From: Collinsella aerofaciens
Lineage (GTDB): Bacteria; Actinomycetota; Coriobacteriia; Coriobacteriales; Coriobacteriaceae
Length of the DNA stretch: 64,000 nt
Direction of reading: 5' to 3'
Assembly: GCF_015554145.1 (NCBI RefSeq)
Contig: NZ_JADNHZ010000012.1
Span: 1-64,000 of the forward strand
Part shown: positions 1 to 64,000 of the stretch, piece by piece
Numbering within the stretch: position 1 is the stretch's first letter
How the letters are laid out: every line of letters starts with the position of its first letter
The notes under the pieces: model-generated
Told to the model about the DNA's origin: nothing
Databases searched by the model: none
What the model saw: the letters and a program-made list of their open reading frames with translations, nothing else
Program-made: the position numbers and the translations under genes

Positions 1-200
1 CCGGTTCTCAAGGTGCACGCCTGGCGGCTGATCCGGTCCGACCGGGCCGCGCGGCAAGGAGATATATTGCCAGACCGGAGGGGCGCCGTGGGCGGGAATC
101 TGGGCATACACATTTCCTACACAATTTGGGATCCGACTAACGTTTGCCAGCCGTTAACTACCGCTCGCCGAGCATCTCTTTATATAAGGCAGTCTCATGG

Positions 201-1601
201 TTAAAGCGGATACGTTCCCCTAGCTAAAGCACAGCCAGCATCGAGCAACTCATCACGCTCTTCCACCGAGAACCCCTCGGCGTAGACGCGCACCACTGGT
301 TCGGTCCCGCTAGGACGGACCAGCAGCCACGTGTCATCCTCGAATGCCAAACGCAAGCCATCCATATGACTAACGTTTTGCGGCACCTTGCCACAAATCG
401 ACTTGGGGTTTACGCCCGGCAGCAGCGTTCGTAACGTTTCGGCATCTTCGGCCTCAAGGCGCAAATCGCGTCGACCGTAACTCGTCTTACCAAAACTGTC
501 CTCGAGTTGGTCGACCAGAACGCCCAAAGGCGCGTCCGTCTTTGCCATAAGCTCACACAGAATCAGACAGGCGAGGATTCCATCGCGCTCGGGCATATGC
601 GCGGCGATGCCGATACCACCGGCTTCTTCGCCGCCCATGAGGACGCCGCCCTTCTTCATCTCCGCCGCTATATATTTGAAACCGACTGGTTTGACGGTCA
701 CGCGGCAGCCAAGCGCCTCGGCAATGCGACGCACGAGCGTCGAGCACGAAAGATTGACGACGACGCGCCCCTCCAAATTACGAAATTGAACCAAGTCGCC
801 CAAAACGAGCGCCATGATCTGATGCGGATGTATATATCTGCCGCGCTCGTCAACCGCGCCGATACGGTCGGCGTCGCCGTCGGTCACCAGGCCAGCGCAA
901 GCTCCGTCCTCGATAACCGTATGCTCGCAAGCGTCCACCCACGGCTCAACGGGGTCGGGGCAGATATCTTCTTGGTCAGGCGCCTGCCCGGCGTGAATCT
1001 CGTGCACCTCAACGCCAAGCTCGCGCAGCAAGTCGGCTAGATAGCCCTGGGCTGCGCCGCCCATGGGGTCAACAACCACGCGCAGGTGCGCGGCGCGGAT
1101 GGCTTCGGCATCGACAAACGATGCCACCGCTTGCATATAGTCAGGAATGATATCCGCGGTGCGATATTGCCCCTCGATCCCCATTGGCTCGGGAGCCATG
1201 GTCTCTTCGAGCTCTTCGATGACATCCTGGTTGGCGGTCGAGCCGTCACCCATGCGAATCTTGAGACACAGATAACCCTGCGGATGATGGGACCCCGTCA
1301 CCATGAGCGCGCCGCACGCCTCACCGTCATAAGCCGCCGCCCACGTAAGGGCAGGGGTCGGAACAGGTCGCGAAGCGAGCACGGCGTCTAGCCCGTGCGC
1401 TGCTAGCACACCCGCCGCAAGCTCAGCGAACTCGCGCGCCAGGGGCCGAGTGTCGAACCCTATATATACCGTTTTGCCCGGATTGGTCTTTTGCCACAAC
1501 TCGCCGACGGCATCGGCGATACGGGCAACGTTATCGGCAGTGAAGTCCTCATCGACGCGAGCGCGCCAACCGTCAGTTCCAAAATGAATTATCGCGCACA
1601 C
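201..1601 (-). CDS. phosphoglucomutase/phosphomannomutase family protein
   Basis: Alpha-D-phosphohexomutase, about 466 residues, expected to interconvert hexose 1- and 6-phosphates in the cytoplasm. The four family signatures are present in order: a catalytic serine loop TGSHHP near residues 102-107 (usually TASHNP, so this is a variant), the metal loop DGDADR near 241-246, the sugar-binding GGEEAGG near 323-329, and the phosphate-binding RPSGTEP near 429-435. I chose the GTG at 1601 because GAGGTG lies upstream at suitable spacing and the conserved FGTDGWR begins six residues later; the longer frame to 1685 adds an unconvincing Cys-rich leader. Substrate (glucose, mannose or glucosamine phosphate) cannot be told from the sequence. 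The gene follows mmuM but a terminator separates them. Confidence 0.85.
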   Translation of the reverse strand: MCAIIHFGTDGWRARVDEDFTADNVARIADAVGELWQKTNPGKTVYIGFDTRPLAREFAELAAGVLAAHGLDAVLASRPVPTPALTWAAAYDGEACGALMVTGSHHPQGYLCLKIRMGDGSTANQDVIEELEETMAPEPMGIEGQYRTADIIPDYMQAVASFVDAEAIRAAHLRVVVDPMGGAAQGYLADLLRELGVEVHEIHAGQAPDQEDICPDPVEPWVDACEHTVIEDGACAGLVTDGDADRIGAVDERGRYIHPHQIMALVLGDLVQFRNLEGRVVVNLSCSTLVRRIAEALGCRVTVKPVGFKYIAAEMKKGGVLMGGEEAGGIGIAAHMPERDGILACLILCELMAKTDAPLGVLVDQLEDSFGKTSYGRRDLRLEAEDAETLRTLLPGVNPKSICGKVPQNVSHMDGLRLAFEDDTWLLVRPSGTEPVVRVYAEGFSVEERDELLDAGCALARGTYPL

Positions 1602-1723
1602 GCGCAGACACCTCACAGTGTTTGGATCATGGTACGCATGAGGTATACCCGCGATACACGCTCGGCAACCTGCCGGCACCAGCATTCACCATTTGGGCAA
1701 ATGCTGCCGAGGACATGCAGGCA

Positions 1724-1755
1724 ATAAAAAAAACCGCCCCGTATGGAGCGGTTTT
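1724..1755 (-). terminator. Rho-independent terminator after mmuM
   Basis: On the minus strand an AAACCGC/GCGGTTT hairpin is followed by a run of eight Ts. It sits just downstream of the mmuM stop codon and ahead of the phosphohexomutase gene. Confidence 0.85.
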
Positions 1756-1760
1756 GCCCT

Positions 1761-2654
1761 TTATATATCGAGCGCCTCGGCCATCGCTGCCGTAGTGATT
1801 GCCGTGGTTCCACAGCAACTGCCCACCATTGCGGCACCGGCATGTCTCCATTCGATGCATGCGCGCGCGAAAGCTTCGGGGTTCTCGTGCCATACGGGGC
1901 CATCCTGAGTCTGGACCGGATCGCCCACGTTGGGACGCACCGTGACGGGAGTAGTCGCCGATGCAACCATCCTAGGCACCGCCGCGTTCGCGGCCGCAAG
2001 CGAACAGCAATTAACACCAACCGAGTTTGCGCCGTGTTTTTCGGCGTACAAAACGGCTGCCTCGATGTTGAGGCCATCGCCCAACAGGTCGCCTTTGTCA
2101 TCAACGACAAAACTCACCAGGACAGGCATGCCGTCAGCGGCATCTCGAGCGCCGGCAAGCATGGGCTGCAAATTACGGATAGACGTCACCGTCTCGATCA
2201 GCAGACCATCAACACCAGCATTGAGCAAGGCGTGCGCCTGTTCGCGCGCAATGCCTCGGATCTCACGAAACTCGGCAGAGTCCTCGGCAAACCACTCAAT
2301 ACCGATCGGACCCATCGAGCCCAGCAGCAGCTGAGGGTGCGCCTGGCGGGCATCGTCGACGGCCCCGCGATTGACCTCCGCCACGGACGGCGCAATCTGG
2401 TCGTGCTTGAGGGCATAGCTTGATGCCTGAAAGGTATTGGTAATGAGCACCTGCGCACCGGCGGCGACATACAAGCGATGGATACGAGAAACGGTCTGCG
2501 GCTCCGCCAGATTCCAAAACGCCGGTGGAATATCGGCGGCGTCGTACTCACTCAACAGAACACTGCCCATGGGGCCCTGCGCCAACAAGGTCTCGCTCGA
2601 CAAGCGGCGCGTAAGTTCCTCGGCACCAAAGCGGTTGTAATAACTCGTATCCAT
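1761..2654 (-). CDS. mmuM: homocysteine S-methyltransferase
   Basis: Zinc-dependent homocysteine S-methyltransferase of the MmuM/YagD type, 297 residues, expected to make methionine from homocysteine using S-methylmethionine or S-adenosylmethionine. The (beta/alpha)8-barrel zinc ligands are visible: Cys in GVNCCS (216/217) and the pair in GSCCGT (280/281). N-terminal QGPMGSVL corresponds to the family's DGxxGT region. Length is normal. The start lies only 10 bp after the stop of the DtxR-type gene, so the two probably form an operon; a strong terminator follows. TATATAT heptamers overlap both the start-codon region and the stop codon, which is odd for this GC-rich genome. S-methylmethionine as donor is inferred from the family. 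Confidence 0.85.
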   Translation of the reverse strand: MDTSYYNRFGAEELTRRLSSETLLAQGPMGSVLLSEYDAADIPPAFWNLAEPQTVSRIHRLYVAAGAQVLITNTFQASSYALKHDQIAPSVAEVNRGAVDDARQAHPQLLLGSMGPIGIEWFAEDSAEFREIRGIAREQAHALLNAGVDGLLIETVTSIRNLQPMLAGARDAADGMPVLVSFVVDDKGDLLGDGLNIEAAVLYAEKHGANSVGVNCCSLAAANAAVPRMVASATTPVTVRPNVGDPVQTQDGPVWHENPEAFARACIEWRHAGAAMVGSCCGTTAITTAAMAEALDI

Positions 2655-2664
2655 ATATATCCCG

Positions 2665-3087
2665 CTATTCCTCGACGCTGATTCCCTGCTTTTCGAGATA
2701 GGCGAGCCAGCGGCTCATCGTGTCCTCGGATAGCGCATGCTCCATCATGCAGGCCTCGGAATCGGCTCGCTCAAATTCGACACCGAGCTCCTGAACCAAA
2801 AACGTACGGATGAGGCGATGACGGTACCAGATAGCCGTGCCAACCTCGCGGCCGCGATCGGTCAGGATTACCTTGCCATAGTGCGATTGCTCGACAAGCT
2901 CGGATGCCTTGAGCGCCGAAACCGCTTTATTGACCGATGCCTTGGAGACGCCAAGGCGCTGCGCGATGTCGACCGATCGCACGCCGTTGGTTTCCCCCTC
3001 TTCGCTTTCAATGCGAACCATGCACTCCAAGTAGTCTTCGTTCGCCACCGTCAGATGTAGTTCGCGCGAGCTATTTGTCGTATCCAT
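2665..3087 (-). CDS. DtxR/MntR-family metal-dependent repressor
   Basis: Iron- or manganese-dependent transcriptional repressor, 140 residues. A winged helix occupies about residues 15-80, and a dimerisation/metal domain follows. Candidate metal ligands are Asp18 and Glu21 (NEDYLE), His90 (YRHRL), Cys113, Glu116 and His117 (ACMMEH). The Cys resembles the DtxR/IdeR iron site, whereas the N-terminal Asp/Glu pair resembles MntR, so the metal is uncertain. There is no SH3-like C-terminal domain. The ATG at 3087 has GGAAG upstream; the ATG at 3108 has no ribosome-binding site. The gene is divergent from pepT, and the 18-bp palindrome at 3142-3159 between them is a candidate operator. It is followed 10 bp later by mmuM. 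Confidence 0.85.
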   Translation of the reverse strand: MDTTNSSRELHLTVANEDYLECMVRIESEEGETNGVRSVDIAQRLGVSKASVNKAVSALKASELVEQSHYGKVILTDRGREVGTAIWYRHRLIRTFLVQELGVEFERADSEACMMEHALSEDTMSRWLAYLEKQGISVEE

Positions 3088-3141
3088 GATCTTCCGTCCC
3101 TTCTGCATTCAATGGCTGATTCTACCCCATCCAAGCGTCGC

Positions 3142-3159
3142 GGTATGCCGTGGCATACC
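3142..3159. promoter_or_regulatory. perfect palindrome between dtxR-like gene and pepT
   Basis: GGTATGCC-GT-GGCATACC is a perfect inverted repeat in the divergent intergenic region. Just to its right is TGCTAGAGT, which looks like an extended -10 for pepT. It is a plausible operator for the adjacent DtxR-type regulator, but this is inference from position and symmetry only. Confidence 0.5.
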
Positions 3160-3207
3160 GTGCTAGAGTTCTTGTTGCACACGACGACCAAGATTGGAGC
3201 GGTCTTT

Positions 3208-4455
3208 ATGGAAAACACCACCACGAACCCCGATGTCCTCGAGCGCTTTTTGCGCTACGTCCAGATCAACACGCAGTCCGAGGATGCAAACTGCGACCAG
3301 GTACCTTCGAGCGCCGTTCAGTTTGACCTTGCCAACGTGCTGGCTGAAGAGCTGCGCGAGCTTGGTGCGGAAGATGCCCACGTGACCGAGCATGCCTATG
3401 TCTGCGCGCATATCCCCGCAAGTGCGGGCGCTGAGGACAAGCCCGCCCTGGGCCTGATCGCCCATCTCGACACCACCGAAGTTGCACCGGGCGCCGGCGT
3501 GAAGCCGCACATCGTACACTACGAAGGCGGCGACCTGGTCTGCGGCACGGTTGACGGTAAGCCCGTTGCCATGAGTACCGTCAAGCTTCCCGCCCTGAAC
3601 GACCTCGCGGGTGAGGACCTGGTCTGCAGCGATGGCACCACACTGCTGGGCGCGGACGACAAGGCAGGCGTCGCCGAGATCATGTCGCTTGTCGCACGTA
3701 TCGCTCAGGACCCTTCTCTGCCCCATCCCGCACTCGGCATTTGCTTCTGCCCTGACGAGGAGATCGGCCACGGAGCCGAGCTGTTGGATATCGATACCTT
3801 TGGCTGCAAGTACGCCTACACGGTCGACGGCGGCCCCATCGGCGAGCTGGAGTGGGAGTGCTTTAACGCCGCCGAGGCGACCGTCCGCTTTGAGGGCCAG
3901 TCCATCCACCCGGGCGACGCCAAGGGCCGTATGGTCAACGCAGGCAATCTGTTCTGCGACTTCAACGCGTTGCTCCCCTACGTGCAGCGCCCGGAGTATA
4001 CGGAAGGCTACGAGGGCTTTTATCACCTTGAGGGTGTATCTGCAACCGTCGACCACGCCACGGCGCGCTACATCGTCCGCGACCACGACGCCGCCAAGTT
4101 CCAGCAGAAACTCGACCTTATTGATGCCGCCGCCTCGATGCTCAACCAGCGTCTGGGTGAGGAGCGCGTGACGGTCGAGATTAAGCAGCAATATCGAAAT
4201 ATGGCCGAGATCGTTTGTGACTTTCCCGAGCTTATTGATGTTGCCAAGGAAGCCTACCTTGCCTGCGGCGTTGAGCCCCAAGTGCTGCCGATTCGCGGCG
4301 GCACCGACGGCGCGCAGCTGTCGTTCCGCGGTCTGCCCTGCCCCAACCTTTCCACCGGCGGCTATTGCTACCACGGCGTCAACGAATTCGTCCCGGTCAG
4401 TTCGCTCGTCAAGATGACCGACGTGCTCCAGGAGCTCGTCTCCCGCTTTGCATAA
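3208..4455 (+). CDS. pepT: peptidase T (tripeptide aminopeptidase)
   Basis: M20-family zinc tripeptidase, 415 residues (E. coli PepT is about 408), removing the N-terminal residue of tripeptides in the cytoplasm. Two-metal-site motifs are present: AHLDTTE near 85-91, GADDKAG near 149-154 with the bridging Asp, PDEEIGHG near 182-189 with the catalytic Glu, and TVDGGPIG near 205-212. The ATG at 3208 has GGAG at correct spacing; the longer frame starting at 3112 would run through the regulatory palindrome. A strong terminator follows the stop codon. Confidence 0.93.
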   Translation: MENTTTNPDVLERFLRYVQINTQSEDANCDQVPSSAVQFDLANVLAEELRELGAEDAHVTEHAYVCAHIPASAGAEDKPALGLIAHLDTTEVAPGAGVKPHIVHYEGGDLVCGTVDGKPVAMSTVKLPALNDLAGEDLVCSDGTTLLGADDKAGVAEIMSLVARIAQDPSLPHPALGICFCPDEEIGHGAELLDIDTFGCKYAYTVDGGPIGELEWECFNAAEATVRFEGQSIHPGDAKGRMVNAGNLFCDFNALLPYVQRPEYTEGYEGFYHLEGVSATVDHATARYIVRDHDAAKFQQKLDLIDAAASMLNQRLGEERVTVEIKQQYRNMAEIVCDFPELIDVAKEAYLACGVEPQVLPIRGGTDGAQLSFRGLPCPNLSTGGYCYHGVNEFVPVSSLVKMTDVLQELVSRFA

Positions 4456-4481
4456 GCCTGGCTGCACAAGTCCAAAAGACG

Positions 4482-4520
4482 AATCGCCCCGTCCTCAACC
4501 GAGAACGGGGCGATTTTTTG
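4482..4520 (+). terminator. Rho-independent terminator of pepT
   Basis: AATCGCCCCGT pairs with ACGGGGCGATT and six Ts follow, 27 bp after the pepT stop codon. Confidence 0.9.
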
Positions 4521-4638
4521 CTGCAATGAGAACAGGTTGACGCACGCCAGCCTCTTAACGCAAGGAGTGTCCCAAACTGCCGGCACAAAAGGAACGTCCC
4601 CAAGTGCCGCAAAATGACGACATCCACTCTCGCTTTGT

Positions 4639-4700
4639 GGGTAGTCATTGGGGAGGTTCTTGTTTGACTAGTCGTTTAAAAACGTCCCCAATGACTACCC
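4639..4700. repeat. 16-bp inverted repeat
   Basis: Perfect 16-bp arms at 4639-4654 and 4685-4700 (TCCCCAATGACTACCC on the right) enclose 30 bp that include GACTAGTC. Similar GTAGTCATTGGG text occurs beside the family A repeat near 33790. No gene is visible between 4521 and 4715; this stretch is repeat-derived. Confidence 0.7.
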
Positions 4701-4715
4701 AACGACTAGTCCGGA

Positions 4716-4893
4716 CCAAGGCAACGCCGATGTTTTGGCAACGACAGCGAAAACCCGCCAGAGCGAGCAAGGTGCCTTGAAACGAGGCGGCATTGATCTT
4801 TTTTGATCATGCCGCCGAAGTTGAAAGGCAGATTGCCGCTCTGGCGGGTTTGCAGCGTCAACTGGTTACGCGGGCTGGTAAGCCCGCGTAACC
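4716..4893 (-). repeat. family A structured repeat, copy 1 (3' of LCP gene)
   Basis: Copy 1 of an approximately 170-180-bp structured repeat also found at 20263-20442, 33803-33970 and (degenerate) 45325-45460. Read on the minus strand it starts exactly after the LCP stop codon with a perfect 13-bp hairpin (4864-4893). GACGCTGC follows, then a long hairpin whose basal arms are 4752-4765 and 4837-4850, then a conserved tail containing TTGCCAAAACATCGGCG. Stem sequences differ strongly from copies 2 and 3 while pairing is kept. This copy lacks the terminator-like core seen in those copies. Confidence 0.75.
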
Positions 4894-6129
4894 CTAATAA
4901 TTGGCTTCGTAGCCGTTGCCGTCGCCGGTGGGCTCTTCGTAGTAGTCCGAATCGCTCGAATCGCTTGAGTCATCGGAATCGTCAGAGCTGACCGATGAGG
5001 TTGCGGTACCGTTCGCGTAGTCGTCAGACGTGTTGTTGTTCAGGTCGCCGATCGTAGAGCTCGAACCGTCGGAAAGACCCATGGTGTTGGGACCCTTGGG
5101 ATCCTTGCCGGCGTCGACGCGCTCCATCATTTCCTTGAGCTCGTCCTCGTAGACAAAGACGTAGCTCACACCGTCGATCATGGTGCTGTCGTCGGCGTAC
5201 GAGGGCAGGTTGGCCGAGTAGATACCGTCGACATCCATACCGCGCATGGCATTGACCGTAGCCACGATATCCTGAACGCTCATATCGGTTACGAGCATAT
5301 CAGACAGCGAATTAACCAGGCCAAAGATCTTCGTGGCATCGAAGTTATTGAGAATCTGGTTGGCAAGGGCGCCAAGCACCTGACGCTGGTGGCGCATGCG
5401 CGTGTAATCGCCGTCGGCATAGGTGTAGCGGCAGCGGGCATAGGTAAGGGCGGTGGCACCGTCCATATGCTGCTGGCCAGCGGTAATCTTAATATCCAGG
5501 TGCTCGGGGTCGTCAACATCATCGGTTGCGTTAATGTCGATACCGCCAACCGAATCAATCAGCGCCTGCATTCCGTCGAAGCTGACCTCGGCATAGTGGG
5601 AAATCTGAACACCGCACAGCTCGTTGACCGCCTCGACCATGGCCTCGGCGCCGCCAACGGTATGGCAGGCGTTGATCTTCATGGTCTCGCCCTTGTACTC
5701 GACCTTGGTGTCGCGCGGAACGGAAATGAGCGTCGCCTGCTTTTGCGTGGGGTCGATGCGTGCCAGGATAATCGAGTCGGCACGATACGTATCCTCGCCC
5801 GGACGGCCGTCGGTGCCAAGAAGCAGCACGTAGAACGGATCCTTTGCCTCATCGGTGTCAACCAGAACCCGACGCAGATTGTCGGTAATGACATTAGAAT
5901 CGCCGAGCTTGCCCATAATGGTGGCAAACCACAGGCCGGCAGCGGTAGTGGCACTCAGCAGCACGCCAAGCACGACAATGAGCGCGACGTGACGAATCGT
6001 GTGGCTACGGCGACGTTGACGAGCGCGCTCGGAATAGCGAGCCACGTTATCGCGACTGTAGATCTTGGCCTGCGCACCAGTTGAGGGTCTTCGGGTGGTG
6101 GTATCCGCGAGGGGCTTTTTATTAAACAT
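4894..6129 (-). CDS. LytR-CpsA-Psr (LCP) family cell-wall ligase
   Basis: LCP-family phosphotransferase, 411 residues, expected to attach undecaprenyl-linked glycopolymers to peptidoglycan outside the membrane. It has a basic cytoplasmic N-terminus, one membrane segment near 47-69, then the LCP domain with LLLGTDGRPGE, RADSIILARID, ISVPRDT and the Arg-rich CRYTYADGDYTRMRHQR. The C-terminal approximately 60 residues are low-complexity Asp/Ser. The ATG at 6129 has AGG upstream; a TTG two codons earlier is less likely. The gene lies 12 bp after murA, so it is probably co-transcribed with peptidoglycan precursor synthesis. Repeat A copy 1 begins directly at its stop codon. Confidence 0.88.
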   Translation of the reverse strand: MFNKKPLADTTTRRPSTGAQAKIYSRDNVARYSERARQRRRSHTIRHVALIVVLGVLLSATTAAGLWFATIMGKLGDSNVITDNLRRVLVDTDEAKDPFYVLLLGTDGRPGEDTYRADSIILARIDPTQKQATLISVPRDTKVEYKGETMKINACHTVGGAEAMVEAVNELCGVQISHYAEVSFDGMQALIDSVGGIDINATDDVDDPEHLDIKITAGQQHMDGATALTYARCRYTYADGDYTRMRHQRQVLGALANQILNNFDATKIFGLVNSLSDMLVTDMSVQDIVATVNAMRGMDVDGIYSANLPSYADDSTMIDGVSYVFVYEDELKEMMERVDAGKDPKGPNTMGLSDGSSSTIGDLNNNTSDDYANGTATSSVSSDDSDDSSDSSDSDYYEEPTGDGNGYEANY

Positions 6130-6141
6130 AGGCAACCTGTA

Positions 6142-7425
6142 TTAGTAGATGACGGGATCGGGGACGGTAGCATGCTCGACATGCGCGCCGAGCGCCTGCA
6201 GCTTTTCGACAAACTGCTCGTAGCCGCGCTTGATGTGATGGATAGCCGAAACCTCGGTCGTCCCGTCGGCGATCAAGCCCGCTACAACGAGGGCCGCTCC
6301 GCCGCGCAGATCGGGCGAGGTAACCTGTGCACCCGAGAAGCCCTTGACGCCATGAATCATGGCATGATGGCTCTCGATACGAATGTCGGCACCCATGCGC
6401 ACCAGCTCTGATGCGAACATAAAACGATTCTCGAAGATGTTCTCGGTGATAACGGAGCTGCCATCGGCAAGGGCGGAGAGTACCATAATCTGCGCCTGCA
6501 TGTCCGTCGGGAAGCCGGGGAACGGAAGCGTCTGGATGTCGACCGGCTTGATACGCTCGGCACGGTTCACATGGACGCCATCCTCGACGCGCTCGCAGTC
6601 GATACCCATGAGCTCCATCTTCTTGAGCACCATGCCCAAGTGAATGGGGCAAAAGCCCGTGACATCGACACCGCGATCGTCGGCCATCAACGCACCGGCA
6701 ACGATAAAGGTACCGGCCTCGATGCGGTCGCCCACCACGCGATGGGTAACGGGATGGAGCTCTTCCACGCCTTCGATAGTCACGACGGGCGTACCGGCGC
6801 CTACAATCTTGGCGCCCATCTCGTTGAGCATGTTGGCGAGATCGACAATCTCGGGCTCGCGGGCGGCATTGTCGATAACCGTGGTGCCCTGTGCGCGCAC
6901 AGAGGCCATGATGAGGTTCTCGGTCGCACCGACGCTGGCGAACTCGAGCGTGACGGTGGTACCGCGCAGACCTTGGGGCGCATTAGCGTTGATGTAACCG
7001 TGGGCGGTATCAAACTCAACGCCCAGGGCCTCGAGACCCAGAATGTGCATATCGATCTTGCGAGCACCCAGGTTGCAGCCGCCCGGCATGGCAATCTTGG
7101 CGCGATGGAAGCGGCCCAGCAGGGGTCCCATGACGGCGGTGGAAGCACGCATCTTGGCAACGAGCTCGTAAGGGGCCTCCCAAGAATCGACCTGAGAGGT
7201 ATCAATCTCGAGCGTGTGCTCGTCGAGAACATCGATCGTAGCGCCCATGCCCTTGAGCACCTTGCCCATCACGTGGACATCGGAAATATCGGGCACGTTC
7301 TGCAGCGTCGTCTTGCCCGGCGCCAGAAGCGTTGCCGCCATGAGTTTGAGCGCGGAGTTCTTGGCGCCCGAGACGGGCACGGAGCCTCCGATGGCGTGGC
7401 CACCCTCAACGCGGATAATATCCAA
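6142..7425 (-). CDS. murA: UDP-N-acetylglucosamine 1-carboxyvinyltransferase
   Basis: MurA catalyses the first committed step of peptidoglycan synthesis, transferring enolpyruvate from PEP to UDP-GlcNAc in the cytoplasm. The 427-residue length is normal. SGAKNS contains the conserved Lys22, and the PEP-binding Cys is present (Cys117 in MPGGCNLGARKID), which is the form expected to react with fosfomycin. The terminal GYEQFVEKL region is typical. It sits downstream of the ATP synthase terminator and directly upstream of the LCP gene. Confidence 0.95.
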   Translation of the reverse strand: MDIIRVEGGHAIGGSVPVSGAKNSALKLMAATLLAPGKTTLQNVPDISDVHVMGKVLKGMGATIDVLDEHTLEIDTSQVDSWEAPYELVAKMRASTAVMGPLLGRFHRAKIAMPGGCNLGARKIDMHILGLEALGVEFDTAHGYINANAPQGLRGTTVTLEFASVGATENLIMASVRAQGTTVIDNAAREPEIVDLANMLNEMGAKIVGAGTPVVTIEGVEELHPVTHRVVGDRIEAGTFIVAGALMADDRGVDVTGFCPIHLGMVLKKMELMGIDCERVEDGVHVNRAERIKPVDIQTLPFPGFPTDMQAQIMVLSALADGSSVITENIFENRFMFASELVRMGADIRIESHHAMIHGVKGFSGAQVTSPDLRGGAALVVAGLIADGTTEVSAIHHIKRGYEQFVEKLQALGAHVEHATVPDPVIY

Positions 7426-7438
7426 GGTCTACCCTTTC

Positions 7439-7477
7439 AAAAAGCATGCCCGGGGTGGCTGGGCCATCCCGGGCATG
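7439..7477 (-). terminator. terminator of the ATP synthase operon
   Basis: A strong hairpin (CATGCCCGGG... / ...CCCGGGCATG) is followed on the minus strand by five Ts. It lies between atpC and murA, only 13 bp before the murA start codon. Confidence 0.8.
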
Positions 7478-7513
7478 ATGTGTTCGCAAATGGTCGAACG
7501 CTAAATCGTTTGA

Positions 7514-7906
7514 CTATTGGGCAAGCTTGAGCTTACACCATGCGATTTCATTATAGAGGTAGGCGCGGCGTGCATCATCCTCCGACAAATTACCCAGCTT
7601 CTCTTCAAAACCTTGAATATCAGCTTTAAGCTTGTCGGCATCGACGGTCGCCAAATCGCAAGCGCGCTCGGCGAGAACGGTCACGACATCGTCCGCAACC
7701 TGGGCATAGCCGCCGGCCACGGCAAACGTGTGGTCGACAGTGCCCATGGCCTTATCGGAAACGCGAACGTAACCGCGGTCGATCGTGCAGATCTCGCTGG
7801 AGTGAGCAGGCAGAACGCCAAACTCGCCATCCGTGGACGGAATCGACACAAACGCAGCGTCGCCCTCATAGGCGCAGCTCACGGGGCACACGATGCGGAT
7901 ACGCAT
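7514..7906 (-). CDS. atpC: F1Fo ATP synthase subunit epsilon
   Basis: Epsilon subunit of F1, 130 residues, linking gamma to the c-ring and regulating catalysis. The N-terminal beta-sandwich shows the family pattern GEFGVLPAHSSE and FAVAGGYAQV; the C-terminal helical pair follows from about residue 85. It is the last gene of the atp operon, 3 bp after atpD, and is followed by a terminator. Confidence 0.95.
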   Translation of the reverse strand: MRIRIVCPVSCAYEGDAAFVSIPSTDGEFGVLPAHSSEICTIDRGYVRVSDKAMGTVDHTFAVAGGYAQVADDVVTVLAERACDLATVDADKLKADIQGFEEKLGNLSEDDARRAYLYNEIAWCKLKLAQ

Positions 7907-7909
7907 AAC

Positions 7910-10272
<2,363 letters not shown>

Positions 10273-10277
10273 GGGGC

Positions 10278-11876
10278 TTAGTTCTCCTCTGATCCAGAAA
10301 CATCCGAATGGTGCTTGGCCATGAACTGCTGCTTGAAGTCGCCGATGACGCGCAAGAGCTCAGCCTTGGTGTCATCATCGATCTTCTTGGCGCGAACCTT
10401 GTCGAGCAGCGAACCAAAGCCATTGTCCATGTACTCGATGAGCTCGGCACGGAAGGGCAGCACGTCGGCGATCTCCAGGTCATCCAGGAAGCCCTCGTTG
10501 CCAGCGAACAGCGTAACGATCTGCTCGCCAACCTCAAACGGCTTGTAACGCGGCTGCTTCAGGAGCTCGGTCATGCGAGCGCCGTGGGTAAGCTGCTTTT
10601 GCGTGGCCTCGTCGAGGTCGGAGCCGAACTGCGTGAAGCCGGCGAGCTCCTGGTACGAAGCAAGGTCCAGACGGAGGTTGCCGGCGACCTGCTTCATGGC
10701 CTTGGTCTGTGCGTCGCCACCGACGCGGGACACGGAAATGCCCACGTCGACTGCCGGGCGCTGGCCCTGGAAGAAGAGCTCGGACTGCAGGTAGATCTGA
10801 CCATCGGTAATGGAAATGACGTTGGTCGGAATGTAGGCCGAGACGTCGCCGTCCTGGGTCTCGATGATCGGAAGAGCCGTCATGGAGCCATAACCGTTCT
10901 TCTTGGACATCTTGACGGCACGCTCGAGCAGACGAGAGTGCAGGTAGAAGATGTCGCCAGGATAGGCCTCGCGTCCGGGCGGACGATGCAGCGTCAGCGA
11001 CATCTGACGGTAAGCCACAGCCTGCTTGGACAGGTCGTCGTAGATGACGAGCACGTGGCCGCCGGGGTTGGTCTCGCTGGCAGGCTTGCCGTCCTCGCCG
11101 TTGTACATGAAGAACTCGCCGATAGCGGCACCGGCCATAGGCGCGATGTACTGCATAGGGGCGGAATCGGCAGCGGTGGCCGAAACGATGATGGTGTAGT
11201 CGAGCGCACCGTGCTGAGCGAGGGTCTCGCGGATGTTGGCAACCGTGGAGGCCTTCTGGCCGATGGCGACATAGATGCAGACCATGCCCTTGCCGCGCTG
11301 GTTGAGGATAGCGTCGATGGCGATGGCGGTCTTGCCGGTCTTACGGTCGCCGATGATGAGCTCGCGCTGACCGCGGCCAATAGGCACCATGGAGTCGATA
11401 GCGAGCAGACCGGTCTGAACCGGCTCGCACACCGGGGTACGATCGATGACGCCGGGAGCCTTGAACTCGATGGGGCGACGGTGCGTGGCGACGATGTCGC
11501 CCAGGCCGTCGATGGGCTGGCCGAGCGGATTGACGACGCGGCCGAGCATGGCACGACTCACGGGGATATCCATAATGCGGCCAGTAGTGCGGCACTCGTC
11601 GCCTTCCTTGATGGAGTCGACGGCACCGAACAGAACGGCGCCGACCTCGTCACGGTCAAGGTTCTGGGCAAGGCCGAAGACGGTCTCACCGGTATCGGAG
11701 CTCTTGAACTCCAGAAGCTCGCCTGCCATGGCGCTCTTGAGGCCGGAGACGCGCGCGATGCCGTCGCCTACCTCGTCGACCGTTGAAACCTCATGCGTAT
11801 CGACCGTCGCGGAGAGGCTCGTGAGCTGCTCCTGCAGTTTCTTGGCGATATCCTGGGCATTGAGGGTTTCGGACAT
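10278..11876 (-). CDS. atpA: F1Fo ATP synthase subunit alpha
   Basis: Non-catalytic nucleotide-binding alpha subunit of F1, 532 residues. Walker [12 protein letters not shown] and Walker [12 protein letters not shown] are present, with the signature [16 protein letters not shown]. The C-terminus has a short Lys/Ser/Glu extension. The start codon overlaps the atpH stop by one base. Confidence 0.98.
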
Positions 11877-12352
11877 TAGGCTTCACCTCCGTACGAATTA
11901 GCAGAGTTTGCGAGGGTCTCCTGCGCGATGCGCAGCTGCGTCTTGACGGAAATGTCACGACGCTCGCCGCGGGCCTCGAGCACCAGGCCGCCCACGATAG
12001 ACGGGTCGACCTGCTCGATAAGGAATACCTTGCGGCCGAAGTCCTGCTCGCATTTCTTAGTGATGGTTTGACGCAGCTCGTCGTCGAGCGGGATCGCCGT
12101 GGTGACGGTCACGCCCACTACATCCTCGTCTTCCTCGGCAACATACTTAAAGGCAGCTGCCACCTTGGGAAGAAGGTCGAGCTGGTCGCGCTTGGACATG
12201 GTGTCGAGCACGGCGATGATCTCGGGGCTGGCAGAAGCCAAGCGCTCGATCATCTCGAGGTCCTCGAACACATGGTTCTCGGCCTTAGCGGCTTCCAGAA
12301 GGGAGCGCGCGTAGGTCTCGAGCACCTTGTCCTGATAGCGGCTAGTCGGCAT
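11876..12352 (-). CDS. atpH: F1Fo ATP synthase subunit delta
   Basis: Peripheral-stalk delta subunit joining F1 to the b subunits, 158 residues, somewhat shorter than the usual 175-180. The N-terminal helical domain starts with YARSLLEAA, and the C-terminal conserved [17 protein letters not shown] is present. It overlaps the end of atpF by 11 bp. Confidence 0.93.
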
Positions 12353-12944
12353 TCAGGCTACCTGCTTCCTGGATGTAGCGCTCGATGAGCTTCTTCTGCT
12401 CGGCATCGTCCTCGAGTGCCTCGCCCACGATCTTGGTGGCGACGGCAACGGACAGGTCGGCGATGGAGCTCGCGGCACCGGCGTAAATGGACTTGCGCTC
12501 GTCCTCGACGGTCGTATGGGCCTTGGCGATGATCTCCTCGGCCTCCTTGTGAGCAGCCTCGATGATACGGGCGCGCTCGGACTCGGCGTCCTTACGGGCC
12601 TCGAGAACGATGTCGGCAGCCTGACGACGGGCGTCGGTGACGATCGAGTCGGACTCAGCGCGCTTGGCGATAGCCTCCTGCTTGGTCTTCTCGGCCTCGT
12701 CGAGGCTCTCCTCGATCTTCTTGCCGCGCTCCTCCATGGTTTTCATGATGCCCGGCAGGGCGACCTTGGCCAGCACGATCCAGATAATCAGGAAGGCGAT
12801 AAGCGCCGGGATGAACTCCGCCATCTTAGGGATGAGGATGTCCGCACCGGCAGCGCCGTCCTCAGCGAACGCGGAAACCGGCATGAGCAGCGCGGCCGCG
12901 GACGCGGAGAGTGCGATCGCGCTCTTCTGGGATGAAAGATTCAT
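12342..12944 (-). CDS. atpF: F1Fo ATP synthase subunit b with signal-peptide-like N-terminus
   Basis: Peripheral-stalk b subunit, 200 residues. After a first hydrophobic stretch (about 9-27) ending in SAFAED, which looks like a cleavable signal peptide, comes the canonical membrane helix near 45-66 (FIPALIAFLIIWIVLA). A long charged coiled coil follows to the C-terminus. The extra N-terminal segment is absent from E. coli AtpF; whether it is cleaved is not known from sequence. It lies between atpE and atpH. Confidence 0.94.
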   Translation of the reverse strand: MNLSSQKSAIALSASAAALLMPVSAFAEDGAAGADILIPKMAEFIPALIAFLIIWIVLAKVALPGIMKTMEERGKKIEESLDEAEKTKQEAIAKRAESDSIVTDARRQAADIVLEARKDAESERARIIEAAHKEAEEIIAKAHTTVEDERKSIYAGAASSIADLSVAVATKIVGEALEDDAEQKKLIERYIQEAGSLNAD

Positions 12945-12959
12945 ACTTGACGCTCCGTG

Positions 12960-13154
12960 CTATTTAACGATCAGCGCGACAACGAAGCCGATCAGAGCCA
13001 GAGCCTCGCCGAAGGCGGAGCCCATGATGAAGACGGTGAACACGCGGCCCTGGACCTCAGGCTGACGGGCCATAGCACCCGTAGCACCCAGAGCAGACAG
13101 GCCGATAGCAAGACCAGCGCCGATAACACCGAGACCGTAACCGATAACTCCCAC
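12960..13154 (-). CDS. atpE: F1Fo ATP synthase subunit c
   Basis: Proteolipid c subunit, 64 residues, two transmembrane helices joined by the polar loop ARQPEVQ. The ion-binding carboxylate is Glu in FGEALALIG. The residue after it is Ala, and the Gln/Ser ligands typical of Na+-binding rings are not seen, so proton coupling is more likely (inference). The start is GTG at 13154 with an excellent AAAGGAGG site. Confidence 0.95.
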   Translation of the reverse strand: MGVIGYGLGVIGAGLAIGLSALGATGAMARQPEVQGRVFTVFIMGSAFGEALALIGFVVALIVK

Positions 13155-13278
13155 GATTCCTCCTTTGTCGTGCGTGTCTTATTTCACGCAGGATAACCTT
13201 TTTATAACTGCCGGGCTCCATGGGTACGGGCACCGGCGGTTTAACGAATTGCCTTACCTTTAAGGCGCGAACGGAAGG

Positions 13279-14082
13279 CTACTCCTCCTCCGCGACCTCC
13301 TCTGCCTCGGAGACATACACGGCGGTAAGGACCGTGAAGACGTAAGCCTGGATGGCGCCGACCACAAGCTCGATCGCATAGATCAGGATGAGGATGGCAA
13401 GCCAGGCCAGCGAAGGCAGGGCGCCGACGGCGTGGGCCGCGGAAACCTGCTGAAGCAGTGGCTGCATGAACATGCTCGCCATGATGGCGAACGAGCCCAT
13501 GACCACGTGTCCTGCGAACATGTTGCAGAACAGACGGACGGCGAGCGTGATGAGGCGCAGGAAGGTCGAGAAAAGCTCGACGACCCACACAAGCACGTTC
13601 ATCGGGAAGCTCACGCCCTGCGGGGCGAGGCTCTTGATGTAGCCGATCACGCCGTGAGCCTTGCATCCGTAGTAGATGAAGTACACGAAGGCGAAGATGG
13701 CGAGCGCGGCGGTGGAGCCGATTGCACCGGTGCCGGGCTTCATTCCCGGAATCAGGCCGATCATGTTATTGATCAGGATGAACAGGAAAAGCGAGCACAG
13801 GAACGGGAAGTGCTTCTTCCAGTTCTCACCCACGACGCCCTTGCCGATATCGTTCTCGACGTACTCGATGATGTACTCGAAACCGTTGACGAAGAAGCCC
13901 TTGGGGACCAGGGTCTGCTTCTTCTTGAACACGGCCAGGACGATCAGGAGCACGATCGTGGAGACGATCAGCCAAAACGAGTACTGCGTGATGCCGCAGC
14001 TCAGATCGCCCACGACAGGGGTGGAGCTGAACTCGCTGACCAGATGATTAATCTCATCAGGCAGCTTTTCAAAAATTTCCAC
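13279..14082 (-). CDS. atpB: F1Fo ATP synthase subunit a
   Basis: Membrane a subunit forming the ion half-channels, 267 residues with about five to six hydrophobic helices. The essential arginine is in the helix LRLITLAVRLFCNMFAGH. The C-terminal helix is YAIELVVGAIQAYVFTVL. The acidic tail EAEEVAEEE is typical. It starts 3 bp after the atpI-like gene; 124 bp without a visible gene separate it from atpE. Confidence 0.96.
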   Translation of the reverse strand: MEIFEKLPDEINHLVSEFSSTPVVGDLSCGITQYSFWLIVSTIVLLIVLAVFKKKQTLVPKGFFVNGFEYIIEYVENDIGKGVVGENWKKHFPFLCSLFLFILINNMIGLIPGMKPGTGAIGSTAALAIFAFVYFIYYGCKAHGVIGYIKSLAPQGVSFPMNVLVWVVELFSTFLRLITLAVRLFCNMFAGHVVMGSFAIMASMFMQPLLQQVSAAHAVGALPSLAWLAILILIYAIELVVGAIQAYVFTVLTAVYVSEAEEVAEEE

Positions 14083-14085
14083 GAC

Positions 14086-14409
14086 TTACCTTTCGACCTC
14101 ATGAGGATCTCGCAGCGCCTTGACGACACGCACCGTGCAGGCAGCCATAAAGGCCACGAAGCCGATCGCCTCGCCCAGGAGGAACATGCGAAATGCCTCT
14201 CCGAACAACACAAACACAACCAAGGTAAAGACGAGTAGGGCGATTGCCGAGACCGCCAGACTCACCATGCCCTTGAGCATGTCCGCATTCTGCTTATCGT
14301 CAAGAACCGGCTTGAGCGTAAAAACAAAGGGAAGAAAGGCGACCGCGCCCGCGATGACGCCTGCAACGATAGCGAGCAGATCGGCTATCTGAAACACTGG
14401 CGTCCTCAC
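14086..14409 (-). CDS. ATP synthase subunit I-like membrane protein
   Basis: Small protein of 107 residues with about four hydrophobic helices, first gene of the atp operon and 3 bp ahead of atpB. Position, size and topology match AtpI-type proteins, which help assemble the c-ring, but sequence motifs in that family are weak, so the assignment rests mainly on context. A good promoter lies 50-80 bp upstream. Confidence 0.7.
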   Translation of the reverse strand: MRTPVFQIADLLAIVAGVIAGAVAFLPFVFTLKPVLDDKQNADMLKGMVSLAVSAIALLVFTLVVFVLFGEAFRMFLLGEAIGFVAFMAACTVRVVKALRDPHEVER

Positions 14410-14459
14410 TTTCCCTCTTTAACGCTTCCCAGAACAGTTCCCGCCAAACATTGGTGACT

Positions 14460-14487
14460 ATTGTACGAGCCAATCGCTAAAGTACAA
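14460..14487 (-). promoter_or_regulatory. promoter of the ATP synthase operon
   Basis: On the minus strand TTGTAC (14487-14482), a 16-bp spacer and TACAAT (14465-14460) form a near-consensus housekeeping promoter. The predicted transcript starts about 45 bp upstream of the atpI-like start codon. Confidence 0.7.
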
Positions 14488-14601
14488 CCGAAAAAGCATC
14501 GGTTAATACGCACCTGTTCGTTTTCTTAAGACCTTCTTTATGCCGCAGGTAGGTAATACGTTTTTCTCGAACCCTGCAGGGCAAAACGTCCGTTAACGGG
14601 A

Positions 14602-14636
14602 GTGCGCGCGGTCGCCTTTTGTTCGTCCGCGCGCAC
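14602..14636. terminator. terminator-like hairpin after upp
   Basis: A perfect 10-bp stem GTGCGCGCGG/CCGCGCGCAC with a 15-nt loop lies 42 bp downstream of upp. There is no good T run on either strand, so Rho-independent termination is uncertain. The rest of 14410-14677 holds the atp promoter and no gene. Confidence 0.45.
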
Positions 14637-14677
14637 CGTTTCTTCGTATTTGCAGCCGCGGCCGTTTAGCCCAGCGA

Positions 14678-15325
14678 CTAGAGCGTGCCGTAGATGCGGT
14701 CGCCGGCGTCGCCCAGGCCGGGAACGATGTAGGCGGCCTCGTTGAGATGGTCATCGATGGCGCACGTATAAATATGTACGTCGGGGTCCTTTTCGGTCAG
14801 TGATTTGAGACCCTCGGGGGCCGCCACGATGCACAGCATGCGGATGTCCTTGACACCGCGCTCGCGCAAGTAGCTGATAGCCATCTCGGCCGAACCGCCC
14901 GTGGCGAGCATGGGGTCGACAACCAGGCAGATGCGTTGGTCGATATCCTTGGGCATCTTGCAGTAGTACTCATGCGGCTCGTGGGTGACCTCGTCGCGCT
15001 CCATGCCGATGTGGCCCACGCGGGCAGAGGGTACCAGGTCGAGGATGCCGTCGACCATGCCAAGGCCTGCACGAAGGATGGGAACGATGGCGAGCTTTTT
15101 GCCGGCAAGCTGCTTAAACGTGGCGGTGGTGATGGGGGTCTCGACCTCGACGTCTTCCATGGGCAGGTCGCGCATGGCCTCGTAGCCGTCAAAAAGCGCG
15201 AGTTCGCGCACGAGCTGGCGGAACTGGTTGGTGCCGGTGTTTTTATCGCGCAGGATCGACAGCTTGTGCTGAACGAGCGGATGATCAACAAGCGTCACAC
15301 GGGACGCATCGTAGGTGACGGTCAT
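14678..15325 (-). CDS. upp: uracil phosphoribosyltransferase
   Basis: Converts uracil and PRPP to UMP in pyrimidine salvage. 215 residues, normal length. The PRPP loop [11 protein letters not shown] and the [10 protein letters not shown] motif are present, as is the C-terminal uracil-binding [10 protein letters not shown]. The ATG at 15325 has AAAGGGG upstream and gives the standard N-terminus [19 protein letters not shown]; the longer frame to 15385 has no support. Confidence 0.96.
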
Positions 15326-15448
15326 GGGTTGATTGCCCCTTTCGTTGCGGCCGCAAAACGGCCTTGCTGACAAGGTGTGCAGCAATGTTGCCGCCGCACG
15401 CCATGCATTAGTTTAGCGGTTTGTTGTATCGAGCAGCCCATCGCAGCC

Positions 15449-16990
15449 CTACTGTGAGGTGCTGAGCGAACGCTTGACTGCATCACGCCAGCCCGCAAGG
15501 TTTTGCTCGCGGCGCTCGGCGGACATGTGGGGAAGGAAGGTCCTAACGATCTGGGCATTTTGCTCCAGCTCTTCCAGGTCTTCCCAATAGCCGACGGCAA
15601 GACCCGCCAAGTACGCGGCACCGATTGCCGTGGTCTCCACCGTCTCGCATTGCAGCACGGGGATATCCAGCAGGTCGGCCTGGAATTGCATGATGAACTC
15701 GTTGCGCGAGGCACCGCCATCGACAGACAGGCGCTCGATCGAAAGCCCCACGTCCTGCTCCATGGCGCGCAGCACGTCGTAGCTCTGATATGCCATGGAT
15801 TCGCAGGCGGCGCGCACGATGGTCGCACGGCTCGAGGCGCCGGTCAGACCGCACACGATACCGCGGGCATGCGGATCCCACCAGGGAGCGCCCAAACCCG
15901 CAAAGGCGGGAACGAAGTAGCAGCCCTCGTTGTCGTTAATCGAAGCGGCGAGTTGTGCCGACTCGCTCACGCTCGAGATGATGCCCATGTTGTTGCGAAG
16001 CCAGTTCATCGTTGAGCCGGCGGCAAAAATAGAGCCCTCGAGCGCATAGCTGACTTTGCCGTCCGCAGCGATACCGATGGTGGAGACCAGGCCATTCTTG
16101 GATTCGACGATCTCGTCGCCGGTGTTCATGAGCATAAAGCAACCCGTGCCATAGGTGTTTTTGGTCTGGCCGGGACGGAAACAGCAGTGGCCGAATAGCG
16201 ACGCCTGTTGGTCACCCGCCACGCCCATGATGGGCGGCATGTTGGTCATGATGTCGCTCGCGACGCGGCCGTAGTCGCCCGAGCTCCAGCGAACCTCGGG
16301 CATCATGGAACGTGGAACGTCAAAGAGTGCCAGCAGGTCGTCGTCCCAATCGAGCGTATGGATATTAAAGAGCGCCGTGCGGCTGGCATTGGTGTAGTCG
16401 GTGGCAAAGACCTGGCCGCCGGTGAGGTTGTAGATGAGCCAGGTGTCGATGGTGCCAAACATGAGGTCGCCCGCCGCCGCGCTTTCGCGTGCGCCGTCGA
16501 CGTTGTCGAGAATCCACTGCACCTTGGAGGCCGAGAAATACGGGTCGAGCGTGAGTCCCGTGCGGGAGCGCACCAGCCCTTCTGCGCCCTGCTCGACAAG
16601 CTCGTCGATCAGAGGTGCGGTACGGCGGCACTGCCATACGATAGCGTTATAGATCGGCTGACCGCCCACGCGATCCCAGACCACCGTGGTCTCGCGCTGG
16701 TTGGAGATGCCGATGGCGGCAATGCGGTCGGAGTGGATACCGCTCTTAAACTGGACTTCCATCATGACGGCGATCTGGCTAGCAAGGACCGCCATGGGGT
16801 CTTGCTCCACCCAGCCGGGACGCGGAAAGCTGGTTTTGACGCTGCGACGTGCCTGCGCGACGATGCAGCCGTACTCGTCGACGATGGTCGCAAGTACCGA
16901 GGTGGTGCCGCAGTCGAGCGCCATGATGTAGGAACCGCCAAAGTCAAACGAGGCATCTTCCATGCCCAGGCTGCCCAGATTCAACGACAT
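15449..16990 (-). CDS. glpK: glycerol kinase
   Basis: FGGY-family kinase phosphorylating glycerol to sn-glycerol 3-phosphate, 513 residues. ALDCGTTSVLA (ATP loop), PGWVEQDP, ISNQRETTVVWD, the substrate pocket YGTGCFMLMNTG and AFAGLGAPWWDP are all typical of GlpK rather than other FGGY kinases. About 12 residues precede the usual start, so the true start might be the ATG ten codons in. No glpF or glpD is nearby. It lies 13 bp after the Sua5-like gene and is probably co-transcribed. Confidence 0.94.
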   Translation of the reverse strand: MSLNLGSLGMEDASFDFGGSYIMALDCGTTSVLATIVDEYGCIVAQARRSVKTSFPRPGWVEQDPMAVLASQIAVMMEVQFKSGIHSDRIAAIGISNQRETTVVWDRVGGQPIYNAIVWQCRRTAPLIDELVEQGAEGLVRSRTGLTLDPYFSASKVQWILDNVDGARESAAAGDLMFGTIDTWLIYNLTGGQVFATDYTNASRTALFNIHTLDWDDDLLALFDVPRSMMPEVRWSSGDYGRVASDIMTNMPPIMGVAGDQQASLFGHCCFRPGQTKNTYGTGCFMLMNTGDEIVESKNGLVSTIGIAADGKVSYALEGSIFAAGSTMNWLRNNMGIISSVSESAQLAASINDNEGCYFVPAFAGLGAPWWDPHARGIVCGLTGASSRATIVRAACESMAYQSYDVLRAMEQDVGLSIERLSVDGGASRNEFIMQFQADLLDIPVLQCETVETTAIGAAYLAGLAVGYWEDLEELEQNAQIVRTFLPHMSAERREQNLAGWRDAVKRSLSTSQ

Positions 16991-17003
16991 CGCTTAAACC
17001 TTT

Positions 17004-17747
17004 CTATTGCATCGGGTCGGACAGGACCCGTTCGATCTCTGATGCGGGAAGTGCGCCTTGGCGCAGGATCTGGAGCTCGCCGTGCTGAAACGACACGATG
17101 GTCGAGGCGTCGCGACACGGGGTCTCACCGGCGTCGACGGCAACATCGACCCCCTCCAGGATGCGACCCTCCACCGTGATAAAACTTGCCGGCGCGGGCG
17201 CGCCATGCGTGTTGGCGCTGGTGCAGGCAAGGGGGCTGCCACAGGCGCGAATGAGCGCCTGCACCACGGGCGAGGCCGAAGCGCGAAGTGCCACCGTGTC
17301 GTCGGCAGCGCGCATAAAGGTCGGCACGCAGGGAGCTGCCTTGACCACGATAGTCAGGGCTCCCGGCCAGCATCGTCGCGCGAGTATGCGGGCATCTTCC
17401 GGGATATCCACGCCATAGCGGTCGAGTGCTTCGACGCCATCGACCAGCCAAGCGACGGTTTGCGTGAGTTCACGTTGCTTGAGAGTGAAGATACGGCGAT
17501 AGCCGGTGCCGAGCGCAGGGACTGCGGCGCCATTGACGGCAGCCTGCGGATCGCGCGGCCACGATGGGAATTCGCTTGTATCTTGGGGCACGGCGTCCGA
17601 GAAGGCGTTGACTGCCACGGCGACACCGTAGACGGTCTCGGTCGGGATCAAAGCCAGGCCGCCGCGGCCGAGCACCTCGGCCGTGCGCTCGACGGCAAGC
17701 CGATGCGGCTCGCGCGTTCCCTCGTATACCCGATAGACCGTCTGCAT
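17004..17747 (-). CDS. tsaC: L-threonylcarbamoyladenylate synthase (Sua5/YrdC domain)
   Basis: Sua5/YciO/YrdC-family enzyme, 247 residues, making threonylcarbamoyl-AMP for the t6A modification of ANN-decoding tRNAs. The key motifs IPTETVYGVAVAVN, ALTIVVKA and PLACTSANTHGAP are present, covering the YrdC fold. It has no C-terminal Sua5 domain, so it is of the shorter TsaC type. It lies upstream of glpK with a 13-bp gap. Confidence 0.88.
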   Translation of the reverse strand: MQTVYRVYEGTREPHRLAVERTAEVLGRGGLALIPTETVYGVAVAVNAFSDAVPQDTSEFPSWPRDPQAAVNGAAVPALGTGYRRIFTLKQRELTQTVAWLVDGVEALDRYGVDIPEDARILARRCWPGALTIVVKAAPCVPTFMRAADDTVALRASASPVVQALIRACGSPLACTSANTHGAPAPASFITVEGRILEGVDVAVDAGETPCRDASTIVSFQHGELQILRQGALPASEIERVLSDPMQ

Positions 17748-17881
17748 GTGTATGCCAGCCCCTTACGCTCTGGTGCAAGTTTGTTTACTGTGGGGCATTC
17801 TCGCACGAAACGTTCAACCTATTTGCCCAGAGCGCATGTTGGTTTGGTGAGCGGCTCTAGTAGTCGGTGAAAGTGAGGGGG

Positions 17882-18328
17882 TTATTGGACTGCGACGAAC
17901 TTCTTTGGCCTGCCGGCGTGGCGTTCTTGGGCGGCGTAGCGCTCGATGCTGCCTATCGTTATCATCCGACGGCCGTCGACGAGTTCAACATCGAGCTTTC
18001 CGGCTTTGACCAGCGCGGTAATCCGCGGAGCGGAGACTTTGAGGTCCAGCGCTGCGTCTTTAAATGTTCGGCACGCCGCTTCCCGAGCGTCCTCGTGGTC
18101 GATTTCGACTGAAAGGGCCACGACCTCGGCCGAGCGTTCGTACCCTGCCGGAGTCAAACCGTTGTTGAGGTCGTCGGCCAAAAACGCCATCAGCGCCTCG
18201 GTGGCATGGGCAATCGCTTCTTCGCGCGTATCGCCATCGGCAAAGGCGCCGGGAATCTGCGGGAAGCTAGCGCAGTAACCATCGTCTTCTTTTATGAGAA
18301 CGCAGTCATAGGTAAATCGCTGCCTCAT
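17882..18328 (-). CDS. hicB: HicB-family antitoxin
   Basis: Antitoxin of a type II HicAB system, 148 residues. The N-terminal partially degraded RNase H-like HicB fold shows YDCVLIKEDDGYCASFPQIPG-like text (FPQIPGAFADGDTREEA is the clearest part). The C-terminal half ends SIERYAAQERHAGRPKK and probably binds DNA. ATG at 18328 has GGAGG at perfect spacing. The gene starts 11 bp after hicA, the usual toxin-first HicAB order. It should neutralise HicA and repress the operon through the upstream palindrome. Confidence 0.88.
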   Translation of the reverse strand: MRQRFTYDCVLIKEDDGYCASFPQIPGAFADGDTREEAIAHATEALMAFLADDLNNGLTPAGYERSAEVVALSVEIDHEDAREAACRTFKDAALDLKVSAPRITALVKAGKLDVELVDGRRMITIGSIERYAAQERHAGRPKKFVAVQ

Positions 18329-18339
18329 TTTGCCTCCAA

Positions 18340-18525
18340 CTACCATCCAGCTTGGCGACGAATACTTGCCCACGTGCCCTTCTTTGGTCGATCACCACCA
18401 GAGCCGTTCACGGTGACAACGCGGTCACCAGAAACATACTTAGCATGACTACCGACTTGCGCGACCTTCACGAATCCATCGTGCTTGAGTAGGGCAATGA
18501 TTTCCCGAAAGGTAGGAGGTTGCAT
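18340..18525 (-). CDS. hicA: HicA-family mRNA interferase toxin
   Basis: Small double-stranded-RNA-binding-fold toxin, 61 residues, predicted to cleave mRNA when unbound. The catalytic histidine is in VGSHAKYV (His27), matching the family GSHxxY pattern, and the C-terminal GTWASIRRQAGW resembles the usual xxLxxILRQAG. The initiating ATG is the first start codon downstream of a promoter whose -10 lies inside a palindrome. Confidence 0.9.
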   Translation of the reverse strand: MQPPTFREIIALLKHDGFVKVAQVGSHAKYVSGDRVVTVNGSGGDRPKKGTWASIRRQAGW

Positions 18526-18549
18526 GGGCCGACCTCTTTCAGCCGTCCT

Positions 18550-18579
18550 AATTATAAACTACTTTATAATTTTTGCTAA
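18550..18579 (-). promoter_or_regulatory. hicAB promoter with overlapping operator
   Basis: Perfect 9-bp arms AATTATAAA and TTTATAATT (18550-18571) around CTAC. On the minus strand TATAAT (18556-18551) is the -10, with TTAGCA 17 bp upstream (18579-18574) as a weak -35. The palindrome overlaps the -10, as expected for antitoxin autorepression. Confidence 0.65.
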
Positions 18580-18593
18580 CCAGTTAATAAATA

Positions 18594-19853
18594 TTACTGG
18601 CGCTGTTTGGGCTCGGTGACGATGGCTCGGACGATGCGGGGGCGATCGGTGAGGTCGTGGACGATGCGCACGTCCGACAGACCCGCTTGGCGGCAGAGCT
18701 CGGCCGCAGCGTCGAGCGCGCCCTCGTAGAGCTCGCAGGCAAAGAGGCCGCCGGCGCGCAACATGTAGGGCGCCGCGTTGAGCAGGCGGCGGAAGATATC
18801 GAGGCCGTCGGCGCCACCCTCGAGCGCCAGATCGGGCTCAAAGTCCTTGACCTCGTGCGGCAGCGAGCGCATGACATCGGTGGGGATGTAGGGCGGGTTG
18901 GAGACGAGTACGTCAAAGGTGCCCCACTCTTCGCGGGGAATGGAGCTCACCAGGTTTGTGAGGCTGAAGGCAACCTCGTCGGACGTGAGGCCAAGCGCAT
19001 CACGGTTCTTGGTAGCAAGGTCGATGGCGCGCGGCTCGATATCGGTAGCAGTGCAGGTAACGTGGCCGCGGCGCTCCCAGGCAAGGGAGAGCGAAATGCA
19101 GCCCGTGCCGCAGCCGACCTCGAGAACGCGGGCAGTGCGGGGCTCAGCTGGGGCAGATACGTTGGCCTCGGCGGCATCTTGCGCGGGAGTCGCCTGTTGG
19201 TCGTTGTCCTCAATGGCGATGCCGTATTCGTCGAGCTCGGGCTCGGGGGTTTCCATGGCCTCTGCTTCTGCCGCCTGCGCGGCGGCTTCCTCGGCCTCGC
19301 GATCGGCCAGTTCCTCGGCATAAGCGCGACTGCCCAGCACATCGCCGCCTAGCGCCGCCTCGTCGGCAGCTGTGAGGTTGGCGGCACGGCGCTCGGCCGT
19401 CGCTCGCTCGTCGGCCAATGCGGCCTCGGCCTTGCGTGCCTCCTCGACCTCATCGTTCCAAGGCAGCTCAACACGCTGACGGGCAGCGGCCTCGGGGCTC
19501 AGTACCTCGGCATCCAGATAATTGAGGACTTCCTCGACGAGCATCTCGGTCTCGGGGCGCGGAATGAGCACACCGGGGGCGCACGCGACGTCGATCATGC
19601 GAAACTGCGTGCTGCCCGTGATGTATTGCAGCGGCTCGCCCTTAGCGCGGCGGACAACGGCCGCATGCATGGTCTCGAGCTGGGCCGCGTTAAGCGTCTC
19701 GTCCATACGCATATATAGGTCAATGCGCGCCAGGCCCGTGGCGGCGCACAGCAGCCACTCGGCAGAAAGACGGGGATGCTCCTCGCCGCGCTCGGCCAGG
19801 TACTCCTTGGTCCACTCGAGACAACGCTTGATGGTCCAGATCTCGTTTGCCAT
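18594..19853 (-). CDS. prmC: PrmC/HemK release-factor glutamine methyltransferase with large insert
   Basis: SAM-dependent methyltransferase that modifies the GGQ glutamine of peptide release factors. At 419 residues it is about 130-140 longer than the family norm. The helical N-terminal domain ends in IPRPETEMLVEEVL (98-111). An Ala/Glu-rich insert follows (about 115-240), and then the Rossmann domain begins with VLEVGCGTGCISLSLA. The catalytic SNPPYIP is present. The insert falls between the N-terminal domain and the SAM-binding motif, so the core looks intact. ATG at 19853 has GGGAGGG upstream. It is on the same strand as prfA, with about 590 bp between them. Confidence 0.92.
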   Translation of the reverse strand: MANEIWTIKRCLEWTKEYLAERGEEHPRLSAEWLLCAATGLARIDLYMRMDETLNAAQLETMHAAVVRRAKGEPLQYITGSTQFRMIDVACAPGVLIPRPETEMLVEEVLNYLDAEVLSPEAAARQRVELPWNDEVEEARKAEAALADERATAERRAANLTAADEAALGGDVLGSRAYAEELADREAEEAAAQAAEAEAMETPEPELDEYGIAIEDNDQQATPAQDAAEANVSAPAEPRTARVLEVGCGTGCISLSLAWERRGHVTCTATDIEPRAIDLATKNRDALGLTSDEVAFSLTNLVSSIPREEWGTFDVLVSNPPYIPTDVMRSLPHEVKDFEPDLALEGGADGLDIFRRLLNAAPYMLRAGGLFACELYEGALDAAAELCRQAGLSDVRIVHDLTDRPRIVRAIVTEPKQRQ

Positions 19854-20262
19854 GGGGCCCTCCCCTCTTAAGCGCCGGGCGGCGCGCGAATGTCGGAGCA
19901 GATTGTAAGCGAGGCCAGCGCCTGGCAAGGGGCGATTGAAGGCGATTATCGAGAATCAGCCCAGAATTTTGCACCGAGCTCGCTCAAAGTGTTCATTCGC
20001 TGACGTCTAAATTTGCATTCGTCAAGCTTTTGGCAAGGTTGCCCCAAAACTGACCAATATCTAACCAAGAACTTGCCACATCGCTTGACGCACGACCCAT
20101 CAAAAATCGCTCCGCGACTTCTCGGACGCTTTTTCGAGCAATATTTTCGATAGCGAATACATGCCGTCAATTGCTTTAAGCAGGTAAGAAGCTCAAATGC
20201 CATCACAGCCGACTGAATAAAATATCAAGGCAATGTCACCAATGACTCCCTACGGATCATTT
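19854..20262. other. AT-richer intergenic stretch, no gene supported
   Basis: Between prmC and repeat A copy 2 the sequence is noticeably more AT-rich than its surroundings. An 86-codon minus-strand frame (19946-20206) exists but has no ribosome-binding site and a Cys/Arg-rich product with no recognisable domain. I see no gene or clear promoter here. Confidence 0.5.
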
Positions 20263-20442
20263 GACAACCAAGGAAACGCCGATGTTTTGGCAATGTCAGC
20301 GAGCGACGTCCAGGGCGAACAAGTTGGCATGAAAAAGGCAAGGCATTGACCTTCTGGTCATGCCTTGCCTTTTGAATGACAAATTGTCGCCCTGGGCGGC
20401 GCGCAGCGTCAACCGGTCCGCCGTTCGGTAGAACGGCGGAAC
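20263..20442 (-). repeat. family A structured repeat, copy 2 (3' of prfA)
   Basis: Second family A copy. Read on the minus strand, a hairpin (TCCGCCGTTC/GAACGGCGGA, 20417-20440) begins at the prfA stop codon. GACGCTGC and a long hairpin follow. The apical part of the long hairpin, AAGGCAAGGCAT... / ATGCCTTGCC followed by five Ts, is an intrinsic-terminator structure. The tail CCAAAACATCGGCG is shared with the other copies. It probably terminates prfA. Confidence 0.8.
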
Positions 20443-21510
20443 CTAAACAGCCTGTGCCAGCTTCTCGGCTCGCTCGGCGGCGGCGAGTGCCTCGATGACG
20501 GTGCCGAGCTGGTCGCCCAGGAGGACGCCATTGTAGGTGGAGTTGAAACCGATGCGGTGATCGGTCACGCGGTCCTGGGGCTGGTTGTAGGTACGAATCT
20601 TTTCGGAACGGTTGCCGTGGCCGATCTGACTCTGGCGCTCGGCACCGAGCTCTGCCTGCTGCTTCTCGAGCTCCATCTCGTACAGACGAGCGCGCAGCAT
20701 CTGCATGCAGACCTCGCGGTTCTGGATCTGGGAACGCTGCTCCTGCGACTGCACCACGGTGTTGGTGGGCAGGTGGGTGATGCGCACGGCGGAGTAGGTG
20801 GTGTTAACGCACTGACCGCCAGGGCCGGAGGCGCAGTAGGTATCGATGCGCAGGTCGGACTGGTTGATCTGAACGTCGATCTCCTCGGCCTCGGGAAGCA
20901 CGGCGACGGTTGCCGTGGAGGTCTGGATGCGACCCTGGGACTCGGTCTTGGGGACGCGCTGGACACGGTGCACGCCGGACTCGAACTTCATGACGGAGTA
21001 GACGCGGTCGCCCTCGACCTTGAACTCGATGGACTTAAAGCCACCGGCCTCGCTGGGGCTGGAGTCGAGCACGGTGGTCTTCCAGCCGCGCGACTCGCAG
21101 AAGCGCTGATACATCTTGTACAGGTCGCCGGCAAAGATGGCCGCCTCGTCGCCACCGGCGGCGGAGCGGATCTCGACGATGGTGTTCTTGTCGTCGTTGG
21201 GGTCGCTCGGGATGAGCATGTACTTGATGTCTTCCTCGAGCTGGGGAAGCTTGGCCTCGTTTTCGGAGATGTCCATCTGGAGCATCTCCTTCTCATCGGC
21301 ATCGGTGGTATCGTGGAGCATCTCCTTGGCGGCCTCGATGTCATCGAGCGCGCCGATGTACTCACGCGAAGCGGCGATGAGGTCGGACTGGTGCGCGTAC
21401 TCCTTGTTGAGACGCGTGAACTCCTTGATATCAGAGGCGACGGCCGGGTCGGAGAGCTTCTTCTCGAGCTCCTCGTAGGCCTTGATAATCTTTTCGAGCT
21501 TGTCGCGCAT
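20443..21510 (-). CDS. prfA: peptide chain release factor 1
   Basis: RF1 recognises UAA and UAG and triggers peptide release. The 355-residue length is normal. The peptidyl-hydrolysis motif is present in ASGPGGQCVNTTYSA, preceded by the codon-recognition region in HRVQRVPKTESQGRIQTST (PKT in place of the usual PAT/PVT). ATG at 21510 has AAAGGAG upstream. prmC, which modifies its GGQ, lies downstream on the same strand. Confidence 0.97.
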   Translation of the reverse strand: MRDKLEKIIKAYEELEKKLSDPAVASDIKEFTRLNKEYAHQSDLIAASREYIGALDDIEAAKEMLHDTTDADEKEMLQMDISENEAKLPQLEEDIKYMLIPSDPNDDKNTIVEIRSAAGGDEAAIFAGDLYKMYQRFCESRGWKTTVLDSSPSEAGGFKSIEFKVEGDRVYSVMKFESGVHRVQRVPKTESQGRIQTSTATVAVLPEAEEIDVQINQSDLRIDTYCASGPGGQCVNTTYSAVRITHLPTNTVVQSQEQRSQIQNREVCMQMLRARLYEMELEKQQAELGAERQSQIGHGNRSEKIRTYNQPQDRVTDHRIGFNSTYNGVLLGDQLGTVIEALAAAERAEKLAQAV

Positions 21511-21848
21511 GGCGGGACTCCTTTATATGCGTGAAGGTGAAAATCGGCAGAGTTGATGGGGCGCGCGGCGCCACTACGGGGGTAAGCCCGGCTAGAACAT
21601 GTCGATCTTCAGATACATGCGCATCCCTTCGCGTATGGGGTACATAGTTGCGATCTAACCCATACATGATAGCGTGCGCAGGCATACCTGCATATAACCC
21701 GCACGGAATGCGACAAAGGGTCAGTCTCTTTCCTTGAATACAACTTCATCCGAACGCCTCCCGCATTCATCCGCACATATACGGATAAATTTGGGAATCC
21801 GATACCCTGAGGGCCGGATCGGCCGGCCCCGGGAGATCGGAGGACGCC
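21511..21848. other. prfA leader region, no gene supported
   Basis: The minus strand carries the prfA leader, with a ten-codon frame at 21592-21624 (MRMYLKIDMF) preceded by GAAGGG. The plus strand reads into the decayed frame that starts at 21849. GACAAAGGGTCAGTCTCTTT at about 21711-21730 resembles the family D repeat. Nothing else is recognisable. Confidence 0.4.
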
Positions 21849-22177
21849 ATGTCCGGAAAGGGCGGGAAGGGCGCCGCGAGGGCGGTCCCGAGGACCCACG
21901 GCAGGCTCACCGGGTACGAGCGGGACACGGTCCAGAGGATGCTGAAGCGCAGGGTTCGCTCGGCCACTTCCTCGAGAGGTTCAAGGGCGTATCGACCCGC
22001 AGGCTCCACAGCTGCCTGATGTGGTTCAGATGGCTGCGCGAGGCCGCACGCGTCGGGGACAGGACGTCGCTCATGCGCGAGCAGCTCGACGACGGGCGCT
22101 ACGAAAAGATCCGGAAGAAGATGATGGAGCCGGAGTACGAGTTCCATCTGGAGCCGGACGTGCAAACGGCGGGTTAA
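21849..22177 (+). pseudogene. decayed ORF, possibly the C-terminus of a transposase
   Basis: A GGAGG site precedes the ATG at 21849, but this frame stops at 22017-22019 after 56 codons. A second frame, offset by a shift near 21950, continues as FLERFKGVSTRRLHS, MWFRWLREAARVG and DDGRYEKIRKKMMEPEYEF to 22177. The RFKGVSTRRL pattern followed by an aromatic WFRWL resembles the C-terminal end of IS1595-type transposases as I remember them. This is a weak identification. The frame break is seen directly. No terminal repeats are visible. Confidence 0.4.
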
Positions 22178-22191
22178 CATAGCCTTTCACC

Positions 22192-22231
22192 AAAAAGGGC
22201 GAGCGGCCGCGCCCTGCGACCACCCGCCCTC
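22192..22231 (-). terminator. terminator of the surface-protein gene
   Basis: On the minus strand AGGGCG and CGCCCT arms enclose a GC-rich loop, and five Ts follow, 28-67 bp beyond the adhesin stop codon. Confidence 0.8.
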
Positions 22232-22258
22232 AATCAAAGCCCTTCTCGGCCGCCGTAG

Positions 22259-25200
22259 CTACCGGTTCCGGCGCCGCAGGATAACGCCTGCGGCGATCAG
22301 CACCACCGCGCCGCCCGCGATGCCACCCAGGGCCATCGGCGACAAGCTGGTATCGCCCGTATACGGCAGACCCGGCTTCTCCTCCTTCGGCACCGGTGAC
22401 TTGCCCGGCGGATTGGTGGGCGGCTCCGTCGGCGGGGTGGTCGGCGGCGTGTACGTGTTCTTGAACACCGGCGCCACGGCGCCGTCATAGGTTACCGTCG
22501 CCACCAGATGGCCCGCACCGTCGTCTGTCACCGTCACCGTTACCCGGTGCTCGGCCGCGTCGTACGTCACGTTCTTCTGACCGTCGTCCACCTCGGAGAT
22601 GCTGTAGGCGTACGTTCCGGGCTTGTCGTACGAGATCGCCTCGAAGCCCACCGTGCCGTCCGCCGCGTTCTTTGCGGTCTGCAGCACCTTGCCGTCGGCA
22701 TCCTTCAGCTGGAAGGAGAACTGCCCTTCCTTCAGGTCCTCGCCGCTCAGCACCTTGGAGGCCCCCAGCTTCACCTCAGTCGCGGCCGGCGCGTAACTGT
22801 TGCTGAACGCCACCGCATCCGCAGCCTTGCCGCCCTTGCTGTAGGCAACCTGCGCCTCCAGCGCGTGCGTCTCCGCATTCTCCGTCACCGTCACCGTCGC
22901 GGTAAAGACCGTCGTGTCGTAGGTGACGCCGTTCGCCGTCGCCCCTGCCCGCTCGGACACGGTGTAGACGTACGTCCCCACCTTGTCCAGCTGCAGCGGC
23001 GCGAAGCCGAACGTGCCGTCGGCGCCGTTCTGCACCGTCTGCACCACGTTACCGTCGGCGTCCTTCAGGTTGAAGAAGAACTCACCCTCGGCCAGGTCGC
23101 GGCCGGTCAGAGCCTTCGTTCCGGTAATCGTCGCCGTCGTTGCCGTCGGCGTGTAGGTGTTGGTGAAGGTCAGATCCGCAGCCGTCTTGTTCGCCGTCGC
23201 GGTCAGCTGGCCGCTGCCGTCATCGGTCACGTTCACCGTTACGTCCAGCACCGCATCGCTGTAAGTGATGGTGCCATCTTGGCCCGCAACCTCCTTCACC
23301 TGGTACGCATGCGAACCAGTTGCGGTGTACGAGATGGCCTTGAAGGTAAACGCTTTACCCACGTTCGTGGTCCGGTCGATCTCCTGCCCGGTGGCCACGT
23401 CAATCAGCGCGAATGTGAACTCGCCATCGGCGGGCGTCCGCGTGGTGGCCGGGTCGGCATTCTCAAGCACCTTGGTGCCAGAGATCTGGTAGGAGGTCTG
23501 ACCCGGCTGATAGCTGTTCGCAAACGTCATGGTATTGGGGGTGACGCCGTTCTCGGTGCCCTCGCTCGGTTTCACCGTAGAGCTCTCTACCACCAGCTTG
23601 CCGTCGTTGTTGTCCTTCACCACGTAGGTCAGGGTGTACGTCTTGCCGGTGTAGGTCACGCCCGGCACGCCCGGCGCGCCGTCCGTCGGCTGCACCTCAC
23701 GGACCGTGAAGGGAAAGGTGCCCGCATGGTCGAAGGTCAGCTCGTTAAAGTAAACCTTGCCCTTGGCGTCGTTCTTCTGGGTCTGGAGCACCGTACCGTC
23801 AGACCCCACCAGCTCGAAGGCGAAGTCTCCCGCCTTTAGCTGATAGCTGCCGTCGTGCACGTCAACGCTCTTGGTGAGGGCGATCGCGCCGGAGTTCGTC
23901 GCCTTCGCCTTGTAGGTGTTGGTGAAGGTGGGCTTCGTGGCGTCCGCGCCGTCGTAGGCGACGCTCGCCTGCAGCGTGCCGGCATTGTCCACAACCGTCA
24001 CCACGGCATGATGCACCGCGTCGTCGTAGGTCACGTAGGCCAGATCACCCTTCCGCTCCACGATAGTGTACTCGTACGTGCCCGGCTTCGCGTAGGAGAA
24101 GGCGTCGAAGTTAACGCTTCCGTCCGCGCCGTTGGTCGCGGTCCGGACGGGCTTGGCCCCGGCAAGCTGCTCAGCAGTCATTTTGCCCTCGTACACATCG
24201 AAGGTGAACTCGCCGTCCTTGGGGACGATCGGCGTGTTGTCGTCCTTCTTCACATAGCTCTTCTGCGCACCGAGGGCCAGACCGGTCGCGGCCGGCTGGT
24301 AGGTGTTGGTGAAGGTATCCGAGCCGGATGCGCTCGTCACGATCGCCTTCGCATTCAGTGCTCCGTTCCCGCCGTCTGTGACCGTCACCGTATAGGTGAG
24401 GGCATGATTGTCATAGACCATGCCCGGCTCCGCGCCCGGCTGCTCCACGATGGTGTAGGTGAAGTCCTTGCTCGCGGCACCGTCCAAGTCGGAGAGCTGG
24501 AACTCGCGCGTGAAGCAGACCTTGCCGTTTGCATCGTTCTTCGCGGTGGCGATCACGTTGCCGGCAGCGTCCTTCAGGTCGAAGGTGAACTCGCCGTCCG
24601 CAGGCTTCGTCGTGTGATCGAAGCCGTCCGCAACCTTGATGGTCTTGGTCGCCGTCAGCTCCACGGATCCCTTTGCGGTGTAGGTGTTGTTGAAGGTGGG
24701 AGCCGTAGCGGTACCGTCATAGGTGACGGTCACCTTCGTCTTGTTGTTGTCGTCCTGGTTCTGCTCTACCTTGACGTGGACCTTGACTTCCTTGGCGTCG
24801 TAGGCCACGCCGTCGACGGACTGGCCGGCCTTCTCCTCCTTGAGCGTGTAGTCGTACTCGCCCAGGTTCAGGCCCTTGACGGTCAGCTTGACCTTGCCAT
24901 TCTTATCGTTGGTGCCGCGAGCGTCCTCATTGCCGTCCTGGTCGTACAAGCCGAAGGTGAACGCATCGGCCGTCAGGTCCTTGCCCGCGAGAACTTTCGT
25001 GGCCTCAACGGTGACGTCCGCCGTCGGCTTCGTGTTGGTGAAGGTCGGCACGGCCTTCTCACCGTCGTAGGTGACGGTCGCCTTCAGCTCGCCCTTTTCG
25101 TCGGTGACCTTGACGTGGACCTTCACGCCCTTCGCGTCGTAGACGACGGTCGAGTCGGCGCCCTTCACCTCCTTGATGGTGTAGTCGTGGTCGCCCGGCG

Positions 25201-28200
25201 TAGCGTAGTCGATGGCTGCAAAGGCGACCTTGCCGTCCTTCTCGTTTTGGACAGTCTGGACCACGCTGCCGTCCTTGTCGAGCAGCTGGAACGTGAAGTC
25301 ACTCCCCGCGAGCTCGCCGCCCGTGAAGCGCTTCGTCGCCTTGAGCGTTACCGAGGTCTCCTTCGGGCGGTACGTGTTCGTGATCACCGCAATCTGATCG
25401 TCGATCACCTGAGATGTGGCGGTGCCATCATCCTTATAGATCTGCTCCATTTTGACGACTGGCTCGGTCAGATTTCCCTTGCCGTCATCCTTCACCGTTA
25501 CGGTCACTTTGTATTCGGCGCTGGAGTAGCTGACACCGCCCAGCCAACTGGGATCGCTCTTGGCGGGCGTAGTCTCGGCAATGTAGTAGGTGTACTTGCC
25601 AGGCTTCTCATACTTAATCTCTCCGAAGCTAAATTCTTCGGCGCTCGTAACGGTCTTCTCGACCTGCTTCATGCCGGCCACGGGCGCTGCCGTGGCACCA
25701 TCAGGCATCGGCGTTCCATCGGCGGCGCGCAGGCAAAGCTCGAAGCTGTCGGCGCTAGTCCACTCACGGCCGGTGAACTTCTTCTTCGCCTTGATGCCTG
25801 TGAGCGTCACCGAAGACTTCACGCTGTAGCTGTTGGTGAACACCAGCTTGTTGTCTTTGGCCACCGTGCCGTCGGAATTCTGCGGGGCAATCCTGCCCGA
25901 GATGCTATCGCCTTCTTCAGTCAGATTCTTGTCACCCTGCTTGCGGCCGGTCAGCTTATAGCCCGCGGGCATCTTGTCTGCGCCGGTCAGCTCCTGCACC
26001 GCGTACTGGTCACCCTCGGCGAGACCGTACACGCGGATCGTCTGGTCGGCCGTGATGGTTTGTGAATAGCCGTTCGTCAGGTTGAACACGTTGCCGACCC
26101 GCCGCTCGCCCGCAGTCCCCGCCTTCTCGAACACTGCAGCCTTGTAGGTCTTCCCCTCGGGCACGGTGAACTTGAAGGTGAACCCCGCGTCCTTATTGCC
26201 CGTCAGGCCATCGGGCACGTCAACCTTCTTCGTCACCTCGAGGCTCGCCTCGCGTTCGTTCGCCACGCGCACGCAGGTGGCGCCCGTGAACAGGGCATTC
26301 AGGTTCATGTCGCCCAGATCGGCGCGGGCGCCCTTCGCATTAGTGACACCAGGTTCATCCTGCGTGATGCCCATACGTATCCAGCCCGTCTCGGTCTCCA
26401 GGCGGTAAGGTTCGTCCTTCTTGGTGGGCCCATACTGGTAGACACGTCCATTGGCGCCGTACTTAAGATGTACCTCATTCTCGCCGCCCTTGGCGTCATT
26501 GTTCCAGGAAAGATTGCCGTTGCCGTCGAGCGTCCCGTCGGACGTCTGGCGCTGGCCCTTGATCCACGTGAGCGTGTTGTCAATGTCGCCCTCTGCGCCA
26601 AACTGGCCCAGGCTCTTCATGAGCGAGCCCACGCCCACGAACGTCGAAACGCCGTCATCAACTGTACCAGCATCGGCGTGGACGCCGTAATCGTCCACAA
26701 TCACCTTGATGAGCCTGTCATTAAGCAGGAAGCCATTGGGCGCCGAGACCTCCTTCAGGAAGTAGGTACCCTTCACGAGCGGCTCGCTACTGTCGCTCGT
26801 AGACGGGAATACGCCCGCCCCTTCGAGCTTGACCGGGTTGGCGACCGACCTCGTCGTCAGGGTGTCGTAGGAGGCCTGGTCGCCATCGAGCACGGCCTTG
26901 CCGTTCGCATCCGTAGTCACCTGGGTGGACTTGTAAAGGCCGAACTTCGCCCCGTCAACGGGCTTACCCTCGGTATCGGTCTTCTGCACGAACAGGCGAT
27001 TCTGGATGTTCGTGACGAGCAGGCGCGTGGCGAACTGCCGCTTGAAGTTCGTGCCGTCTGCGATGTCGTCGCTGTACACGTGGACTGTGTTCTTAGGCGT
27101 CGCGTCGCCGATCGAGCTCGCCGTTGTGTGGCAGATGGCCACCGTGTACTCGGCATCCTTGCGGGCATCACCGCTCAGCAGGTAGTAGTACTTGGAGATG
27201 TCACCGGGCAGATTTTGAATCTCTACCTGGTACTGGCCGCTTGTGTTGAGCGTGAAGGCGTGCAGGTCCTTCTTCGCCGCCTCGATAGCACCGGTCATGC
27301 CCGGCTCCTTGGCGAGGGTGTATCCCGCTCCCGTCGATGGGTCGCCCGACACGGCGTACCAATTGCTCGGATCTTTGATACCTGTGCCTGCGCTTTTGTC
27401 GCGCTTGAGCACCACAGCGAACAGTATGCCGGAGTCCAGATTGACGGTCTTGTCGGACTTCGTCAGGTCATTATTTGCCTTGTACACGGTCGACGGCGCG
27501 GTGATGGTCTCCTTCGCGGCGGCGAACGCACCGGTCTTCCACACGACGCTGCCCGCGTCCATACCGCCGCGGTTGATGATGACGCCGCCCGCGCCGTTCT
27601 CAGCGCTCGCGGGCACGTACTCGAGCTGCATGCTACCACCCGTCGCCGCGAGACTCGAGCGGTATCCCTCGGGTACGCGCGTCTCCTTCAGGAGGTAGTA
27701 CTTGTTGTTGTCGTGATCCTTGTTGTAGAGATCGTCGAAGTTGATGACGCCGTTGTCCACGTCGTTCGTGAGCGTTAGGTGGCCGGCCTCGTCCGTGGTA
27801 CCGGAGCCGAGAAGCGCGTTCTCGTTATTGGTCGTATCTGTAAAGCTCCCGTCTGTTTTGTACAGCGCGAACTCGGCACCCTGTACGAACTTGCCATCCT
27901 GGTCGAACTTGATAATGTCGGACTCGGGCACCGTCACGAGGTTGAACTTGAGCTCCATGTTGGAGTCGGTGGCGCCGCGCTCCAGGTAGAAGAACTTGAG
28001 GGTGTGGTTGGTGTCGTCGGCGAAGGTGTTGCCTTTCCAGCTCGTGTCGTCGGCCTTGCCCGCCTCCTGGTACTTGGTCAGCAGTGTGCCGTTGTAATTG
28101 TCGTTTACCTTAATGTCGCCCGTACGAAAGTTGATGCTCAGACTCGCGCGGTTGTGAATGCCGCCAATGTCGCCCACAAGGACATCGTCAATGAACACCC

Positions 28201-29002
28201 AGACGTCGTCGTCGCCGGCGAACTCGAAGGTCATGTCATTATTATTGTTCGTCAGGCCGCCGTTGGGCTGCACGAATCGCGTGGACATTGAGAGACCGAA
28301 GTGGTGGTTGACGGGTTTGCCGCCGTTGTAGCGCGAATCACCGGTGTTGTCTGCCTTGATGCCGTTTTGGACGAGCCTGTCGTTTTCCTCTTTGAACACC
28401 TTGTCTGCCGCGTCGAACGGGAAGAACTGACCCTGGTGGGACGAATCGCCCACTTTGTCAATGCCCCAGGTGTCATAGATGTCAAAGGCATTCTTGTCAG
28501 CGTTGTAGGCTGCGTAGTTTTCGGAGCTGTCATAGACGTAGTAGCCGTCCTGAACCTTAAGGAGGCCCGTCACGCCAAAATGGGATGTCTTGCCGGTCTG
28601 GGCAGAGGAATCGAATAGGTAGCGGAGGGACTCGTCGCCCAAGGCTTCGGAAAGCTTCGGGTAGCCATCTGAAAGCGTGTTGTTGACGATGCCGGGCCGC
28701 GGGCTCGTGCCGCCCGTCCAATTGTTGAGCGGCCCATCACCCTTGCCGTCGTTAAACTGGAACTTGTGGCCTGCGTTGACGCCGCCGTTGCCGGAAACCG
28801 ACAGATGGTTATCGGGATTCACCCAGTAATCAAACAGGTTGATTGTTGTCCCCGAAGGCGAAATCGTCGTAACCGTGTGGTCCGAAAACGCCGCTTCCGC
28901 ACGGGTCGGCAGGAAGAAACTCGCCGTCAGCGCGACGGCGAGGGCCAAAACAATCACATATGGCGAGACCGGGCGCAGCCCACGACGACGGCCATAAGAC
29001 AT
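22259..29002 (-). CDS. giant LPXTG-anchored pilin-like adhesin (fibro-slime, SpaA and FctA-type repeats)
   Basis: Cell-wall-anchored surface protein, 2247 residues. A signal peptide (basic MSYGRRRG, hydrophobic core, cleavage likely after AEA near residue 38) leads into a fibro-slime domain with FAGDDDVWVFIDDVLVGDIGG near 263-281. Two SpaA/Cna-B-like domains follow (about 360-450 and 670-775), then a spacer domain (about 917-1060). Nine tandem FctA-type pilin isopeptide domains of 110-150 residues (about 1065-2190) end in NTY-like asparagines. A Pro/Thr stalk, LPYTG near 2212, a membrane helix and RRRNR complete a sortase signal. Repeats are divergent at DNA level. ATG 29002 was chosen for the signal peptide, although its ribosome site is weak. 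No sortase gene is in the window. Confidence 0.9.
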   Translation of the reverse strand: MSYGRRRGLRPVSPYVIVLALAVALTASFFLPTRAEAAFSDHTVTTISPSGTTINLFDYWVNPDNHLSVSGNGGVNAGHKFQFNDGKGDGPLNNWTGGTSPRPGIVNNTLSDGYPKLSEALGDESLRYLFDSSAQTGKTSHFGVTGLLKVQDGYYVYDSSENYAAYNADKNAFDIYDTWGIDKVGDSSHQGQFFPFDAADKVFKEENDRLVQNGIKADNTGDSRYNGGKPVNHHFGLSMSTRFVQPNGGLTNNNNDMTFEFAGDDDVWVFIDDVLVGDIGGIHNRASLSINFRTGDIKVNDNYNGTLLTKYQEAGKADDTSWKGNTFADDTNHTLKFFYLERGATDSNMELKFNLVTVPESDIIKFDQDGKFVQGAEFALYKTDGSFTDTTNNENALLGSGTTDEAGHLTLTNDVDNGVINFDDLYNKDHDNNKYYLLKETRVPEGYRSSLAATGGSMQLEYVPASAENGAGGVIINRGGMDAGSVVWKTGAFAAAKETITAPSTVYKANNDLTKSDKTVNLDSGILFAVVLKRDKSAGTGIKDPSNWYAVSGDPSTGAGYTLAKEPGMTGAIEAAKKDLHAFTLNTSGQYQVEIQNLPGDISKYYYLLSGDARKDAEYTVAICHTTASSIGDATPKNTVHVYSDDIADGTNFKRQFATRLLVTNIQNRLFVQKTDTEGKPVDGAKFGLYKSTQVTTDANGKAVLDGDQASYDTLTTRSVANPVKLEGAGVFPSTSDSSEPLVKGTYFLKEVSAPNGFLLNDRLIKVIVDDYGVHADAGTVDDGVSTFVGVGSLMKSLGQFGAEGDIDNTLTWIKGQRQTSDGTLDGNGNLSWNNDAKGGENEVHLKYGANGRVYQYGPTKKDEPYRLETETGWIRMGITQDEPGVTNAKGARADLGDMNLNALFTGATCVRVANEREASLEVTKKVDVPDGLTGNKDAGFTFKFTVPEGKTYKAAVFEKAGTAGERRVGNVFNLTNGYSQTITADQTIRVYGLAEGDQYAVQELTGADKMPAGYKLTGRKQGDKNLTEEGDSISGRIAPQNSDGTVAKDNKLVFTNSYSVKSSVTLTGIKAKKKFTGREWTSADSFELCLRAADGTPMPDGATAAPVAGMKQVEKTVTSAEEFSFGEIKYEKPGKYTYYIAETTPAKSDPSWLGGVSYSSAEYKVTVTVKDDGKGNLTEPVVKMEQIYKDDGTATSQVIDDQIAVITNTYRPKETSVTLKATKRFTGGELAGSDFTFQLLDKDGSVVQTVQNEKDGKVAFAAIDYATPGDHDYTIKEVKGADSTVVYDAKGVKVHVKVTDEKGELKATVTYDGEKAVPTFTNTKPTADVTVEATKVLAGKDLTADAFTFGLYDQDGNEDARGTNDKNGKVKLTVKGLNLGEYDYTLKEEKAGQSVDGVAYDAKEVKVHVKVEQNQDDNNKTKVTVTYDGTATAPTFNNTYTAKGSVELTATKTIKVADGFDHTTKPADGEFTFDLKDAAGNVIATAKNDANGKVCFTREFQLSDLDGAASKDFTYTIVEQPGAEPGMVYDNHALTYTVTVTDGGNGALNAKAIVTSASGSDTFTNTYQPAATGLALGAQKSYVKKDDNTPIVPKDGEFTFDVYEGKMTAEQLAGAKPVRTATNGADGSVNFDAFSYAKPGTYEYTIVERKGDLAYVTYDDAVHHAVVTVVDNAGTLQASVAYDGADATKPTFTNTYKAKATNSGAIALTKSVDVHDGSYQLKAGDFAFELVGSDGTVLQTQKNDAKGKVYFNELTFDHAGTFPFTVREVQPTDGAPGVPGVTYTGKTYTLTYVVKDNNDGKLVVESSTVKPSEGTENGVTPNTMTFANSYQPGQTSYQISGTKVLENADPATTRTPADGEFTFALIDVATGQEIDRTTNVGKAFTFKAISYTATGSHAYQVKEVAGQDGTITYSDAVLDVTVNVTDDGSGQLTATANKTAADLTFTNTYTPTATTATITGTKALTGRDLAEGEFFFNLKDADGNVVQTVQNGADGTFGFAPLQLDKVGTYVYTVSERAGATANGVTYDTTVFTATVTVTENAETHALEAQVAYSKGGKAADAVAFSNSYAPAATEVKLGASKVLSGEDLKEGQFSFQLKDADGKVLQTAKNAADGTVGFEAISYDKPGTYAYSISEVDDGQKNVTYDAAEHRVTVTVTDDGAGHLVATVTYDGAVAPVFKNTYTPPTTPPTEPPTNPPGKSPVPKEEKPGLPYTGDTSLSPMALGGIAGGAVVLIAAGVILRRRNR

Positions 29003-29030
29003 GACGGACCACCGCTCGCGCGGCCGGTGT

Positions 29031-29111
29031 TCACCAGGAAGTTCCCTGCTTAGACACCCCCCCGGTAGCATTATTCACGAGTCGAGACGTCGTCTCTCTG
29101 AGCTCCTGCAT
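29031..29111 (-). CDS. 26-codon upstream reading frame with strong RBS, G7 tract inside
   Basis: ATG at 29111 follows GGGGAGGAAATT, a far better ribosome-binding site than that of the adhesin ATG. The frame encodes 26 residues (MQELRETTSRLV..., ending GTSW) and stops at 29031, 28 bp before the adhesin start. It contains a run of seven Gs. With six or nine Gs this frame would run uninterrupted into the adhesin at 29002. It may be a leader peptide, or the real adhesin start in an alternative phase. Function is inferred from the geometry only. Confidence 0.5.
   Translation of the reverse strand: MQELRETTSRLVNNATGGVSKQGTSW
29057..29063. repeat. homopolymeric tract (G7 on the minus strand)
   Basis: Seven consecutive Cs on the plus strand lie inside the 26-codon frame upstream of the giant adhesin. 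Loss of one base (or gain of two) fuses the two frames. Confidence 0.9.
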
Positions 29112-29276
29112 AATTTCCTCCCCAGTCACACGGCGACCTGCCCGAGTGCTCCCCGGGGGCCGAGGCAGTCTGGCACATGCCCGCAGTCGTTCAAGGAATA
29201 CCAACCCCAGCATATGTCTCTTAAGATATCTTAGTCTTATTCTATGACAGTTTTTGTCTCATTACCGATGAAATCG

Positions 29277-29297
29277 GCTCAGTCCCTTTGTCACATG
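29277..29297. repeat. family D half-repeat at the peptidase stop codon
   Basis: CAGTCCCTTTGTCACATG lies directly against the stop codon of the minus-strand M20 peptidase. It matches one arm of the palindromes at 35991-36021 and 40849-40880. Confidence 0.6.
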
Positions 29298-30725
29298 CTA
29301 GAGCGTGTGGAGCAGGGCGATGAGGAAGCGGATGCCTTGGAGGTAGGCGCGACGGGTGATGCGCTCGTTGGTGCCGTGGACGCCGCGGTCGCATTCGTCA
29401 TCGTCGACCACAAAGGCGGAGAAGCGGATGCACTCGTGGCAAATGCGCTGGTAGTTGGCGGCATCGGTTGCACCAATCACGGTCGAGGGCACGATGCTCA
29501 TCGGCTCTTGGCCCACCGCAGACGATCCGTTTTCCTCCGTCGGCTTGGGATCACGGAAATAGCGGGCGGCGATGGCGCGGACGGCCTCGAGCCCCGGACC
29601 GCCCACGCGCGGGGACGGCGAGGGTTCGGAGCTACCGGGGCCGAGCTCCACTTCGACACGGCCGGCGAGCCCCGCCGCGGCAACAGCCTCGCGACAGCGC
29701 GCCACGACGTCGGCCACGCTCGTGCCCTCGAGCATGCGGAAGTTGATGTTGGCCCACATGTCCTGCGGCATTACGTTGGCTCCGGTGCTGCCGCCCTCGA
29801 TCTGGGTCGGCGCGCAGGTGGTCGTTACGAGCGGATAGAGCTTTTTGCTAGCGAGGCAATCGCGTACGATGGCGTCCTTGTTGGAGGCGATCTCGTCGAC
29901 CGTGTAGAGCCCCAGCTCGCCAAGCTGTGCGGCAAGCAGGTCGGTCACGCGCGTCGGCCACTCGATATCGCAGATCGACGCGATGGCGCGGCTGAGCACC
30001 TCGAGAGACGTGCCGCCGTAGGGATTGGACGAGTGCCCACCTTCGCTCTTCGTCTTGAGCACAACGTCGGCATAGCCCTTCTCGGCCAGGTCTGCGTGCA
30101 TGAGCCAGCCCTCGCCCGCAGCATACTCGGCAGCCGGAACGATGCGGTAGTCGCCCTCGTCGATCAGGTACTCAAGCTCAATACCGCGCTCCTCGAGCAC
30201 GCGGCCGATGGCACCCGCGCCGTACTGTGTGGTCTCCTCGTCCTGGCCAAAGGCCAGCAGCAGCGTGCGCTCGTGCTGCCAACCGTGCGCCAGTGCATAC
30301 TCCACCGCCTCGAGAATGCCCGCGACCTGGTCTTTCATGTCGATGGCGCCGCGGCCCCAAATGTAGGTGTCGTCCACGTGCCCGCTAAAGGGAGCGTGTG
30401 TCCAGTCCTCCTCGGTGCCCGGCACCACGGGGACCACGTCCATGTGGCCCATGAGCATGACGGGATTGAGCGCGGGGTCGGAGCCGGCAAGCGTCACCAA
30501 CAGCGAATGGTCGATAAGCTCAACCTCGCCCGCCGCGAACACGCGCGGCCAGGCCTGCTGCATATAGGCACGCAAATCGGAAAACGGCTGCCAGTCCACC
30601 GCCTCGGCATCCATGCTCGAAATCGTCGGAAACGACAGGACGCGGCCCAAGCGCTCGCACGCACCAGCCTCATCCAAATCGGCAAAATCGTCCTCATGCG
30701 CAAAAAAGCGCCAAACCTCGGCCAT
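29298..30725 (-). CDS. M20-family metallopeptidase
   Basis: Zinc exopeptidase of the M20 group (carboxypeptidase/dipeptidase type), 475 residues. The two-zinc motifs are clear: MGHMDVVPV, WGRGAIDMKD, a catalytic acidic pair in GQDEETTQ, and a distal His-containing HGTNERI near the C-terminus. The dimerisation domain lies between about residues 220 and 360. It follows the amino-acid ABC transporter genes by 72 bp, so it may release amino acids from imported or cytoplasmic peptides. Its substrate is unknown. No signal peptide is seen. Confidence 0.87.
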   Translation of the reverse strand: MAEVWRFFAHEDDFADLDEAGACERLGRVLSFPTISSMDAEAVDWQPFSDLRAYMQQAWPRVFAAGEVELIDHSLLVTLAGSDPALNPVMLMGHMDVVPVVPGTEEDWTHAPFSGHVDDTYIWGRGAIDMKDQVAGILEAVEYALAHGWQHERTLLLAFGQDEETTQYGAGAIGRVLEERGIELEYLIDEGDYRIVPAAEYAAGEGWLMHADLAEKGYADVVLKTKSEGGHSSNPYGGTSLEVLSRAIASICDIEWPTRVTDLLAAQLGELGLYTVDEIASNKDAIVRDCLASKKLYPLVTTTCAPTQIEGGSTGANVMPQDMWANINFRMLEGTSVADVVARCREAVAAAGLAGRVEVELGPGSSEPSPSPRVGGPGLEAVRAIAARYFRDPKPTEENGSSAVGQEPMSIVPSTVIGATDAANYQRICHECIRFSAFVVDDDECDRGVHGTNERITRRAYLQGIRFLIALLHTL

Positions 30726-30749
30726 GACATCCTTTCGATTGTGACAACG

Positions 30750-30774
30750 AGGGCCGCCCCACCGGAGCGGCCCT
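30750..30774 (-). other. intercistronic hairpin between ABC ATPase and peptidase genes
   Basis: AGGGCCGC pairs with GCGGCCCT across a 9-nt loop in the 72-bp gap. There is no T run, so it may be a processing or attenuation hairpin rather than a full terminator. Confidence 0.4.
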
Positions 30775-30797
30775 GTCGTTCACGTGTTTGCGGTCGG

Positions 30798-31583
30798 TTA
30801 CTTGTCCTCGAGATAGCGAGAGAGGAACTCGCGGGTGCGCTGGTGTTTGGGGTTGCCGAAGAGTTCGGCCGGTGCCGCGTCCTCGAGCACCACGCCCTTG
30901 TCCATAAAGACCACGCGGTCGGACACGGTGCGGGCAAAGGCCATCTCGTGCGTGACGACAACCATGGTCATACCATCGGCGGCGAGCTTGCGCATGACCT
31001 CGAGCACCTCGCCCACGATCTCGGGGTCGAGCGCGGAGGTCGGCTCGTCGAACAGCATGATCTGCGGGTTCATGCACAGGGCACGCGCGATGGCCACGCG
31101 CTGCTTTTGGCCACCGGACAGGCGACCCACGGCGGCATGCGCGAACTTTTCGAGTCCCACGCTCGTCAGATGCTCCATAGCGACCTTTTCGGCCTCGGCC
31201 TTGCCCATCTTTTTGAGCGTGACGGGCGCGAGCGTGCAGTTGTCGAGCACGTCCATGTTGTTGAACAGGTTAAAGCCCTGGAACACCATACCGATGTCCT
31301 CGCGCAGCTTGTTGATATTGCAGCGCTCGGCTGTGAGGTCCTGGCCGTGGAACCAGATGTGACCCGCGTCCGGAGTCTCGAGCAGGTTGAGGCAGCGCAG
31401 GAAGGTCGACTTGCCCGAGCCCGAGGCGCCGATGATGGTGACGACCTCGCCGGGATTGACGGCAAGGTCGATGCCCTTGAGCACCTCGAGCGAGCCGAAG
31501 CTCTTGCGCAGGCCCTCGACGCGGATGAGCGGCTCTTGGTTTTGTGCGGCGGCCGCGGCGCCGGTAGTGGCGGTATCTGCCAT
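30798..31583 (-). CDS. amino-acid ABC transporter ATP-binding protein
   Basis: GlnQ/HisP-type ATPase, 261 residues, powering uptake of a polar amino acid. Walker [11 protein letters not shown]-loop [10 protein letters not shown], signature [15 protein letters not shown], Walker [15 protein letters not shown] and H-loop VVTHEMAFA are all intact. ATG at 31583 has GAGGAG upstream; the longer frame reaches into the permease gene. It lies 22 bp after the permease and completes the binding protein-permease-ATPase operon. Confidence 0.94.
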
Positions 31584-31605
31584 GATGATTCTCCTCGTCT
31601 TGAGC

Positions 31606-32754
31606 CTAGTTGGAGCTGGGCAGCGTGGCCGGGGCCGCGGCGCCGAGCTTTTTGCCAAAGGCCTCGAGCAGGCGGCTCGCCACGAGCGTCAGGATCAGAT
31701 AGACCACGAGCGCCACGCAGTAGACCTCCATCTGGCGGTAGTAGACGCCGGCGACGGTGGTGGTGGCGTACATGAGGTCGAACACGCCGATGACCGAAAG
31801 CACCGACGAGTCCTTGATGTTGATGATGAGCTCGTTGGTGAGCGCGGGGATCGCGTTTTTAATGCCCTGAGGGAACACGACCTTGCGCATAGCCTGCCAC
31901 TGCGACAGGCCCAGCGAGCGCGCAGCCTCGGCCTGGCCGGGATCGATGGACTCGATGCCGCCGCGCAGGACCTCCATCATGTAGGCGGTAGAGTTGAGCG
32001 AGATGGTGACGAGGCCAGCAGTGAAGGTACTCCAGATCTGGTTGGCCTGGGCGGTCTCGAAGCCCATGCCGCGCAAAACGGTGAAGCCCGCGTAATAGAT
32101 GAGTAGGCCCTGGACCATCATGGGCGTGCCACGCACGATGGTGGAGTAGATGGTCGCAAAGCCTCGGCCAATGCTCTTAAAGAAGCGCACCAAGTCGTTG
32201 TCCACGCGATCGAAGGTCTGAATGCGCAAAAACACAAAGAGCAGCGCAAGGAAAAAAGCGATGACGGTACCGAAGGTCGCAAGTGCGATGGTGATCTCGA
32301 TGCCGCGGATAAAGAAGTCCCCGCTCTTGTAGGTCATGTAGACCAGGCTCGACAAAAAGTCGCTGGGGTTGGAGTCCGAGACAATACTCACCTGCACCAG
32401 GTCGATAAACGACATGACGCAGCGGTCGACAAAGAAGATCGCCGCGATGACGACCACGACATAGCTGCCCAGGCGCGCGCCGCGACGGAAACGCTCGGAT
32501 GCAAACGGTGACTTTTCGCGATAGTCGCTCCAGTGCATAACCTTGGTGACGAGCGCTGCCGCCGACACGACGATCCAGGCCCAAAGAATCGCCCAAAGGC
32601 AATCTTGGAAGATGCCGGTGGGCGCCAAAAAGCTCAGCGGCGTGGGGTTGCGCTGGCTAAATGCCAAGCCGAGCGCCGCGATAACGCTCGTGCCCAGGTA
32701 CACATAACGGTGGTCGGCCTTGATAAAGGAGGCCAGACGATTGATGCCTTTCAT
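31606..32754 (-). CDS. amino-acid ABC transporter permease
   Basis: HisM-type permease, 382 residues, longer than usual because about 140 residues with extra hydrophobic segments precede the core. The transporter core includes [14 protein letters not shown] and the EAA loop [21 protein letters not shown]-like text ([13 protein letters not shown] is seen), followed by [10 protein letters not shown]. It is located 9 bp after the substrate-binding protein gene. A single permease implies a homodimeric channel. Substrate cannot be fixed. Confidence 0.92.
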
Positions 32755-32763
32755 GCTGCCTCC

Positions 32764-33690
32764 CTATGCCGGCTGACGGTCGAGGCACGCGTCCCACATC
32801 TGGTCGCGCTCCTCCTGGCTGATGCCCTTGAGTGTCTTGTCGATGAGCTTAAGCAGTTTGTCCGAGCCCTTGCGGCAACCGACATTTGCCGTGACCTCCT
32901 GCTTAAAGCCCTCGCCCTCGGCAAAGTGGATGGGGACGATACCGGGATTTTGGGCCATATAGCCCTTTTCGTTCTCCGTGTTGTAGGTCACGGCGTCGCA
33001 CGTGCCCTGCAGCAGATTCGAGAACACCGTGGGGACCGAATCGACCGGGTTCTTGTGCACAACGCCCGGAATCTCGTCGATGACGGTATCGAGCATGGTG
33101 TCCTTTTGGCCGAGCACCGTGGCACCGCTGAAGTCGCTGAGCTTGGTGGCGTTTTGGTAGGGCGAGCCCTCTTTTACGAACAGGCCAAAGTAGCCAATGA
33201 AGTACGGGTCGGAAAAGCCGACGGACTCCTCGCGCTCGGGCGTGGCGCTCATGCCGGCGATGATGAGGTCAATCTGGCCGTTGTTGAGCGAGTCGATAAG
33301 GCCCGAGAAGCTCTGCTTGACGGCAACGGGCTCGCCGCCGAGAGCCTTGCAGACGATCTTGGCGATCTGCACGTCGTAGCCATCGGCATAGGCGCCCTGC
33401 ACGTTGTCGATGGGGATCGTGAACTCGCTGGCCTCGGAAACCTGCCAGTTGTACGGGGCGTAGGCCGCCTCCATGCCGATGCGGATCTTATCCTTGCCGA
33501 TCACAGAATCGGACAGGTCATCGCGACCGCCGCCCGTCGTGGGCTGAACTACTTCCAGCGTGGAGGGACGCTGGCAGCCGGCAAGTGCGCCGGCGACGAC
33601 AGAAGCGCTCGCAGCGAGAGCGCTACCCAAAAAGATGCGACGGCTGCATACCGGCTGTGGATGCGCGTCGCGTTGATGGGGAGAATGCAT
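32764..33690 (-). CDS. amino-acid ABC transporter substrate-binding lipoprotein
   Basis: Family 3 solute-binding protein, 308 residues. The N-terminus carries a twin-arginine-like SRRIFL followed by a hydrophobic stretch and the lipobox LAGC, so it may be a Tat-exported lipoprotein anchored outside the membrane. Mature features such as IRIGMEAAYAPYNW, GYDVQIAKIV, DLIIAGMSATPEREESVGFS and AVTYNTENEKG are typical of polar amino-acid binders. ATG 33690 has GGAAGG. It is the first gene of the transporter operon. Confidence 0.92.
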   Translation of the reverse strand: MHSPHQRDAHPQPVCSRRIFLGSALAASASVVAGALAGCQRPSTLEVVQPTTGGGRDDLSDSVIGKDKIRIGMEAAYAPYNWQVSEASEFTIPIDNVQGAYADGYDVQIAKIVCKALGGEPVAVKQSFSGLIDSLNNGQIDLIIAGMSATPEREESVGFSDPYFIGYFGLFVKEGSPYQNATKLSDFSGATVLGQKDTMLDTVIDEIPGVVHKNPVDSVPTVFSNLLQGTCDAVTYNTENEKGYMAQNPGIVPIHFAEGEGFKQEVTANVGCRKGSDKLLKLIDKTLKGISQEERDQMWDACLDRQPA

Positions 33691-33802
33691 AATCTGCCTT
33701 CCCTGTTGAATCGTATGCTGACGACTTAACAGGATATACGCCAGCGACCAGCAGCGCAGCACAAGCTCGAAAAATTAATAGACACACGGTAGTCATTGGG
33801 AG

Positions 33803-33970
33803 CGTCGATGTTTTGGCAATGCCAGCGGGCGCCACCCAGAGCGAACAAGTTAGCATGAAAAAGGCAAGGCATAGACCTTCTGGTCATGCCTTGCCTTTTG
33901 AATGACAAATTGTCGCTCTGGGTGGCGCGCAGCGTCGACCGGTCCGTCGTTCGTTAGAACGGCGGAACCT
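33803..33970 (-). repeat. family A structured repeat, copy 3 (3' of epimerase gene)
   Basis: Third family A copy, ending one base from the stop codon of the aldose-epimerase-like gene. A hairpin (33941-33969) is followed, on the minus strand, by GACGCTGC. A long stem comes next, with outer arms GCGCCACCCAGAGCGA/TCGCTCTGGGTGGCGC and the same AAGGCAAGGCAT terminator core as copy 2. GTAGTCATTGGG at 33789-33800 borders it. Confidence 0.8.
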
Positions 33971-34864
33971 CTAGAGCAGGGTAACGCTAAAGCTGCGAAC
34001 GTCCGTCTCACCCGGTGCCAAGGTAATGGTGTTGACCTTGTGCTCAAAGACGTCGTCCTCGGTGTCCATGGTGGTGTGACCGGTCCAAGGCTCGAGCGCC
34101 ACAAACGGAGCATCGTTGGCGGCAGACCACACGCCGATGTACTTAAAGCCCTCAAAGTCGATCTTGACGCCGTGGCCCGACTTGCGTCCGCGCAGCGTGA
34201 GCGTGGAACCCGGGGTATCGGTGAACATGATGGCATCGTTATCGAAGCTGCGGTGCGTGATGGGCAGCACGTCAGAGTTATCGGGCGCCTTGTAGCTACC
34301 CTCAAACGTCATGAGGCCATCGGGCGTGATGATGGGAGCCTCGTTGGTCCAAGCCTCGGTAAACGCCAGCTCGTAATCCTCGAATGCCTCGTCCTCGGCA
34401 CCGGGGGCGGGCACGTTAAATGCAGGGTGGCCGCCCACCGAGAACGGCAGGTCCACGTCGCCGGTGTTCGTAACGGCAAAGGTCTGGGTAAGCGTGGCGT
34501 CGCCGGTCAGGGCATAGGTCATGTTGAGCTTAAAGTGGAAGGGGAACGCCTTGAGCGACTCAGGCGTGTCAGTGATCTCGTAGGTGACAGACGAGCCGTC
34601 CTCAGAGACCTCGACCAGCTTGTGCTCGACGATGCGCGCGAGTCCGTGGCGCGGCATCTCGCAGGTGCCGGCCGCAGACGTTGCCGTGTTGTTGCGCAGC
34701 GATCCCACGATGGGGAACAGAATCGGCGCATGCTTGCCCCAAAAGGCGGGGTCGCCCTGCCACAGATACTCGTTGCCGTTGAGGGCAAGGCTCGTGAGCT
34801 GGGCACCCATGGAATCGATGGCCGCGGTGAGGCCGCCGCGCTTGATGGTAGTGACGGTGGACAT
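33971..34864 (-). CDS. aldose 1-epimerase family protein (LacX-like)
   Basis: Galactose-mutarotase-like beta-sandwich protein, 297 residues, probably acting on the anomeric carbon of a sugar or sugar phosphate. FWGKHAPILFPIVG, MPRHGLAR with the conserved His, and SVGGHPAFN with a second His match the LacX/YihR subgroup. The C-terminal EPWTGHTT contains another conserved acidic/His region. ATG 34864 has GGAGG. It stands alone, without sugar genes beside it, so the substrate is unknown. Confidence 0.85.
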   Translation of the reverse strand: MSTVTTIKRGGLTAAIDSMGAQLTSLALNGNEYLWQGDPAFWGKHAPILFPIVGSLRNNTATSAAGTCEMPRHGLARIVEHKLVEVSEDGSSVTYEITDTPESLKAFPFHFKLNMTYALTGDATLTQTFAVTNTGDVDLPFSVGGHPAFNVPAPGAEDEAFEDYELAFTEAWTNEAPIITPDGLMTFEGSYKAPDNSDVLPITHRSFDNDAIMFTDTPGSTLTLRGRKSGHGVKIDFEGFKYIGVWSAANDAPFVALEPWTGHTTMDTEDDVFEHKVNTITLAPGETDVRSFSVTLL

Positions 34865-34943
34865 GTTACTTCCTCCAAAAGTAAACAATAGTGTCGAGGG
34901 CTATTGTCCCACTCTTGGCGGCAAGGAGAAGCGACAGGCACAG

Positions 34944-35819
34944 TTATTGAACGATTGCGTAAAGGTCGAACCCGCCCTGCGGCGTGCTGTCGACCGTATC
35001 GGGCGCCTGTGAATTAAAACTCACCGGAACCATGCGCTTTGAGGCACGGTAACGCGTGCCGTCGGTGGCGACGGGCGGCTCATCGACCGTGAGCTCGTAG
35101 TCGCCGGGCTTGAGCTCGATGCCGTCACCTTCGGAATTAACGTATTGATACTCGTCGATTGCTTGTCCCTTGAGCGTGCGGCCCACGATATGGATGAGCA
35201 TTTGGCTATCGCCGCGCGCGGTATCCCACGTCGCGCCGTCCTTAACCTCGACCGACACATGCACCGAGCGCGTGCGGCTGAGCGATTGCTCGACAGACAT
35301 CTCGACCTTGGCGGCGTCTTTGCGCTGTTGCTCCACGTGGCTCCAGACATTTCCGATCGCCGAGCAAGCGATGACGCCGGCCATGAAGGCGATGAGGATG
35401 GGGCCGAGCGGTGAGCGGCGGGCCGCGTCTTCCTCGCGAGCCAGGTTGGGGCGACGCGTGGGGGCGGGCGCCTGGGCACCCTGCGCGGGCACGTCGAGTA
35501 TGCTGAAGGATGCCGTGCTGCCGGGGTCGATGGTGTGGCGCGGCTGCGGGGTCTTGGCCGGCGAGATGGACATGTCGGCTGGCTCACCCAGCGTGGCCGT
35601 GGCATCGGCCTTTGCCTCGTCGGCCTCGGCCTGGGCCCAGGCCTGCTCGAAGGTCAGGGGCTCGGCGGGGTCGGAATCGGCATCCGAGTCAAGCGCATCG
35701 CCAGCATCGGAGTCCACATCGGTCCCGTCGCTCAACTCATCACTTGGCAAGGGCTCGTCCCACACCTCATCCGGAGCCTCGCCCTCGCTGTACCACCATT
35801 CAAAGCTATCGATATCCAT
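34944..35819 (-). CDS. single-pass membrane protein of unknown function
   Basis: I do not recognise a family. The 291-residue product has an acidic, Asp/Ser/Ala-rich N-terminal region (about 1-120) and a basic stretch. One hydrophobic segment near residues 140-160 (LGPILIAFMAGVIACSAIG) follows. The C-terminal domain of about 130 residues contains VHVSVEVKDGATWD and a PGDYELTVDEPP segment. This suggests a cytoplasmic disordered N-terminus and an external beta-rich domain. ATG 35819 begins MDIDSFEWWYS; its ribosome site is weak. Confidence 0.65.
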   Translation of the reverse strand: MDIDSFEWWYSEGEAPDEVWDEPLPSDELSDGTDVDSDAGDALDSDADSDPAEPLTFEQAWAQAEADEAKADATATLGEPADMSISPAKTPQPRHTIDPGSTASFSILDVPAQGAQAPAPTRRPNLAREEDAARRSPLGPILIAFMAGVIACSAIGNVWSHVEQQRKDAAKVEMSVEQSLSRTRSVHVSVEVKDGATWDTARGDSQMLIHIVGRTLKGQAIDEYQYVNSEGDGIELKPGDYELTVDEPPVATDGTRYRASKRMVPVSFNSQAPDTVDSTPQGGFDLYAIVQ

Positions 35820-35905
35820 ACGGGGCGCCCCCTTGGCCTCGCAAATAAACACTTGCTAGCCTTATACCCCCAGACGGCACGGCGGCTCGCCGGCACAGAT
35901 AGGAA

Positions 35906-35970
35906 AACCATCACAACATTCGACGCTTTTCCTCGTTTTCGAGATTTTCATCGAATGTTGTGACGGTTTG
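35906..35970. repeat. family C palindrome, copy 1
   Basis: Inverted arms AAACCATCACAACATTCGA and TCGAATGTTGTGACGGTTT (one G-U type difference) enclose a 28-bp centre with CTCG-TTTT-CGAG. It is nearly identical to 40782-40846. Confidence 0.85.
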
Positions 35971-35990
35971 GGCGGCAGCCATGCCGCGAA

Positions 35991-36021
35991 TGTGACAGAG
36001 GGACTGTCCCTTTGTCACATC
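35991..36021. repeat. family D palindrome, copy 1, overlapping MerR stop codon
   Basis: A 31-bp near-perfect palindrome, ATGTGACAGAGGGAC-T-GTCCCTTTGTCACAT when split at the centre. Its right end supplies the last Met codon and TGA stop of the MerR gene. Confidence 0.8.
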
Positions 36022-36884
36022 TGAAGGGCGACGGGGATTTGGATGCAGCAGAAGTCCTCTTGATGGGACTCGTCGTAGCTCGTGGTGTCGAGGTAGCAAA
36101 AGTCGAAAGCGTTGCCGATGGGCTGGAGCGCGTGCTTGTCCATGCAAGCCACGATGGCGCGGATGCCCTCGGGCTCATACGGCATGCCCCAGCGGCTCAT
36201 GCACAGATACGTGCCCTCGGGCAGCACCTCGACGCCAATTTCCGCCAGCTCGGCAGGATCGCTCGGCAGCATCTCCTCGGCACCGCGCGGCAGCACGGCA
36301 AAGGAGCCGGCGCCGGCGATGGGATCGTCGGAATGCAGCGCCTCGCGACGCAACATAGCTCCCCAACCGCGCATGGGGCGCGTGCCCGTCAGCGTACGCA
36401 TGCGCAGTATCGCCCGCATGAGCGTGGGGTGAAGCATCGAGCGGCCACGCTCGATTTCGCTCGGAAACTCTTCAAAGACCACGTAGCGGCGCTCGAATTG
36501 CTTGAGCTCCGGCCTGCCCTCGCGCTCGCGCCAGTAAACCGCCTCGTCGTAAAAGCTCAGGCGCTCCTGCACGCTCGCGCGCTCGGCTTTGAGCCCGGCA
36601 ATCTGCTCGTCGAGCGCCTGCACCCGTGAGCGCAGGTGATCGGTCATCTCGCCGATGTCGAACGTCGAGGTCAGACGGTCAATCTCATCGAGCTCGAGCC
36701 CCAGGTCGCGCAGCATGCAGATCAGGCGCATGAGCGGGATCTGCGTGGGCGAATAGAAACGGTAGCCCTTTTCGTTAACCACGGCGGGCTTAAACAGGCC
36801 GATCTTGTCGTAGTAGATGAGCGTTTGGCGCGAAACGTTAAACAGGCTCGCCATCTCGCTAATCGCATACATGCCCGTCTGCAT
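36015..36884 (-). CDS. MerR-family regulator with effector-binding domain
   Basis: Transcriptional regulator of 289 residues. A MerR winged helix (about 5-70) shows VSRQTLIYYDKIGLFKP and GYRFYSPTQ, followed by a coiled-coil helix (about 75-120). A C-terminal GyrI/BmrR-like effector domain ends in YLDTTSYDESHQEDFCCIQIPV. ATG 36884 has GGGAGG. It lies 92 bp downstream of ubiX on the same strand, so it may sense a substrate or product of the UbiX/UbiD pathway. This is inferred from position. Confidence 0.86.
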   Translation of the reverse strand: MQTGMYAISEMASLFNVSRQTLIYYDKIGLFKPAVVNEKGYRFYSPTQIPLMRLICMLRDLGLELDEIDRLTSTFDIGEMTDHLRSRVQALDEQIAGLKAERASVQERLSFYDEAVYWREREGRPELKQFERRYVVFEEFPSEIERGRSMLHPTLMRAILRMRTLTGTRPMRGWGAMLRREALHSDDPIAGAGSFAVLPRGAEEMLPSDPAELAEIGVEVLPEGTYLCMSRWGMPYEPEGIRAIVACMDKHALQPIGNAFDFCYLDTTSYDESHQEDFCCIQIPVALQM

Positions 36885-36976
36885 AGGTCCTCCCGACACA
36901 TCCTTTTGGCGCACAAAGCCCGCCGCCCACAGGGGCAGCGGGCTCAAACACCCCTCGTATCCTACCCTAAAAACGC

Positions 36977-37555
36977 CTACGACCAGCGCTTATAGTTTGC
37001 ACACGACACGCCGACGGCCTCGAGCGCCTTGGCGGCGATGTGATGCACCGCGTCATCGAGCGTGGCGGGGCCGTTGTAAAACGTAAGCATAGGCGGCATG
37101 AGCATGACACCCGGCACGCGCGCCAGGCGCGCCATGTTGTCGACGTGAATGGCGCTGAAGGGCGTCTCGCGCACCATGAGCACCAGGCGGCGTTGCTCTT
37201 TCATCTGTACGTCGGCCGCGCGCAGCAACAGGTTTTCGCTATAGCCGCTCGCAATGCCGGCGAGCGTCTTCATGGAGCAGGGCGCCACGATCATGCCGTC
37301 GACCGGATAGGTTCCGCTTGCGATGGCGGCGCCGATGTTCTTGTTGTCGTAGACCACATCGGCATGCGCGGCAAACTCGTCGAGCGTCATGCCGAGCTCC
37401 TGCTCGATGGTGATCTCTCCCCCACGCGTGACGACAAGCGCCGACTCGGCACCGGCCTGACGCAGGCACTTGAGACACTCGAGACCCAGCGCAGCGCCGC
37501 TGGCACCAGAAACGCCAACGACAATGCGACGAGGACGAACAGAAGACTCAGGCAT
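36977..37555 (-). CDS. ubiX: UbiX-type flavin prenyltransferase
   Basis: Makes prenylated FMN from FMN and dimethylallyl (mono)phosphate, the cofactor of UbiD decarboxylases. 192 residues, normal. The flavin-binding VGVSGASGAALG (13-24), the loop DGMIVAPCSMKTLAGIASGYS and the C-terminal MPPMLTFYNGPATLDD are characteristic. It begins 33 bp after the ubiD-family gene and probably shares its transcript, matching the partnered B and C genes of non-oxidative aromatic decarboxylases. Confidence 0.93.
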   Translation of the reverse strand: MPESSVRPRRIVVGVSGASGAALGLECLKCLRQAGAESALVVTRGGEITIEQELGMTLDEFAAHADVVYDNKNIGAAIASGTYPVDGMIVAPCSMKTLAGIASGYSENLLLRAADVQMKEQRRLVLMVRETPFSAIHVDNMARLARVPGVMLMPPMLTFYNGPATLDDAVHHIAAKALEAVGVSCANYKRWS

Positions 37556-37588
37556 GACAACTCCTTAACTATTTGGCAGGGCTACGTA

Positions 37589-39076
37589 CTAGAAAGCGAG
37601 CTCTGCTGCCCACTTATCTGTGTCGATCTCCATGAACTGCGAGCGGATGAAGTTCTTCTTGAGGTCGAACGGGACCGTGCAGTCGAAGATGGCCTTGCAG
37701 GCAATGCCGTGCTCGCGGATCGAAGGGTCGAACGCGGGGTCGTTGGACGGATCGAGCACGTGGCAGTGGCAGCCGGGGATGGTGATGAGGTCCACGTCGG
37801 CCTGGAAGCGCGTGGTCATGGCCCACATCACGTCGCTCATATCGAAGATGTCGACGTCCTCGTCAACAAGGATGACGTGCTTGAGCTCGGAGAATGCCGA
37901 GAAGGCGAGCATGGCGGCGTTGCGCTGACGGCCCTCGTCATTTTTGCTCGACTTCTTGAACTGCATGATGGCAACGAACTTGCCGCCGCCGCAGGGAGCA
38001 GCGTGGACGTTGAGCAGGCGGCCCGGGATAGCGGTCTCGACCATCTTGTAGATGGAAGCCTCGGTGGGGATACCGGCCATGGACACGTGCTCGTGCGAAG
38101 GGCCGATGCAGCTCTCCATAATGGGGTTGACACGCGTGGTGACGGCGGTGATCTTGATCACCGGGCAGACCTTGGCGCCGCCGGTGTAGCCGGGGAACTC
38201 GGGCATGGCGTAGCCGTGGCCGTTGACGTCCTCGTTGATGGTCTCGTCGTGCATGAGGTAGCCCTCGAGCACGTACTCGGCATTGGCGATGCACTTCTGC
38301 GGAACGGTGACGCAGTCGGCAAGCTCGACAGCGTGGCCGCGCAGGGCGCCGGCAATTTGCAGCTCGTTGAAGCCGAGCGGTGTGGTGGGAGCCTCAAAAC
38401 CGCAGCACATGTACACGGCGGGGTCCAAACCGATGGAGATGGAGATGGGCATGTCTTCGCCGCGCTGGCAGTACTCGTCAAAGAACGCGCCCAGGTGACG
38501 GCTGCCGGGGGTAATCCACATGGCAAGCTTATCCTTGTCGACGCAGGAGAAGCGGTGGATGGTCACGTCGGACTGGGAGCCGTCGGGGCTCGTGCCGTAG
38601 GCGAGGCCCATGGTGATGTAGGGGCCACCATCGACGGGCGTGTTGGTGGGAGCGGGAACGATCTTGCGCAGGTCAAAGCCCTCGTCGGTCGCCTTGTACA
38701 CGACCTCCTGGCAGTCGACATGCTTGCCCTCGGCGATCTGCTCGGGCGCGATCAGGTTCTCGAAGCGCTTACCGATCTCGAGGCCCAGGTGCTCCTCGTC
38801 CAGATCGAGCAGGGCGGCAACGCGCTTGCGGCTGGCAAGCATGCCGATGCAGACCTTGGCATCGTCAAAGCCCTTGACGTTGTTGAAGACCATCGCCGGA
38901 CCCTCTTTGGTCGGACGCATAACGGTGCCGCCGGCACCGACGTGGCGATAGACGCCCGAGACCTCGGCGTCCGGGTCGACCTGGGTGTCGGTCTCGAGCA
39001 GCTGGCCCGGCATCTCGCGCAAAAAGTCGAGTGCGGAGCGCAGGTCGTGGATCTGGGAAGCATCGGTAGTGGACAT
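37589..39076 (-). CDS. UbiD-family prenyl-FMN-dependent decarboxylase
   Basis: Reversible (de)carboxylase of the UbiD family, 495 residues. Family segments include ALDFLREMPGQLLETDTQVD, the prFMN/metal region CIGPSHEHVSMAGIPTEA with its acidic/Arg neighbourhood, AAPCGGGKFVAIMQF and DEDVDIFDMSDVMWA. ATG 39076 has AAAGGAG. The substrate is not fixed by sequence. The length and the neighbours (UbiX, DASS anion transporter, LpdD-like protein) resemble hydroxyarylic-acid decarboxylases such as gallate or 4-hydroxybenzoate type better than the ubiquinone enzyme, and no ubiquinone genes are nearby. Confidence 0.9.
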   Translation of the reverse strand: MSTTDASQIHDLRSALDFLREMPGQLLETDTQVDPDAEVSGVYRHVGAGGTVMRPTKEGPAMVFNNVKGFDDAKVCIGMLASRKRVAALLDLDEEHLGLEIGKRFENLIAPEQIAEGKHVDCQEVVYKATDEGFDLRKIVPAPTNTPVDGGPYITMGLAYGTSPDGSQSDVTIHRFSCVDKDKLAMWITPGSRHLGAFFDEYCQRGEDMPISISIGLDPAVYMCCGFEAPTTPLGFNELQIAGALRGHAVELADCVTVPQKCIANAEYVLEGYLMHDETINEDVNGHGYAMPEFPGYTGGAKVCPVIKITAVTTRVNPIMESCIGPSHEHVSMAGIPTEASIYKMVETAIPGRLLNVHAAPCGGGKFVAIMQFKKSSKNDEGRQRNAAMLAFSAFSELKHVILVDEDVDIFDMSDVMWAMTTRFQADVDLITIPGCHCHVLDPSNDPAFDPSIREHGIACKAIFDCTVPFDLKKNFIRSQFMEIDTDKWAAELAF

Positions 39077-39173
39077 AGCATGCTCCTTTCGGGAGAGTGC
39101 CCGGCGGCGGGGATGCCGCCGGGCTGGGTAACGTAGTGGGGCCGCGGCGCTCATAGATGAGGCGCTCGACCGT

Positions 39174-40631
39174 TTACATCAGGCCAAAGAGGTGGAACCA
39201 GGCGGCCTCGACCAGCACGACGGCAAAGACGACCGCGGTGAGGGGAATGCCCATGCGCATGGCCTCTTTGGAGGTGTAGCCGCCGGCGTCCTTGCCCTCG
39301 CCGATAAGGATCGGCAGGTTGTGGAACGGCAGGATGTAGTGGATGTTGATGGACGTGAAGACGATGAGCGCCACGGCGAGCGGGCTCACGCTGGAGCCGG
39401 CCGCGAAGCTGATGAACGCCGGCACGCACACGCCGAGCACGGCCATGACCGAGCCCATGAACATGTGGATGACCATGGAGAGCGCGGCGACAAGCAGGGC
39501 GAACAGGAAGATGTTCTCGGGCACGGAGCTGGGGAGTACGACGTCGGCGATCCAGGCGTTCATGCCGGTGGCGCCGCCCACGGAACCCACGGCCATGGCG
39601 GCCGTCAGGAACATGAGGGACTTGATGTCGACAGCGTTCCAGCTGGCGGGAGTGAGGACCTCGCCGATGATGGGCATGGCGAGCGCGACGCCGATGGCAA
39701 GTGTCACCCAGCCGATGTAATCGCCCGAGACGGTGAGCCACAGCGCGATGGCGATGACAAGCCACACGATGGTGCGGATCTCCTTGACGGAGAGCTTGCC
39801 GAGCGCGGCCTGCTTGGCCACGATCTGCTCGCGATCGTAGACGAGCTCCTTGCTGGGCTTAAAGAGGAAGAGACCCAAGAACAGGGTGCACAGCAGCGCG
39901 ACCAGCATAGGCACGCTCATGTACAGGAACCAGTCGACAAAGGACGGGCTCATGCCGCCGGCCTCGGCGCTGTACTGCGCAACGAGCGGGTTGAGTGTGG
40001 AGTCGCCCGTCAGGAAGAACATGGAGCCCGGGGCAGCAGCGGCAAACACGAGGAAGCCGAGCTTACCCTTGTCGTCGTCACCGTAGCCGGCGGACTCGGC
40101 GATGACCGAGACGACGGCGAGGATGAGGAAGGCGCGGGGGAACGGATGCGGGATCAGCAGCGACAGCACAAAGGTGAGAGCGAAGATCGAGATGATGAGC
40201 GACTTGGCGTCGCGCACGAACTTGAGCATAAACGCATAGGCGATGCGCTCGCCCAGGCCCGACTCCTTGACCGCGCTGGCGATGAGGTAGGCACCAATGA
40301 CGAGCCACATGGTGGCTTTGGTCCACGAGCTAAACGTGGAGGCGACTGTCGCCGAGATGCTCGCGGCGCCCGTGTCGTCCACGCACACCTTGAACAGAAC
40401 AAGCAGCGCGCAGTAGAGCAGGCCCACAAAGCCCGGCTGCGCCACGCCGCATGCCCAGAACACCACCGTGGCGAGCGTCAGTGCCAGACAGGTCTGAGCG
40501 CCGACCGTGAGCTCGACCGTCGAGCTCAGCTCCGCCAAAGGAAGAAACTTCACCAGCAAAAAGACAACGATACCCAGCACAAAGCCAATTTCGCGCTTGG
40601 TGATCTTAAACGCCTTCTTTTCCGCTTCCAT
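39174..40631 (-). CDS. DASS/SLC13-family anion transporter
   Basis: Membrane transporter of 485 residues with a dozen or more hydrophobic segments, of the divalent anion:sodium symporter or CitT exchanger type. Recognisable are the cytoplasmic-start segment ITKREIGFVLGIVVFLLVKFL-like helix, MWLVIGAYLIASAVKESGLGE, TGDSTLNPLVAQYS and a C-terminal FTSINIHYILPFHNLPILIGEG. ATG 40631 lies close to AAAGGTGG. It is 97 bp upstream of the UbiD gene, so it probably imports the carboxylate that UbiD decarboxylates or exchanges substrate for product (inference). Confidence 0.87.
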   Translation of the reverse strand: MEAEKKAFKITKREIGFVLGIVVFLLVKFLPLAELSSTVELTVGAQTCLALTLATVVFWACGVAQPGFVGLLYCALLVLFKVCVDDTGAASISATVASTFSSWTKATMWLVIGAYLIASAVKESGLGERIAYAFMLKFVRDAKSLIISIFALTFVLSLLIPHPFPRAFLILAVVSVIAESAGYGDDDKGKLGFLVFAAAAPGSMFFLTGDSTLNPLVAQYSAEAGGMSPSFVDWFLYMSVPMLVALLCTLFLGLFLFKPSKELVYDREQIVAKQAALGKLSVKEIRTIVWLVIAIALWLTVSGDYIGWVTLAIGVALAMPIIGEVLTPASWNAVDIKSLMFLTAAMAVGSVGGATGMNAWIADVVLPSSVPENIFLFALLVAALSMVIHMFMGSVMAVLGVCVPAFISFAAGSSVSPLAVALIVFTSINIHYILPFHNLPILIGEGKDAGGYTSKEAMRMGIPLTAVVFAVVLVEAAWFHLFGLM

Positions 40632-40781
40632 CTCTCCACCTTTCTTGTTGGGGGCGCTCCGGATTCGCGGCCACGTTGCCACTTGAAAAGGGGCGCCCGT
40701 TATCGGACACCCCTTACGTTGCGCTGTGTTGTGGCAATACAGTCAAGCGGGATTTTTGGATGAGAAGCGATCCTCTGGGCA

Positions 40782-40846
40782 AAACCGTCACAACATTCGA
40801 CGCTTTTCCTCGATTTCGAGATTTTCATCGAATGTTGTGACGGTTT
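40782..40846. repeat. family C palindrome, copy 2
   Basis: Perfect 19-bp arms (AAACCGTCACAACATTCGA on the left) around a 27-bp centre, differing from copy 1 at only a few positions. It sits between the LpdD/Nudix gene and the DASS gene. Confidence 0.85.
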
Positions 40847-40848
40847 GG

Positions 40849-40880
40849 ATGTGGCAAAGGGACTGTCTTTTGTTTCACAT
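40849..40880. repeat. family D palindrome, copy 2, overlapping LpdD/Nudix stop codon
   Basis: ATGTGGCAAAGGGAC on the left and a degenerate right arm ending TTTCACAT. The right end provides the final Met codon and TGA stop of the fusion gene, exactly as copy 1 does for the MerR gene. Confidence 0.65.
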
Positions 40881-41822
40881 AGCGAGATCCGTACGGATGG
40901 ATGGGTCGCTGAGGGCCTCGCGGAGCCAGGGGGCCAGCTGCTCGGGGTGACCCTGCAGGTAGCCTTTAAGCTCGGACGGGGCCACGCGGCGCACTTCCGA
41001 GATCTCCTCTTGGTTGATATGCAGCTCGCCCGGCTCAACATGGGCAAGGTAGACCTCGCACCATTCGCACTCGCAGCGGCCGTCGCCGTGGTCCTCGCGG
41101 TACACCACGTGACCGAGGTGCTTGAGCTGATCGGGCCCGCGCGTGATGCCAAGCTCTTCGTTGATGCGACGCGCCGTGGCGGCCGCGACGTCTTCCCCGG
41201 GGAGCGGATGGCCGGCGCAGCTATCGGCCAGCACCCCGCCCCACAGGCGCTTGAGCGGACTGCGGCGACAGAGCAGCAGGCGCGCGTCTTCGCCCTGGCC
41301 CTCGACCAGAAGCGTCAGAAATGCCTGATGCAGGACGCCCTCCCCCGTATGGGCTTCGATGCGATCGACGGGGCCAAGTGCCTCGCCGGTCGCAGCATCG
41401 ACCGCCACGACCTCGGCGCCTGCGCCGCCCTCATCCCAGCCGGCGCGCAGAATGCGGGCTGCGGCCTCCTCGAGCGCGGCGATGAGTTCCTTGGTGGTAT
41501 CGAGCATGCGCCGCAAGTCGTCCGCGGTCGCGTTCTCCACATGAAAACCCGTGCTTGCAACTACCGGCACGCCAAAGCGCGTGGCCAGCGCCGCCGCAAT
41601 ATCGTGCGCCGGGATCTCGTCTCGATGGCACGGAACGGCCAGGATGCTCACCGTCGCCGTACGGCCGGGCTCGGGGCGAGGAATGGCCTGCGCCGTGGCG
41701 CCCAGGTGCGCAAACTCCGGCGAGCAGGCGTACACCGCCATACCTCGCGGCGTCACCGTCAACTGGGCCTCGAGCGCAAACTTGCCCTCGCCCACTACAA
41801 CCTTTGTCGTGTGCATACCCAT
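40875..41822 (-). CDS. LpdD-like (prenylated-flavin chaperone) domain fused to IPP-isomerase-type Nudix domain
   Basis: Two-domain protein, 315 residues. Residues 1-125 resemble LpdD, the small third gene of gallate/hydroxybenzoate decarboxylase loci (AHLGATAQAIP, CHRDEIPAHDIAAAL, STGFHVENATADDL). Residues 136-315 match type 1 isopentenyl-diphosphate isomerase: His158 (EAHTG), His165 (LHQAF), His205 (GHPLPGE), Glu223 (EELG), and Glu251/Glu253 (CECEWC) align with the E. coli metal and acid residues. The catalytic Cys67 position is Ala203 (SCAGHP), so isomerase activity is doubtful and a phosphohydrolase role is possible. ATG 41822 has AGGAG. The gene precedes DASS-ubiD-ubiX on the same strand. 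Confidence 0.78.
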   Translation of the reverse strand: MGMHTTKVVVGEGKFALEAQLTVTPRGMAVYACSPEFAHLGATAQAIPRPEPGRTATVSILAVPCHRDEIPAHDIAAALATRFGVPVVASTGFHVENATADDLRRMLDTTKELIAALEEAAARILRAGWDEGGAGAEVVAVDAATGEALGPVDRIEAHTGEGVLHQAFLTLLVEGQGEDARLLLCRRSPLKRLWGGVLADSCAGHPLPGEDVAAATARRINEELGITRGPDQLKHLGHVVYREDHGDGRCECEWCEVYLAHVEPGELHINQEEISEVRRVAPSELKGYLQGHPEQLAPWLREALSDPSIRTDLAM

Positions 41823-41863
41823 GGGATCTCCTGTCGCCCGCAATGTACCTGAGACCATCTTCG

Positions 41864-41884
41864 CCTGTATTGCGACTATACAGG
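41864..41884. promoter_or_regulatory. inverted repeat between LpdD/Nudix gene and MFS gene
   Basis: CCTGTAT and ATACAGG separated by 7 bp in the divergent intergenic region; TATAGT on the minus strand overlaps it and could be a -10 of the LpdD/Nudix gene. TGTTAGAGT near 41929-41937 could be the extended -10 of the MFS gene. Confidence 0.4.
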
Positions 41885-41983
41885 CAAGCGCAGCCTGCGA
41901 CAAAGGAGGCAGGCACCTGACACATTCTGTTAGAGTTGCAGGGATTGAATCCCGCTTATTCATGCGACATTGGAGTGACAACC

Positions 41984-43219
41984 TTGACCGCCGCAACCAC
42001 GCCTAAAAGTAAGTCAACCGCCGCCGCGCTCTCCCCCGCGCGCACCAGGCTCTGCCTGGCGCTGCTCGTGCTGCTGGGATTCTCGCTCGGCTGCTCCGAG
42101 TTCGTGGTCATCGGCATCGAAAGTGACTTGGCGACGGAACTCGGCATATCGCTTGCCGCTGCGGGCCAGCTCATCAGCGTTTTTGCACTGGTCTACGCCA
42201 TCGCGACGCCGGTGCTTGCGCTCAGCACGGGGCGCTTCCGTCGTTACCAGCTGCTCGTGTGCTACAGCATTATCTTTGTGCTCGGCAATCTGGTCATGGC
42301 GTTGGCGCCCAACTTCCAGGTACTGTTTATCTCGCGCATTGTCCTGGGATCCGTCTCGGGCGCGCTGCTCGCCGTGGGCGTGACGTACATCCCCGAGCTG
42401 CTGTCCCCGCAGCAAACTTCGCTTGCCATCTCGGTCGTGTACGGCGCGTTTTCCGTGGCGATGGTCTTTGTGACCTCGATTGGCAAGCTTGTGGCCGACA
42501 CGCTCGACTGGCACGTGGCCATGTACGGTACGCTGACCTTTGCCGTTTTGATCTGCGGAGCGCTCGTGGCGTTTATGCCGCGCGCCGGACAGACCGACGA
42601 ACCCGCTACCTTCCGCGAGCAGGCGAGTCTGCTACGCGAACCGAGCATCATCACCGGCATGCTCATCTTTTTGTTTGGCGTGGGATCGGTCTATGTGTTC
42701 TACGGCTACGTGACGCCTTATCTTGAGCAGGTGCTGGGCATGGGCACTGTTCAGGCGAGCACCACGCTTATGGCCTACGGCGTGTTCTGCCTAGTCTCGA
42801 ACATCTTGGGCGGATGGATCGACGCGCGCTTTGGCATGAAGGCGCTGCTTGTGACGTTTGTGCTGCAAGCTGCGGCGTTACTCGGGCTGTTTGCCGTGGG
42901 CGACACCATGCCGCTCGCGCTGGTCTTTGTCTTTAGCCTAGCGCTGCTCATGTACCTGTTCTCGGTGTCATGCATCACGCACTTTATGGACGTGGCGCGC
43001 AGCCGCCATCCCAAGTCGATGGTGCTCGCGAGCTCGGTAGAACCCATGGCGTTTAACGTCGGCATTTCGTTTGGCACCGCAGTAGGCGGCGCCGTGGTGA
43101 GCAGCGTTGGCATTGCCTACGTGGGCGCCGTGGGCGCTGCGTTCTCGCTCGTAGCCTGGGCGCTTGCGCTAGTGACGATTAAGCTGGCTCGCTGGGAGCG
43201 CAAGCGAGCGAGGGCGTAA
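41984..43219 (+). CDS. MFS transporter (AraJ/DHA1 drug- or sugar-efflux type)
   Basis: Major-facilitator protein, about 411 residues with twelve hydrophobic segments. The segment SEFVVIGIESDLATELGIS, the motif-A region between helices 2 and 3 (LALSTGRFRRYQLL) and SRIVLGSVSGALLAVGVTYI in helix 4 fit the DHA1 group that includes AraJ and PbuE-type effluxers. The TTG at 41984 has GGAG eight bases upstream; the longer frame from 41936 lacks a site. The substrate is unknown. It is followed after about 50 bp by the low-molecular-weight phosphatase gene. Confidence 0.85.
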   Translation: MTAATTPKSKSTAAALSPARTRLCLALLVLLGFSLGCSEFVVIGIESDLATELGISLAAAGQLISVFALVYAIATPVLALSTGRFRRYQLLVCYSIIFVLGNLVMALAPNFQVLFISRIVLGSVSGALLAVGVTYIPELLSPQQTSLAISVVYGAFSVAMVFVTSIGKLVADTLDWHVAMYGTLTFAVLICGALVAFMPRAGQTDEPATFREQASLLREPSIITGMLIFLFGVGSVYVFYGYVTPYLEQVLGMGTVQASTTLMAYGVFCLVSNILGGWIDARFGMKALLVTFVLQAAALLGLFAVGDTMPLALVFVFSLALLMYLFSVSCITHFMDVARSRHPKSMVLASSVEPMAFNVGISFGTAVGGAVVSSVGIAYVGAVGAAFSLVAWALALVTIKLARWERKRARA

Positions 43220-43270
43220 GCGCAGATGCGATACTCGAGCTCGATGATGGCGATCGAAAGGAAACCGCAT

Positions 43271-43717
43271 ATGCAACGTGTACTGTTTATCTGCCATGGG
43301 AACATCTGCCGCTCGACGATGGCTGAGTCGGTGTTTACCGAGCTCGTGCGCCGCGCTGGGCGCGAGGCGGAGTTTGTCATCGATTCCGCAGCGACCTCAA
43401 CTGAGGAGATCGGCAACCCGCCGCATCATGGCACGGTCGCCAAGCTGCGCGAAGTCGGGATTCCCGTCGTTGCGCACCGTGCCCGCCAGGTGCGTCGAGC
43501 AGAGTATGGCGACTGGGATCACATTGTCTATATGGATGCTGAGAACGCGCGCGGCCTGCGTCGCATCTTTGGCGACGACCCCTACGGCAAGATTACGCGC
43601 TTGCTCGATTGGACCGAGCGCCCCGGCGACGTGGCCGATCCCTGGTACACCGGCAACTTCGATGCCACCTACCGCGGCGTACTCGACGGTTGCACTGCTA
43701 TGCTCGAGCAGCTGTAG
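43271..43717 (+). CDS. low-molecular-weight protein tyrosine phosphatase
   Basis: Cytoplasmic phosphatase of 148 residues. The P-loop CHGNICRS (Cys8 to Ser15) gives the C-x5-R-S signature, and the general acid is in DPWYTG. The N-terminus QRVLFICHGNICRSTMAE is canonical. ATG 43271 has AAAGGAAA upstream. The partner kinase is not in the window, so the target is unknown. Confidence 0.93.
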   Translation: MQRVLFICHGNICRSTMAESVFTELVRRAGREAEFVIDSAATSTEEIGNPPHHGTVAKLREVGIPVVAHRARQVRRAEYGDWDHIVYMDAENARGLRRIFGDDPYGKITRLLDWTERPGDVADPWYTGNFDATYRGVLDGCTAMLEQL

Positions 43718-43782
43718 GCAAGCGAGGTCGCGGGCCACGCCTTCGGCGCGAAACGAGCGTGGATAATCTCCCGCATGAAAAA

Positions 43783-43848
43783 TGAGCGTGGATTTTCTCC
43801 CACTTTGAGCATTCAAGTGCGCTCTAAACGGGAGAAAATCCACGCTCA
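43783..43848. repeat. family E palindrome between convergent genes
   Basis: Perfect 19-bp arms (TGAGCGTGGATTTTCTCCC at 43783-43801; complement at 43830-43848) around a 28-bp loop. An imperfect direct copy of the left arm (GAGCGTGGATAATCTCCC) precedes it at about 43755-43772. The right arm ends one base from the stop codon of the minus-strand TIGR04076-like gene. It may terminate both convergent transcripts. Confidence 0.8.
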
Positions 43849-43849
43849 C

Positions 43850-44179
43850 CTATCCGTCGACGATCTCGGCAAGCCAAACGTTCAGCGTATCGACCTCGGG
43901 GCAGCAGAACTTTGCTGTGCCGGGCTCGTTGCCAGGCACGGTTCCGCCATAGCGCAGGATATCGATATAGGGAAAGCCCACGTGACAGGCCATGGCGCAC
44001 ATCTTGCCGCGGTCTCGGTCAAAGTCAAAGACGTCGCCCGGCTTGTGACCATGGTGGCAGCGGCACGTCCCCAGCTGGTCCACGCAGCTCACGCGGATAC
44101 GCGGCCGCTTGCCACGCGGCGCGCCGAGCGGCCTGTTCTCGCCCGCAGGCTTGACGCCGCCCTCGCCAGCGTTACTCAT
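43850..44179 (-). CDS. TIGR04076-like small Cys-rich protein
   Basis: Small protein of 109 residues resembling the TIGR04076 family of unknown function. A Cys/His cluster in GTCRCHHGHKPGDVFDFD, then MCAMACHVGFPYIDILRYGG, then a C-terminal KFCCPEVDTLNVW are in the family's order. These cysteines could bind a metal, but no function is established. The start codon at 44179 lies inside the last codons of the upstream pyridoxal-kinase-like gene (8-bp overlap), implying translational coupling. Confidence 0.7.
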   Translation of the reverse strand: MSNAGEGGVKPAGENRPLGAPRGKRPRIRVSCVDQLGTCRCHHGHKPGDVFDFDRDRGKMCAMACHVGFPYIDILRYGGTVPGNEPGTAKFCCPEVDTLNVWLAEIVDG

Positions 44180-44996
44180 GGTCAATCACATCCAGGCAGG
44201 CCTCGATGGGCAGGCCGGCAGACTTATCCTCCTGCGCAGCATTGCGCTCGATAAGCTCGGCCACCACGCGCATGGCATCGGCCGTGGCGCGCTGAAGCGT
44301 CCAACCGCTCATCACGCGACCCATAAGCACGGCCGAGAACGTATCGCCCGTACCCGGGAAGTACACCGGGATCAGCTCGAAGGGGATCGTGAAGTACTCC
44401 CCCGCCACATGGTCGTAACCGATAACCGCGTTCGTGCCATTGACCACGGCGCTCGTAATGACCACCGACTTGGCACCCAGCTCGCTCACGGCGTCCACAA
44501 GGGCGCGGGCCTCATCGGGCGTGATCTGTTCTGCAATAGGCGTATCGGTGAGCAGACAGGCCTCGGTGTAGTTGGGCACCGCGTAGTCTGCGCACTCCAG
44601 CAGGTGCCGCATAAGGCCAATCGTGGACTCGGGCACACCGGCATAGAGCTTGCCGTTGTCGCCCATGATGGGGTCGACGAACACCTTGGTGCCCTTTTGC
44701 GCACGGCGGTGGCAAAAGTCCGAGATGATACGCGTCTCTTCCTCGGTCACGATAAAGCCGGTGGAGATGGCGTCGAACTCAAAGCCGAGCTCCTCCCAGA
44801 TGGCGAGGCTCTGGCGCACGTACTCGGTGGTGTCGTGGATGTAGAACTTGGGATAGTTGAGCGTATCGGACACAAGTGCCGTCGGCAGGTTATGGATACG
44901 GTAGCCCATGTGCGACAGCACCGGCAGCATGGCGGAAAGCGCGACCTTGCCGTAGCCGCACATATCGTTAATCAGCAGCAGCTGAGTATTCTTCAT
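44172..44996 (-). CDS. pyridoxamine/pyridoxal kinase-like protein (PfkB superfamily)
   Basis: Ribokinase-fold kinase of 274 residues close to PdxK/PdxY, predicted to phosphorylate B6 vitamers in salvage of pyridoxal 5'-phosphate. The N-terminal INDMCGYGKVALSAMLPVLS fits the family, as do FVDPIMGDNGKLY, VPNYTEACLLT and the catalytic GTGDTFSAVL with its Asp. B6 specificity is inferred from overall resemblance. The gene overlaps the following TIGR04076-like gene. Confidence 0.85.
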   Translation of the reverse strand: MKNTQLLLINDMCGYGKVALSAMLPVLSHMGYRIHNLPTALVSDTLNYPKFYIHDTTEYVRQSLAIWEELGFEFDAISTGFIVTEEETRIISDFCHRRAQKGTKVFVDPIMGDNGKLYAGVPESTIGLMRHLLECADYAVPNYTEACLLTDTPIAEQITPDEARALVDAVSELGAKSVVITSAVVNGTNAVIGYDHVAGEYFTIPFELIPVYFPGTGDTFSAVLMGRVMSGWTLQRATADAMRVVAELIERNAAQEDKSAGLPIEACLDVIDHE

Positions 44997-45176
44997 GAGG
45001 GTCTCCCTTGTTTCGGGCGCGGCGCAGCAGCGCCACAGTGCGACTAAGTGTAGCGCAGGAGGCGTTGTGGGCAGAGGCGAGCGGTACGAAGGGCAAATTG
45101 TTGCGGAAAGGTTTCGGAAATGGGGGCTGTTTGCTCCATAACGGCCTAGTTGATACTACTCATATAGCGCCATTTC

Positions 45177-45328
45177 AAAACTATGCCTATTTACTACGTT
45201 TAACCGCCCACCTCCAACCACAACAAATTTCACTCCAACAAAACCGCAGGTAGATAGCTTGCGCTTTTTCAGAAACAGCTGTTATGGTCGGGGATGCCGG
45301 ATTCATCGTAGTAATTAGGCATAGTTTT
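45177..45328. repeat. family B element, copy 1
   Basis: A 152-bp element with 22-bp terminal inverted repeats, 21 of 22 matching (arms 45177-45198 and 45307-45328). The centre shares GTTTAACCG, CCGCAGGTAGA, GCTTGCG and ATGGTCG with copy 2 at 55858-56019. No coding sequence. The region 44997-45176 to its left shows no gene. Confidence 0.78.
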
Positions 45329-45460
45329 TGGCAAAGCCGCTTCGAAAGGCATCATCGCAGCCCAAAACGATACCTTTTCCTTCGTCCCCAAGGGATCAGA
45401 TTGCCGCTTAGGAGCGTTTGCAGCGTCGAGCGGTTACGGCGTTTTACCAAACGCCGTAAC
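45325..45460 (-). repeat. family A structured repeat, degenerate copy 4
   Basis: Keeps TTTTGGCAA at one end, AGATTGCCGCTTAGGAGCG, GCAGCGTC and the P1 hairpin (GTTACGGCGTTT/AAACGCCGTAAC, perfect 12 bp) at the other. The left arm of the long stem no longer pairs. It abuts or is interrupted by family B copy 1, whose T-rich end merges with the TTTTGGCAA. No gene end adjoins its P1 hairpin, unlike the other copies. Confidence 0.6.
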
Positions 45461-45477
45461 TTAATAAGTTTGGTACC

Positions 45478-45540
45478 TTGACATTTATTTCTTGCACTCC
45501 TAAATTAGTTAGGCACAAAACAATTTCACTACCTAACTAA
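45478..45540 (+). promoter_or_regulatory. promoter and operator of the marR-ABC operon
   Basis: TTGACA (45478-45483), a 17-bp spacer and TAAATT (45501-45506) form a strong promoter. Perfect arms TTAGTTAGG (45505-45513) and CCTAACTAA (45532-45540) overlap the -10 and start region, a typical MarR autorepression site. Confidence 0.78.
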
Positions 45541-45556
45541 AGAAAGGAGCGACACC

Positions 45557-46063
45557 ATGTGCGATGACCACATCGGCCTCTGCCCCCACACGCCGGGCGG
45601 CGACCCCCATGAACCCGCAGATGCGCCCGCGGCACAGTCCCAATCAGACGCGCTCGCCAAGCACATCCTAAACGGGCTGGGCTTCTGCGGCCACTTTCTG
45701 CACTTTCACGGCGGCGGCGCCTCGGGAAAGGCCCCCATCGTCTGCTTGCTCGCCAAGCAGCCAAACGGCGAGATGTCACAGCAGGAACTAGGCCTGCACT
45801 TTGATCTTAAGCCCGGTTCGCTTTCCGAGATTCTCTCCAAGATCGAATGCGCCGGCCTTATCGAGCGCAGCCGCAATCCCAAAGACCGGCGGCAGCTCAC
45901 CATTCGCCTGACCGAAGCGGGATGGGAAAAGGCCCACGTAGAGCAGGCAGCCCGCATTCGCTTTAGAGAGCAGGCCTTTAGCGCGCTCACCCATGACGAG
46001 CGCGAGGACCTCGCCGAAATGCTCGATAAAATCCGCGTAACCTGGGAGGAACTGGATGATTAA
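45557..46063 (+). CDS. MarR-family regulator with His/Cys-rich N-terminus
   Basis: Winged-helix repressor of 168 residues. The first 30 residues are rich in Cys and His (MCDDHIGLCPHTPGGDPHEP), with a further GFCGHFLHFHGGG near 40-52, which could bind metal but is not a known motif. The core has SQQELGLHFDLKPGSLSEIL as recognition helices and RSRNPKDRRQLTIRLTEAG as the wing. AGAAAGGAG precedes the ATG. It overlaps the first ABC gene by 8 bp and likely represses the operon through the TTAGTTAGG repeat. Confidence 0.9.
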   Translation: MCDDHIGLCPHTPGGDPHEPADAPAAQSQSDALAKHILNGLGFCGHFLHFHGGGASGKAPIVCLLAKQPNGEMSQQELGLHFDLKPGSLSEILSKIECAGLIERSRNPKDRRQLTIRLTEAGWEKAHVEQAARIRFREQAFSALTHDEREDLAEMLDKIRVTWEELDD

Positions 46064-47900
46064 AACCCTCATGGGCAGCATCCGCGACTATATGAAAGTC
46101 ACCGTTGCCACGCCGTTGCTCGTGCTTGGCGAGGTGCTCTGCGAGATGCTGATTCCATTCATCACCGCCAACCTGATCGACGCTATCAAAGACGGCGCCA
46201 CCGTAGCCGAGATGCTTCCCACCGCAGGCTTTTTGGTGCTCATCGCGCTGACGTCGCTTGCTTTTGGCGCCGCGGCCGGCGTCACCTGCAGCCATGCGAG
46301 CTGCGGGTTCGCCAAGAACCTGCGTCACGACCTGTTCTACAAGATCCAGACGTTCAGCTTTGCCAACATCGATGAGTTCTCGAGTTCCTCACTCGTCACG
46401 CGTCTGACCACCGACATCAACAACGTTCAGCAGGCCTTTATGATGATCATCCGTATCGCCGTGCGCGCGCCGCTGGTCTTGATCTTCGCCTTTACCATGG
46501 CATTTATCATGGGCGGCAGCGTCGCCATGGTCTACCTGGTCATCATTCCGCTGCTGGGCTTTGGACTGTTCTTTATCATCTTTAAGGTGCGCCCCATCTT
46601 CTCGCGCGTGTTCCACAAGTACGATGCCCTTAACGAGTCCGTCGAGGAAAACGTCACCGGCATGCGCGTGGTCAAGAGCTATGTGCGCGAAGACTTTGAG
46701 AAGGAGAAGTTCGCGACCGCCGCGCGCGACGTCCAGATGGACTTCACCCGCGCCGAGAAGCTGCTCGCCTTTAACAACCCCATGATGAACATCTGCGTCA
46801 ACGGCGCGTTTGTCGTCATCATCTACCTGGGCTCCAAGCTCATCATCACAAGCCAGGGCACGCTGTTCGACGTGGGCCAGCTCTCCTCGACCTTTACCTA
46901 TGGTTTCCAGATTCTCATGAGCCTGATGCAGCTGTCGATGATCTTTGTCATGGTGACCATGGCCGACGAATCGGCCCACCGCATTGCCGAGGTGCTGGCC
47001 GCCGAGCCCACGATCGCCGATCCCGCCGAGCCCGTGCTCGAGGTTGCCGACGGTTCCATCGACTTTGACCACGTGAGTTTTAAGTATTCCAAGCATGCGA
47101 AGCGCCAGGCGCTCGACGATATCGACCTGCACATTACGAGCGGCGAGACCATCGGCATCATCGGCGGCACCGGCTCGGCCAAGTCCACGCTCGTCAACCT
47201 CATCGCCCGCCTGTACGACACCACCGAAGGCGCTGTGCGCGTGGGCGGCGTGGACGTGCGCGACTACGACCTGGACGCGCTGCGTCACCAGGTCGCCATG
47301 GTGCTGCAGAAAAACGTGCTGTTTAGCGGCACCATCGCCGAGAACCTGCGTTGGGGCGACCCGAACGCCACCGACGAGGAAGTCCGCGAGGCAGCTCATC
47401 TGGCCTGCGCCGACGAGTTTGTCGACGGTTTCCCCAAGGGCTACGACACCTGGATCGAACAGGGCGGCTCTAATGTTTCGGGCGGTCAGAAGCAGCGCCT
47501 GTGCATTGCACGCGCCCTGCTGCGTCGCCCCAAGATCTTGATCCTGGACGACTCCACCAGCGCCGTCGACACCAAGACCGACGCAAAGATTCGCGCAGGT
47601 CTGGCAAGCTATCTGCCCAACACGACCAAGATCATCATCGCCCAGCGCATCAGCTCCGTGCAGGACGCAGACCGCATCATTGTCATGGAGGGCGGCCGCA
47701 TCGCACAGATCGGCAACCACGAAGAGCTGCTCAAGACGAGCGAGATCTACCGCGAGACCTTTACCTCGCAAAACAAGATGTCTGCCGAAGGTACGCAAGA
47801 CGCCGGCGACGTCTCTGGCGACGCGAACACGGCGGCAGACAACACCGACATGACCGCAACGCAAGCTCAGACCCAGGAAGGAGGCGAGGCCCATGAGTAA
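46056..47900 (+). CDS. ABC exporter half-transporter, degenerate nucleotide site
   Basis: Type IV (multidrug/lipid) ABC half-exporter, 614 residues: six-helix membrane domain (about 1-310) followed by the nucleotide-binding domain. Walker A is GGTGSAKST, with Ala in place of the usual Gly, near residue 368. The signature VSGGQKQR is normal. Walker B is followed by Asp rather than Glu (LILDDSTSAVD), and the H-loop has Gln (IIAQRIS) rather than His. These mark the non-catalytic half of a heterodimer such as LmrCD or BmrCD. A 45-residue Ala/Thr/Asp tail follows. Overlaps of 8 bp join it to marR and to its partner. Confidence 0.92.
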   Translation: MIKTLMGSIRDYMKVTVATPLLVLGEVLCEMLIPFITANLIDAIKDGATVAEMLPTAGFLVLIALTSLAFGAAAGVTCSHASCGFAKNLRHDLFYKIQTFSFANIDEFSSSSLVTRLTTDINNVQQAFMMIIRIAVRAPLVLIFAFTMAFIMGGSVAMVYLVIIPLLGFGLFFIIFKVRPIFSRVFHKYDALNESVEENVTGMRVVKSYVREDFEKEKFATAARDVQMDFTRAEKLLAFNNPMMNICVNGAFVVIIYLGSKLIITSQGTLFDVGQLSSTFTYGFQILMSLMQLSMIFVMVTMADESAHRIAEVLAAEPTIADPAEPVLEVADGSIDFDHVSFKYSKHAKRQALDDIDLHITSGETIGIIGGTGSAKSTLVNLIARLYDTTEGAVRVGGVDVRDYDLDALRHQVAMVLQKNVLFSGTIAENLRWGDPNATDEEVREAAHLACADEFVDGFPKGYDTWIEQGGSNVSGGQKQRLCIARALLRRPKILILDDSTSAVDTKTDAKIRAGLASYLPNTTKIIIAQRISSVQDADRIIVMEGGRIAQIGNHEELLKTSEIYRETFTSQNKMSAEGTQDAGDVSGDANTAADNTDMTATQAQTQEGGEAHE

Positions 47901-49812
47901 GGCAACGACCGCCGAGCGCGCGCTCAACCGCAAGGGCGGCACCATGTCGCGCCTCATCAAGACGCTCTTTGGCTTCTATCCCGTGCTTTTGCCCCTCGTC
48001 GTCGCCGGCGTGGTGCTCTGCGCCATCATCAACTCCATCGGCGCGACCTTCCTGCAGAGCGCCCTGCAAATTATTGGCGAATCGTGGCAGTCGGGCGATT
48101 GGGAAGCCGCGCAGCCCAAGATCGCACAGCTCGTGACCACCCTCGCCTGCATCTACGGCGTCGGCGTCCTGTCCTCGCTCTTCTGGAACCGCGCCATGGC
48201 TATCGTCACGCAGGGCTCGCTGGAGAAGCTGCGCGAGATGATGTTCAACCGCATGCAGGACCTGCCGATCCGCTACTTCGACACGCACCAGCGCGGCGAT
48301 ATCATGAGCCACTACACCAACGACATCGACACGCTGCGTCAGATGATCAGCCAGTCGCTGCCCAACCTGCTCATGACGATCATCATCATCGTCACGGTGT
48401 TCTTTATCATGCTGTACTACAGCGTGTGGATGTGCCTGGTCATCATCGCCGGCGTCGCCTTTATGACCTTTATGACCAAGCTGCTCGGCTCCAACTCCGC
48501 GCGCTTCTTCATTGCGCAGCAGACCGAGCTCGGCGTGGTCGAGGGCCATATCGAGGAGGTCATGAACGGCCAGAAGGTCGTCAAGGCGTTCTGCCACGAG
48601 CCTGCCGCCGAGGCCGATTTTGACGAGCGCAACGAAAAGCTCTTCGAGGTCTCCCAGAAGGCCAACATGTACGCCAACATCCTCATGCCCATCCTTATGA
48701 ACCTGGGCAACCTGCTCTACGTGCTGGTCGCACTGGCGGGCGGCATTTTCCTGGCGCTGGGCGTGCCCAACCTGAGCATCTCGGGCATGGCGCTGTCCAT
48801 CGCCGTCGTGGTGCCGTTCCTCAACATGACCAAGCAGTTCTGCGGACAGATCGGCCAGATCTCGCAGCAGATCAACGCCGTGGTCATGGGCCTCGCCGGC
48901 GCCGACCGCATCTTTGAGCTCATCGACGAGAAGCCCGAGGCCGACGAAGGCTACGTGACGCTCGTCAACGCACAGGTGAACCCCGAGACTTGGGAGTTCG
49001 AGGAGGCTGACCACCACACCGGCATGTGGGCGTGGAAACATCCGCACCGCGCAACCGGCGAGATCGAGTACGTCCCGCTGCGCGGCGACTTGGTCATGGA
49101 CAACGTCGACTTTGGCTACACCCCCGACCACGAGGTCCTGCACGGCGTGTCCGTGTTTGCCAAGCCGGGTCAGAAGGTCGCGTTTGTCGGCGCCACCGGT
49201 GCCGGTAAGACGACCATCACCAACCTCATCAACCGCTTCTATGACATCGCCGACGGCAAGATTCGCTACGACGGCATCAACGTCAATAAGATCCGCAAGG
49301 CCGATCTGCGCCGCTCGCTGGGCGTCGTGCTGCAGGACGTGAACCTGTTCACCGGCACCGTGATGGACAACATCCGCTACGGCAACCTGGATGCGACCGA
49401 CGAGGAGTGCATCGCGGCGGCCAAGCTCGCGGGCGCAGACGACTTTATCACCCGCCTGCCCGACGGCTACGACACGATGCTCACCGGCAACGGCGCACAG
49501 CTGTCGCAGGGCCAGCGTCAGCTAATTTCGATCGCCCGCGCCGCCGTCGCCGATCCGCCGGCGATGATTCTAGACGAGGCCACGAGCTCCATCGACACCC
49601 GCACCGAGGCCATCGTGCAGGCGGGCATGGATAAGCTCATGGAGGGCCGCACGACGTTTGTCATCGCACACCGCCTGTCCACCGTGCGTAACTCCGACGC
49701 GATCATCTGTCTGGACCACGGCCGTATCATCGAGCGCGGCAACCACGACGAACTGATCGCCAAGCGCGGGTATTACTACCAGCTCTACACCGGAGCGTTT
49801 GAGCTGGAGTAG
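47893..49812 (+). CDS. ABC exporter half-transporter, catalytic partner
   Basis: Second half of the heterodimeric exporter, 639 residues, with an N-terminal extension, six membrane helices and an NBD. Walker A GATGAGKTT (near 432), signature LSQGQRQLISIARA (near 536), Walker B with catalytic Glu (MILDEATSSID) and H-loop His (IAHRLST) are canonical. About 60 residues between helix 6 and the NBD (TWEFEEADHHTGMWAWKHP and neighbours) are unusual and His-rich. GGAAGGAGG precedes the ATG. Exported substrate is unknown. Confidence 0.93.
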   Translation: MSKATTAERALNRKGGTMSRLIKTLFGFYPVLLPLVVAGVVLCAIINSIGATFLQSALQIIGESWQSGDWEAAQPKIAQLVTTLACIYGVGVLSSLFWNRAMAIVTQGSLEKLREMMFNRMQDLPIRYFDTHQRGDIMSHYTNDIDTLRQMISQSLPNLLMTIIIIVTVFFIMLYYSVWMCLVIIAGVAFMTFMTKLLGSNSARFFIAQQTELGVVEGHIEEVMNGQKVVKAFCHEPAAEADFDERNEKLFEVSQKANMYANILMPILMNLGNLLYVLVALAGGIFLALGVPNLSISGMALSIAVVVPFLNMTKQFCGQIGQISQQINAVVMGLAGADRIFELIDEKPEADEGYVTLVNAQVNPETWEFEEADHHTGMWAWKHPHRATGEIEYVPLRGDLVMDNVDFGYTPDHEVLHGVSVFAKPGQKVAFVGATGAGKTTITNLINRFYDIADGKIRYDGINVNKIRKADLRRSLGVVLQDVNLFTGTVMDNIRYGNLDATDEECIAAAKLAGADDFITRLPDGYDTMLTGNGAQLSQGQRQLISIARAAVADPPAMILDEATSSIDTRTEAIVQAGMDKLMEGRTTFVIAHRLSTVRNSDAIICLDHGRIIERGNHDELIAKRGYYYQLYTGAFELE

Positions 49813-49826
49813 GACCGATTACTGAC

Positions 49827-49935
49827 GGAGGGTGCCCCGGGGACGGGCGGGGTATTTCCTCCGTGCTCAAACATTCTCGCTGCGCTGCGAAACTGCGCGC
49901 GGAGGAAATACCCCGCCGCCCCCGGGGCACCCTCC
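49827..49935. repeat. family G long palindrome after the ABC operon
   Basis: Arms of about 36 bp, nearly perfect (left begins GGAGGGTGCCCCGGGG, right ends CCCCGGGGCACCCTCC), around a 36-bp loop with its own TCGC/GCGA hairpin. It begins 15 bp after the ABC stop codon. It could be a terminator or an interspersed repeat. Confidence 0.75.
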
Positions 49936-49978
49936 TGCGCGCAATCAGCCAGCCATTTAGAACGGGGTGAAAGTTTGT

Positions 49979-50011
49979 GAGGCCCTGGCCAAATGGCCAG
50001 GGCCTCTTTTT
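49979..50011 (+). terminator. terminator of the marR-ABC operon
   Basis: Perfect 12-bp stem GAGGCCCTGGCC/GGCCAGGGCCTC with a 4-nt loop and five Ts. Confidence 0.9.
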
Positions 50012-50032
50012 GTAGCCGTCCTCTGTTACAGG

Positions 50033-51124
50033 CTACCGGTCCTCGCGTTGCGGACCGGCTGCCTCGGCCGTCTTTATGCGGTTCTTGTCGATGTACATGT
50101 TTTTGTCGGCCTGGGAAAAGAGCTCGCGCATCGTGGGCGGTTCATCATAATCACTAGAAAGCGCATAACCCACCGCATAGCTGATAGGCATGTCGGGGTG
50201 GGCCTCGGAATACTCGTTCACGCTCACACTAATCCGAGCGAGACAGGACTCCACGGCAGACCGATCGGCATCCCACAGCACCGCGATAAACTCATCGCCG
50301 CCGTCGCGACCCACAAAGCAGGTCTCTGACGCCACACGCCCCAGCTGATGGGCAAAAGAACGAATGTATTCGTCGCCTTTCTCGTTGCCAAAGCGGTTAT
50401 TGACCGTATGCAGATTATTTAGATCGAAGACACACAGCGCAACGGGCGCTTCAGCGGAAACGGGATGCTCCTGGCCCAAGATTTCCTCGCACTTGTTCTT
50501 GTTGGGCAGTCCCGTAGCTTCGTCGAGATAAACTTTGCTCTGCAGCTCGCGATTGAGTGCGGCAGTGCGCACCGCGCGAACAAGTTCGACCGCAAAGGTC
50601 GTCACCAAGCCCACGATGTCGATGATCACCAAGCCCTCGAGATAGTTGAGCGCCGTAGCCTTCTCCTGGGAGTAGTCCTCAGCGAGCCTCGTGGCATCGT
50701 CACAAATACCAAAGAACTCCTCGCTCATGGCAATGATGTCGGTGTTCTCGTAGCCGACTTCGCGCACGCGGGTAATCTCGGTTCGAAGCTCGTCAAAATA
50801 GCTCGCGAGTTCGGTCATCCTTGCCTGATACTCATCGTCATCCAGACGGACGAGATTGAGGTCGTCGCTTCCGTAGCGCAAACCATTAATGTATGAATCA
50901 ACGGCCTTGAGCAGGTCGTCTTGTGGCTGGCCTGCGTCCTCGAGCTTAACGATTCGCTGCGTGGTGCCGCGCACCAGACCGGCGTAGTTGACCACGCGCG
51001 CCGTGCCCTGGATGTCGGAGACGAGCAGCATAACATTGATGAAGAAGAAGATGAGAACTGCCGTGAGCACCATCATGAGCAGACGCATCGCCCGGCTGGC
51101 TTTCTTGGCGACAGAAGTATTCAC
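50033..51124 (-). CDS. membrane-bound GGDEF-domain protein
   Basis: Probable diguanylate cyclase, about 363 residues. One membrane helix near 14-34, a helical extracytoplasmic sensor region of about 130 residues, a second helix near 165-185, and a C-terminal GGDEF domain with the intact GRDGGDEF active loop. I see no clear RxxD inhibitory site at the usual place. The GTG at 51124 has GGGGGAG seven bases upstream and avoids a hydrophobic leader; the longer frame starts at 51181. No EAL or PilZ partner is in the window. Confidence 0.87.
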   Translation of the reverse strand: MNTSVAKKASRAMRLLMMVLTAVLIFFFINVMLLVSDIQGTARVVNYAGLVRGTTQRIVKLEDAGQPQDDLLKAVDSYINGLRYGSDDLNLVRLDDDEYQARMTELASYFDELRTEITRVREVGYENTDIIAMSEEFFGICDDATRLAEDYSQEKATALNYLEGLVIIDIVGLVTTFAVELVRAVRTAALNRELQSKVYLDEATGLPNKNKCEEILGQEHPVSAEAPVALCVFDLNNLHTVNNRFGNEKGDEYIRSFAHQLGRVASETCFVGRDGGDEFIAVLWDADRSAVESCLARISVSVNEYSEAHPDMPISYAVGYALSSDYDEPPTMRELFSQADKNMYIDKNRIKTAEAAGPQREDR

Positions 51125-51244
51125 AAGTTCACTCCCCCAAATGACAAAAGCACAGGTGATACGCAGTGTGCTGAAATTCACGTGAGGTCAACTCTACCAG
51201 ATGATTTTTCTAGGACGGGGATTAAAGAATCATCGACACGATAG

Positions 51245-52123
51245 CTATTTGAGAAGTTGTGCCATGGCGTTGACGAATTTTTGGACTTGGAGGGTGGGCT
51301 CAAGCGGGTAGTGCAAGAAGACCGGCACCTCGCGGCCGCATAGGAACGGCACGCCCACAAAGGCCGGGTGCACACCCGACCATGCGCCGCAGGTGAGCAC
51401 CGCGTCACCCTTTTCCTCGGCTTCGTTAAAGAGCGCAAAGTCGAAGTTATCCACATCGATCACGTCCACGCCGCCGTCTGCCAAAAGATCGATACGCAGG
51501 CTGTCCATAGCGTCGTTGCCGTGGCGGAGCACGCGCAGGCGCATGCCCTCCAAGTCGGCGACCGTAATGCGTGTCTTGCGCGCCAGCGGGCTCGTGCGCG
51601 GCACGTCGATATAAAACGGCACGTTAACGATGCGAAGCTTTTGGCAGGCGTCGCCCCAGCGCGGGGTAGAAAAACTCGACTGCACCACATCCACCTCGCG
51701 GCCCAAGCTGCGCATGACGGATTCGCGCTCGTCATAGAGATCGCTTACCGGCACGATCTCAAATCGCAGAGACGGTTCCAGATCGTGGATGCCCGACCAC
51801 ATCGACAGCGTCTGGCGCCCCGGGCACATCATCGACACACCCAGGCGCACGGCACCGCCATCGCCCGCCGCGCGTCGGGCGCGGCGCAGCGCGTCCTCGG
51901 ATTGGCGCATGATCGAGCGCGCGTCGTCCACCAGCAGCGCGCCCGCCGGCGTCACCTTGACGCCCGAATGTGAGCGCTCAAACAGCGTGATGCCAAACTC
52001 GGCCTCGAATCCCGACACCTGTTTGACAAGCGCCGGGGTCGACACGCGCAGTTTTGCCGCCGCACGCGAGAAACTTCCCAGCTCCGCGGCGGCCGTTATT
52101 GCCTCGAGTCGTCGATCGTACAC
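51245..52123 (-). CDS. LysR-family transcriptional regulator
   Basis: LysR regulator of about 292 residues, with HTH near 5-60 (AAAELGSFSRAAAKLRVSTPA) and a periplasmic-binding-protein-like effector domain. GTG at 52123 has GGGAG six bases upstream and begins with the family-standard YDRRLEAITAAAELG; the frame extending to 52249 would cross the operator region. It is divergent from the SDR/OFA/Gfo cluster and presumably activates it in response to the pathway substrate. Confidence 0.87.
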   Translation of the reverse strand: MYDRRLEAITAAAELGSFSRAAAKLRVSTPALVKQVSGFEAEFGITLFERSHSGVKVTPAGALLVDDARSIMRQSEDALRRARRAAGDGGAVRLGVSMMCPGRQTLSMWSGIHDLEPSLRFEIVPVSDLYDERESVMRSLGREVDVVQSSFSTPRWGDACQKLRIVNVPFYIDVPRTSPLARKTRITVADLEGMRLRVLRHGNDAMDSLRIDLLADGGVDVIDVDNFDFALFNEAEEKGDAVLTCGAWSGVHPAFVGVPFLCGREVPVFLHYPLEPTLQVQKFVNAMAQLLK

Positions 52124-52220
52124 GTCAATCTCCCGTTTCCAGACGTATGTCCATGCGCTGCCGAAGGAGGTTGTTTTGGCAGGCCACACACTCAATAAGG
52201 ACCAGTCGTCTTGCAAGCTA

Positions 52221-52235
52221 TAAACCATAGGTTTA
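52221..52235. promoter_or_regulatory. palindrome in the LysR/SDR divergent region
   Basis: TAAACC-ATA-GGTTTA, a symmetric 15-bp site of LysR-box character, 98 bp from the LysR start and 121 bp from the SDR start. A second hairpin, GTGGGTCG/CGACCCAC at 52303-52329, lies nearer the SDR ribosome-binding site. Confidence 0.5.
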
Positions 52236-52355
52236 CGCCATTCTAACAAATATGCAATTCACCTGCGCGAACGCTAAGCATACGATAACCAGCGAAAACC
52301 ACGTGGGTCGGTTAATGGGAGCGACCCACCGGGAGGCACAAGAAGGGAAGTTCCT

Positions 52356-53237
52356 ATGAGCAATTGGCTTAAGCTCGAGGGCGATGTCTGCGCCGTGACT
52401 GGCGCGCTCGGCGGCATGGGCGTCGAGATTTGCCGAGAGTTCGCCCGCAATGGCGCTAACGTCGTCCTGCTCGACCTGGACGAGGAGAAGGTCAAGGCCG
52501 CTGCCGCCGACCTTGCTGCCGAGTTTGGCATTCACGCCGAGGGCTACAAGATGAACGCCACCGACGAGGCCGAGGTTCAGGCCGCCGTCGACGCCACCAT
52601 CGCCAACTTCGGCCGCGTCGACGTTCTCGTCAACACCGCCGGCATCCTGCGCTTCGCAGCCATGGAGGACCTGCCGCTCTCCGACTGGAACGAGGTCATC
52701 AACGTCAACCTCACCGGCTACTTCATCACCTCGCAGCGCTTTGGTCGCGAGATGATCAAGGCCGGCCAGGGCCGCCTGGTGCACATCTCGACCGTTGCCA
52801 GCCACTCTCCCGAGACGTTCTCGGGCGTGTACAGCTCCACCAAGGCCGGCGTCAACATGATGTCCAAGATGCTCGCCGCCGAGTGGGGCCCCTACGGCGT
52901 GCGCTCTAACTGCGTCGAGCCTTGCTTCGTTAAGACCCCGATGTCGGCCAACTTCTACGCCGACCCCGAGGTCGAAAAGAGCCGCAGCCGTCTGATCGCC
53001 ACGCGCCGCATCGGCGAGGTCAGCGATATCGCCAACGCCGTCATGTTCCTGGCGTCCACGCGCTCAGACTTTACCACCGGCGACGCCATCAAGGTCGACG
53101 GCGGCTTCTCCAACATGATGGGCGACCTCACCGCCAAGCCCGGCGGCCGTCGCGCCTATGCCGACAATTACCTCAAGAACAAGGGTGTCGAGCTTTGGTC
53201 CGATGAGTCCGGCGTCGCCAAGCCGACCGACCAGTAA
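52356..53237 (+). CDS. short-chain dehydrogenase/reductase
   Basis: Classical SDR oxidoreductase of 293 residues. Nucleotide loop TGALGGMG (15-22), Asp40 at the end of strand 2 (LLDLD), favouring NAD(H), NTAG (93-96), catalytic Ser in ISTVASH and Tyr159/Lys163 in YSSTK. The C-terminal approximately 45 residues (GGRRAYADNYLKNKGVELW) extend beyond the usual end. It is the first gene of a cluster with an OFA transporter and a Gfo/Idh/MocA oxidoreductase, suggesting stepwise oxidation of an imported polyol, sugar acid or similar compound; the substrate is not determinable. Confidence 0.9.
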   Translation: MSNWLKLEGDVCAVTGALGGMGVEICREFARNGANVVLLDLDEEKVKAAAADLAAEFGIHAEGYKMNATDEAEVQAAVDATIANFGRVDVLVNTAGILRFAAMEDLPLSDWNEVINVNLTGYFITSQRFGREMIKAGQGRLVHISTVASHSPETFSGVYSSTKAGVNMMSKMLAAEWGPYGVRSNCVEPCFVKTPMSANFYADPEVEKSRSRLIATRRIGEVSDIANAVMFLASTRSDFTTGDAIKVDGGFSNMMGDLTAKPGGRRAYADNYLKNKGVELWSDESGVAKPTDQ

Positions 53238-53322
53238 ACCAACCCGGTAGAAAGGGGCGCGGGGCAAGCACCTCAGCGGCGTTTGCCCCTCCCCTCCCCC
53301 CGCATCGATTAGAAAGAGTCCC

Positions 53323-54579
53323 ATGGCTTCCACCAACTCCAACAAGGGTCGCGCCGTCGTGCTTTCCGCCGCGTGCGTCACCATGTTCTTCATCAGCTCC
53401 ATCGCGCTGTACTCCGTCGTGTCCAAGAACCTGCTCGCCGTCTACCCCGAGTGGTCCAGCGCCCTTACCTGGGCCTTCCCGGTCTTTCAGACCATCATGG
53501 CCGTGACGGGCATCTTCGCCGGCCGCATCTCCGATAAGATCGGCCCGCGCAACGTCATGATCGCTGCCGCCGTGTGCTACGGCGTGGGCTGGTTCATGTC
53601 CGGCACCGTCACCGAGCCGTGGCAGTTCTACCTGTGGTTCTCGCTCGTCGCCGCCATCGGCAACGGCCTGGGCTACAACCCCGCGCTCACCACCGGCCAA
53701 AAGTGGTTCATCGACAAAAAGGGCCTCGCCTCCGGCATCACCCTGGCCGCTTCGACCGCCGGCCCCGCCGTGCTGTCCCCGGTGCTCGCCTCGCTGCTCA
53801 TCCCGAGCCTTGGCATCTTTGGCGCCCTTAAGGCACTCGGCGTCATCTTCTTTGTGACGATCGCCGCCTCCGCCCTGTTCCTGAAGGCCCCCGAGGCCGG
53901 TTGGCTGCCCGAGGGCTTCGAGGCCCCCAAGGGCGGCGCGCACGCCGGCACCTTCGGCGACCTCACCCCGGGCGAGATGGTCAAAACCCCGCGCTTCTGG
54001 GTCCTCATCGCCACCTTCGCCTTCGCCGCCACCGCGGGCACCCTGCTTGTGGGCAAGGTTGCCTCCATCGCCGCTGTCCAGCTCTTCGCCGACCCCACGA
54101 GCGCCGCGGCCGTCGCCCTCGGCGGCGTGGTCGTCTCCGTCAACACCTGCGCCAACCTGGTCGGCCGTCTGTCCTTTGGCCAGATCATCGACAAGCTCGG
54201 CGCCTACAAGTCGCTGCTCATCAGCCTTGTCGTCACCATCGTCGCGCTCGTCATCATGTCGATGAGCTTTACGCAGAGCATGTTCTTTGTGGCACTCGCC
54301 CTGCTCGGCTTTAGCTTTGGCGCCCTGCTCGTCATCTACCCGCCGCTCACCGGTGGCGCCTTTGGCACCAGCAACATCGGCGTCAACTACGGCATCATGT
54401 TTTTGGGCTACGCCGCTTCTACCTGGATCAGCCAGCCCATCACCGCCGTGCTGTATCACGCCGAGGCCGGCAGCGCCGCCTACCAGCAGTCCTTCTACGG
54501 CGCCATCGTGATCGCCGCCATCGCCGTCGTGCTCACCGTCTACATGATGGTCTCCGACAGCAAAAAGAAGTCCGCCTAG
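53323..54579 (+). CDS. OFA-family MFS transporter
   Basis: Major-facilitator transporter of the oxalate/formate antiporter group, 418 residues and twelve hydrophobic segments. Motif A-like GRISDKIGPRNVM, GNGLGYNPALTTGQKWFIDKKGLASG (cut: GNGLGYNPALTTGQKWF), and GTFGDLTPGEMVKTPRFWVL at the central loop are typical. The substrate need not be oxalate; members carry various carboxylates. It lies 85 bp after the SDR gene; a perfect 31-bp palindrome separates it from the next gene. Confidence 0.88.
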   Translation: MASTNSNKGRAVVLSAACVTMFFISSIALYSVVSKNLLAVYPEWSSALTWAFPVFQTIMAVTGIFAGRISDKIGPRNVMIAAAVCYGVGWFMSGTVTEPWQFYLWFSLVAAIGNGLGYNPALTTGQKWFIDKKGLASGITLAASTAGPAVLSPVLASLLIPSLGIFGALKALGVIFFVTIAASALFLKAPEAGWLPEGFEAPKGGAHAGTFGDLTPGEMVKTPRFWVLIATFAFAATAGTLLVGKVASIAAVQLFADPTSAAAVALGGVVVSVNTCANLVGRLSFGQIIDKLGAYKSLLISLVVTIVALVIMSMSFTQSMFFVALALLGFSFGALLVIYPPLTGGAFGTSNIGVNYGIMFLGYAASTWISQPITAVLYHAEAGSAAYQQSFYGAIVIAAIAVVLTVYMMVSDSKKKSA

Positions 54580-54587
54580 TTTTATCG

Positions 54588-54618
54588 ATGCGGCAAAGGG
54601 ACTGTCCCTTTGCCGCAT
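54588..54618. repeat. family D palindrome, copy 3 (perfect)
   Basis: Perfect 15-bp arms ATGCGGCAAAGGGAC and GTCCCTTTGCCGCAT around a single T, 9 bp after the OFA stop codon. It has the same GGGAC-T-GTCCC centre as copies 1 and 2, with changed but compensated outer bases. Confidence 0.85.
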
Positions 54619-54648
54619 TCCGCCAGCCACCAGTATTAAGGAGTCGAA

Positions 54649-55689
54649 ATGTCTGAGCTCAACCCCGTCCGCATTGCCGTCATCGGCGCCGGCGCCATGG
54701 GCCGCAACCACATCCGCTTTGTCACCGAGGAGCCCGAGGCCGAGCTCGTCGCCATCGCCGACGCCTTTGAGGGCGCCCGTGCCACGGCCGAGGCCGCCGG
54801 CGTGCCGTTCTTTACCGATCCCGCCCAGATGATGGACGAGGTCAAGCCCGAGGCCGTCATCATCGCCACCCCCAACGACCTGCACCTGGGCGTTGCCCGC
54901 GAGGCCATTAAGCGCAACATCGTGCCGCTGGTCGAAAAGCCGATCTCCAACGATCTCGAGGATGCCCAGGCCTTCGCCGCCGAGGCCGAGACCGCCGGTG
55001 TGCCCGTGCTCGTGGGTCAGCACCGTCGCCACAACCCGTTTGTGAACAAGGCCAAGGAGATCATCGAGTCCGGCGAGCTGGGTAAGCTCACCGTGTCGAG
55101 CTTCCACTACATGATCTATAAGAACGACGAGTACTTCGATGTCGAGTGGCGCCGCAAGAAGGGTGCCGGCCCGATCCTGGTCAACCTAGTGCACGACGTC
55201 GACCTGCTCCGTTACCTGCTGGGCGAGCCCGTTGCCGTCCAGGGCATGCAGTCCAGCGCCGCCCGCGGTTTTGAGACCGAGGACTCCGCCGTGGTCAACG
55301 TCCGCTTTGCCGATGGCGCGCTCGCGAGCATGACCATCTCCGACGCCACCGCCAGCCCCTGGAACTGGGAGGCAACCGCTCGCGAGGACCCGCAGTACCG
55401 TCCCTTCGACGCCGACGCCTACTTTATCGGCGGCACCAAGGGCGCCCTGTCGCTGCCCCGCCTGCACCAGTTCTCCTACGATGGCGCCTCCAACTGGCAC
55501 AAGCCGCTGCAGATGGAGATTCCGGCCGTCGACCCAGCGCTGCCGCACAAGATGCAGCTCAAGCACTTTGTGAAGGTCGTCCGCCGCGAGGTCGAGCCCG
55601 TCGTGACCCCCGCCGACAACGTCAAGACGCTCACGCTGCTTAACGCCATCAAGGAGGCCGCCGAGACCGGTCAGCTCGTCGAGCTGTAA
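54649..55689 (+). CDS. Gfo/Idh/MocA-family oxidoreductase
   Basis: NAD(P)-dependent dehydrogenase of 346 residues related to inositol dehydrogenase and glucose-fructose oxidoreductase. The Rossmann GAGAMG (13-18) is present. Asp38 favours NAD. The conserved EKPIS (96-100) provides the catalytic Lys, and NLVHDVDLLRYLLG carries the conserved Asp/His pair. AAGGAG precedes the ATG. It presumably acts in the same pathway as the SDR; the substrate is unknown. Confidence 0.9.
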   Translation: MSELNPVRIAVIGAGAMGRNHIRFVTEEPEAELVAIADAFEGARATAEAAGVPFFTDPAQMMDEVKPEAVIIATPNDLHLGVAREAIKRNIVPLVEKPISNDLEDAQAFAAEAETAGVPVLVGQHRRHNPFVNKAKEIIESGELGKLTVSSFHYMIYKNDEYFDVEWRRKKGAGPILVNLVHDVDLLRYLLGEPVAVQGMQSSAARGFETEDSAVVNVRFADGALASMTISDATASPWNWEATAREDPQYRPFDADAYFIGGTKGALSLPRLHQFSYDGASNWHKPLQMEIPAVDPALPHKMQLKHFVKVVRREVEPVVTPADNVKTLTLLNAIKEAAETGQLVEL

Positions 55690-55761
55690 TGCCTTAAGAG
55701 CGGCCGCGGCGGAAACCCCATGCCGAGCCCCTCGGTCCGCCACAAATAAGCCCCTCTTCTT

Positions 55762-55797
55762 TGCCCCGCGAGCAGCCTCCTGCCCGCGGGGCATTTT
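55762..55797 (+). terminator. terminator of the SDR-OFA-Gfo cluster
   Basis: TGCCCCGCG pairs with CGCGGGGCA, followed by four Ts, 73 bp after the stop codon. Confidence 0.8.
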
Positions 55798-55857
55798 GCT
55801 ACCTTGCCGACGATTTTTCTGGGGCGGGGGCTATTTTGCACCTCGGCTTGATTCGTT

Positions 55858-56019
55858 CGCCACGAAACGCGCCTATCTACTACGTTTAACCGATCGCCCT
55901 TAACCATGCCAAATTTCGCGAAATAAAAGCCGCAGGTAGACGGCTTGCGTATTCTCGGAAAACCGGGGGATGGTCGACCCATACGGTTCAAACGTAGTAG
56001 ATAGGCCGCTTTCGTGGCG
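55858..56019. repeat. family B element, copy 2
   Basis: 162-bp element with 30-bp inverted ends, nearly perfect (left 55858-55887, right 55990-56019; both contain CTATCTACTACGTTT or its complement). The centre shares GTTTAACCG, CAAATTTC, CCGCAGGTAGA, GCTTGCG and ATGGTCG in the same order as copy 1. It precedes the tex gene by 81 bp. Confidence 0.8.
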
Positions 56020-56100
56020 CGGCCCCAAAACAGTCTTTTGGGGCGGGTGGTATCCTTGGTAGCCCTGTGCTGCAAACGCACCTTAAACGCAAGGAGTCCC

Positions 56101-58248
56101 ATGGATCTTATCGCCCAGCTCGCCCGCGAGCTCAACCTTAAGGCCGCCAACGTCGAGGCGGCCGTCAAGCTCATCGACGAGGGCAACACCATCCCATTTA
56201 TCTCGCGCTACCGCAAGGAAGCCACGGGCGGCATGGACGACGTCGCCCTGCGCGCACTCGACGAGCGCCTGTCCTACCTGCGCAATCTTGAGCAGCGTAA
56301 AGAGGACGTCATTCTGCTCATCGACGCCCAAGGCAAGCTCACGCCCGAGCTCGAGGCACAGATCCGCGAGGCCACGCAGCTCCAGCGTGTCGAGGACCTC
56401 TACAAGCCCTACCGCAAAAAGCGCATGACCCGCGCGCAGAAGGCCCGCGAGGCAGGCCTGGAGCCGCTTGCCAATATGATCATCATGCAGGCCTCGGCCA
56501 AGGGCAGCGCGCTCGACGCCGCCACGGCATACGTCAACGGGGAGGCCGGCTTCGACACGCCCGAGAAGGCGCTCGCCGGCGCCGCCGACATCGTGGCCGA
56601 GACGGTGGCCGAAGACCCTGAGAACGTCGCCGACCTGCGCGCCTTTACGCAAAACACCGCCGATATCGTCGTCGAGGCCACCGACCCCACCGAGAAGACC
56701 CCCTACGAGCCGTACTACAGCTATGACGAACCGCTGCGCCGCATCCCTAACCACCGTGTGCTGGCTATCGACCGCGGTGAGCGCGAGGGCAAGCTCCGCG
56801 TGCGCGTGAACGTCGACGGCGCCGCCGCCACGGCACGCCTCGGCAGCCGTTGGCCCCGACGCCAGGGCGTCTTCGCGCCTGTCTTCGATGCCGCCATCGG
56901 CGACGGCTACAAGCGCCTCATGGCCCCCTCACTGGAGCGCGAGGCCCGCGCCAAGCTCACCGTTCGCGCCCAGACCGAGGCCATCAACGTCTTTGCGAAG
57001 AATCTCGAGGGCCTGCTCTCGGCACGCCCCGTCCGCGGCGCCCGCGTGCTCGCGCTCGACCCGGGCTACCGCACCGGCTGCAAGGTCGCCGTCATGGACG
57101 AGACCGGCAAGTTACTCGACCACGGCGTGGTCTACCCCACCAAGCCGCGCCACGACGTCGCCGGCACCAAGCGCGAGCTCGCCCGCCTCGTCAAGAAGGA
57201 CGGCGTCAACACCATCGTCATCGGCAACGGCACCGCCAGCCGCGAGACCGAGGAAGTCGTCTCGGAGTTCATTGCCGAGCAGGCGCCCAGCCTTCGCTAC
57301 ACCATCGTTAACGAGGCCGGCGCGTCGGTGTACTCCGCTTCCGAGCTCGCCAGCCAGGAATATCCCGATTTGGACGTCACCGTGCGTGGCGCCATGAGCC
57401 TGGGCCGCCGCCTGCAAGACCCGCTGGCAGAGCTCGTCAAGATTCCGCCCCAGTCCATCGGCGTGGGCCAGTACCAGCACGACCTTGACCAGGCTGAGCT
57501 CTCGCGCACCCTGGGCCACGTGGTGGAGGACGTCGTCAACCGTGTGGGCGTCGACGTGAACACCGCGAGTGCGAGCCTGCTGGGATACGTATCGGGCATC
57601 ACGCCGAACGTGGCCAAGAACATCGTGGCCTACCGCGAGGAAAACGGCGCCTTTACCGATCGCCGCCAGCTCAAGAAGGTCCCCAAGCTGGGACCCAAGG
57701 CATATCTCAACGCCGCGGGCTTTCTGCGCATCAGCGGCGGTAAGAACCCGCTCGACGCGACAAGCGTCCACCCCGAGAGCTACGAGGTGGCCACATCCGT
57801 CTTGGAACGCGCCGGCGTGGCGGCCAATGAACTCGGCCGTGGCGGCGTGCCCGATATCGAGCGCCGCCTGGGAAGCATATCGACGCTGGCAAGCGACCTG
57901 GACTGCGGCACCCTCACGCTCATCGACATCGTCAACGAGCTCAAGAAACCCGGCCGCGATCCGCGCGACGATGCGCCCGAGGTGGTCTTTAGCCGCTCGG
58001 CGCTTTCCATCGACGACCTGGAACCCGGCATGGAGCTCAAGGGCACGGTGCGCAACGTCGTCGACTTTGGCGCCTTCGTCGACGTGGGCGTGCACCAGGA
58101 CGGCCTCGTGCACATCTCCAAGCTGGCCAACCGCTTCGTAAAGCACCCGAGCGACGTGGTGCGCGTCGGCGACACGGTGAAGGTATGGGTAGAAAAGGTC
58201 GATTGCGACCGCAAGAAGATCTCCCTCACCATGGTGCGGGGGAAGTAA
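56101..58248 (+). CDS. tex: Tex-family S1 RNA-binding protein
   Basis: Tex homologue of 715 residues, a nucleic-acid-binding factor implicated in transcription and RNA metabolism. It has the N-terminal helical domain, a YqgF/RNase H-like core (VLALDPGYRTGCKVAVMD), the helix-hairpin-helix segment (LGYVSGITPNVAKNIVAYRE, KVPKLGPKAYLNAAGFLRI) and a C-terminal S1 domain (GTVRNVVDFGAFVDVGVHQD). ATG 56101 has AAGGAG and begins at the standard MDLIAQLARELNL; an upstream frame from 56014 would overlap repeat B2. Confidence 0.95.
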   Translation: MDLIAQLARELNLKAANVEAAVKLIDEGNTIPFISRYRKEATGGMDDVALRALDERLSYLRNLEQRKEDVILLIDAQGKLTPELEAQIREATQLQRVEDLYKPYRKKRMTRAQKAREAGLEPLANMIIMQASAKGSALDAATAYVNGEAGFDTPEKALAGAADIVAETVAEDPENVADLRAFTQNTADIVVEATDPTEKTPYEPYYSYDEPLRRIPNHRVLAIDRGEREGKLRVRVNVDGAAATARLGSRWPRRQGVFAPVFDAAIGDGYKRLMAPSLEREARAKLTVRAQTEAINVFAKNLEGLLSARPVRGARVLALDPGYRTGCKVAVMDETGKLLDHGVVYPTKPRHDVAGTKRELARLVKKDGVNTIVIGNGTASRETEEVVSEFIAEQAPSLRYTIVNEAGASVYSASELASQEYPDLDVTVRGAMSLGRRLQDPLAELVKIPPQSIGVGQYQHDLDQAELSRTLGHVVEDVVNRVGVDVNTASASLLGYVSGITPNVAKNIVAYREENGAFTDRRQLKKVPKLGPKAYLNAAGFLRISGGKNPLDATSVHPESYEVATSVLERAGVAANELGRGGVPDIERRLGSISTLASDLDCGTLTLIDIVNELKKPGRDPRDDAPEVVFSRSALSIDDLEPGMELKGTVRNVVDFGAFVDVGVHQDGLVHISKLANRFVKHPSDVVRVGDTVKVWVEKVDCDRKKISLTMVRGK

Positions 58249-58315
58249 ACCGCCAAAGCGAATATCCCCTCTTCGCGGCAAGTGTCGCAAAGAGCGTAGG
58301 CGTTCCTCGCGCTCT

Positions 58316-58343
58316 TTGTCCCTTCGGCAAAGTGGGGTATACT
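58316..58343 (+). promoter_or_regulatory. promoter of the Abi-associated RNA
   Basis: TTGTCC (58316-58321), 16-bp spacer, TATACT (58338-58343). The transcript is predicted to start near 58350. Confidence 0.65.
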
Positions 58344-58349
58344 GTCCGC

Positions 58350-58410
58350 AGTGTGAAAAGCCTTCGGGCTTTTAGCGGCTGCGGGTACCTGTACCTACAG
58401 CCGCATTTTT
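58350..58410 (+). ncRNA. putative Abi_2-associated small RNA / leader with terminator
   Basis: Between the promoter and the Abi gene lies a hairpin AAAAGCC-TTCG-GGCTTTT (58356-58373), a UUCG tetraloop closed by C-G. Directly next to it is a second hairpin, GCGGCTG/CAGCCGC (58375-58404), with an inner GGTACCTGTACC, then ATTTTT. This predicts an RNA of about 60 nt with its own terminator, ending 19 bp before the Abi ATG. Abi_2/AbiF genes are reported to have a short structured RNA upstream, which supports the call; equally it could be an attenuator. Confidence 0.6.
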
Positions 58411-58428
58411 CGTTTTGGAGGAACGATC

Positions 58429-59562
58429 ATGAAGGAGCGCCCGCTCATCCCGGCAGAACAACAGGTCTCCCACCTCGCAGAGCGGGGCGTCCGCTTCGAC
58501 ATAATGAGCCCCAAGGATGCAGTCGCGTTCCTCCGCGACAAGAACTTCTTCTTCAAGGTCAAGGCGTTTGCGAAGTGCTTCTCAACGTATCGTAGCCCAG
58601 CGTCGGAGGGCTACGGACGCTACGTCAACCTAGACTTCGCCTACCTCACCGAGCTCACCAGACTCGACCACCACCTCCGCGAGCACATCCTCTCGATGAC
58701 GCTTGACATCGAGCACTACATGAAGGTCCATCTAAACCGGACGATGATGGACGACGGCGCCGACGGGAAGGAGGTCCTCGACCTCCTTTTCGCCCACGAA
58801 AGGCTGCGTAAGGAGAGGATGCTGGAGGAGCGGTTCGATCCAAGCGGGTCAGAAACAGCCGTCGAGAAGATGAAAGCCATCGCCGACCGGCTAGATGGGG
58901 TGGGCGGCAGCGAGCGGGTGATGCTCTTCCTCGAGATGCTCCACATCGCCGAGGATCAGACTTTGGGGATAGACCCGGAGCACCTCGAGCGCAGCGTCTC
59001 GTACCTCGGAGACTCGAACTACACCCGGGACCTCGCGAATAAGTACGGCAGACGCGAGGACATGTACGTCTGGAACTACCTGGAACTCGTCTCCTTCGGG
59101 GGAATCATCGCGCTTTACAAGTTCTACTTCTACGACCTCAGGAGGGAACGCAGCCAGGAGGCCGAATCCGTCAAGCAGCTCCTGTTCCCCGTGAAGGCCC
59201 TGCGCAACGCGGCCGCTCATAACGGCAACGTTCTGAACACGATCGGGCAGCGTCTACAGAAGCCCGTCGGCTCCATCGCGACGGCCGCGCGGGAGGAGCT
59301 CGGAATCGACCAGGAGCTCGTCGCCCTTACGAAGCGCTTCCCCGTCATCCACGACTTCACCGCACTCGTGCTCTGCTTCGATAGAATTGTCAGCGATGCG
59401 GACGCGAGGTCGGAAAAGGCGGCAGGCCTGCGCACCCTGCGCGAGCGCTTCCTTGAGCACGCCGACTATTTCGAAAAGCAGATCGAGCTTGACCGAGGAA
59501 TCAGGATGCTGGGGGAAGTCATGCGCTCGGGAGCCGATGCCATCTCCTCGAGCTCCCTATAG
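58429..59562 (+). CDS. Abi_2 family (AbiD/AbiF-like) HEPN protein
   Basis: Abortive-infection-type protein of 377 residues. The HEPN ribonuclease motif R-x4-H is present as Arg259-Asn-Ala-Ala-Ala-His264 (LRNAAAHN), in the expected C-terminal half. Upstream helices LRDKNFFFKVKAFAKCF, LTRLDHHLREHILSMTLDIE and YLELVSFGGIIALYKFY match the Abi_2 layout. GGAGG precedes ATG. Its AGG/AGA-rich arginine codons differ from the CGC/CGT-rich neighbours, suggesting acquisition by transfer. It is expected to act as a phage-triggered or RNA-controlled RNase toxin; its target is unknown. Confidence 0.85.
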   Translation: MKERPLIPAEQQVSHLAERGVRFDIMSPKDAVAFLRDKNFFFKVKAFAKCFSTYRSPASEGYGRYVNLDFAYLTELTRLDHHLREHILSMTLDIEHYMKVHLNRTMMDDGADGKEVLDLLFAHERLRKERMLEERFDPSGSETAVEKMKAIADRLDGVGGSERVMLFLEMLHIAEDQTLGIDPEHLERSVSYLGDSNYTRDLANKYGRREDMYVWNYLELVSFGGIIALYKFYFYDLRRERSQEAESVKQLLFPVKALRNAAAHNGNVLNTIGQRLQKPVGSIATAAREELGIDQELVALTKRFPVIHDFTALVLCFDRIVSDADARSEKAAGLRTLRERFLEHADYFEKQIELDRGIRMLGEVMRSGADAISSSSL

Positions 59563-59768
59563 CTCTTCAGTCCCCTAATAGCCCCTTGCCACTTGGGCCC
59601 CGCTCGGACAGAGTGGGTTCGAGTAGGTTCGAGCAACTCAGCAGCAATCCGACTACCCGCTGCATGAAAACCGCAGCTCAGACGCATGACATGCCGTCCC
59701 ATGAAGCAGCGGGTTCGGGTAAGAGTACGTCCGAGTGGTCAGAGTAGGGCCCGACTTCCCCCTCTTGG

Positions 59769-59948
59769 CGACGTGCAAAATCGCGAATATTCAGCATCTC
59801 TCGATAGCCCCGCGGTGCCTCAGAGAGCCATAAAAGCAAAAACGGCCCCCGTTTTAGCGTCAATTAGAGCCAAAACGGGGGCCGTTCCGTGCTTCAACCA
59901 GCTGGTAAAAGCCTTTACCGTGCTGAATATTCGCGATTTTGCACGTCG
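59769..59948. repeat. family F nested palindrome with multibranch fold
   Basis: Perfect 28-bp outer arms (59769-59796 and 59921-59948; the left contains AAAATCGCGAATATTC) enclose three internal hairpins: CTCTC.../...GAGAG (59797-59827), AACGGCCCCCGTTTT/AAAACGGGGGCCGTT (59841-59886) and GGTAAA-AGCC-TTTACC (59904-59919). It lies between the convergent Abi and transaldolase genes, 19 bp from the latter's stop. 59563-59768 to its left holds only a further CCCGCTGC/GCAGCGGG inverted repeat and no gene. Confidence 0.8.
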
Positions 59949-59967
59949 CCGCAGGGGGTACCCTTGC

Positions 59968-60672
59968 TTACGGCAGGATATGGAAGCCGAGCGAGGCGAT
60001 ATCCTTAGCGAAACCGCGCACGGTATCGAGCGAGACCTCGTACGGGTCGCGGCCGATGTTCTTACGCTTGGCCAGGATGTTGTTGGGCACCGTGATGATC
60101 TGGCAACCGCATCCTTCCGCCTGGTAAATATTGATAAGCTCACGCGTGGACGCCCACAGGACCTCGCAGTTGGGCTTGGCGGCGGCCTTCTTCACCGACT
60201 CCGTCATAAACGGAATGGGATCGACGCCGGTGTCAGCGATACGGCCGGCAAAGAGCGAGATGATGGACGGCGTCTCGGCATCAACGGCCTCGACCATCTC
60301 GTCGACCTGCGTAGGCGTAAAGATGGTGGTGACGTTGACCTTGATGCCATCGGCCGAAAGCTTGCGCACCAGCTCGGCGGTGGACTCGCCCTTGGTAGTC
60401 ACGCACGGAATCTTGACGTAGACGTTCTCGGCCCAGGTAGCGATCTCGCGGGCCTCGACCTCCATGGTCTCGACGTCGTCGGCAAAGACCTCAAACGAGA
60501 CGGACACATCGGTGATGTGGGCCAGGACCTCCTTGGCAAACGCGCGGTAATCCGTCACGCCGCCCTTCTTCATAAGGGACGGGTTGGTCGTGAAACCCTG
60601 AACGTTGCCGTTCTCGTACATGTCGAGCATGCCCTCGAGGTTTGCACCGTCAGCGAACACCTTGATTGCCAT
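59968..60672 (-). CDS. transaldolase / fructose-6-phosphate aldolase family protein, copy 1
   Basis: Small transaldolase of the TalC/FSA type, 234 residues. TTNPSL (28-33) and the Schiff-base Lys in VYVKIPC (Lys87) are present, as are TTIFTPTQ and FAGRIADTG. It transfers or cleaves dihydroxyacetone units on sugar phosphates. It is very similar to the copy at 63267-63977 and lies 324 bp downstream of the UlaA-type permease, beyond a terminator, so it probably has its own promoter. ATG 60672 follows GAAAGGA. Confidence 0.9.
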   Translation of the reverse strand: MAIKVFADGANLEGMLDMYENGNVQGFTTNPSLMKKGGVTDYRAFAKEVLAHITDVSVSFEVFADDVETMEVEAREIATWAENVYVKIPCVTTKGESTAELVRKLSADGIKVNVTTIFTPTQVDEMVEAVDAETPSIISLFAGRIADTGVDPIPFMTESVKKAAAKPNCEVLWASTRELINIYQAEGCGCQIITVPNNILAKRKNIGRDPYEVSLDTVRGFAKDIASLGFHILP

Positions 60673-60810
60673 CTGCCTGATTCCTTTCGCTTGCACATGG
60701 GCGATAAACTGCTAAACACTTTATCTACGTTTATCAAGGCGTGAACTGCGGTTTTTTATCTTCTCGGCGAACGGTTTTGCAGATTTACCATTTTTATATC
60801 GACGCCCCAG

Positions 60811-60829
60811 CGGCAAAACGTTTTTGCCG
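60811..60829. promoter_or_regulatory. palindrome upstream of transaldolase copy 1
   Basis: CGGCAAAA-CGT-TTTTGCCG, a perfect operator-like inverted repeat in the 60673-60902 leader region. Nearby GATAAA repeats (about 60720-60740) are also present. The bound protein is unknown. Confidence 0.45.
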
Positions 60830-60902
60830 ATCATTGCGTTTGATTCCGTTCACGGAACAGAAGCAGCGCCTCGCCGGCTCATATTCACAATCGCTCCAAA
60901 GC

Positions 60903-60938
60903 AAAAAGCGGTGACGCCTCGATTGAGACGTCACCGCT
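60903..60938 (-). terminator. terminator of the PTS operon
   Basis: On the minus strand AGCGGTGACG/CGTCACCGCT with a short loop is followed by five Ts, 59 bp beyond the permease stop codon. Confidence 0.88.
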
Positions 60939-60996
60939 TCCGTGTAGGAGCCGGTTATCGGAGCTCCGCCCGATTAGGGCTTAACGTATGCCTGGA

Positions 60997-62388
60997 TTAC
61001 TCTTCCTCAACGTGATTGATCACAGCACCCTTGGTGTGGATGAAGTTGGGGACGAAGGCAACGACCAGAAGGACAGCGAGAATCGCGTAGACACCGGTGG
61101 TACCGAAGGCCTCGGCAGCGCGGCCAAGCGTAATACCAATGACGGAGAAATCGAAGTCGCCGAACGTAGTGTTCTTGAAGCCAAAGACGCCAAGAACGGG
61201 CAGGAGCAGGGCCGGGGCAAAGGTGATGAGCAGGCCGTTGACGAAAGCGCCAAGAGCTGCGCCCTTGCGACCGCCGGTAGCATTGCCGTAGATGCCCGCG
61301 GTAGCACCGCAGAAGAAGTGGGGAACCATGCCCGGGATGATGAAGATGCCCAGGGTAGCGCCCACGATGAACATACCGACCACGCCACCGATGAAGGAAG
61401 CGACAAAGCCGAGGATAACGGCGGTGGGAGCATAGGGGAAGAAGACAGCGCAGTCGACGGCGGGGATGGCACCGGGGATCAGCTTGTTGGAGATACCCTG
61501 GAAAGCCGGGACCAGATCGGCGAGGATCATGCGGACGCCGTTATAGACGATGGTGACACCAACGGCGAAGGACAGAGCACAAGTCAAGGCATAGACGATC
61601 ACGTTGTCGCCGCCAGCGGTCTTGGTAACGACCGCAGGATCTGCAATGTAAGCGGCGAAAGCGGTAACCAGGTAGAAGAAGGCCATGGTAAGAGCCGTGG
61701 AGATGGTAGTGTCGCGCAGGAAGGCGAACTTCTCGGGAACCTCGATCTTCTCGGTGCTGTTCTCCTCGGCGTCCTTAGCAAAAAGCGTACCGACTGCAGC
61801 GGAGATGTAATAGGCGAGCGAACCGAAGTGGCCCATGGCGATTTCATCGCCATCGGTAACCTTCTCGGTGAAACGCTGACCAACGGCGGGAAGCATAGCG
61901 CTCACGAGGCCCAGGAACATGCCGCCCACGATGACAAGCTGGACATCCTGGAAGCCAGATGCTTGCAGAACGGCAGACAGCAGGCAGGCCATAAACATGC
62001 TGTGATGGCCCGTCAGGAAGATGTACTTAAACTTGGTAAAGCGGGCAATGATAATGTTCACGACATAGCCGAGAATCAGGATCATCATGGTCTGAACGCC
62101 AAGGACGCTCTGAGCCATCGAAACGACGACCTCGTTGTTGGGCACGACGCCGGTGATGTGGAAACCGGTCTCGATGAAGGTACCCAGCGGAGCAAGGTTC
62201 TCCTGAACAACAGCGGCGCCGGCGGACAGCATGATGTAACCAAGAATGGGCTTCAGGGTGCCCGTCATCACCTTGTGGGCAGGACGCTTAAGCGCGACAA
62301 GGCCCACAAAGGCAAATAGACCCATAATCCACGCTGGCTTGGTCAGAATCGATTGGATAAACTCAAGTATGGGAAGGATGGCTTGCAT
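60997..62388 (-). CDS. PTS EIIC component, ascorbate (UlaA/SgaT) type
   Basis: Polytopic permease of the AG (ascorbate-galactitol) PTS superfamily, 463 residues with about eleven hydrophobic helices. Family stretches include FTKFKYIFLTGHHSMFMACLL, SYISAAVG-like AYYISAAVGTLFA, YNGVRMILADLVPAFQGIS and ATAGIYGNATGGRKGA. It imports and phosphorylates a sugar together with the IIA and IIB genes upstream. ATG 62388 has AAAGGAAG. Ascorbate itself is not proven: no ulaD, E or F homologues are visible, and the transaldolase partners suggest a pentose or similar substrate. Confidence 0.87.
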   Translation of the reverse strand: MQAILPILEFIQSILTKPAWIMGLFAFVGLVALKRPAHKVMTGTLKPILGYIMLSAGAAVVQENLAPLGTFIETGFHITGVVPNNEVVVSMAQSVLGVQTMMILILGYVVNIIIARFTKFKYIFLTGHHSMFMACLLSAVLQASGFQDVQLVIVGGMFLGLVSAMLPAVGQRFTEKVTDGDEIAMGHFGSLAYYISAAVGTLFAKDAEENSTEKIEVPEKFAFLRDTTISTALTMAFFYLVTAFAAYIADPAVVTKTAGGDNVIVYALTCALSFAVGVTIVYNGVRMILADLVPAFQGISNKLIPGAIPAVDCAVFFPYAPTAVILGFVASFIGGVVGMFIVGATLGIFIIPGMVPHFFCGATAGIYGNATGGRKGAALGAFVNGLLITFAPALLLPVLGVFGFKNTTFGDFDFSVIGITLGRAAEAFGTTGVYAILAVLLVVAFVPNFIHTKGAVINHVEEE

Positions 62389-62459
62389 CTGCGCTTCCTT
62401 TCTCTCTAACGTGGGCGCGTTTCCCTCTTCCACAGGGAACCGCCCTTTTTTGTGCCGCT

Positions 62460-62735
62460 TTAGGCGTTAGCGGCGGCCGCCTTGATTGCCTCGAGGGCGT
62501 CTTCGCGGATCTTCTTCTTGTTCACATAGCTGCGAACGATCACAACGTTGCCGTGGAGCTCGGGGGCGAGTTCCTTAACGGTGATGAACAGATCCGGATT
62601 TGCGGAAGAAGCACCGTTCAGGTCCATAGACTCAACGTCGGCCTTGATGCCCTCCTCCTCGCAAAGCTCCTCGACTTTGCCGGCGAGCATCAGGCTGGAC
62701 CCGATGCCGTTTCCGCATACGGTGATGATATGCAT
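62460..62735 (-). CDS. PTS EIIB component, ascorbate (SgaB) type
   Basis: IIB domain of 91 residues carrying the phosphorylated cysteine in VCGNGIGSS (Cys7). It accepts phosphate from EIIA and passes it to the sugar at EIIC. SMDLNGASSANPDLFIT follows as in SgaB-type proteins. It is between the IIA and IIC genes in the operon. Confidence 0.92.
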   Translation of the reverse strand: MHIITVCGNGIGSSLMLAGKVEELCEEEGIKADVESMDLNGASSANPDLFITVKELAPELHGNVVIVRSYVNKKKIREDALEAIKAAAANA

Positions 62736-62810
62736 GGCAACCTTCCTCTCCTACACGTGACGGTTTTCCGTCTATCCAAAAGCGGCGACGCATCGCCGTG
62801 CCATTAAGGC

Positions 62811-63257
62811 CTAAAAGAATGAACGCATGGTCTCCAAAACCTGCTCGGGCGTATCACATGCGCTGAGCTTGGCAACGCAGTCCTCGTCCTCGAACATCTG
62901 CGAAAGCTCCGCCAAGCAGCCAAGATGAGCCTTGGGGTCGGGTGCGCAAATACCCACGAGCACGTGAACCGGATCGAAATCCTCGTGTCCAAACGCAATG
63001 GCTGGGTCAAGCGTGACGATACAGATTCCCGCTTCGCTCACATTGCCATCTGCTTGAGCGTGGGGCATGGCGATGCCCTCTTCCAAGACCATATAGGGGC
63101 CGAATTTGTGAACCGATGAAATCATGGCGTCAACATAGCTCTGATCGCATTTGCCAGCGTCTACGAGCAACTTACCGCATGCCCTGATCGCTTCCTCCCA
63201 GTCGGAGGCCTCGACGTGGCAGGCAACAAGCTCGGGCTTAAGAAGATCGGTCAGCAT
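62811..63257 (-). CDS. PTS EIIA component (fructose/mannitol/ascorbate type)
   Basis: IIA protein of 148 residues with the phosphorylated histidine in GIAMPHAQ (about His66), preceded by MVLEEGIA. Normal for PTS_EIIA_2 family. It receives phosphate from HPr and donates to the IIB encoded 75 bp downstream. Confidence 0.93.
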   Translation of the reverse strand: MLTDLLKPELVACHVEASDWEEAIRACGKLLVDAGKCDQSYVDAMISSVHKFGPYMVLEEGIAMPHAQADGNVSEAGICIVTLDPAIAFGHEDFDPVHVLVGICAPDPKAHLGCLAELSQMFEDEDCVAKLSACDTPEQVLETMRSFF

Positions 63258-63266
63258 GCTCGTCCC

Positions 63267-63977
63267 CTACTCCTCGGGCAGGATATGAAAACCAAGCGCC
63301 TGAATGTCGCGGGCAAAGCCCTTGACCGTATCAAGCGAGTACTCAAGCAAATCTTTCCCGAAATTCTTGCGCTTGGCAAGAAGGGAATTGGGGACCGTAA
63401 TGATCTGGCATCCAACGGACTCCGCCTGGAAGATATTGAGGACCTCGCGCGTAGACGCCCAGAGAACCTCGGCAGCAGGCTTAACGGCAGCCTTCTTTAC
63501 GGACTCCGCCATGAGGGGCAGCGGATCGACGCCGGTATCGGCAATGCGACCGGCGAAGATGGACAGAATAGAGGGGGTCTCAGCAGAGACGGCATCGACA
63601 AACTCGTCGACCTGCTCGGGCGTGAAGATAGTGGTGACATTCACCTTGATGCCGTCGGCAGAAAGGCGCTTGACCAGCGCGGCAGTGGACTCGCCCTTAG
63701 TGTTGAGCGCCGGGATCTTAACGTAGACGTTGTCTGCCCAGGTTGCGATCTCGCGAGCCTCGGCTTCCATACCAGCCTCGTCGTCGGCGAATACCTCAAA
63801 AGAAACCGACACATCGGTAATGTGCTCAAGAACCGTCTTGGCAAAAGCGCGGTAGTCAGTCACGCCACCGGCCTTCATAAGGGAAGGATTGGTCGTGAAG
63901 CCCTGAACGTTGCCATTGTCATGCATGTCAAGCATGCCTTCGAGGTTAGCGCCGTCGGCAAACACCTTAATCGCCAT
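63267..63977 (-). CDS. transaldolase / fructose-6-phosphate aldolase family protein, copy 2
   Basis: 236-residue paralogue of the 59968-60672 protein, with the same TTNPSL and Schiff-base VYVKIP motifs and the same C-terminal GFHILP. It lies 9 bp upstream of the IIA gene and AAAGGA precedes its ATG, so it is co-transcribed with the PTS. The operon may extend beyond the window. It probably processes the phosphorylated sugar made by the PTS (inference). Confidence 0.92.
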   Translation of the reverse strand: MAIKVFADGANLEGMLDMHDNGNVQGFTTNPSLMKAGGVTDYRAFAKTVLEHITDVSVSFEVFADDEAGMEAEAREIATWADNVYVKIPALNTKGESTAALVKRLSADGIKVNVTTIFTPEQVDEFVDAVSAETPSILSIFAGRIADTGVDPLPLMAESVKKAAVKPAAEVLWASTREVLNIFQAESVGCQIITVPNSLLAKRKNFGKDLLEYSLDTVKGFARDIQALGFHILPEE

Positions 63978-64000
63978 GTTCGGTCCTTTCTCATCTAGCA

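Follow-up and report, generated by a model that had tools for sequence, protein, structure and literature searches.

The described systems that come closest to the element reported here are the REP elements of E. coli, integron attC sites, Rho-independent terminators, and the structured RNAs collected in Rfam. A REP unit consists of about 20-40 nt with a single hairpin. An attC site lies behind a stop codon, folds better on the strand opposite the gene, and combines stems of variable sequence with conserved unpaired bases; its complementary R boxes have the consensus RYYYAAC/GTTRRRY. In E. coli, REPs that begin no more than 15 nt from a stop codon are reported to stall ribosomes; they number 446 of 4,072, and an earlier study had counted 260 of 496 (PMC12306157). 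As far as the accessible text of two RNA surveys goes, Collinsella-1 (RF01700) is listed in the one from 2010 (PMC2864571), and Collinsella is mentioned once, for a motif upstream of L7/L12, in the one of the human microbiome (PMC8040213).

The element was found in a 64,000-nt stretch of Collinsella aerofaciens DNA, referred to here as the window. Searched against Rfam, the window gives no match at the gathering score, and below that score only chance matches to microRNA models; the openly accessible article texts searched likewise gave no description of the family. The element is probably one of a family of modular DNA palindromes, repeated across the class, that work like REP/BIME elements.

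Anatomy and position of the element

Read in the direction of the gene that it follows, a full copy begins at the stop codon with a hairpin (H1) and continues with a linker containing YYGACGCTGC (box 1), a core of ~100 nt, a second conserved box (TCGCTGNC, box 2), and a tail, an order taken from an alignment of 33 copies. The core is a long hairpin in which small internal loops, also conserved, separate an outer stem of 12-15 bp from a GC hairpin at the inside; the tails are of a few types (TTGCCAAAACATCGGCG, CGTCCTCTACC, TTATGCTCAACC). H1 and the linker (~40 nt) are also found alone, either singly or in tandem. At one locus of the source genome (L240, C48:50998-51113), a remnant of H1 and box 1 lies behind a HypD-like gene, adjoining the start of the next gene. 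At other loci (L010, L011, L019, L025, L045, and their orthologs), an unrelated long hairpin terminates with a 28-nt element tail, CGCTCGCTGGCGTTGCCAAAACATCGGC, as if box 2 and the tail had been transferred alone.

The copies in the window all lie on the minus strand. In copy 1, H1 (4864-4893) abuts the TAG codon (4894-4896) of a LytR-CpsA-Psr gene; next come the linker with box 1 (4852-4863), the core, an imperfect hairpin (4751-4851, outer arms 4751-4765 and 4837-4851), box 2 (TCGCTGTC, 4743-4750), and a tail (4716-4742) that contains TTGCCAAAACATCG at 4728-4741. In copy 2, H1 (20415-20442) abuts the TAG (20443-20445) of prfA, the gene for peptide chain release factor 1, and is followed by the linker with box 1 (20403-20414), the imperfect hairpin of the core (20303-20402), and a segment (20263-20302) that holds box 2 (20295-20302) and the tail. 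Copy 3 lies 2 nt past the TAG (33971-33973) of an aldose epimerase gene, with H1 at 33941-33968, the linker with box 1 at 33929-33940, the imperfect core hairpin at 33829-33928, and box 2 (33821-33828) and the tail within 33803-33828. These copies had been placed at the right coordinates by a sequence-only reading, which also had them begin at minus-strand stop codons (H1 starts 0-2 nt past TAG) and called the host genes LCP, prfA, and epimerase-like, in agreement with Pfam for all three window genes. The motifs that it named as conserved are kept: CGATGTTTTGGCAA occurs at 4728-4741, 20280-20293, and 33806-33819 and at two further sites of the source genome, and a reversed-pattern control gives 0. 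It had rightly noted that copy 1 has CGGGCT/AGCCCG where copy 2 has CCGTTC/GAACGG, and that a fourth copy is degenerate. The latter (45325-45460) is a fragment that matches the model through H1 and the linker at 45410-45464 (E 1.5e-4); its H1 loop is the reverse complement of the usual loop, its core is reduced to the 5' part, and no gene end adjoins it.

A 24-nt inverted repeat (TGGGTAGTCATTGGGG.. / ..CCCCAATGACTACCCA, window 4638-4701), distinct from the element, adjoins copy 1, and similar sequence follows many element tails at other Collinsella loci (e.g. L031, L060). The minus strand of the window also contains one open frame of 2,270 codons (22259-29071).

The covariance model comprises 153 positions and two hairpins. 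In the 33-row alignment (A3, with the wrongly placed row L098 left out), 94.0% of the paired cells are complementary, versus 76.1 ± 0.6% after shuffling; double changes occur at 35 of 55 pairs, covariation is 0.454 versus 0.143 when shuffled, and sliding the structure by 1-3 columns leaves 33-40% paired. For copies 1 and 2, either strand folds far better than shuffled sequence (z of -8.8 to -14.3; RNA fold z of -12.5 and -8.8). The proposal that this is a conserved structured element tied to gene ends, and more than a plain repeat, is upheld, and the covariation is real.

The boxes and the overall plan recur in a second family (f2), probably that of the Eggerthellaceae, which includes genomes G120 and G138. 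With an open frame of 100 codons required, 21 of the 31 copies in the source genome begin within 7 nt of a same-strand stop codon, as do 32 of the 41 in G120 and G138 within 11 nt; a mirror control (opposite strand, 3' side) gives 0/31 and 5/41, respectively. For a further 5 of the 41, the stop codon lies inside the H1 loop. Loci at which the H1 loop holds the host stop codon (TAG, TAA, or TGA) include L346, L331, L329, L336, and L343, and because of this H1 there encodes the last residues of the host protein. Among the ten exceptions in the source genome are H1 units in tandem, a copy without H1, copies next to short genes, one copy that follows a native hairpin, and one that follows RNase P RNA. 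The host genes resemble ordinary core genes (e.g. pyrE, glmM, lysS, tyrS, queA, htpG, and rpoC, as named by eye from translations). The TAG codon itself was considered as a target and rejected: host genes use TAG in 19 of 32 cases versus 194 of 379 genomic cases (p 0.46), which is close to the genomic rate, so that no TAG preference is shown; TAG use in the window is 16/21 versus 23/46 (p 0.06).

What lies downstream varies. In G120 and G138, a start on the same strand, equipped with a Shine-Dalgarno-like motif, lies no more than 150 nt beyond 31 of the 41 copies, and a convergent gene lies beyond 8. The corresponding counts in the source genome are 4 and 9 of 29 copies, 2 of the 31 having been omitted for a missing flank. 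Judged by GC skew, copies are oriented with replication in 32 of 34 cases in G120 (genes, 122/183; p 7.5e-4) and in 31 of 32 in G138 (genes, 101/160; p 4.3e-5). Pooling these two complete genomes gives 63 of 66 for the copies and 223 of 343 for the sampled genes, the copies being those listed with positions (34 of 45 matches in G120 and 32 of 37 in G138). The housekeeping nature of the hosts may account for part or all of this bias.

In the source genome, 62 matches reach E<=0.01. Full-length copies account for 31 of them (E<=1.2e-20), and the others include fragments, antisense echoes, and a subfamily without H1 whose members are also placed after stop codons. Among relatives, the family is present in 35 of 58 genomes, with mostly 34-48 matches per genome in element-rich Collinsella (15 in an incomplete genome) and 0-20 in other species of the genus. 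A covariance-model search of Coriobacteria, as the sequence-only reading had suggested, succeeded across the class, with the family found in 107 of 296 genomes and 36 of 125 genera; since 10 candidates per genome were scored, the per-genome counts of this search are lower bounds. Eight genomes that were searched more fully have 5-45 copies each. Carriage by phages or plasmids was rejected: no phage record was found, viral contigs lack the tail pattern, and the sole match in a plasmid collection is to an 899,693-bp Collinsella record, at 7 places.

Exchange between gene ends

A given gene end can be found with or without a copy. At prfA, 30 loci were compared. Each of the 17 with the most similar gene (94-97%) carries a copy immediately after the stop codon; among the other 13, which are more distant (85-88%), 12 have no copy and 1 has an H1-less tandem. 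The 14 complete cores at prfA are of three unrelated types (6, 5, and 3), and copies of one core type still differ in H1 and tail. Close relatives have different module types at one and the same gene end. Elsewhere in the source genome, a second gene end (L146 = C11:154378) has a copy whose core departs from the one at prfA in 2 bases, both unpaired. At rnpB, 17 of 30 loci carry a copy on the 3' end of the RNase P RNA, with 12 and 5 cores of two types and some copies in tandem, and 12 more distant loci are without a copy. The rnpB site is also empty in G023, despite many copies elsewhere in that genome; this is the only relative that gave an empty site. Thus, as for mobile elements, a locus occurs with and without a copy, and copies are common to non-orthologous sites.

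Modules are also combined in different ways, as seen in the 63 of 97 instances whose modules could be classified, a sample in which the TTGCCAAAACATCG tail is over-represented, many instances having been fetched by it. Among these, 15 of 18 combinations of H1 and core are present. Mutual information between H1 and tail (0.072) is not above shuffles (0.052 ± 0.028), while that between H1 and core (0.356 versus 0.135 ± 0.053) and between core and tail (0.303 versus 0.117 ± 0.042) indicates association. The apical loop of copy 3 is exactly inverted at 11 loci of other genomes versus 31 with the direct loop, and the inverted loci carry the same epimerase gene end. According to the accessible text of two reports, loop inversion and arm homogenization are known outcomes of template switching (PMC8604942; PMC8794818).

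We propose that copies spread and overwrite one another by ectopic copying between gene ends, with the conserved boxes perhaps acting as borders of exchange. The boxes, the stop adjacency, and the loops are kept across families, so that selection acts on something, which pure homogenization leaves unexplained. No mobilizing enzyme was found. Mobilization by a RAYT was rejected because Y1_Tnp counts do not track copy number: Y1 transposases are missing from 13 of 30 element-rich genomes, and Y1_Tnp is missing from G051, which has 12 copies. The source genome has a sole Y1 gene in a typical REP-RAYT layout (L084, C44:118181-118504 plus flanks); it lies between AACCTGCCAAAA...TTTTGGCAGGTT palindromes, which are of another repeat family.

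Substitution pattern, strand, and alternative explanations

When pairing is selected in RNA, single changes to G.U are expected to exceed those to A.C. RNase P RNA, used as a control at 30 Collinsella loci, has G.U in 245 cells versus A.C in 38, with 74 WC<->GU versus 7 WC<->AC changes along a minimum spanning tree. For the element core, the figures are 73 versus 115 of 5,447 cells, with 28 versus 31 unique isolated events (105 of 186 aligned rows, after length, box, and duplicate filters), and for H1 they are 3 versus 4 and 3 versus 3. Near-identical cores, joined by spanning-tree edges of up to 8 differences, show 18 simultaneous Watson-Crick double changes, while single changes gave G.U in 21 cases and a mismatch in 31. 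Paired changes keep the arms Watson-Crick complementary, and the G.U signature expected for an RNA is missing. The mismatches are heterogeneous, being even over the whole core and A.C-rich in the outer stem, where the outer 12 bp have G.T versus A.C counts of 9 versus 23 in Collinsella and 4 versus 19 in f2. An outer-stem A.C on the gene strand can be read as G.U on the complement and hence would be tolerable there; strand-biased mutation could contribute to the excess. The G.U/A.C test calls for some caution, as the youth of the copies leaves selection little time.

According to one study, it is accepted practice to judge the reading direction by folding energy and by the pattern of substitutions (PMC1892782). 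With one core taken per 92% cluster, the complement of the gene strand folds better in 28 of 29 Collinsella and 41 of 41 f2 distinct cores with RNA parameters (69/70 in all). With DNA parameters the counts are 27 of 28 and 41 of 41; for RNase P RNA the complement folds better in 0 of 30. This arises because the conserved internal loops are mainly pyrimidine in the gene sense and purine on the complement.

The suggestion of the sequence-only reading that the element is "a 3'-UTR RNA or terminator" is not supported. As a sense-strand 3'-UTR RNA, the hairpins would act in the mRNA just past the stop codon, where they could shield the 3' end, stall the ribosome as it terminates, or uncouple the cistron that follows; such action is reported for E. 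coli REPs that lie no more than 15 nt from a stop. The exact stop adjacency, the gene-sense orientation, the strong fold, the 31 of 41 f2 copies between co-directional genes, and the E. coli REP precedent (PMC12306157, in its accessible part) all speak for such an RNA. However, the sense strand has no G.U excess in the core, the outer stem, or H1, its complement is the better folder, and copies also lie behind rnpB, which lacks a stop codon. We therefore regard a sense-strand RNA as unlikely.

The element could instead be a candidate new single-strand recombination site, at whose boxes a putative recombinase would swap cores and H1 units between gene ends throughout the Coriobacteriia. The strand opposite the gene would then form a long hairpin with bulges and purine-purine pairs, in an attC-like system without cassettes or a known integrase, and the replication alignment would fit transfer via single strands at replication forks. 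We consider this idea distinctly improbable.

A family of intrinsic or bidirectional terminators is less probable still. Copies do lie nearly always at gene 3' ends, including that of RNase P RNA, and an A-run and a T-run flank the inner hairpin in some cores. Copies 2 and 3 had been said to contain a typical terminator hairpin with a T run; the inner hairpin is indeed followed by five Ts in both, but a terminator scan found nothing above shuffled expectation inside them, and counts around copies are at shuffle level. H1 and most core types lack a U tract, and because 31 of 41 f2 copies precede a same-strand gene, a plain terminator is a poor fit. An antisense small RNA encoded opposite the gene is very unlikely as well: the complement is better folded, its outer-stem mismatches are of G.U type, and its conserved loops read as G.A and U.G pairs in tandem and as c(UUNN)g, but a promoter scan of that strand gave 0 of 36 segments at >=9/12, H1, which would form the 3' end of the RNA, lacks a T run and continues into the host gene, tails vary between copies, and the A.C excess could stem from strand-biased mutation.

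For the preferred explanation, a REP/BIME-like family of DNA repeats, the matching of the arms would be maintained in DNA, by template switching and/or a need of the DNA to fold when single-stranded, a need that would apply chiefly to the strand opposite the gene. Effects on mRNA decay, the terminating ribosome, or the next cistron may follow as side effects, by analogy with E. coli REPs. Common gut bacteria thus have a class-wide repeat family whose copies occupy the ends of core genes and are exchanged among these. Strong covariation, the usual proof of an RNA, is here coupled with a DNA-type substitution pattern, and this worked case offers G.U/A.C and strand-energy controls suited to other palindromic RNA candidates as well. 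A new single-strand recombination system becomes testable if the element is the target of a recombinase.

Comparison with known systems

Like the structured RNAs of Rfam, including Collinsella-1, the element has a covarying structure in Coriobacteria. Membership in a known RNA family was rejected, given the lack of an Rfam match and a substitution pattern unlike that of RNA: covariation is present, and an excess of G.U over A.C on the transcribed strand is not. Like Rho-independent terminators, it places GC-rich hairpins at gene ends; unlike them, it has no consistent U tract and is intercistronic in f2.

With integron attC sites, the element shares its place behind stop codons, the better folding of the strand opposite the gene, and variable stems with conserved unpaired bases. 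Membership among attC sites was rejected, as two sets of 69 and 34 copies contain none with the complementary RYYYAAC/GTTRRRY boxes. Unlike attC sites, copies are mostly single, behind housekeeping genes, and no cassette arrays were seen.

Unlike REP/RAYT systems, the element is not tied to Y1 transposases. It differs from a REP in being 4-5 times longer (relative to the REP length as generally given), in having a nested hairpin and two conserved boxes rather than a short unit, and in its far tighter stop adjacency and nearly invariable gene-sense orientation. Like REP/BIME elements, it forms a family of dozens of modular extragenic palindromes located at gene 3' ends and between cistrons, often near the stop codon.

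Follow-up and report, generated by a model that had tools for sequence, protein, structure and literature searches.

In the stretch of Collinsella aerofaciens DNA analyzed here (64,000 nucleotides, referred to below as the window), a single protein of this gut genus joins a chaperone-like half to an isomerase-like Nudix half from which the key cysteine is missing. As the initial annotation had it, the fusion gene is followed on the same strand by genes for a DASS-type transporter, UbiD and UbiX, an order that the coordinates confirm, with a MerR gene lying 3' of UbiX. The features of the locus are the following.

40875..41822, minus strand: gene of the LpdD-like/IDI-type Nudix fusion, 315 aa
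41466..41789, minus strand: LpdD-like (PF21758) domain, by profile score, Foldseek and invariant columns
40893..41414, minus strand: IDI-type Nudix domain, Ala203 standing in place of Cys67, by profiles, Idi alignment and fold
39174..40631, minus strand: DASS-type anion transporter (PF00939, 119.5 bits; ATG start at 40631 chosen by its ribosome-binding site)
37589..39154, minus strand: UbiD-family decarboxylase (VdcC is the closest named family, at 436.7 bits, under the cut-off of 650)
36977..37555, minus strand: UbiX flavin prenyltransferase (TIGR00421, 210.6 bits; cut-off, 108.9)
36015..36947, minus strand: MerR-family regulator (PF13411, 59.6 bits), last in the DASS-UbiD-UbiX-MerR unit
41865..41883, no strand: 19-bp palindrome CTGTAT-N7-ATACAG upstream of the fusion gene, overlapping TTGCCT-19 bp-GAAGAT; candidate MerR operator
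40724..40742, no strand: the palindrome again, with 1 mismatch, upstream of DASS, with TTGACT-19 bp-CAACGT; candidate MerR operator
40781..40847, no strand: hairpin repeat between the fusion and DASS, right-hand copy flanking the four-gene block; possible terminator
35904..35970, no strand: left-hand copy of the hairpin repeat, bracketing the four-gene block

The fusion open reading frame starts with ATG and is preceded by AGGAG. Its N-terminal half is LpdD-like, as first proposed, by both profile and fold: residues 12 to 119 match PF21758 with 67.3 bits (cut-off, 27), a genome-wide search with PF21758 places the match at identical coordinates, and the predicted fold (model mean pLDDT, 80.8) matches the crystal structure of Lactobacillus plantarum LpdD (PDB 8po5) with a Foldseek probability of 1.00, TMt of 0.75 and rmsd of 2.5 over 120 columns. 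Identity in this structural alignment is 13%, and a PDB search by sequence only, with the LpdD half as query, returned no match, whereas the fold search did find LpdD. The L. plantarum protein is a prFMNH2-binding chaperone with the metal ligands H35, H61, and D63 (PMC10865409); by motif and spacing these correspond to H39, H66, and D68 of the fusion, all of which are invariant columns in alignment A1. The two proteins share the PF21758-type fold, these three residues and a place beside UbiX and UbiD, but LpdD is stand-alone in L. plantarum and fused to a Nudix domain in Collinsella.

In the C-terminal half, residues 165 to 298 match Pfam NUDIX, and residues 137 to 310 match the NCBIfam isopentenyl-diphosphate Delta-isomerase model NF002995 with 130 bits (cut-off, 127), while the TIGR02150 equivalog scores 73.6, under its cut-off of 105.8. 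Alignment to E. coli Idi (1hx3/1nfs) upholds the assignment of an IPP-isomerase-type Nudix half with five intact metal/acid positions, as Idi H25, H32, H69, E114, and E116 are H158, H165, H205, E251, and E253 of the fusion. Idi R51, K55, R83, E87, Y104, and W161 are likewise conserved, so that the likeness to Idi extends over fold, metal ligands, diphosphate-binding residues and the E116, Y104, and W161 positions. The differences, apart from the fusion to LpdD, are the replacement of K21 by Arg, of N64 by Asp and of the catalytic C67 by Ala203. The Nudix box, GHPLPGEDVAAATARRINEELGI, departs from the hydrolase box GX5EX7REUXEEXGU, having RR in place of RE, and instead has the IDI form GX5EX7RRXXEEXG (motif definitions, PMC5389931); since the IDI-type RR is kept, a missing cysteine does not by itself imply hydrolysis. 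A reversion to a hydrolase signaled by the EE of the box was ruled out, because Cys-type IDIs of Coriobacteriia have EE too.

The fusion and DASS do not appear to belong to one operon. We rejected that model because a strong hairpin (67-bp, near-perfect, z = -8.9) and the second operator-like site lie between them, and the fusion gene is probably its own transcription unit, apart from a DASS-UbiD-UbiX-MerR operon. A dyad is present at both promoters, where the spacer between -35 and -10 was judged by eye to be 19 to 20 bp and the -10 hexamers are weak; on sequence grounds, both sites may be MerR-type promoters. Genome-wide, only one further palindrome site, an imperfect one, accompanies the two copies at the locus. 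A MerR gene lies in the cluster at the loci L102, L103, L105, L087, L090, and L091, and in the last three the identical palindrome precedes it, so that coregulation of the two units through their common palindrome is supported as a prediction. A standard promoter and terminator scan gave sites no more frequent than in shuffles.

The cysteine-to-alanine change is real and reaches beyond one strain: a supported clade has Ala (once Ser) at the Cys67 position. Clade members are fused to LpdD in the window's own family and are separate genes in families f11 and f12 of the class. The C5-pocket and diphosphate residues are retained across the Ala clade, nearly all members keep every metal ligand together with the Y104/E116 pair, and members pass or nearly pass the NF002995 cut-off.

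Across related bacteria, we observe the Cys-less Nudix enzyme almost only in gene clusters for the synthesis and use of prenylated flavin. A UbiD/UbiX/LpdD cluster surrounds 13 of 15 sampled Ala/Ser-type loci, in several gene orders and with fused or separate genes; the other two carry a repeat scar at the site of the missing cluster, which was probably lost recently. In the order of genome G061, 6 of 69 genomes carry the Ala/Ser-type protein, always within UbiX/UbiD/LpdD clusters, and no other IDI-like match at 1e-20 was found. Within Collinsella, LpdD is present in all 14 UbiD-positive genomes and absent from 29 of 31 UbiD-negative ones (Fisher p = 7e-10, uncorrected for kinship). The fusion persists in two genomes without UbiD; in two UbiD-negative genomes, what is left of it is a 32-aa remnant (G005) or a broken gene (G022). 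Co-occurrence with ubiX and ubiD elsewhere, which the initial annotation would lead one to expect, is strong and recurs under varied gene orders, and none of the sequence-level observations named with that annotation as refuting it was made. No UbiX or UbiD was detected near Ser67-type relatives from other classes of Actinomycetota (L193-L195). Several LpdD/UbiX/UbiD clusters (L105, L117, L160, and L162) have no nearby Nudix gene, so the Nudix protein is not essential.

Apart from the fusion, Collinsella yielded no IDI of either type 1 or type 2; ispH is present. A housekeeping isomerase role for the fusion was rejected and is unlikely, since most Collinsella genomes have no type 1 IDI-like gene at all, and type 2 IDIs above the cut-off are absent from all of them. 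Two findings tie the cluster more firmly to cofactor supply: an additional RibBA copy (flavin synthesis) inside it in four genomes, and canonical Cys-type IDIs that adjoin UbiX at nine loci in another family, most of them together with LpdD. No ribB match was found in Collinsella genome G000, which probably imports riboflavin.

Clade-wide cluster membership, the RibBA copies, the lack of another Collinsella IDI and the common palindrome together make a dedicated module for prenylated-FMN supply and delivery well supported. The self-contained supply module of the initial annotation is partly supported, by cluster association, RibBA and palindrome, whereas DMAPP hydrolysis, cofactor transfer between the two domains and ligand sensing by MerR are predicted steps. 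The near-exclusive occurrence of the Nudix enzyme in prFMN clusters further suggests that it provides the prenyl building block of the cofactor. The prenyl donor of UbiX is dimethylallyl monophosphate (DMAP), and in E. coli its supply is credited to general Nudix hydrolases, of which NudB, NudF, NudI, and NudJ turn DMAPP into DMAP that feeds prFMN, and to ThiM (PMC12359138). Among single mechanisms, putative hydrolysis of DMAPP to DMAP in the Nudix half ranks first. DMAPP would be made by the cell's MEP pathway, and the Cys-less Nudix domain would hold this C5 diphosphate in its retained metal, diphosphate and pocket site and remove one phosphate. UbiX would use the resulting DMAP to form prFMNH2, which the fused LpdD-like domain may bind and then give to apo-UbiD. 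DASS would import the acid, its presumed substrate, and MerR, with a putative ligand, would act at the two palindrome copies to turn on the fusion gene and the operon. It is plausible, if tentative, that the fusion is the dedicated supply-and-delivery part of an inducible UbiD-type module for aromatic-acid decarboxylation, with its Nudix half making DMAP and MerR switching both units. Against this reading stand the IDI form of the Nudix box, the Cys-type IDIs in the clusters of another family, the clusters that have no nearby Nudix gene and the Ser67-type relatives with no UbiX or UbiD detected near them. We consider it possible, with some doubt, that the clade as a whole comprises dedicated DMAPP phosphohydrolases feeding DMAP to UbiX, fused to the prFMN chaperone in Collinsella-type bacteria. 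If so, one Collinsella-type protein would act at both ends of prFMN synthesis.

The main rival to hydrolysis is an inert pseudo-isomerase that binds a C5 diphosphate or phosphate, either to concentrate DMAP(P) or pass it on to UbiX, or to anchor the chaperone to UbiX/UbiD. Ligand-binding residues are retained while the isomerase cysteine and the Glu of the hydrolase RE pair are both absent, and the fusion partner is itself a noncatalytic chaperone. The C67A variant of E. coli Idi was reportedly crystallized with a substrate analogue (PDB 1ow2/1q54), and the 1ow2 sequence does have Ala at this position. We nevertheless regard an inert domain as unlikely, as pure binding does not obviously need the metal ligands and Y104/E116 found in nearly all members, and separate genes in f11 and f12 show that tethering is not its general role.

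It is rather improbable that the Nudix half has kept IPP/DMAPP isomerase activity and raises DMAPP for prFMN, with another residue replacing Cys67. The Cys-type IDIs in the clusters of another family argue that an isomerase rather than a hydrolase can occupy this slot, and the NF002995 scores of the clade point the same way, as does Cys202, which adjoins the lost position and is invariant in the clade. However, all members except one have Ala at the essential base position, K21R and N64D accompany the loss, and Cys202 is not favored as a substitute, since most canonical Coriobacteriia IDIs also have a cysteine next to Cys67. We give equally little credence to hydrolysis of another diphosphate, such as FAD to FMN for the flavin half of prFMN. 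RibBA in the cluster indicates that flavin supply matters, and G000 probably imports riboflavin, but the C5-pocket positions Y104, E116, and W161 are kept and the predicted fold has its closest matches in Idi rather than in hydrolases of nucleotide sugars or NADH. Finally, chance or hitch-hiking, with no role for the Nudix half in prFMN metabolism, would fit a separate transcription unit and persistence in two genomes without UbiD, but is very improbable given that the association recurs across four families with varied gene orders, that the fusion has decayed in UbiD-negative genomes and that a palindrome is common to both units.

DMAPP-to-DMAP hydrolysis, the preferred reading, is the reaction of the E. 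coli Nud enzymes, yet those are general hydrolases, whereas the fusion is IDI-like and genetically dedicated to a prFMN cluster. The nonoxidative hydroxyarylic acid decarboxylases VdcBCD and LpdBCD likewise combine UbiX, UbiD, and a small accessory protein, and the UbiD and UbiX of this cluster score best against VdcC and VdcB, both under exception-level cut-offs. In Collinsella, in contrast, the accessory protein is the fusion, and a transporter and MerR share one unit with UbiD and UbiX. In the open-license papers searched, we found neither a dedicated bacterial DMAP-making enzyme nor a report of this fusion or cluster (Nudix with UbiX/prFMN). This Cys-less relative of IDI, tied to the cluster and fused to a prFMN chaperone, offers a direct test object for the question of the DMAP source, and may prove a practical part for the expression of UbiD enzymes in active form. 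With a score of 130 against 127 for NF002995, automatic annotation could label the fusion an isomerase despite the absent cysteine, and the clade, lying at this equivalog cut-off, is probably misannotated in public genomes.

The window derives from a member of the Collinsella aerofaciens complex and is matched at 93-98% by named relatives among public genomes. The fusion gene encodes an LpdD-like domain, the family of the prenylated FMN (prFMNH2) chaperone, joined to a Nudix domain of the IPP isomerase (IDI) type:

40875-41822, minus strand, LpdD-like/IDI-type Nudix fusion gene (315 aa)

Profile searches match residues 12-119 to PF21758 and residues 137-310 to the isomerase model NF002995. AlphaFold2 modelling with 13 relatives as input gave a mean pLDDT of 80.8, dipping at linker residues 131-134; in this model, the N-terminal half matches Lactobacillus plantarum LpdD (8po5) and the C-terminal half Escherichia coli Idi by fold. 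The LpdD-like nature of the N-terminal domain claimed in the initial annotation is thus borne out by family match and predicted fold. By motif and spacing, its H39, H66, and D68, invariant in the alignment, are the counterparts of the LpdD metal ligands H35, H61, and D63 (PMC10865409). The Nudix half shares the fold and metal ligands of E. coli Idi but differs by Ala in place of C67. Alignment to E. coli Idi confirms two further claims, namely that Ala203 occupies the C67 position and that the five metal/acid positions (H25, H32, H69, E114, and E116) are retained; R51, K55, R83, E87, Y104, and W161 are kept as well.

We scanned 400 Coriobacteriia genomes and, with fetched neighbourhoods, obtained a tree set of 66 Nudix sequences, with E. 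coli Idi and a YfcD-like outgroup sequence included. Fifteen sequences carry Ala or Ser where Idi has Cys67, and these fall into a single supported group (97/90; 98% of bootstrap trees); they also share R at the K21 position and D at the N64 position. Among them are the fused proteins of the window's own family (f1) and the separate ones of families f11 and f12. A second group (99/96) unites the 49 coriobacterial sequences of the Cys type. Loss of the Cys is therefore a feature of this Ala clade and not a one-off. Ala is likely derived from Cys here, since the wider IDI family is Cys-type; the unrooted tree is insufficient for this on its own. IDI-type Nudix proteins with Ser at this position also occur in other Actinomycetota (loci L193-L195; genomes G506, G486, and G622), where UbiX and UbiD were not detectable near the Nudix genes; in L195, the adjacent genes resemble, by eye, benzoyl-CoA/2-hydroxyacyl-CoA reductase-type subunits.

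The co-occurrence with ubiX/ubiD sought in other genomes is found: Ala-clade genes accompany UbiD, DASS, UbiX, and LpdD in varying order, among others UbiD-DASS-UbiX-LpdD-UbiD-(RibBA)-Nudix, LpdD-Nudix-UbiD-UbiX-MerR, and UbiX-fusion-UbiD. Family f2 carries a normal Cys-type IDI within a like cluster at nine loci. Cluster membership requires two or three changes on the tree, and IDI-type Nudix genes thus appear to have been recruited into prFMN clusters more than once. The flavin synthesis gene RibBA lies within the cluster in four genomes (confirmed by family models for two), all four with an additional RibBA outside it; counts here are of genomes, not independent events. Together, Nudix/IDI and RibBA make cofactor supply for both the prenyl and flavin halves of prFMN a repeated theme of these clusters. 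A second UbiD paralogue, distant in sequence (about 27% identity), is present in many clusters (L080-L083, L085, L100, L101, and L103), mostly adjoining DASS and in several cases with a LysR gene nearby. Locus L103, a C. vaginalis-type cluster, has a DUF554 membrane protein gene (7315-8106) between UbiD and MerR. In locus L098 (G362; 5633-10033), an unfused LpdD sharing 70% identity with the fused LpdD adjoins genes resembling, by eye, indolepyruvate ferredoxin oxidoreductase subunits, and no UbiD lies nearby.

DMAP is the substrate of UbiX (PMC7662398), the E. coli Nudix enzymes NudB/F/I/J convert DMAPP to DMAP (PMC12359138), and LpdD binds prFMNH2 and helps activate UbiD (PMC10865409). We propose from sequence that the Ala-clade Nudix domain would act on the C5 diphosphate pool feeding UbiX, with DMAPP phosphohydrolase as its most likely activity, and that the fused LpdD domain would carry the UbiX product to UbiD. 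The weak point is the hydrolysis chemistry, as the Nudix box has the isomerase-like RR and not the RE of hydrolases (PMC5389931). The Nudix half may therefore instead be an inert binding domain, retain residual isomerisation, or act on another diphosphate substrate. A housekeeping isomerase role was rejected: Collinsella genome G000 has ispH, and a search of that genome found no IDI other than the fusion, so its DMAPP is supplied by the MEP pathway.

Across 45 Collinsella genomes, LpdD is present in 16 and UbiD in 14, with LpdD in 14/14 UbiD-positive genomes (Fisher p = 7e-10, without kinship correction). In the window, the DASS-UbiD-UbiX-MerR block is bracketed by direct repeats:

35904-35970, 67-bp hairpin repeat, first copy
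40781-40847, 67-bp hairpin repeat, second copy

In two relatives that lack UbiD but retain the fusion intact (G003 and G007), a single repeat copy is found at the position of the block, which fits block loss by recombination between repeats; the repeat is a REP-like element that seems to have permitted this clean loss. Several further copies lie elsewhere in the genome (C33 and C22). The fusion is a 32-aa remnant in genome G005 and broken in G022, both lacking UbiD, and so seems to decay once its partners are lost.

A strong hairpin (-45.1 kcal/mol; z = -8.9) lies between the fusion gene and DASS, which makes a common operon improbable. The palindrome CTGTAT-N7-ATACAG occurs in the promoter region of each, with one mismatch at DASS. 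A genome-wide search allowing one mismatch gave a single further, imperfect site; a reversed control pattern also gave three matches per strand, so the number of sites has no significance of its own, and the argument rests on position and conservation. Close relatives keep both sites at both places, and three loci of another family (L087, L090, and L091) carry the same palindrome immediately upstream of the cluster MerR gene. By eye, each dyad lies in the 19 bp that separate a TTGCCT or TTGACT from a weak -10, and MerR-type activation places the dyad inside a spacer of this kind. Joint control of the fusion gene and DASS unit by the cluster MerR at these candidate operators is thus likely. A divergent MFS efflux-type transporter gene (41936-43219) and the fusion gene have a common upstream region, whose palindrome is kept in G005 despite the fusion deletion and might also serve the MFS gene.

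In the open-licence literature searched, we found no description of this fusion, of the IDI clade without the Cys, or of a prFMN cluster with IDI/RibBA genes. Each component belongs to a known family; what is new is the combination of parts and a probable new activity of the Ala clade. Ala-clade sequences score above or just under the NF002995 isomerase cut-off, so these proteins are probably annotated as isomerases in databases.
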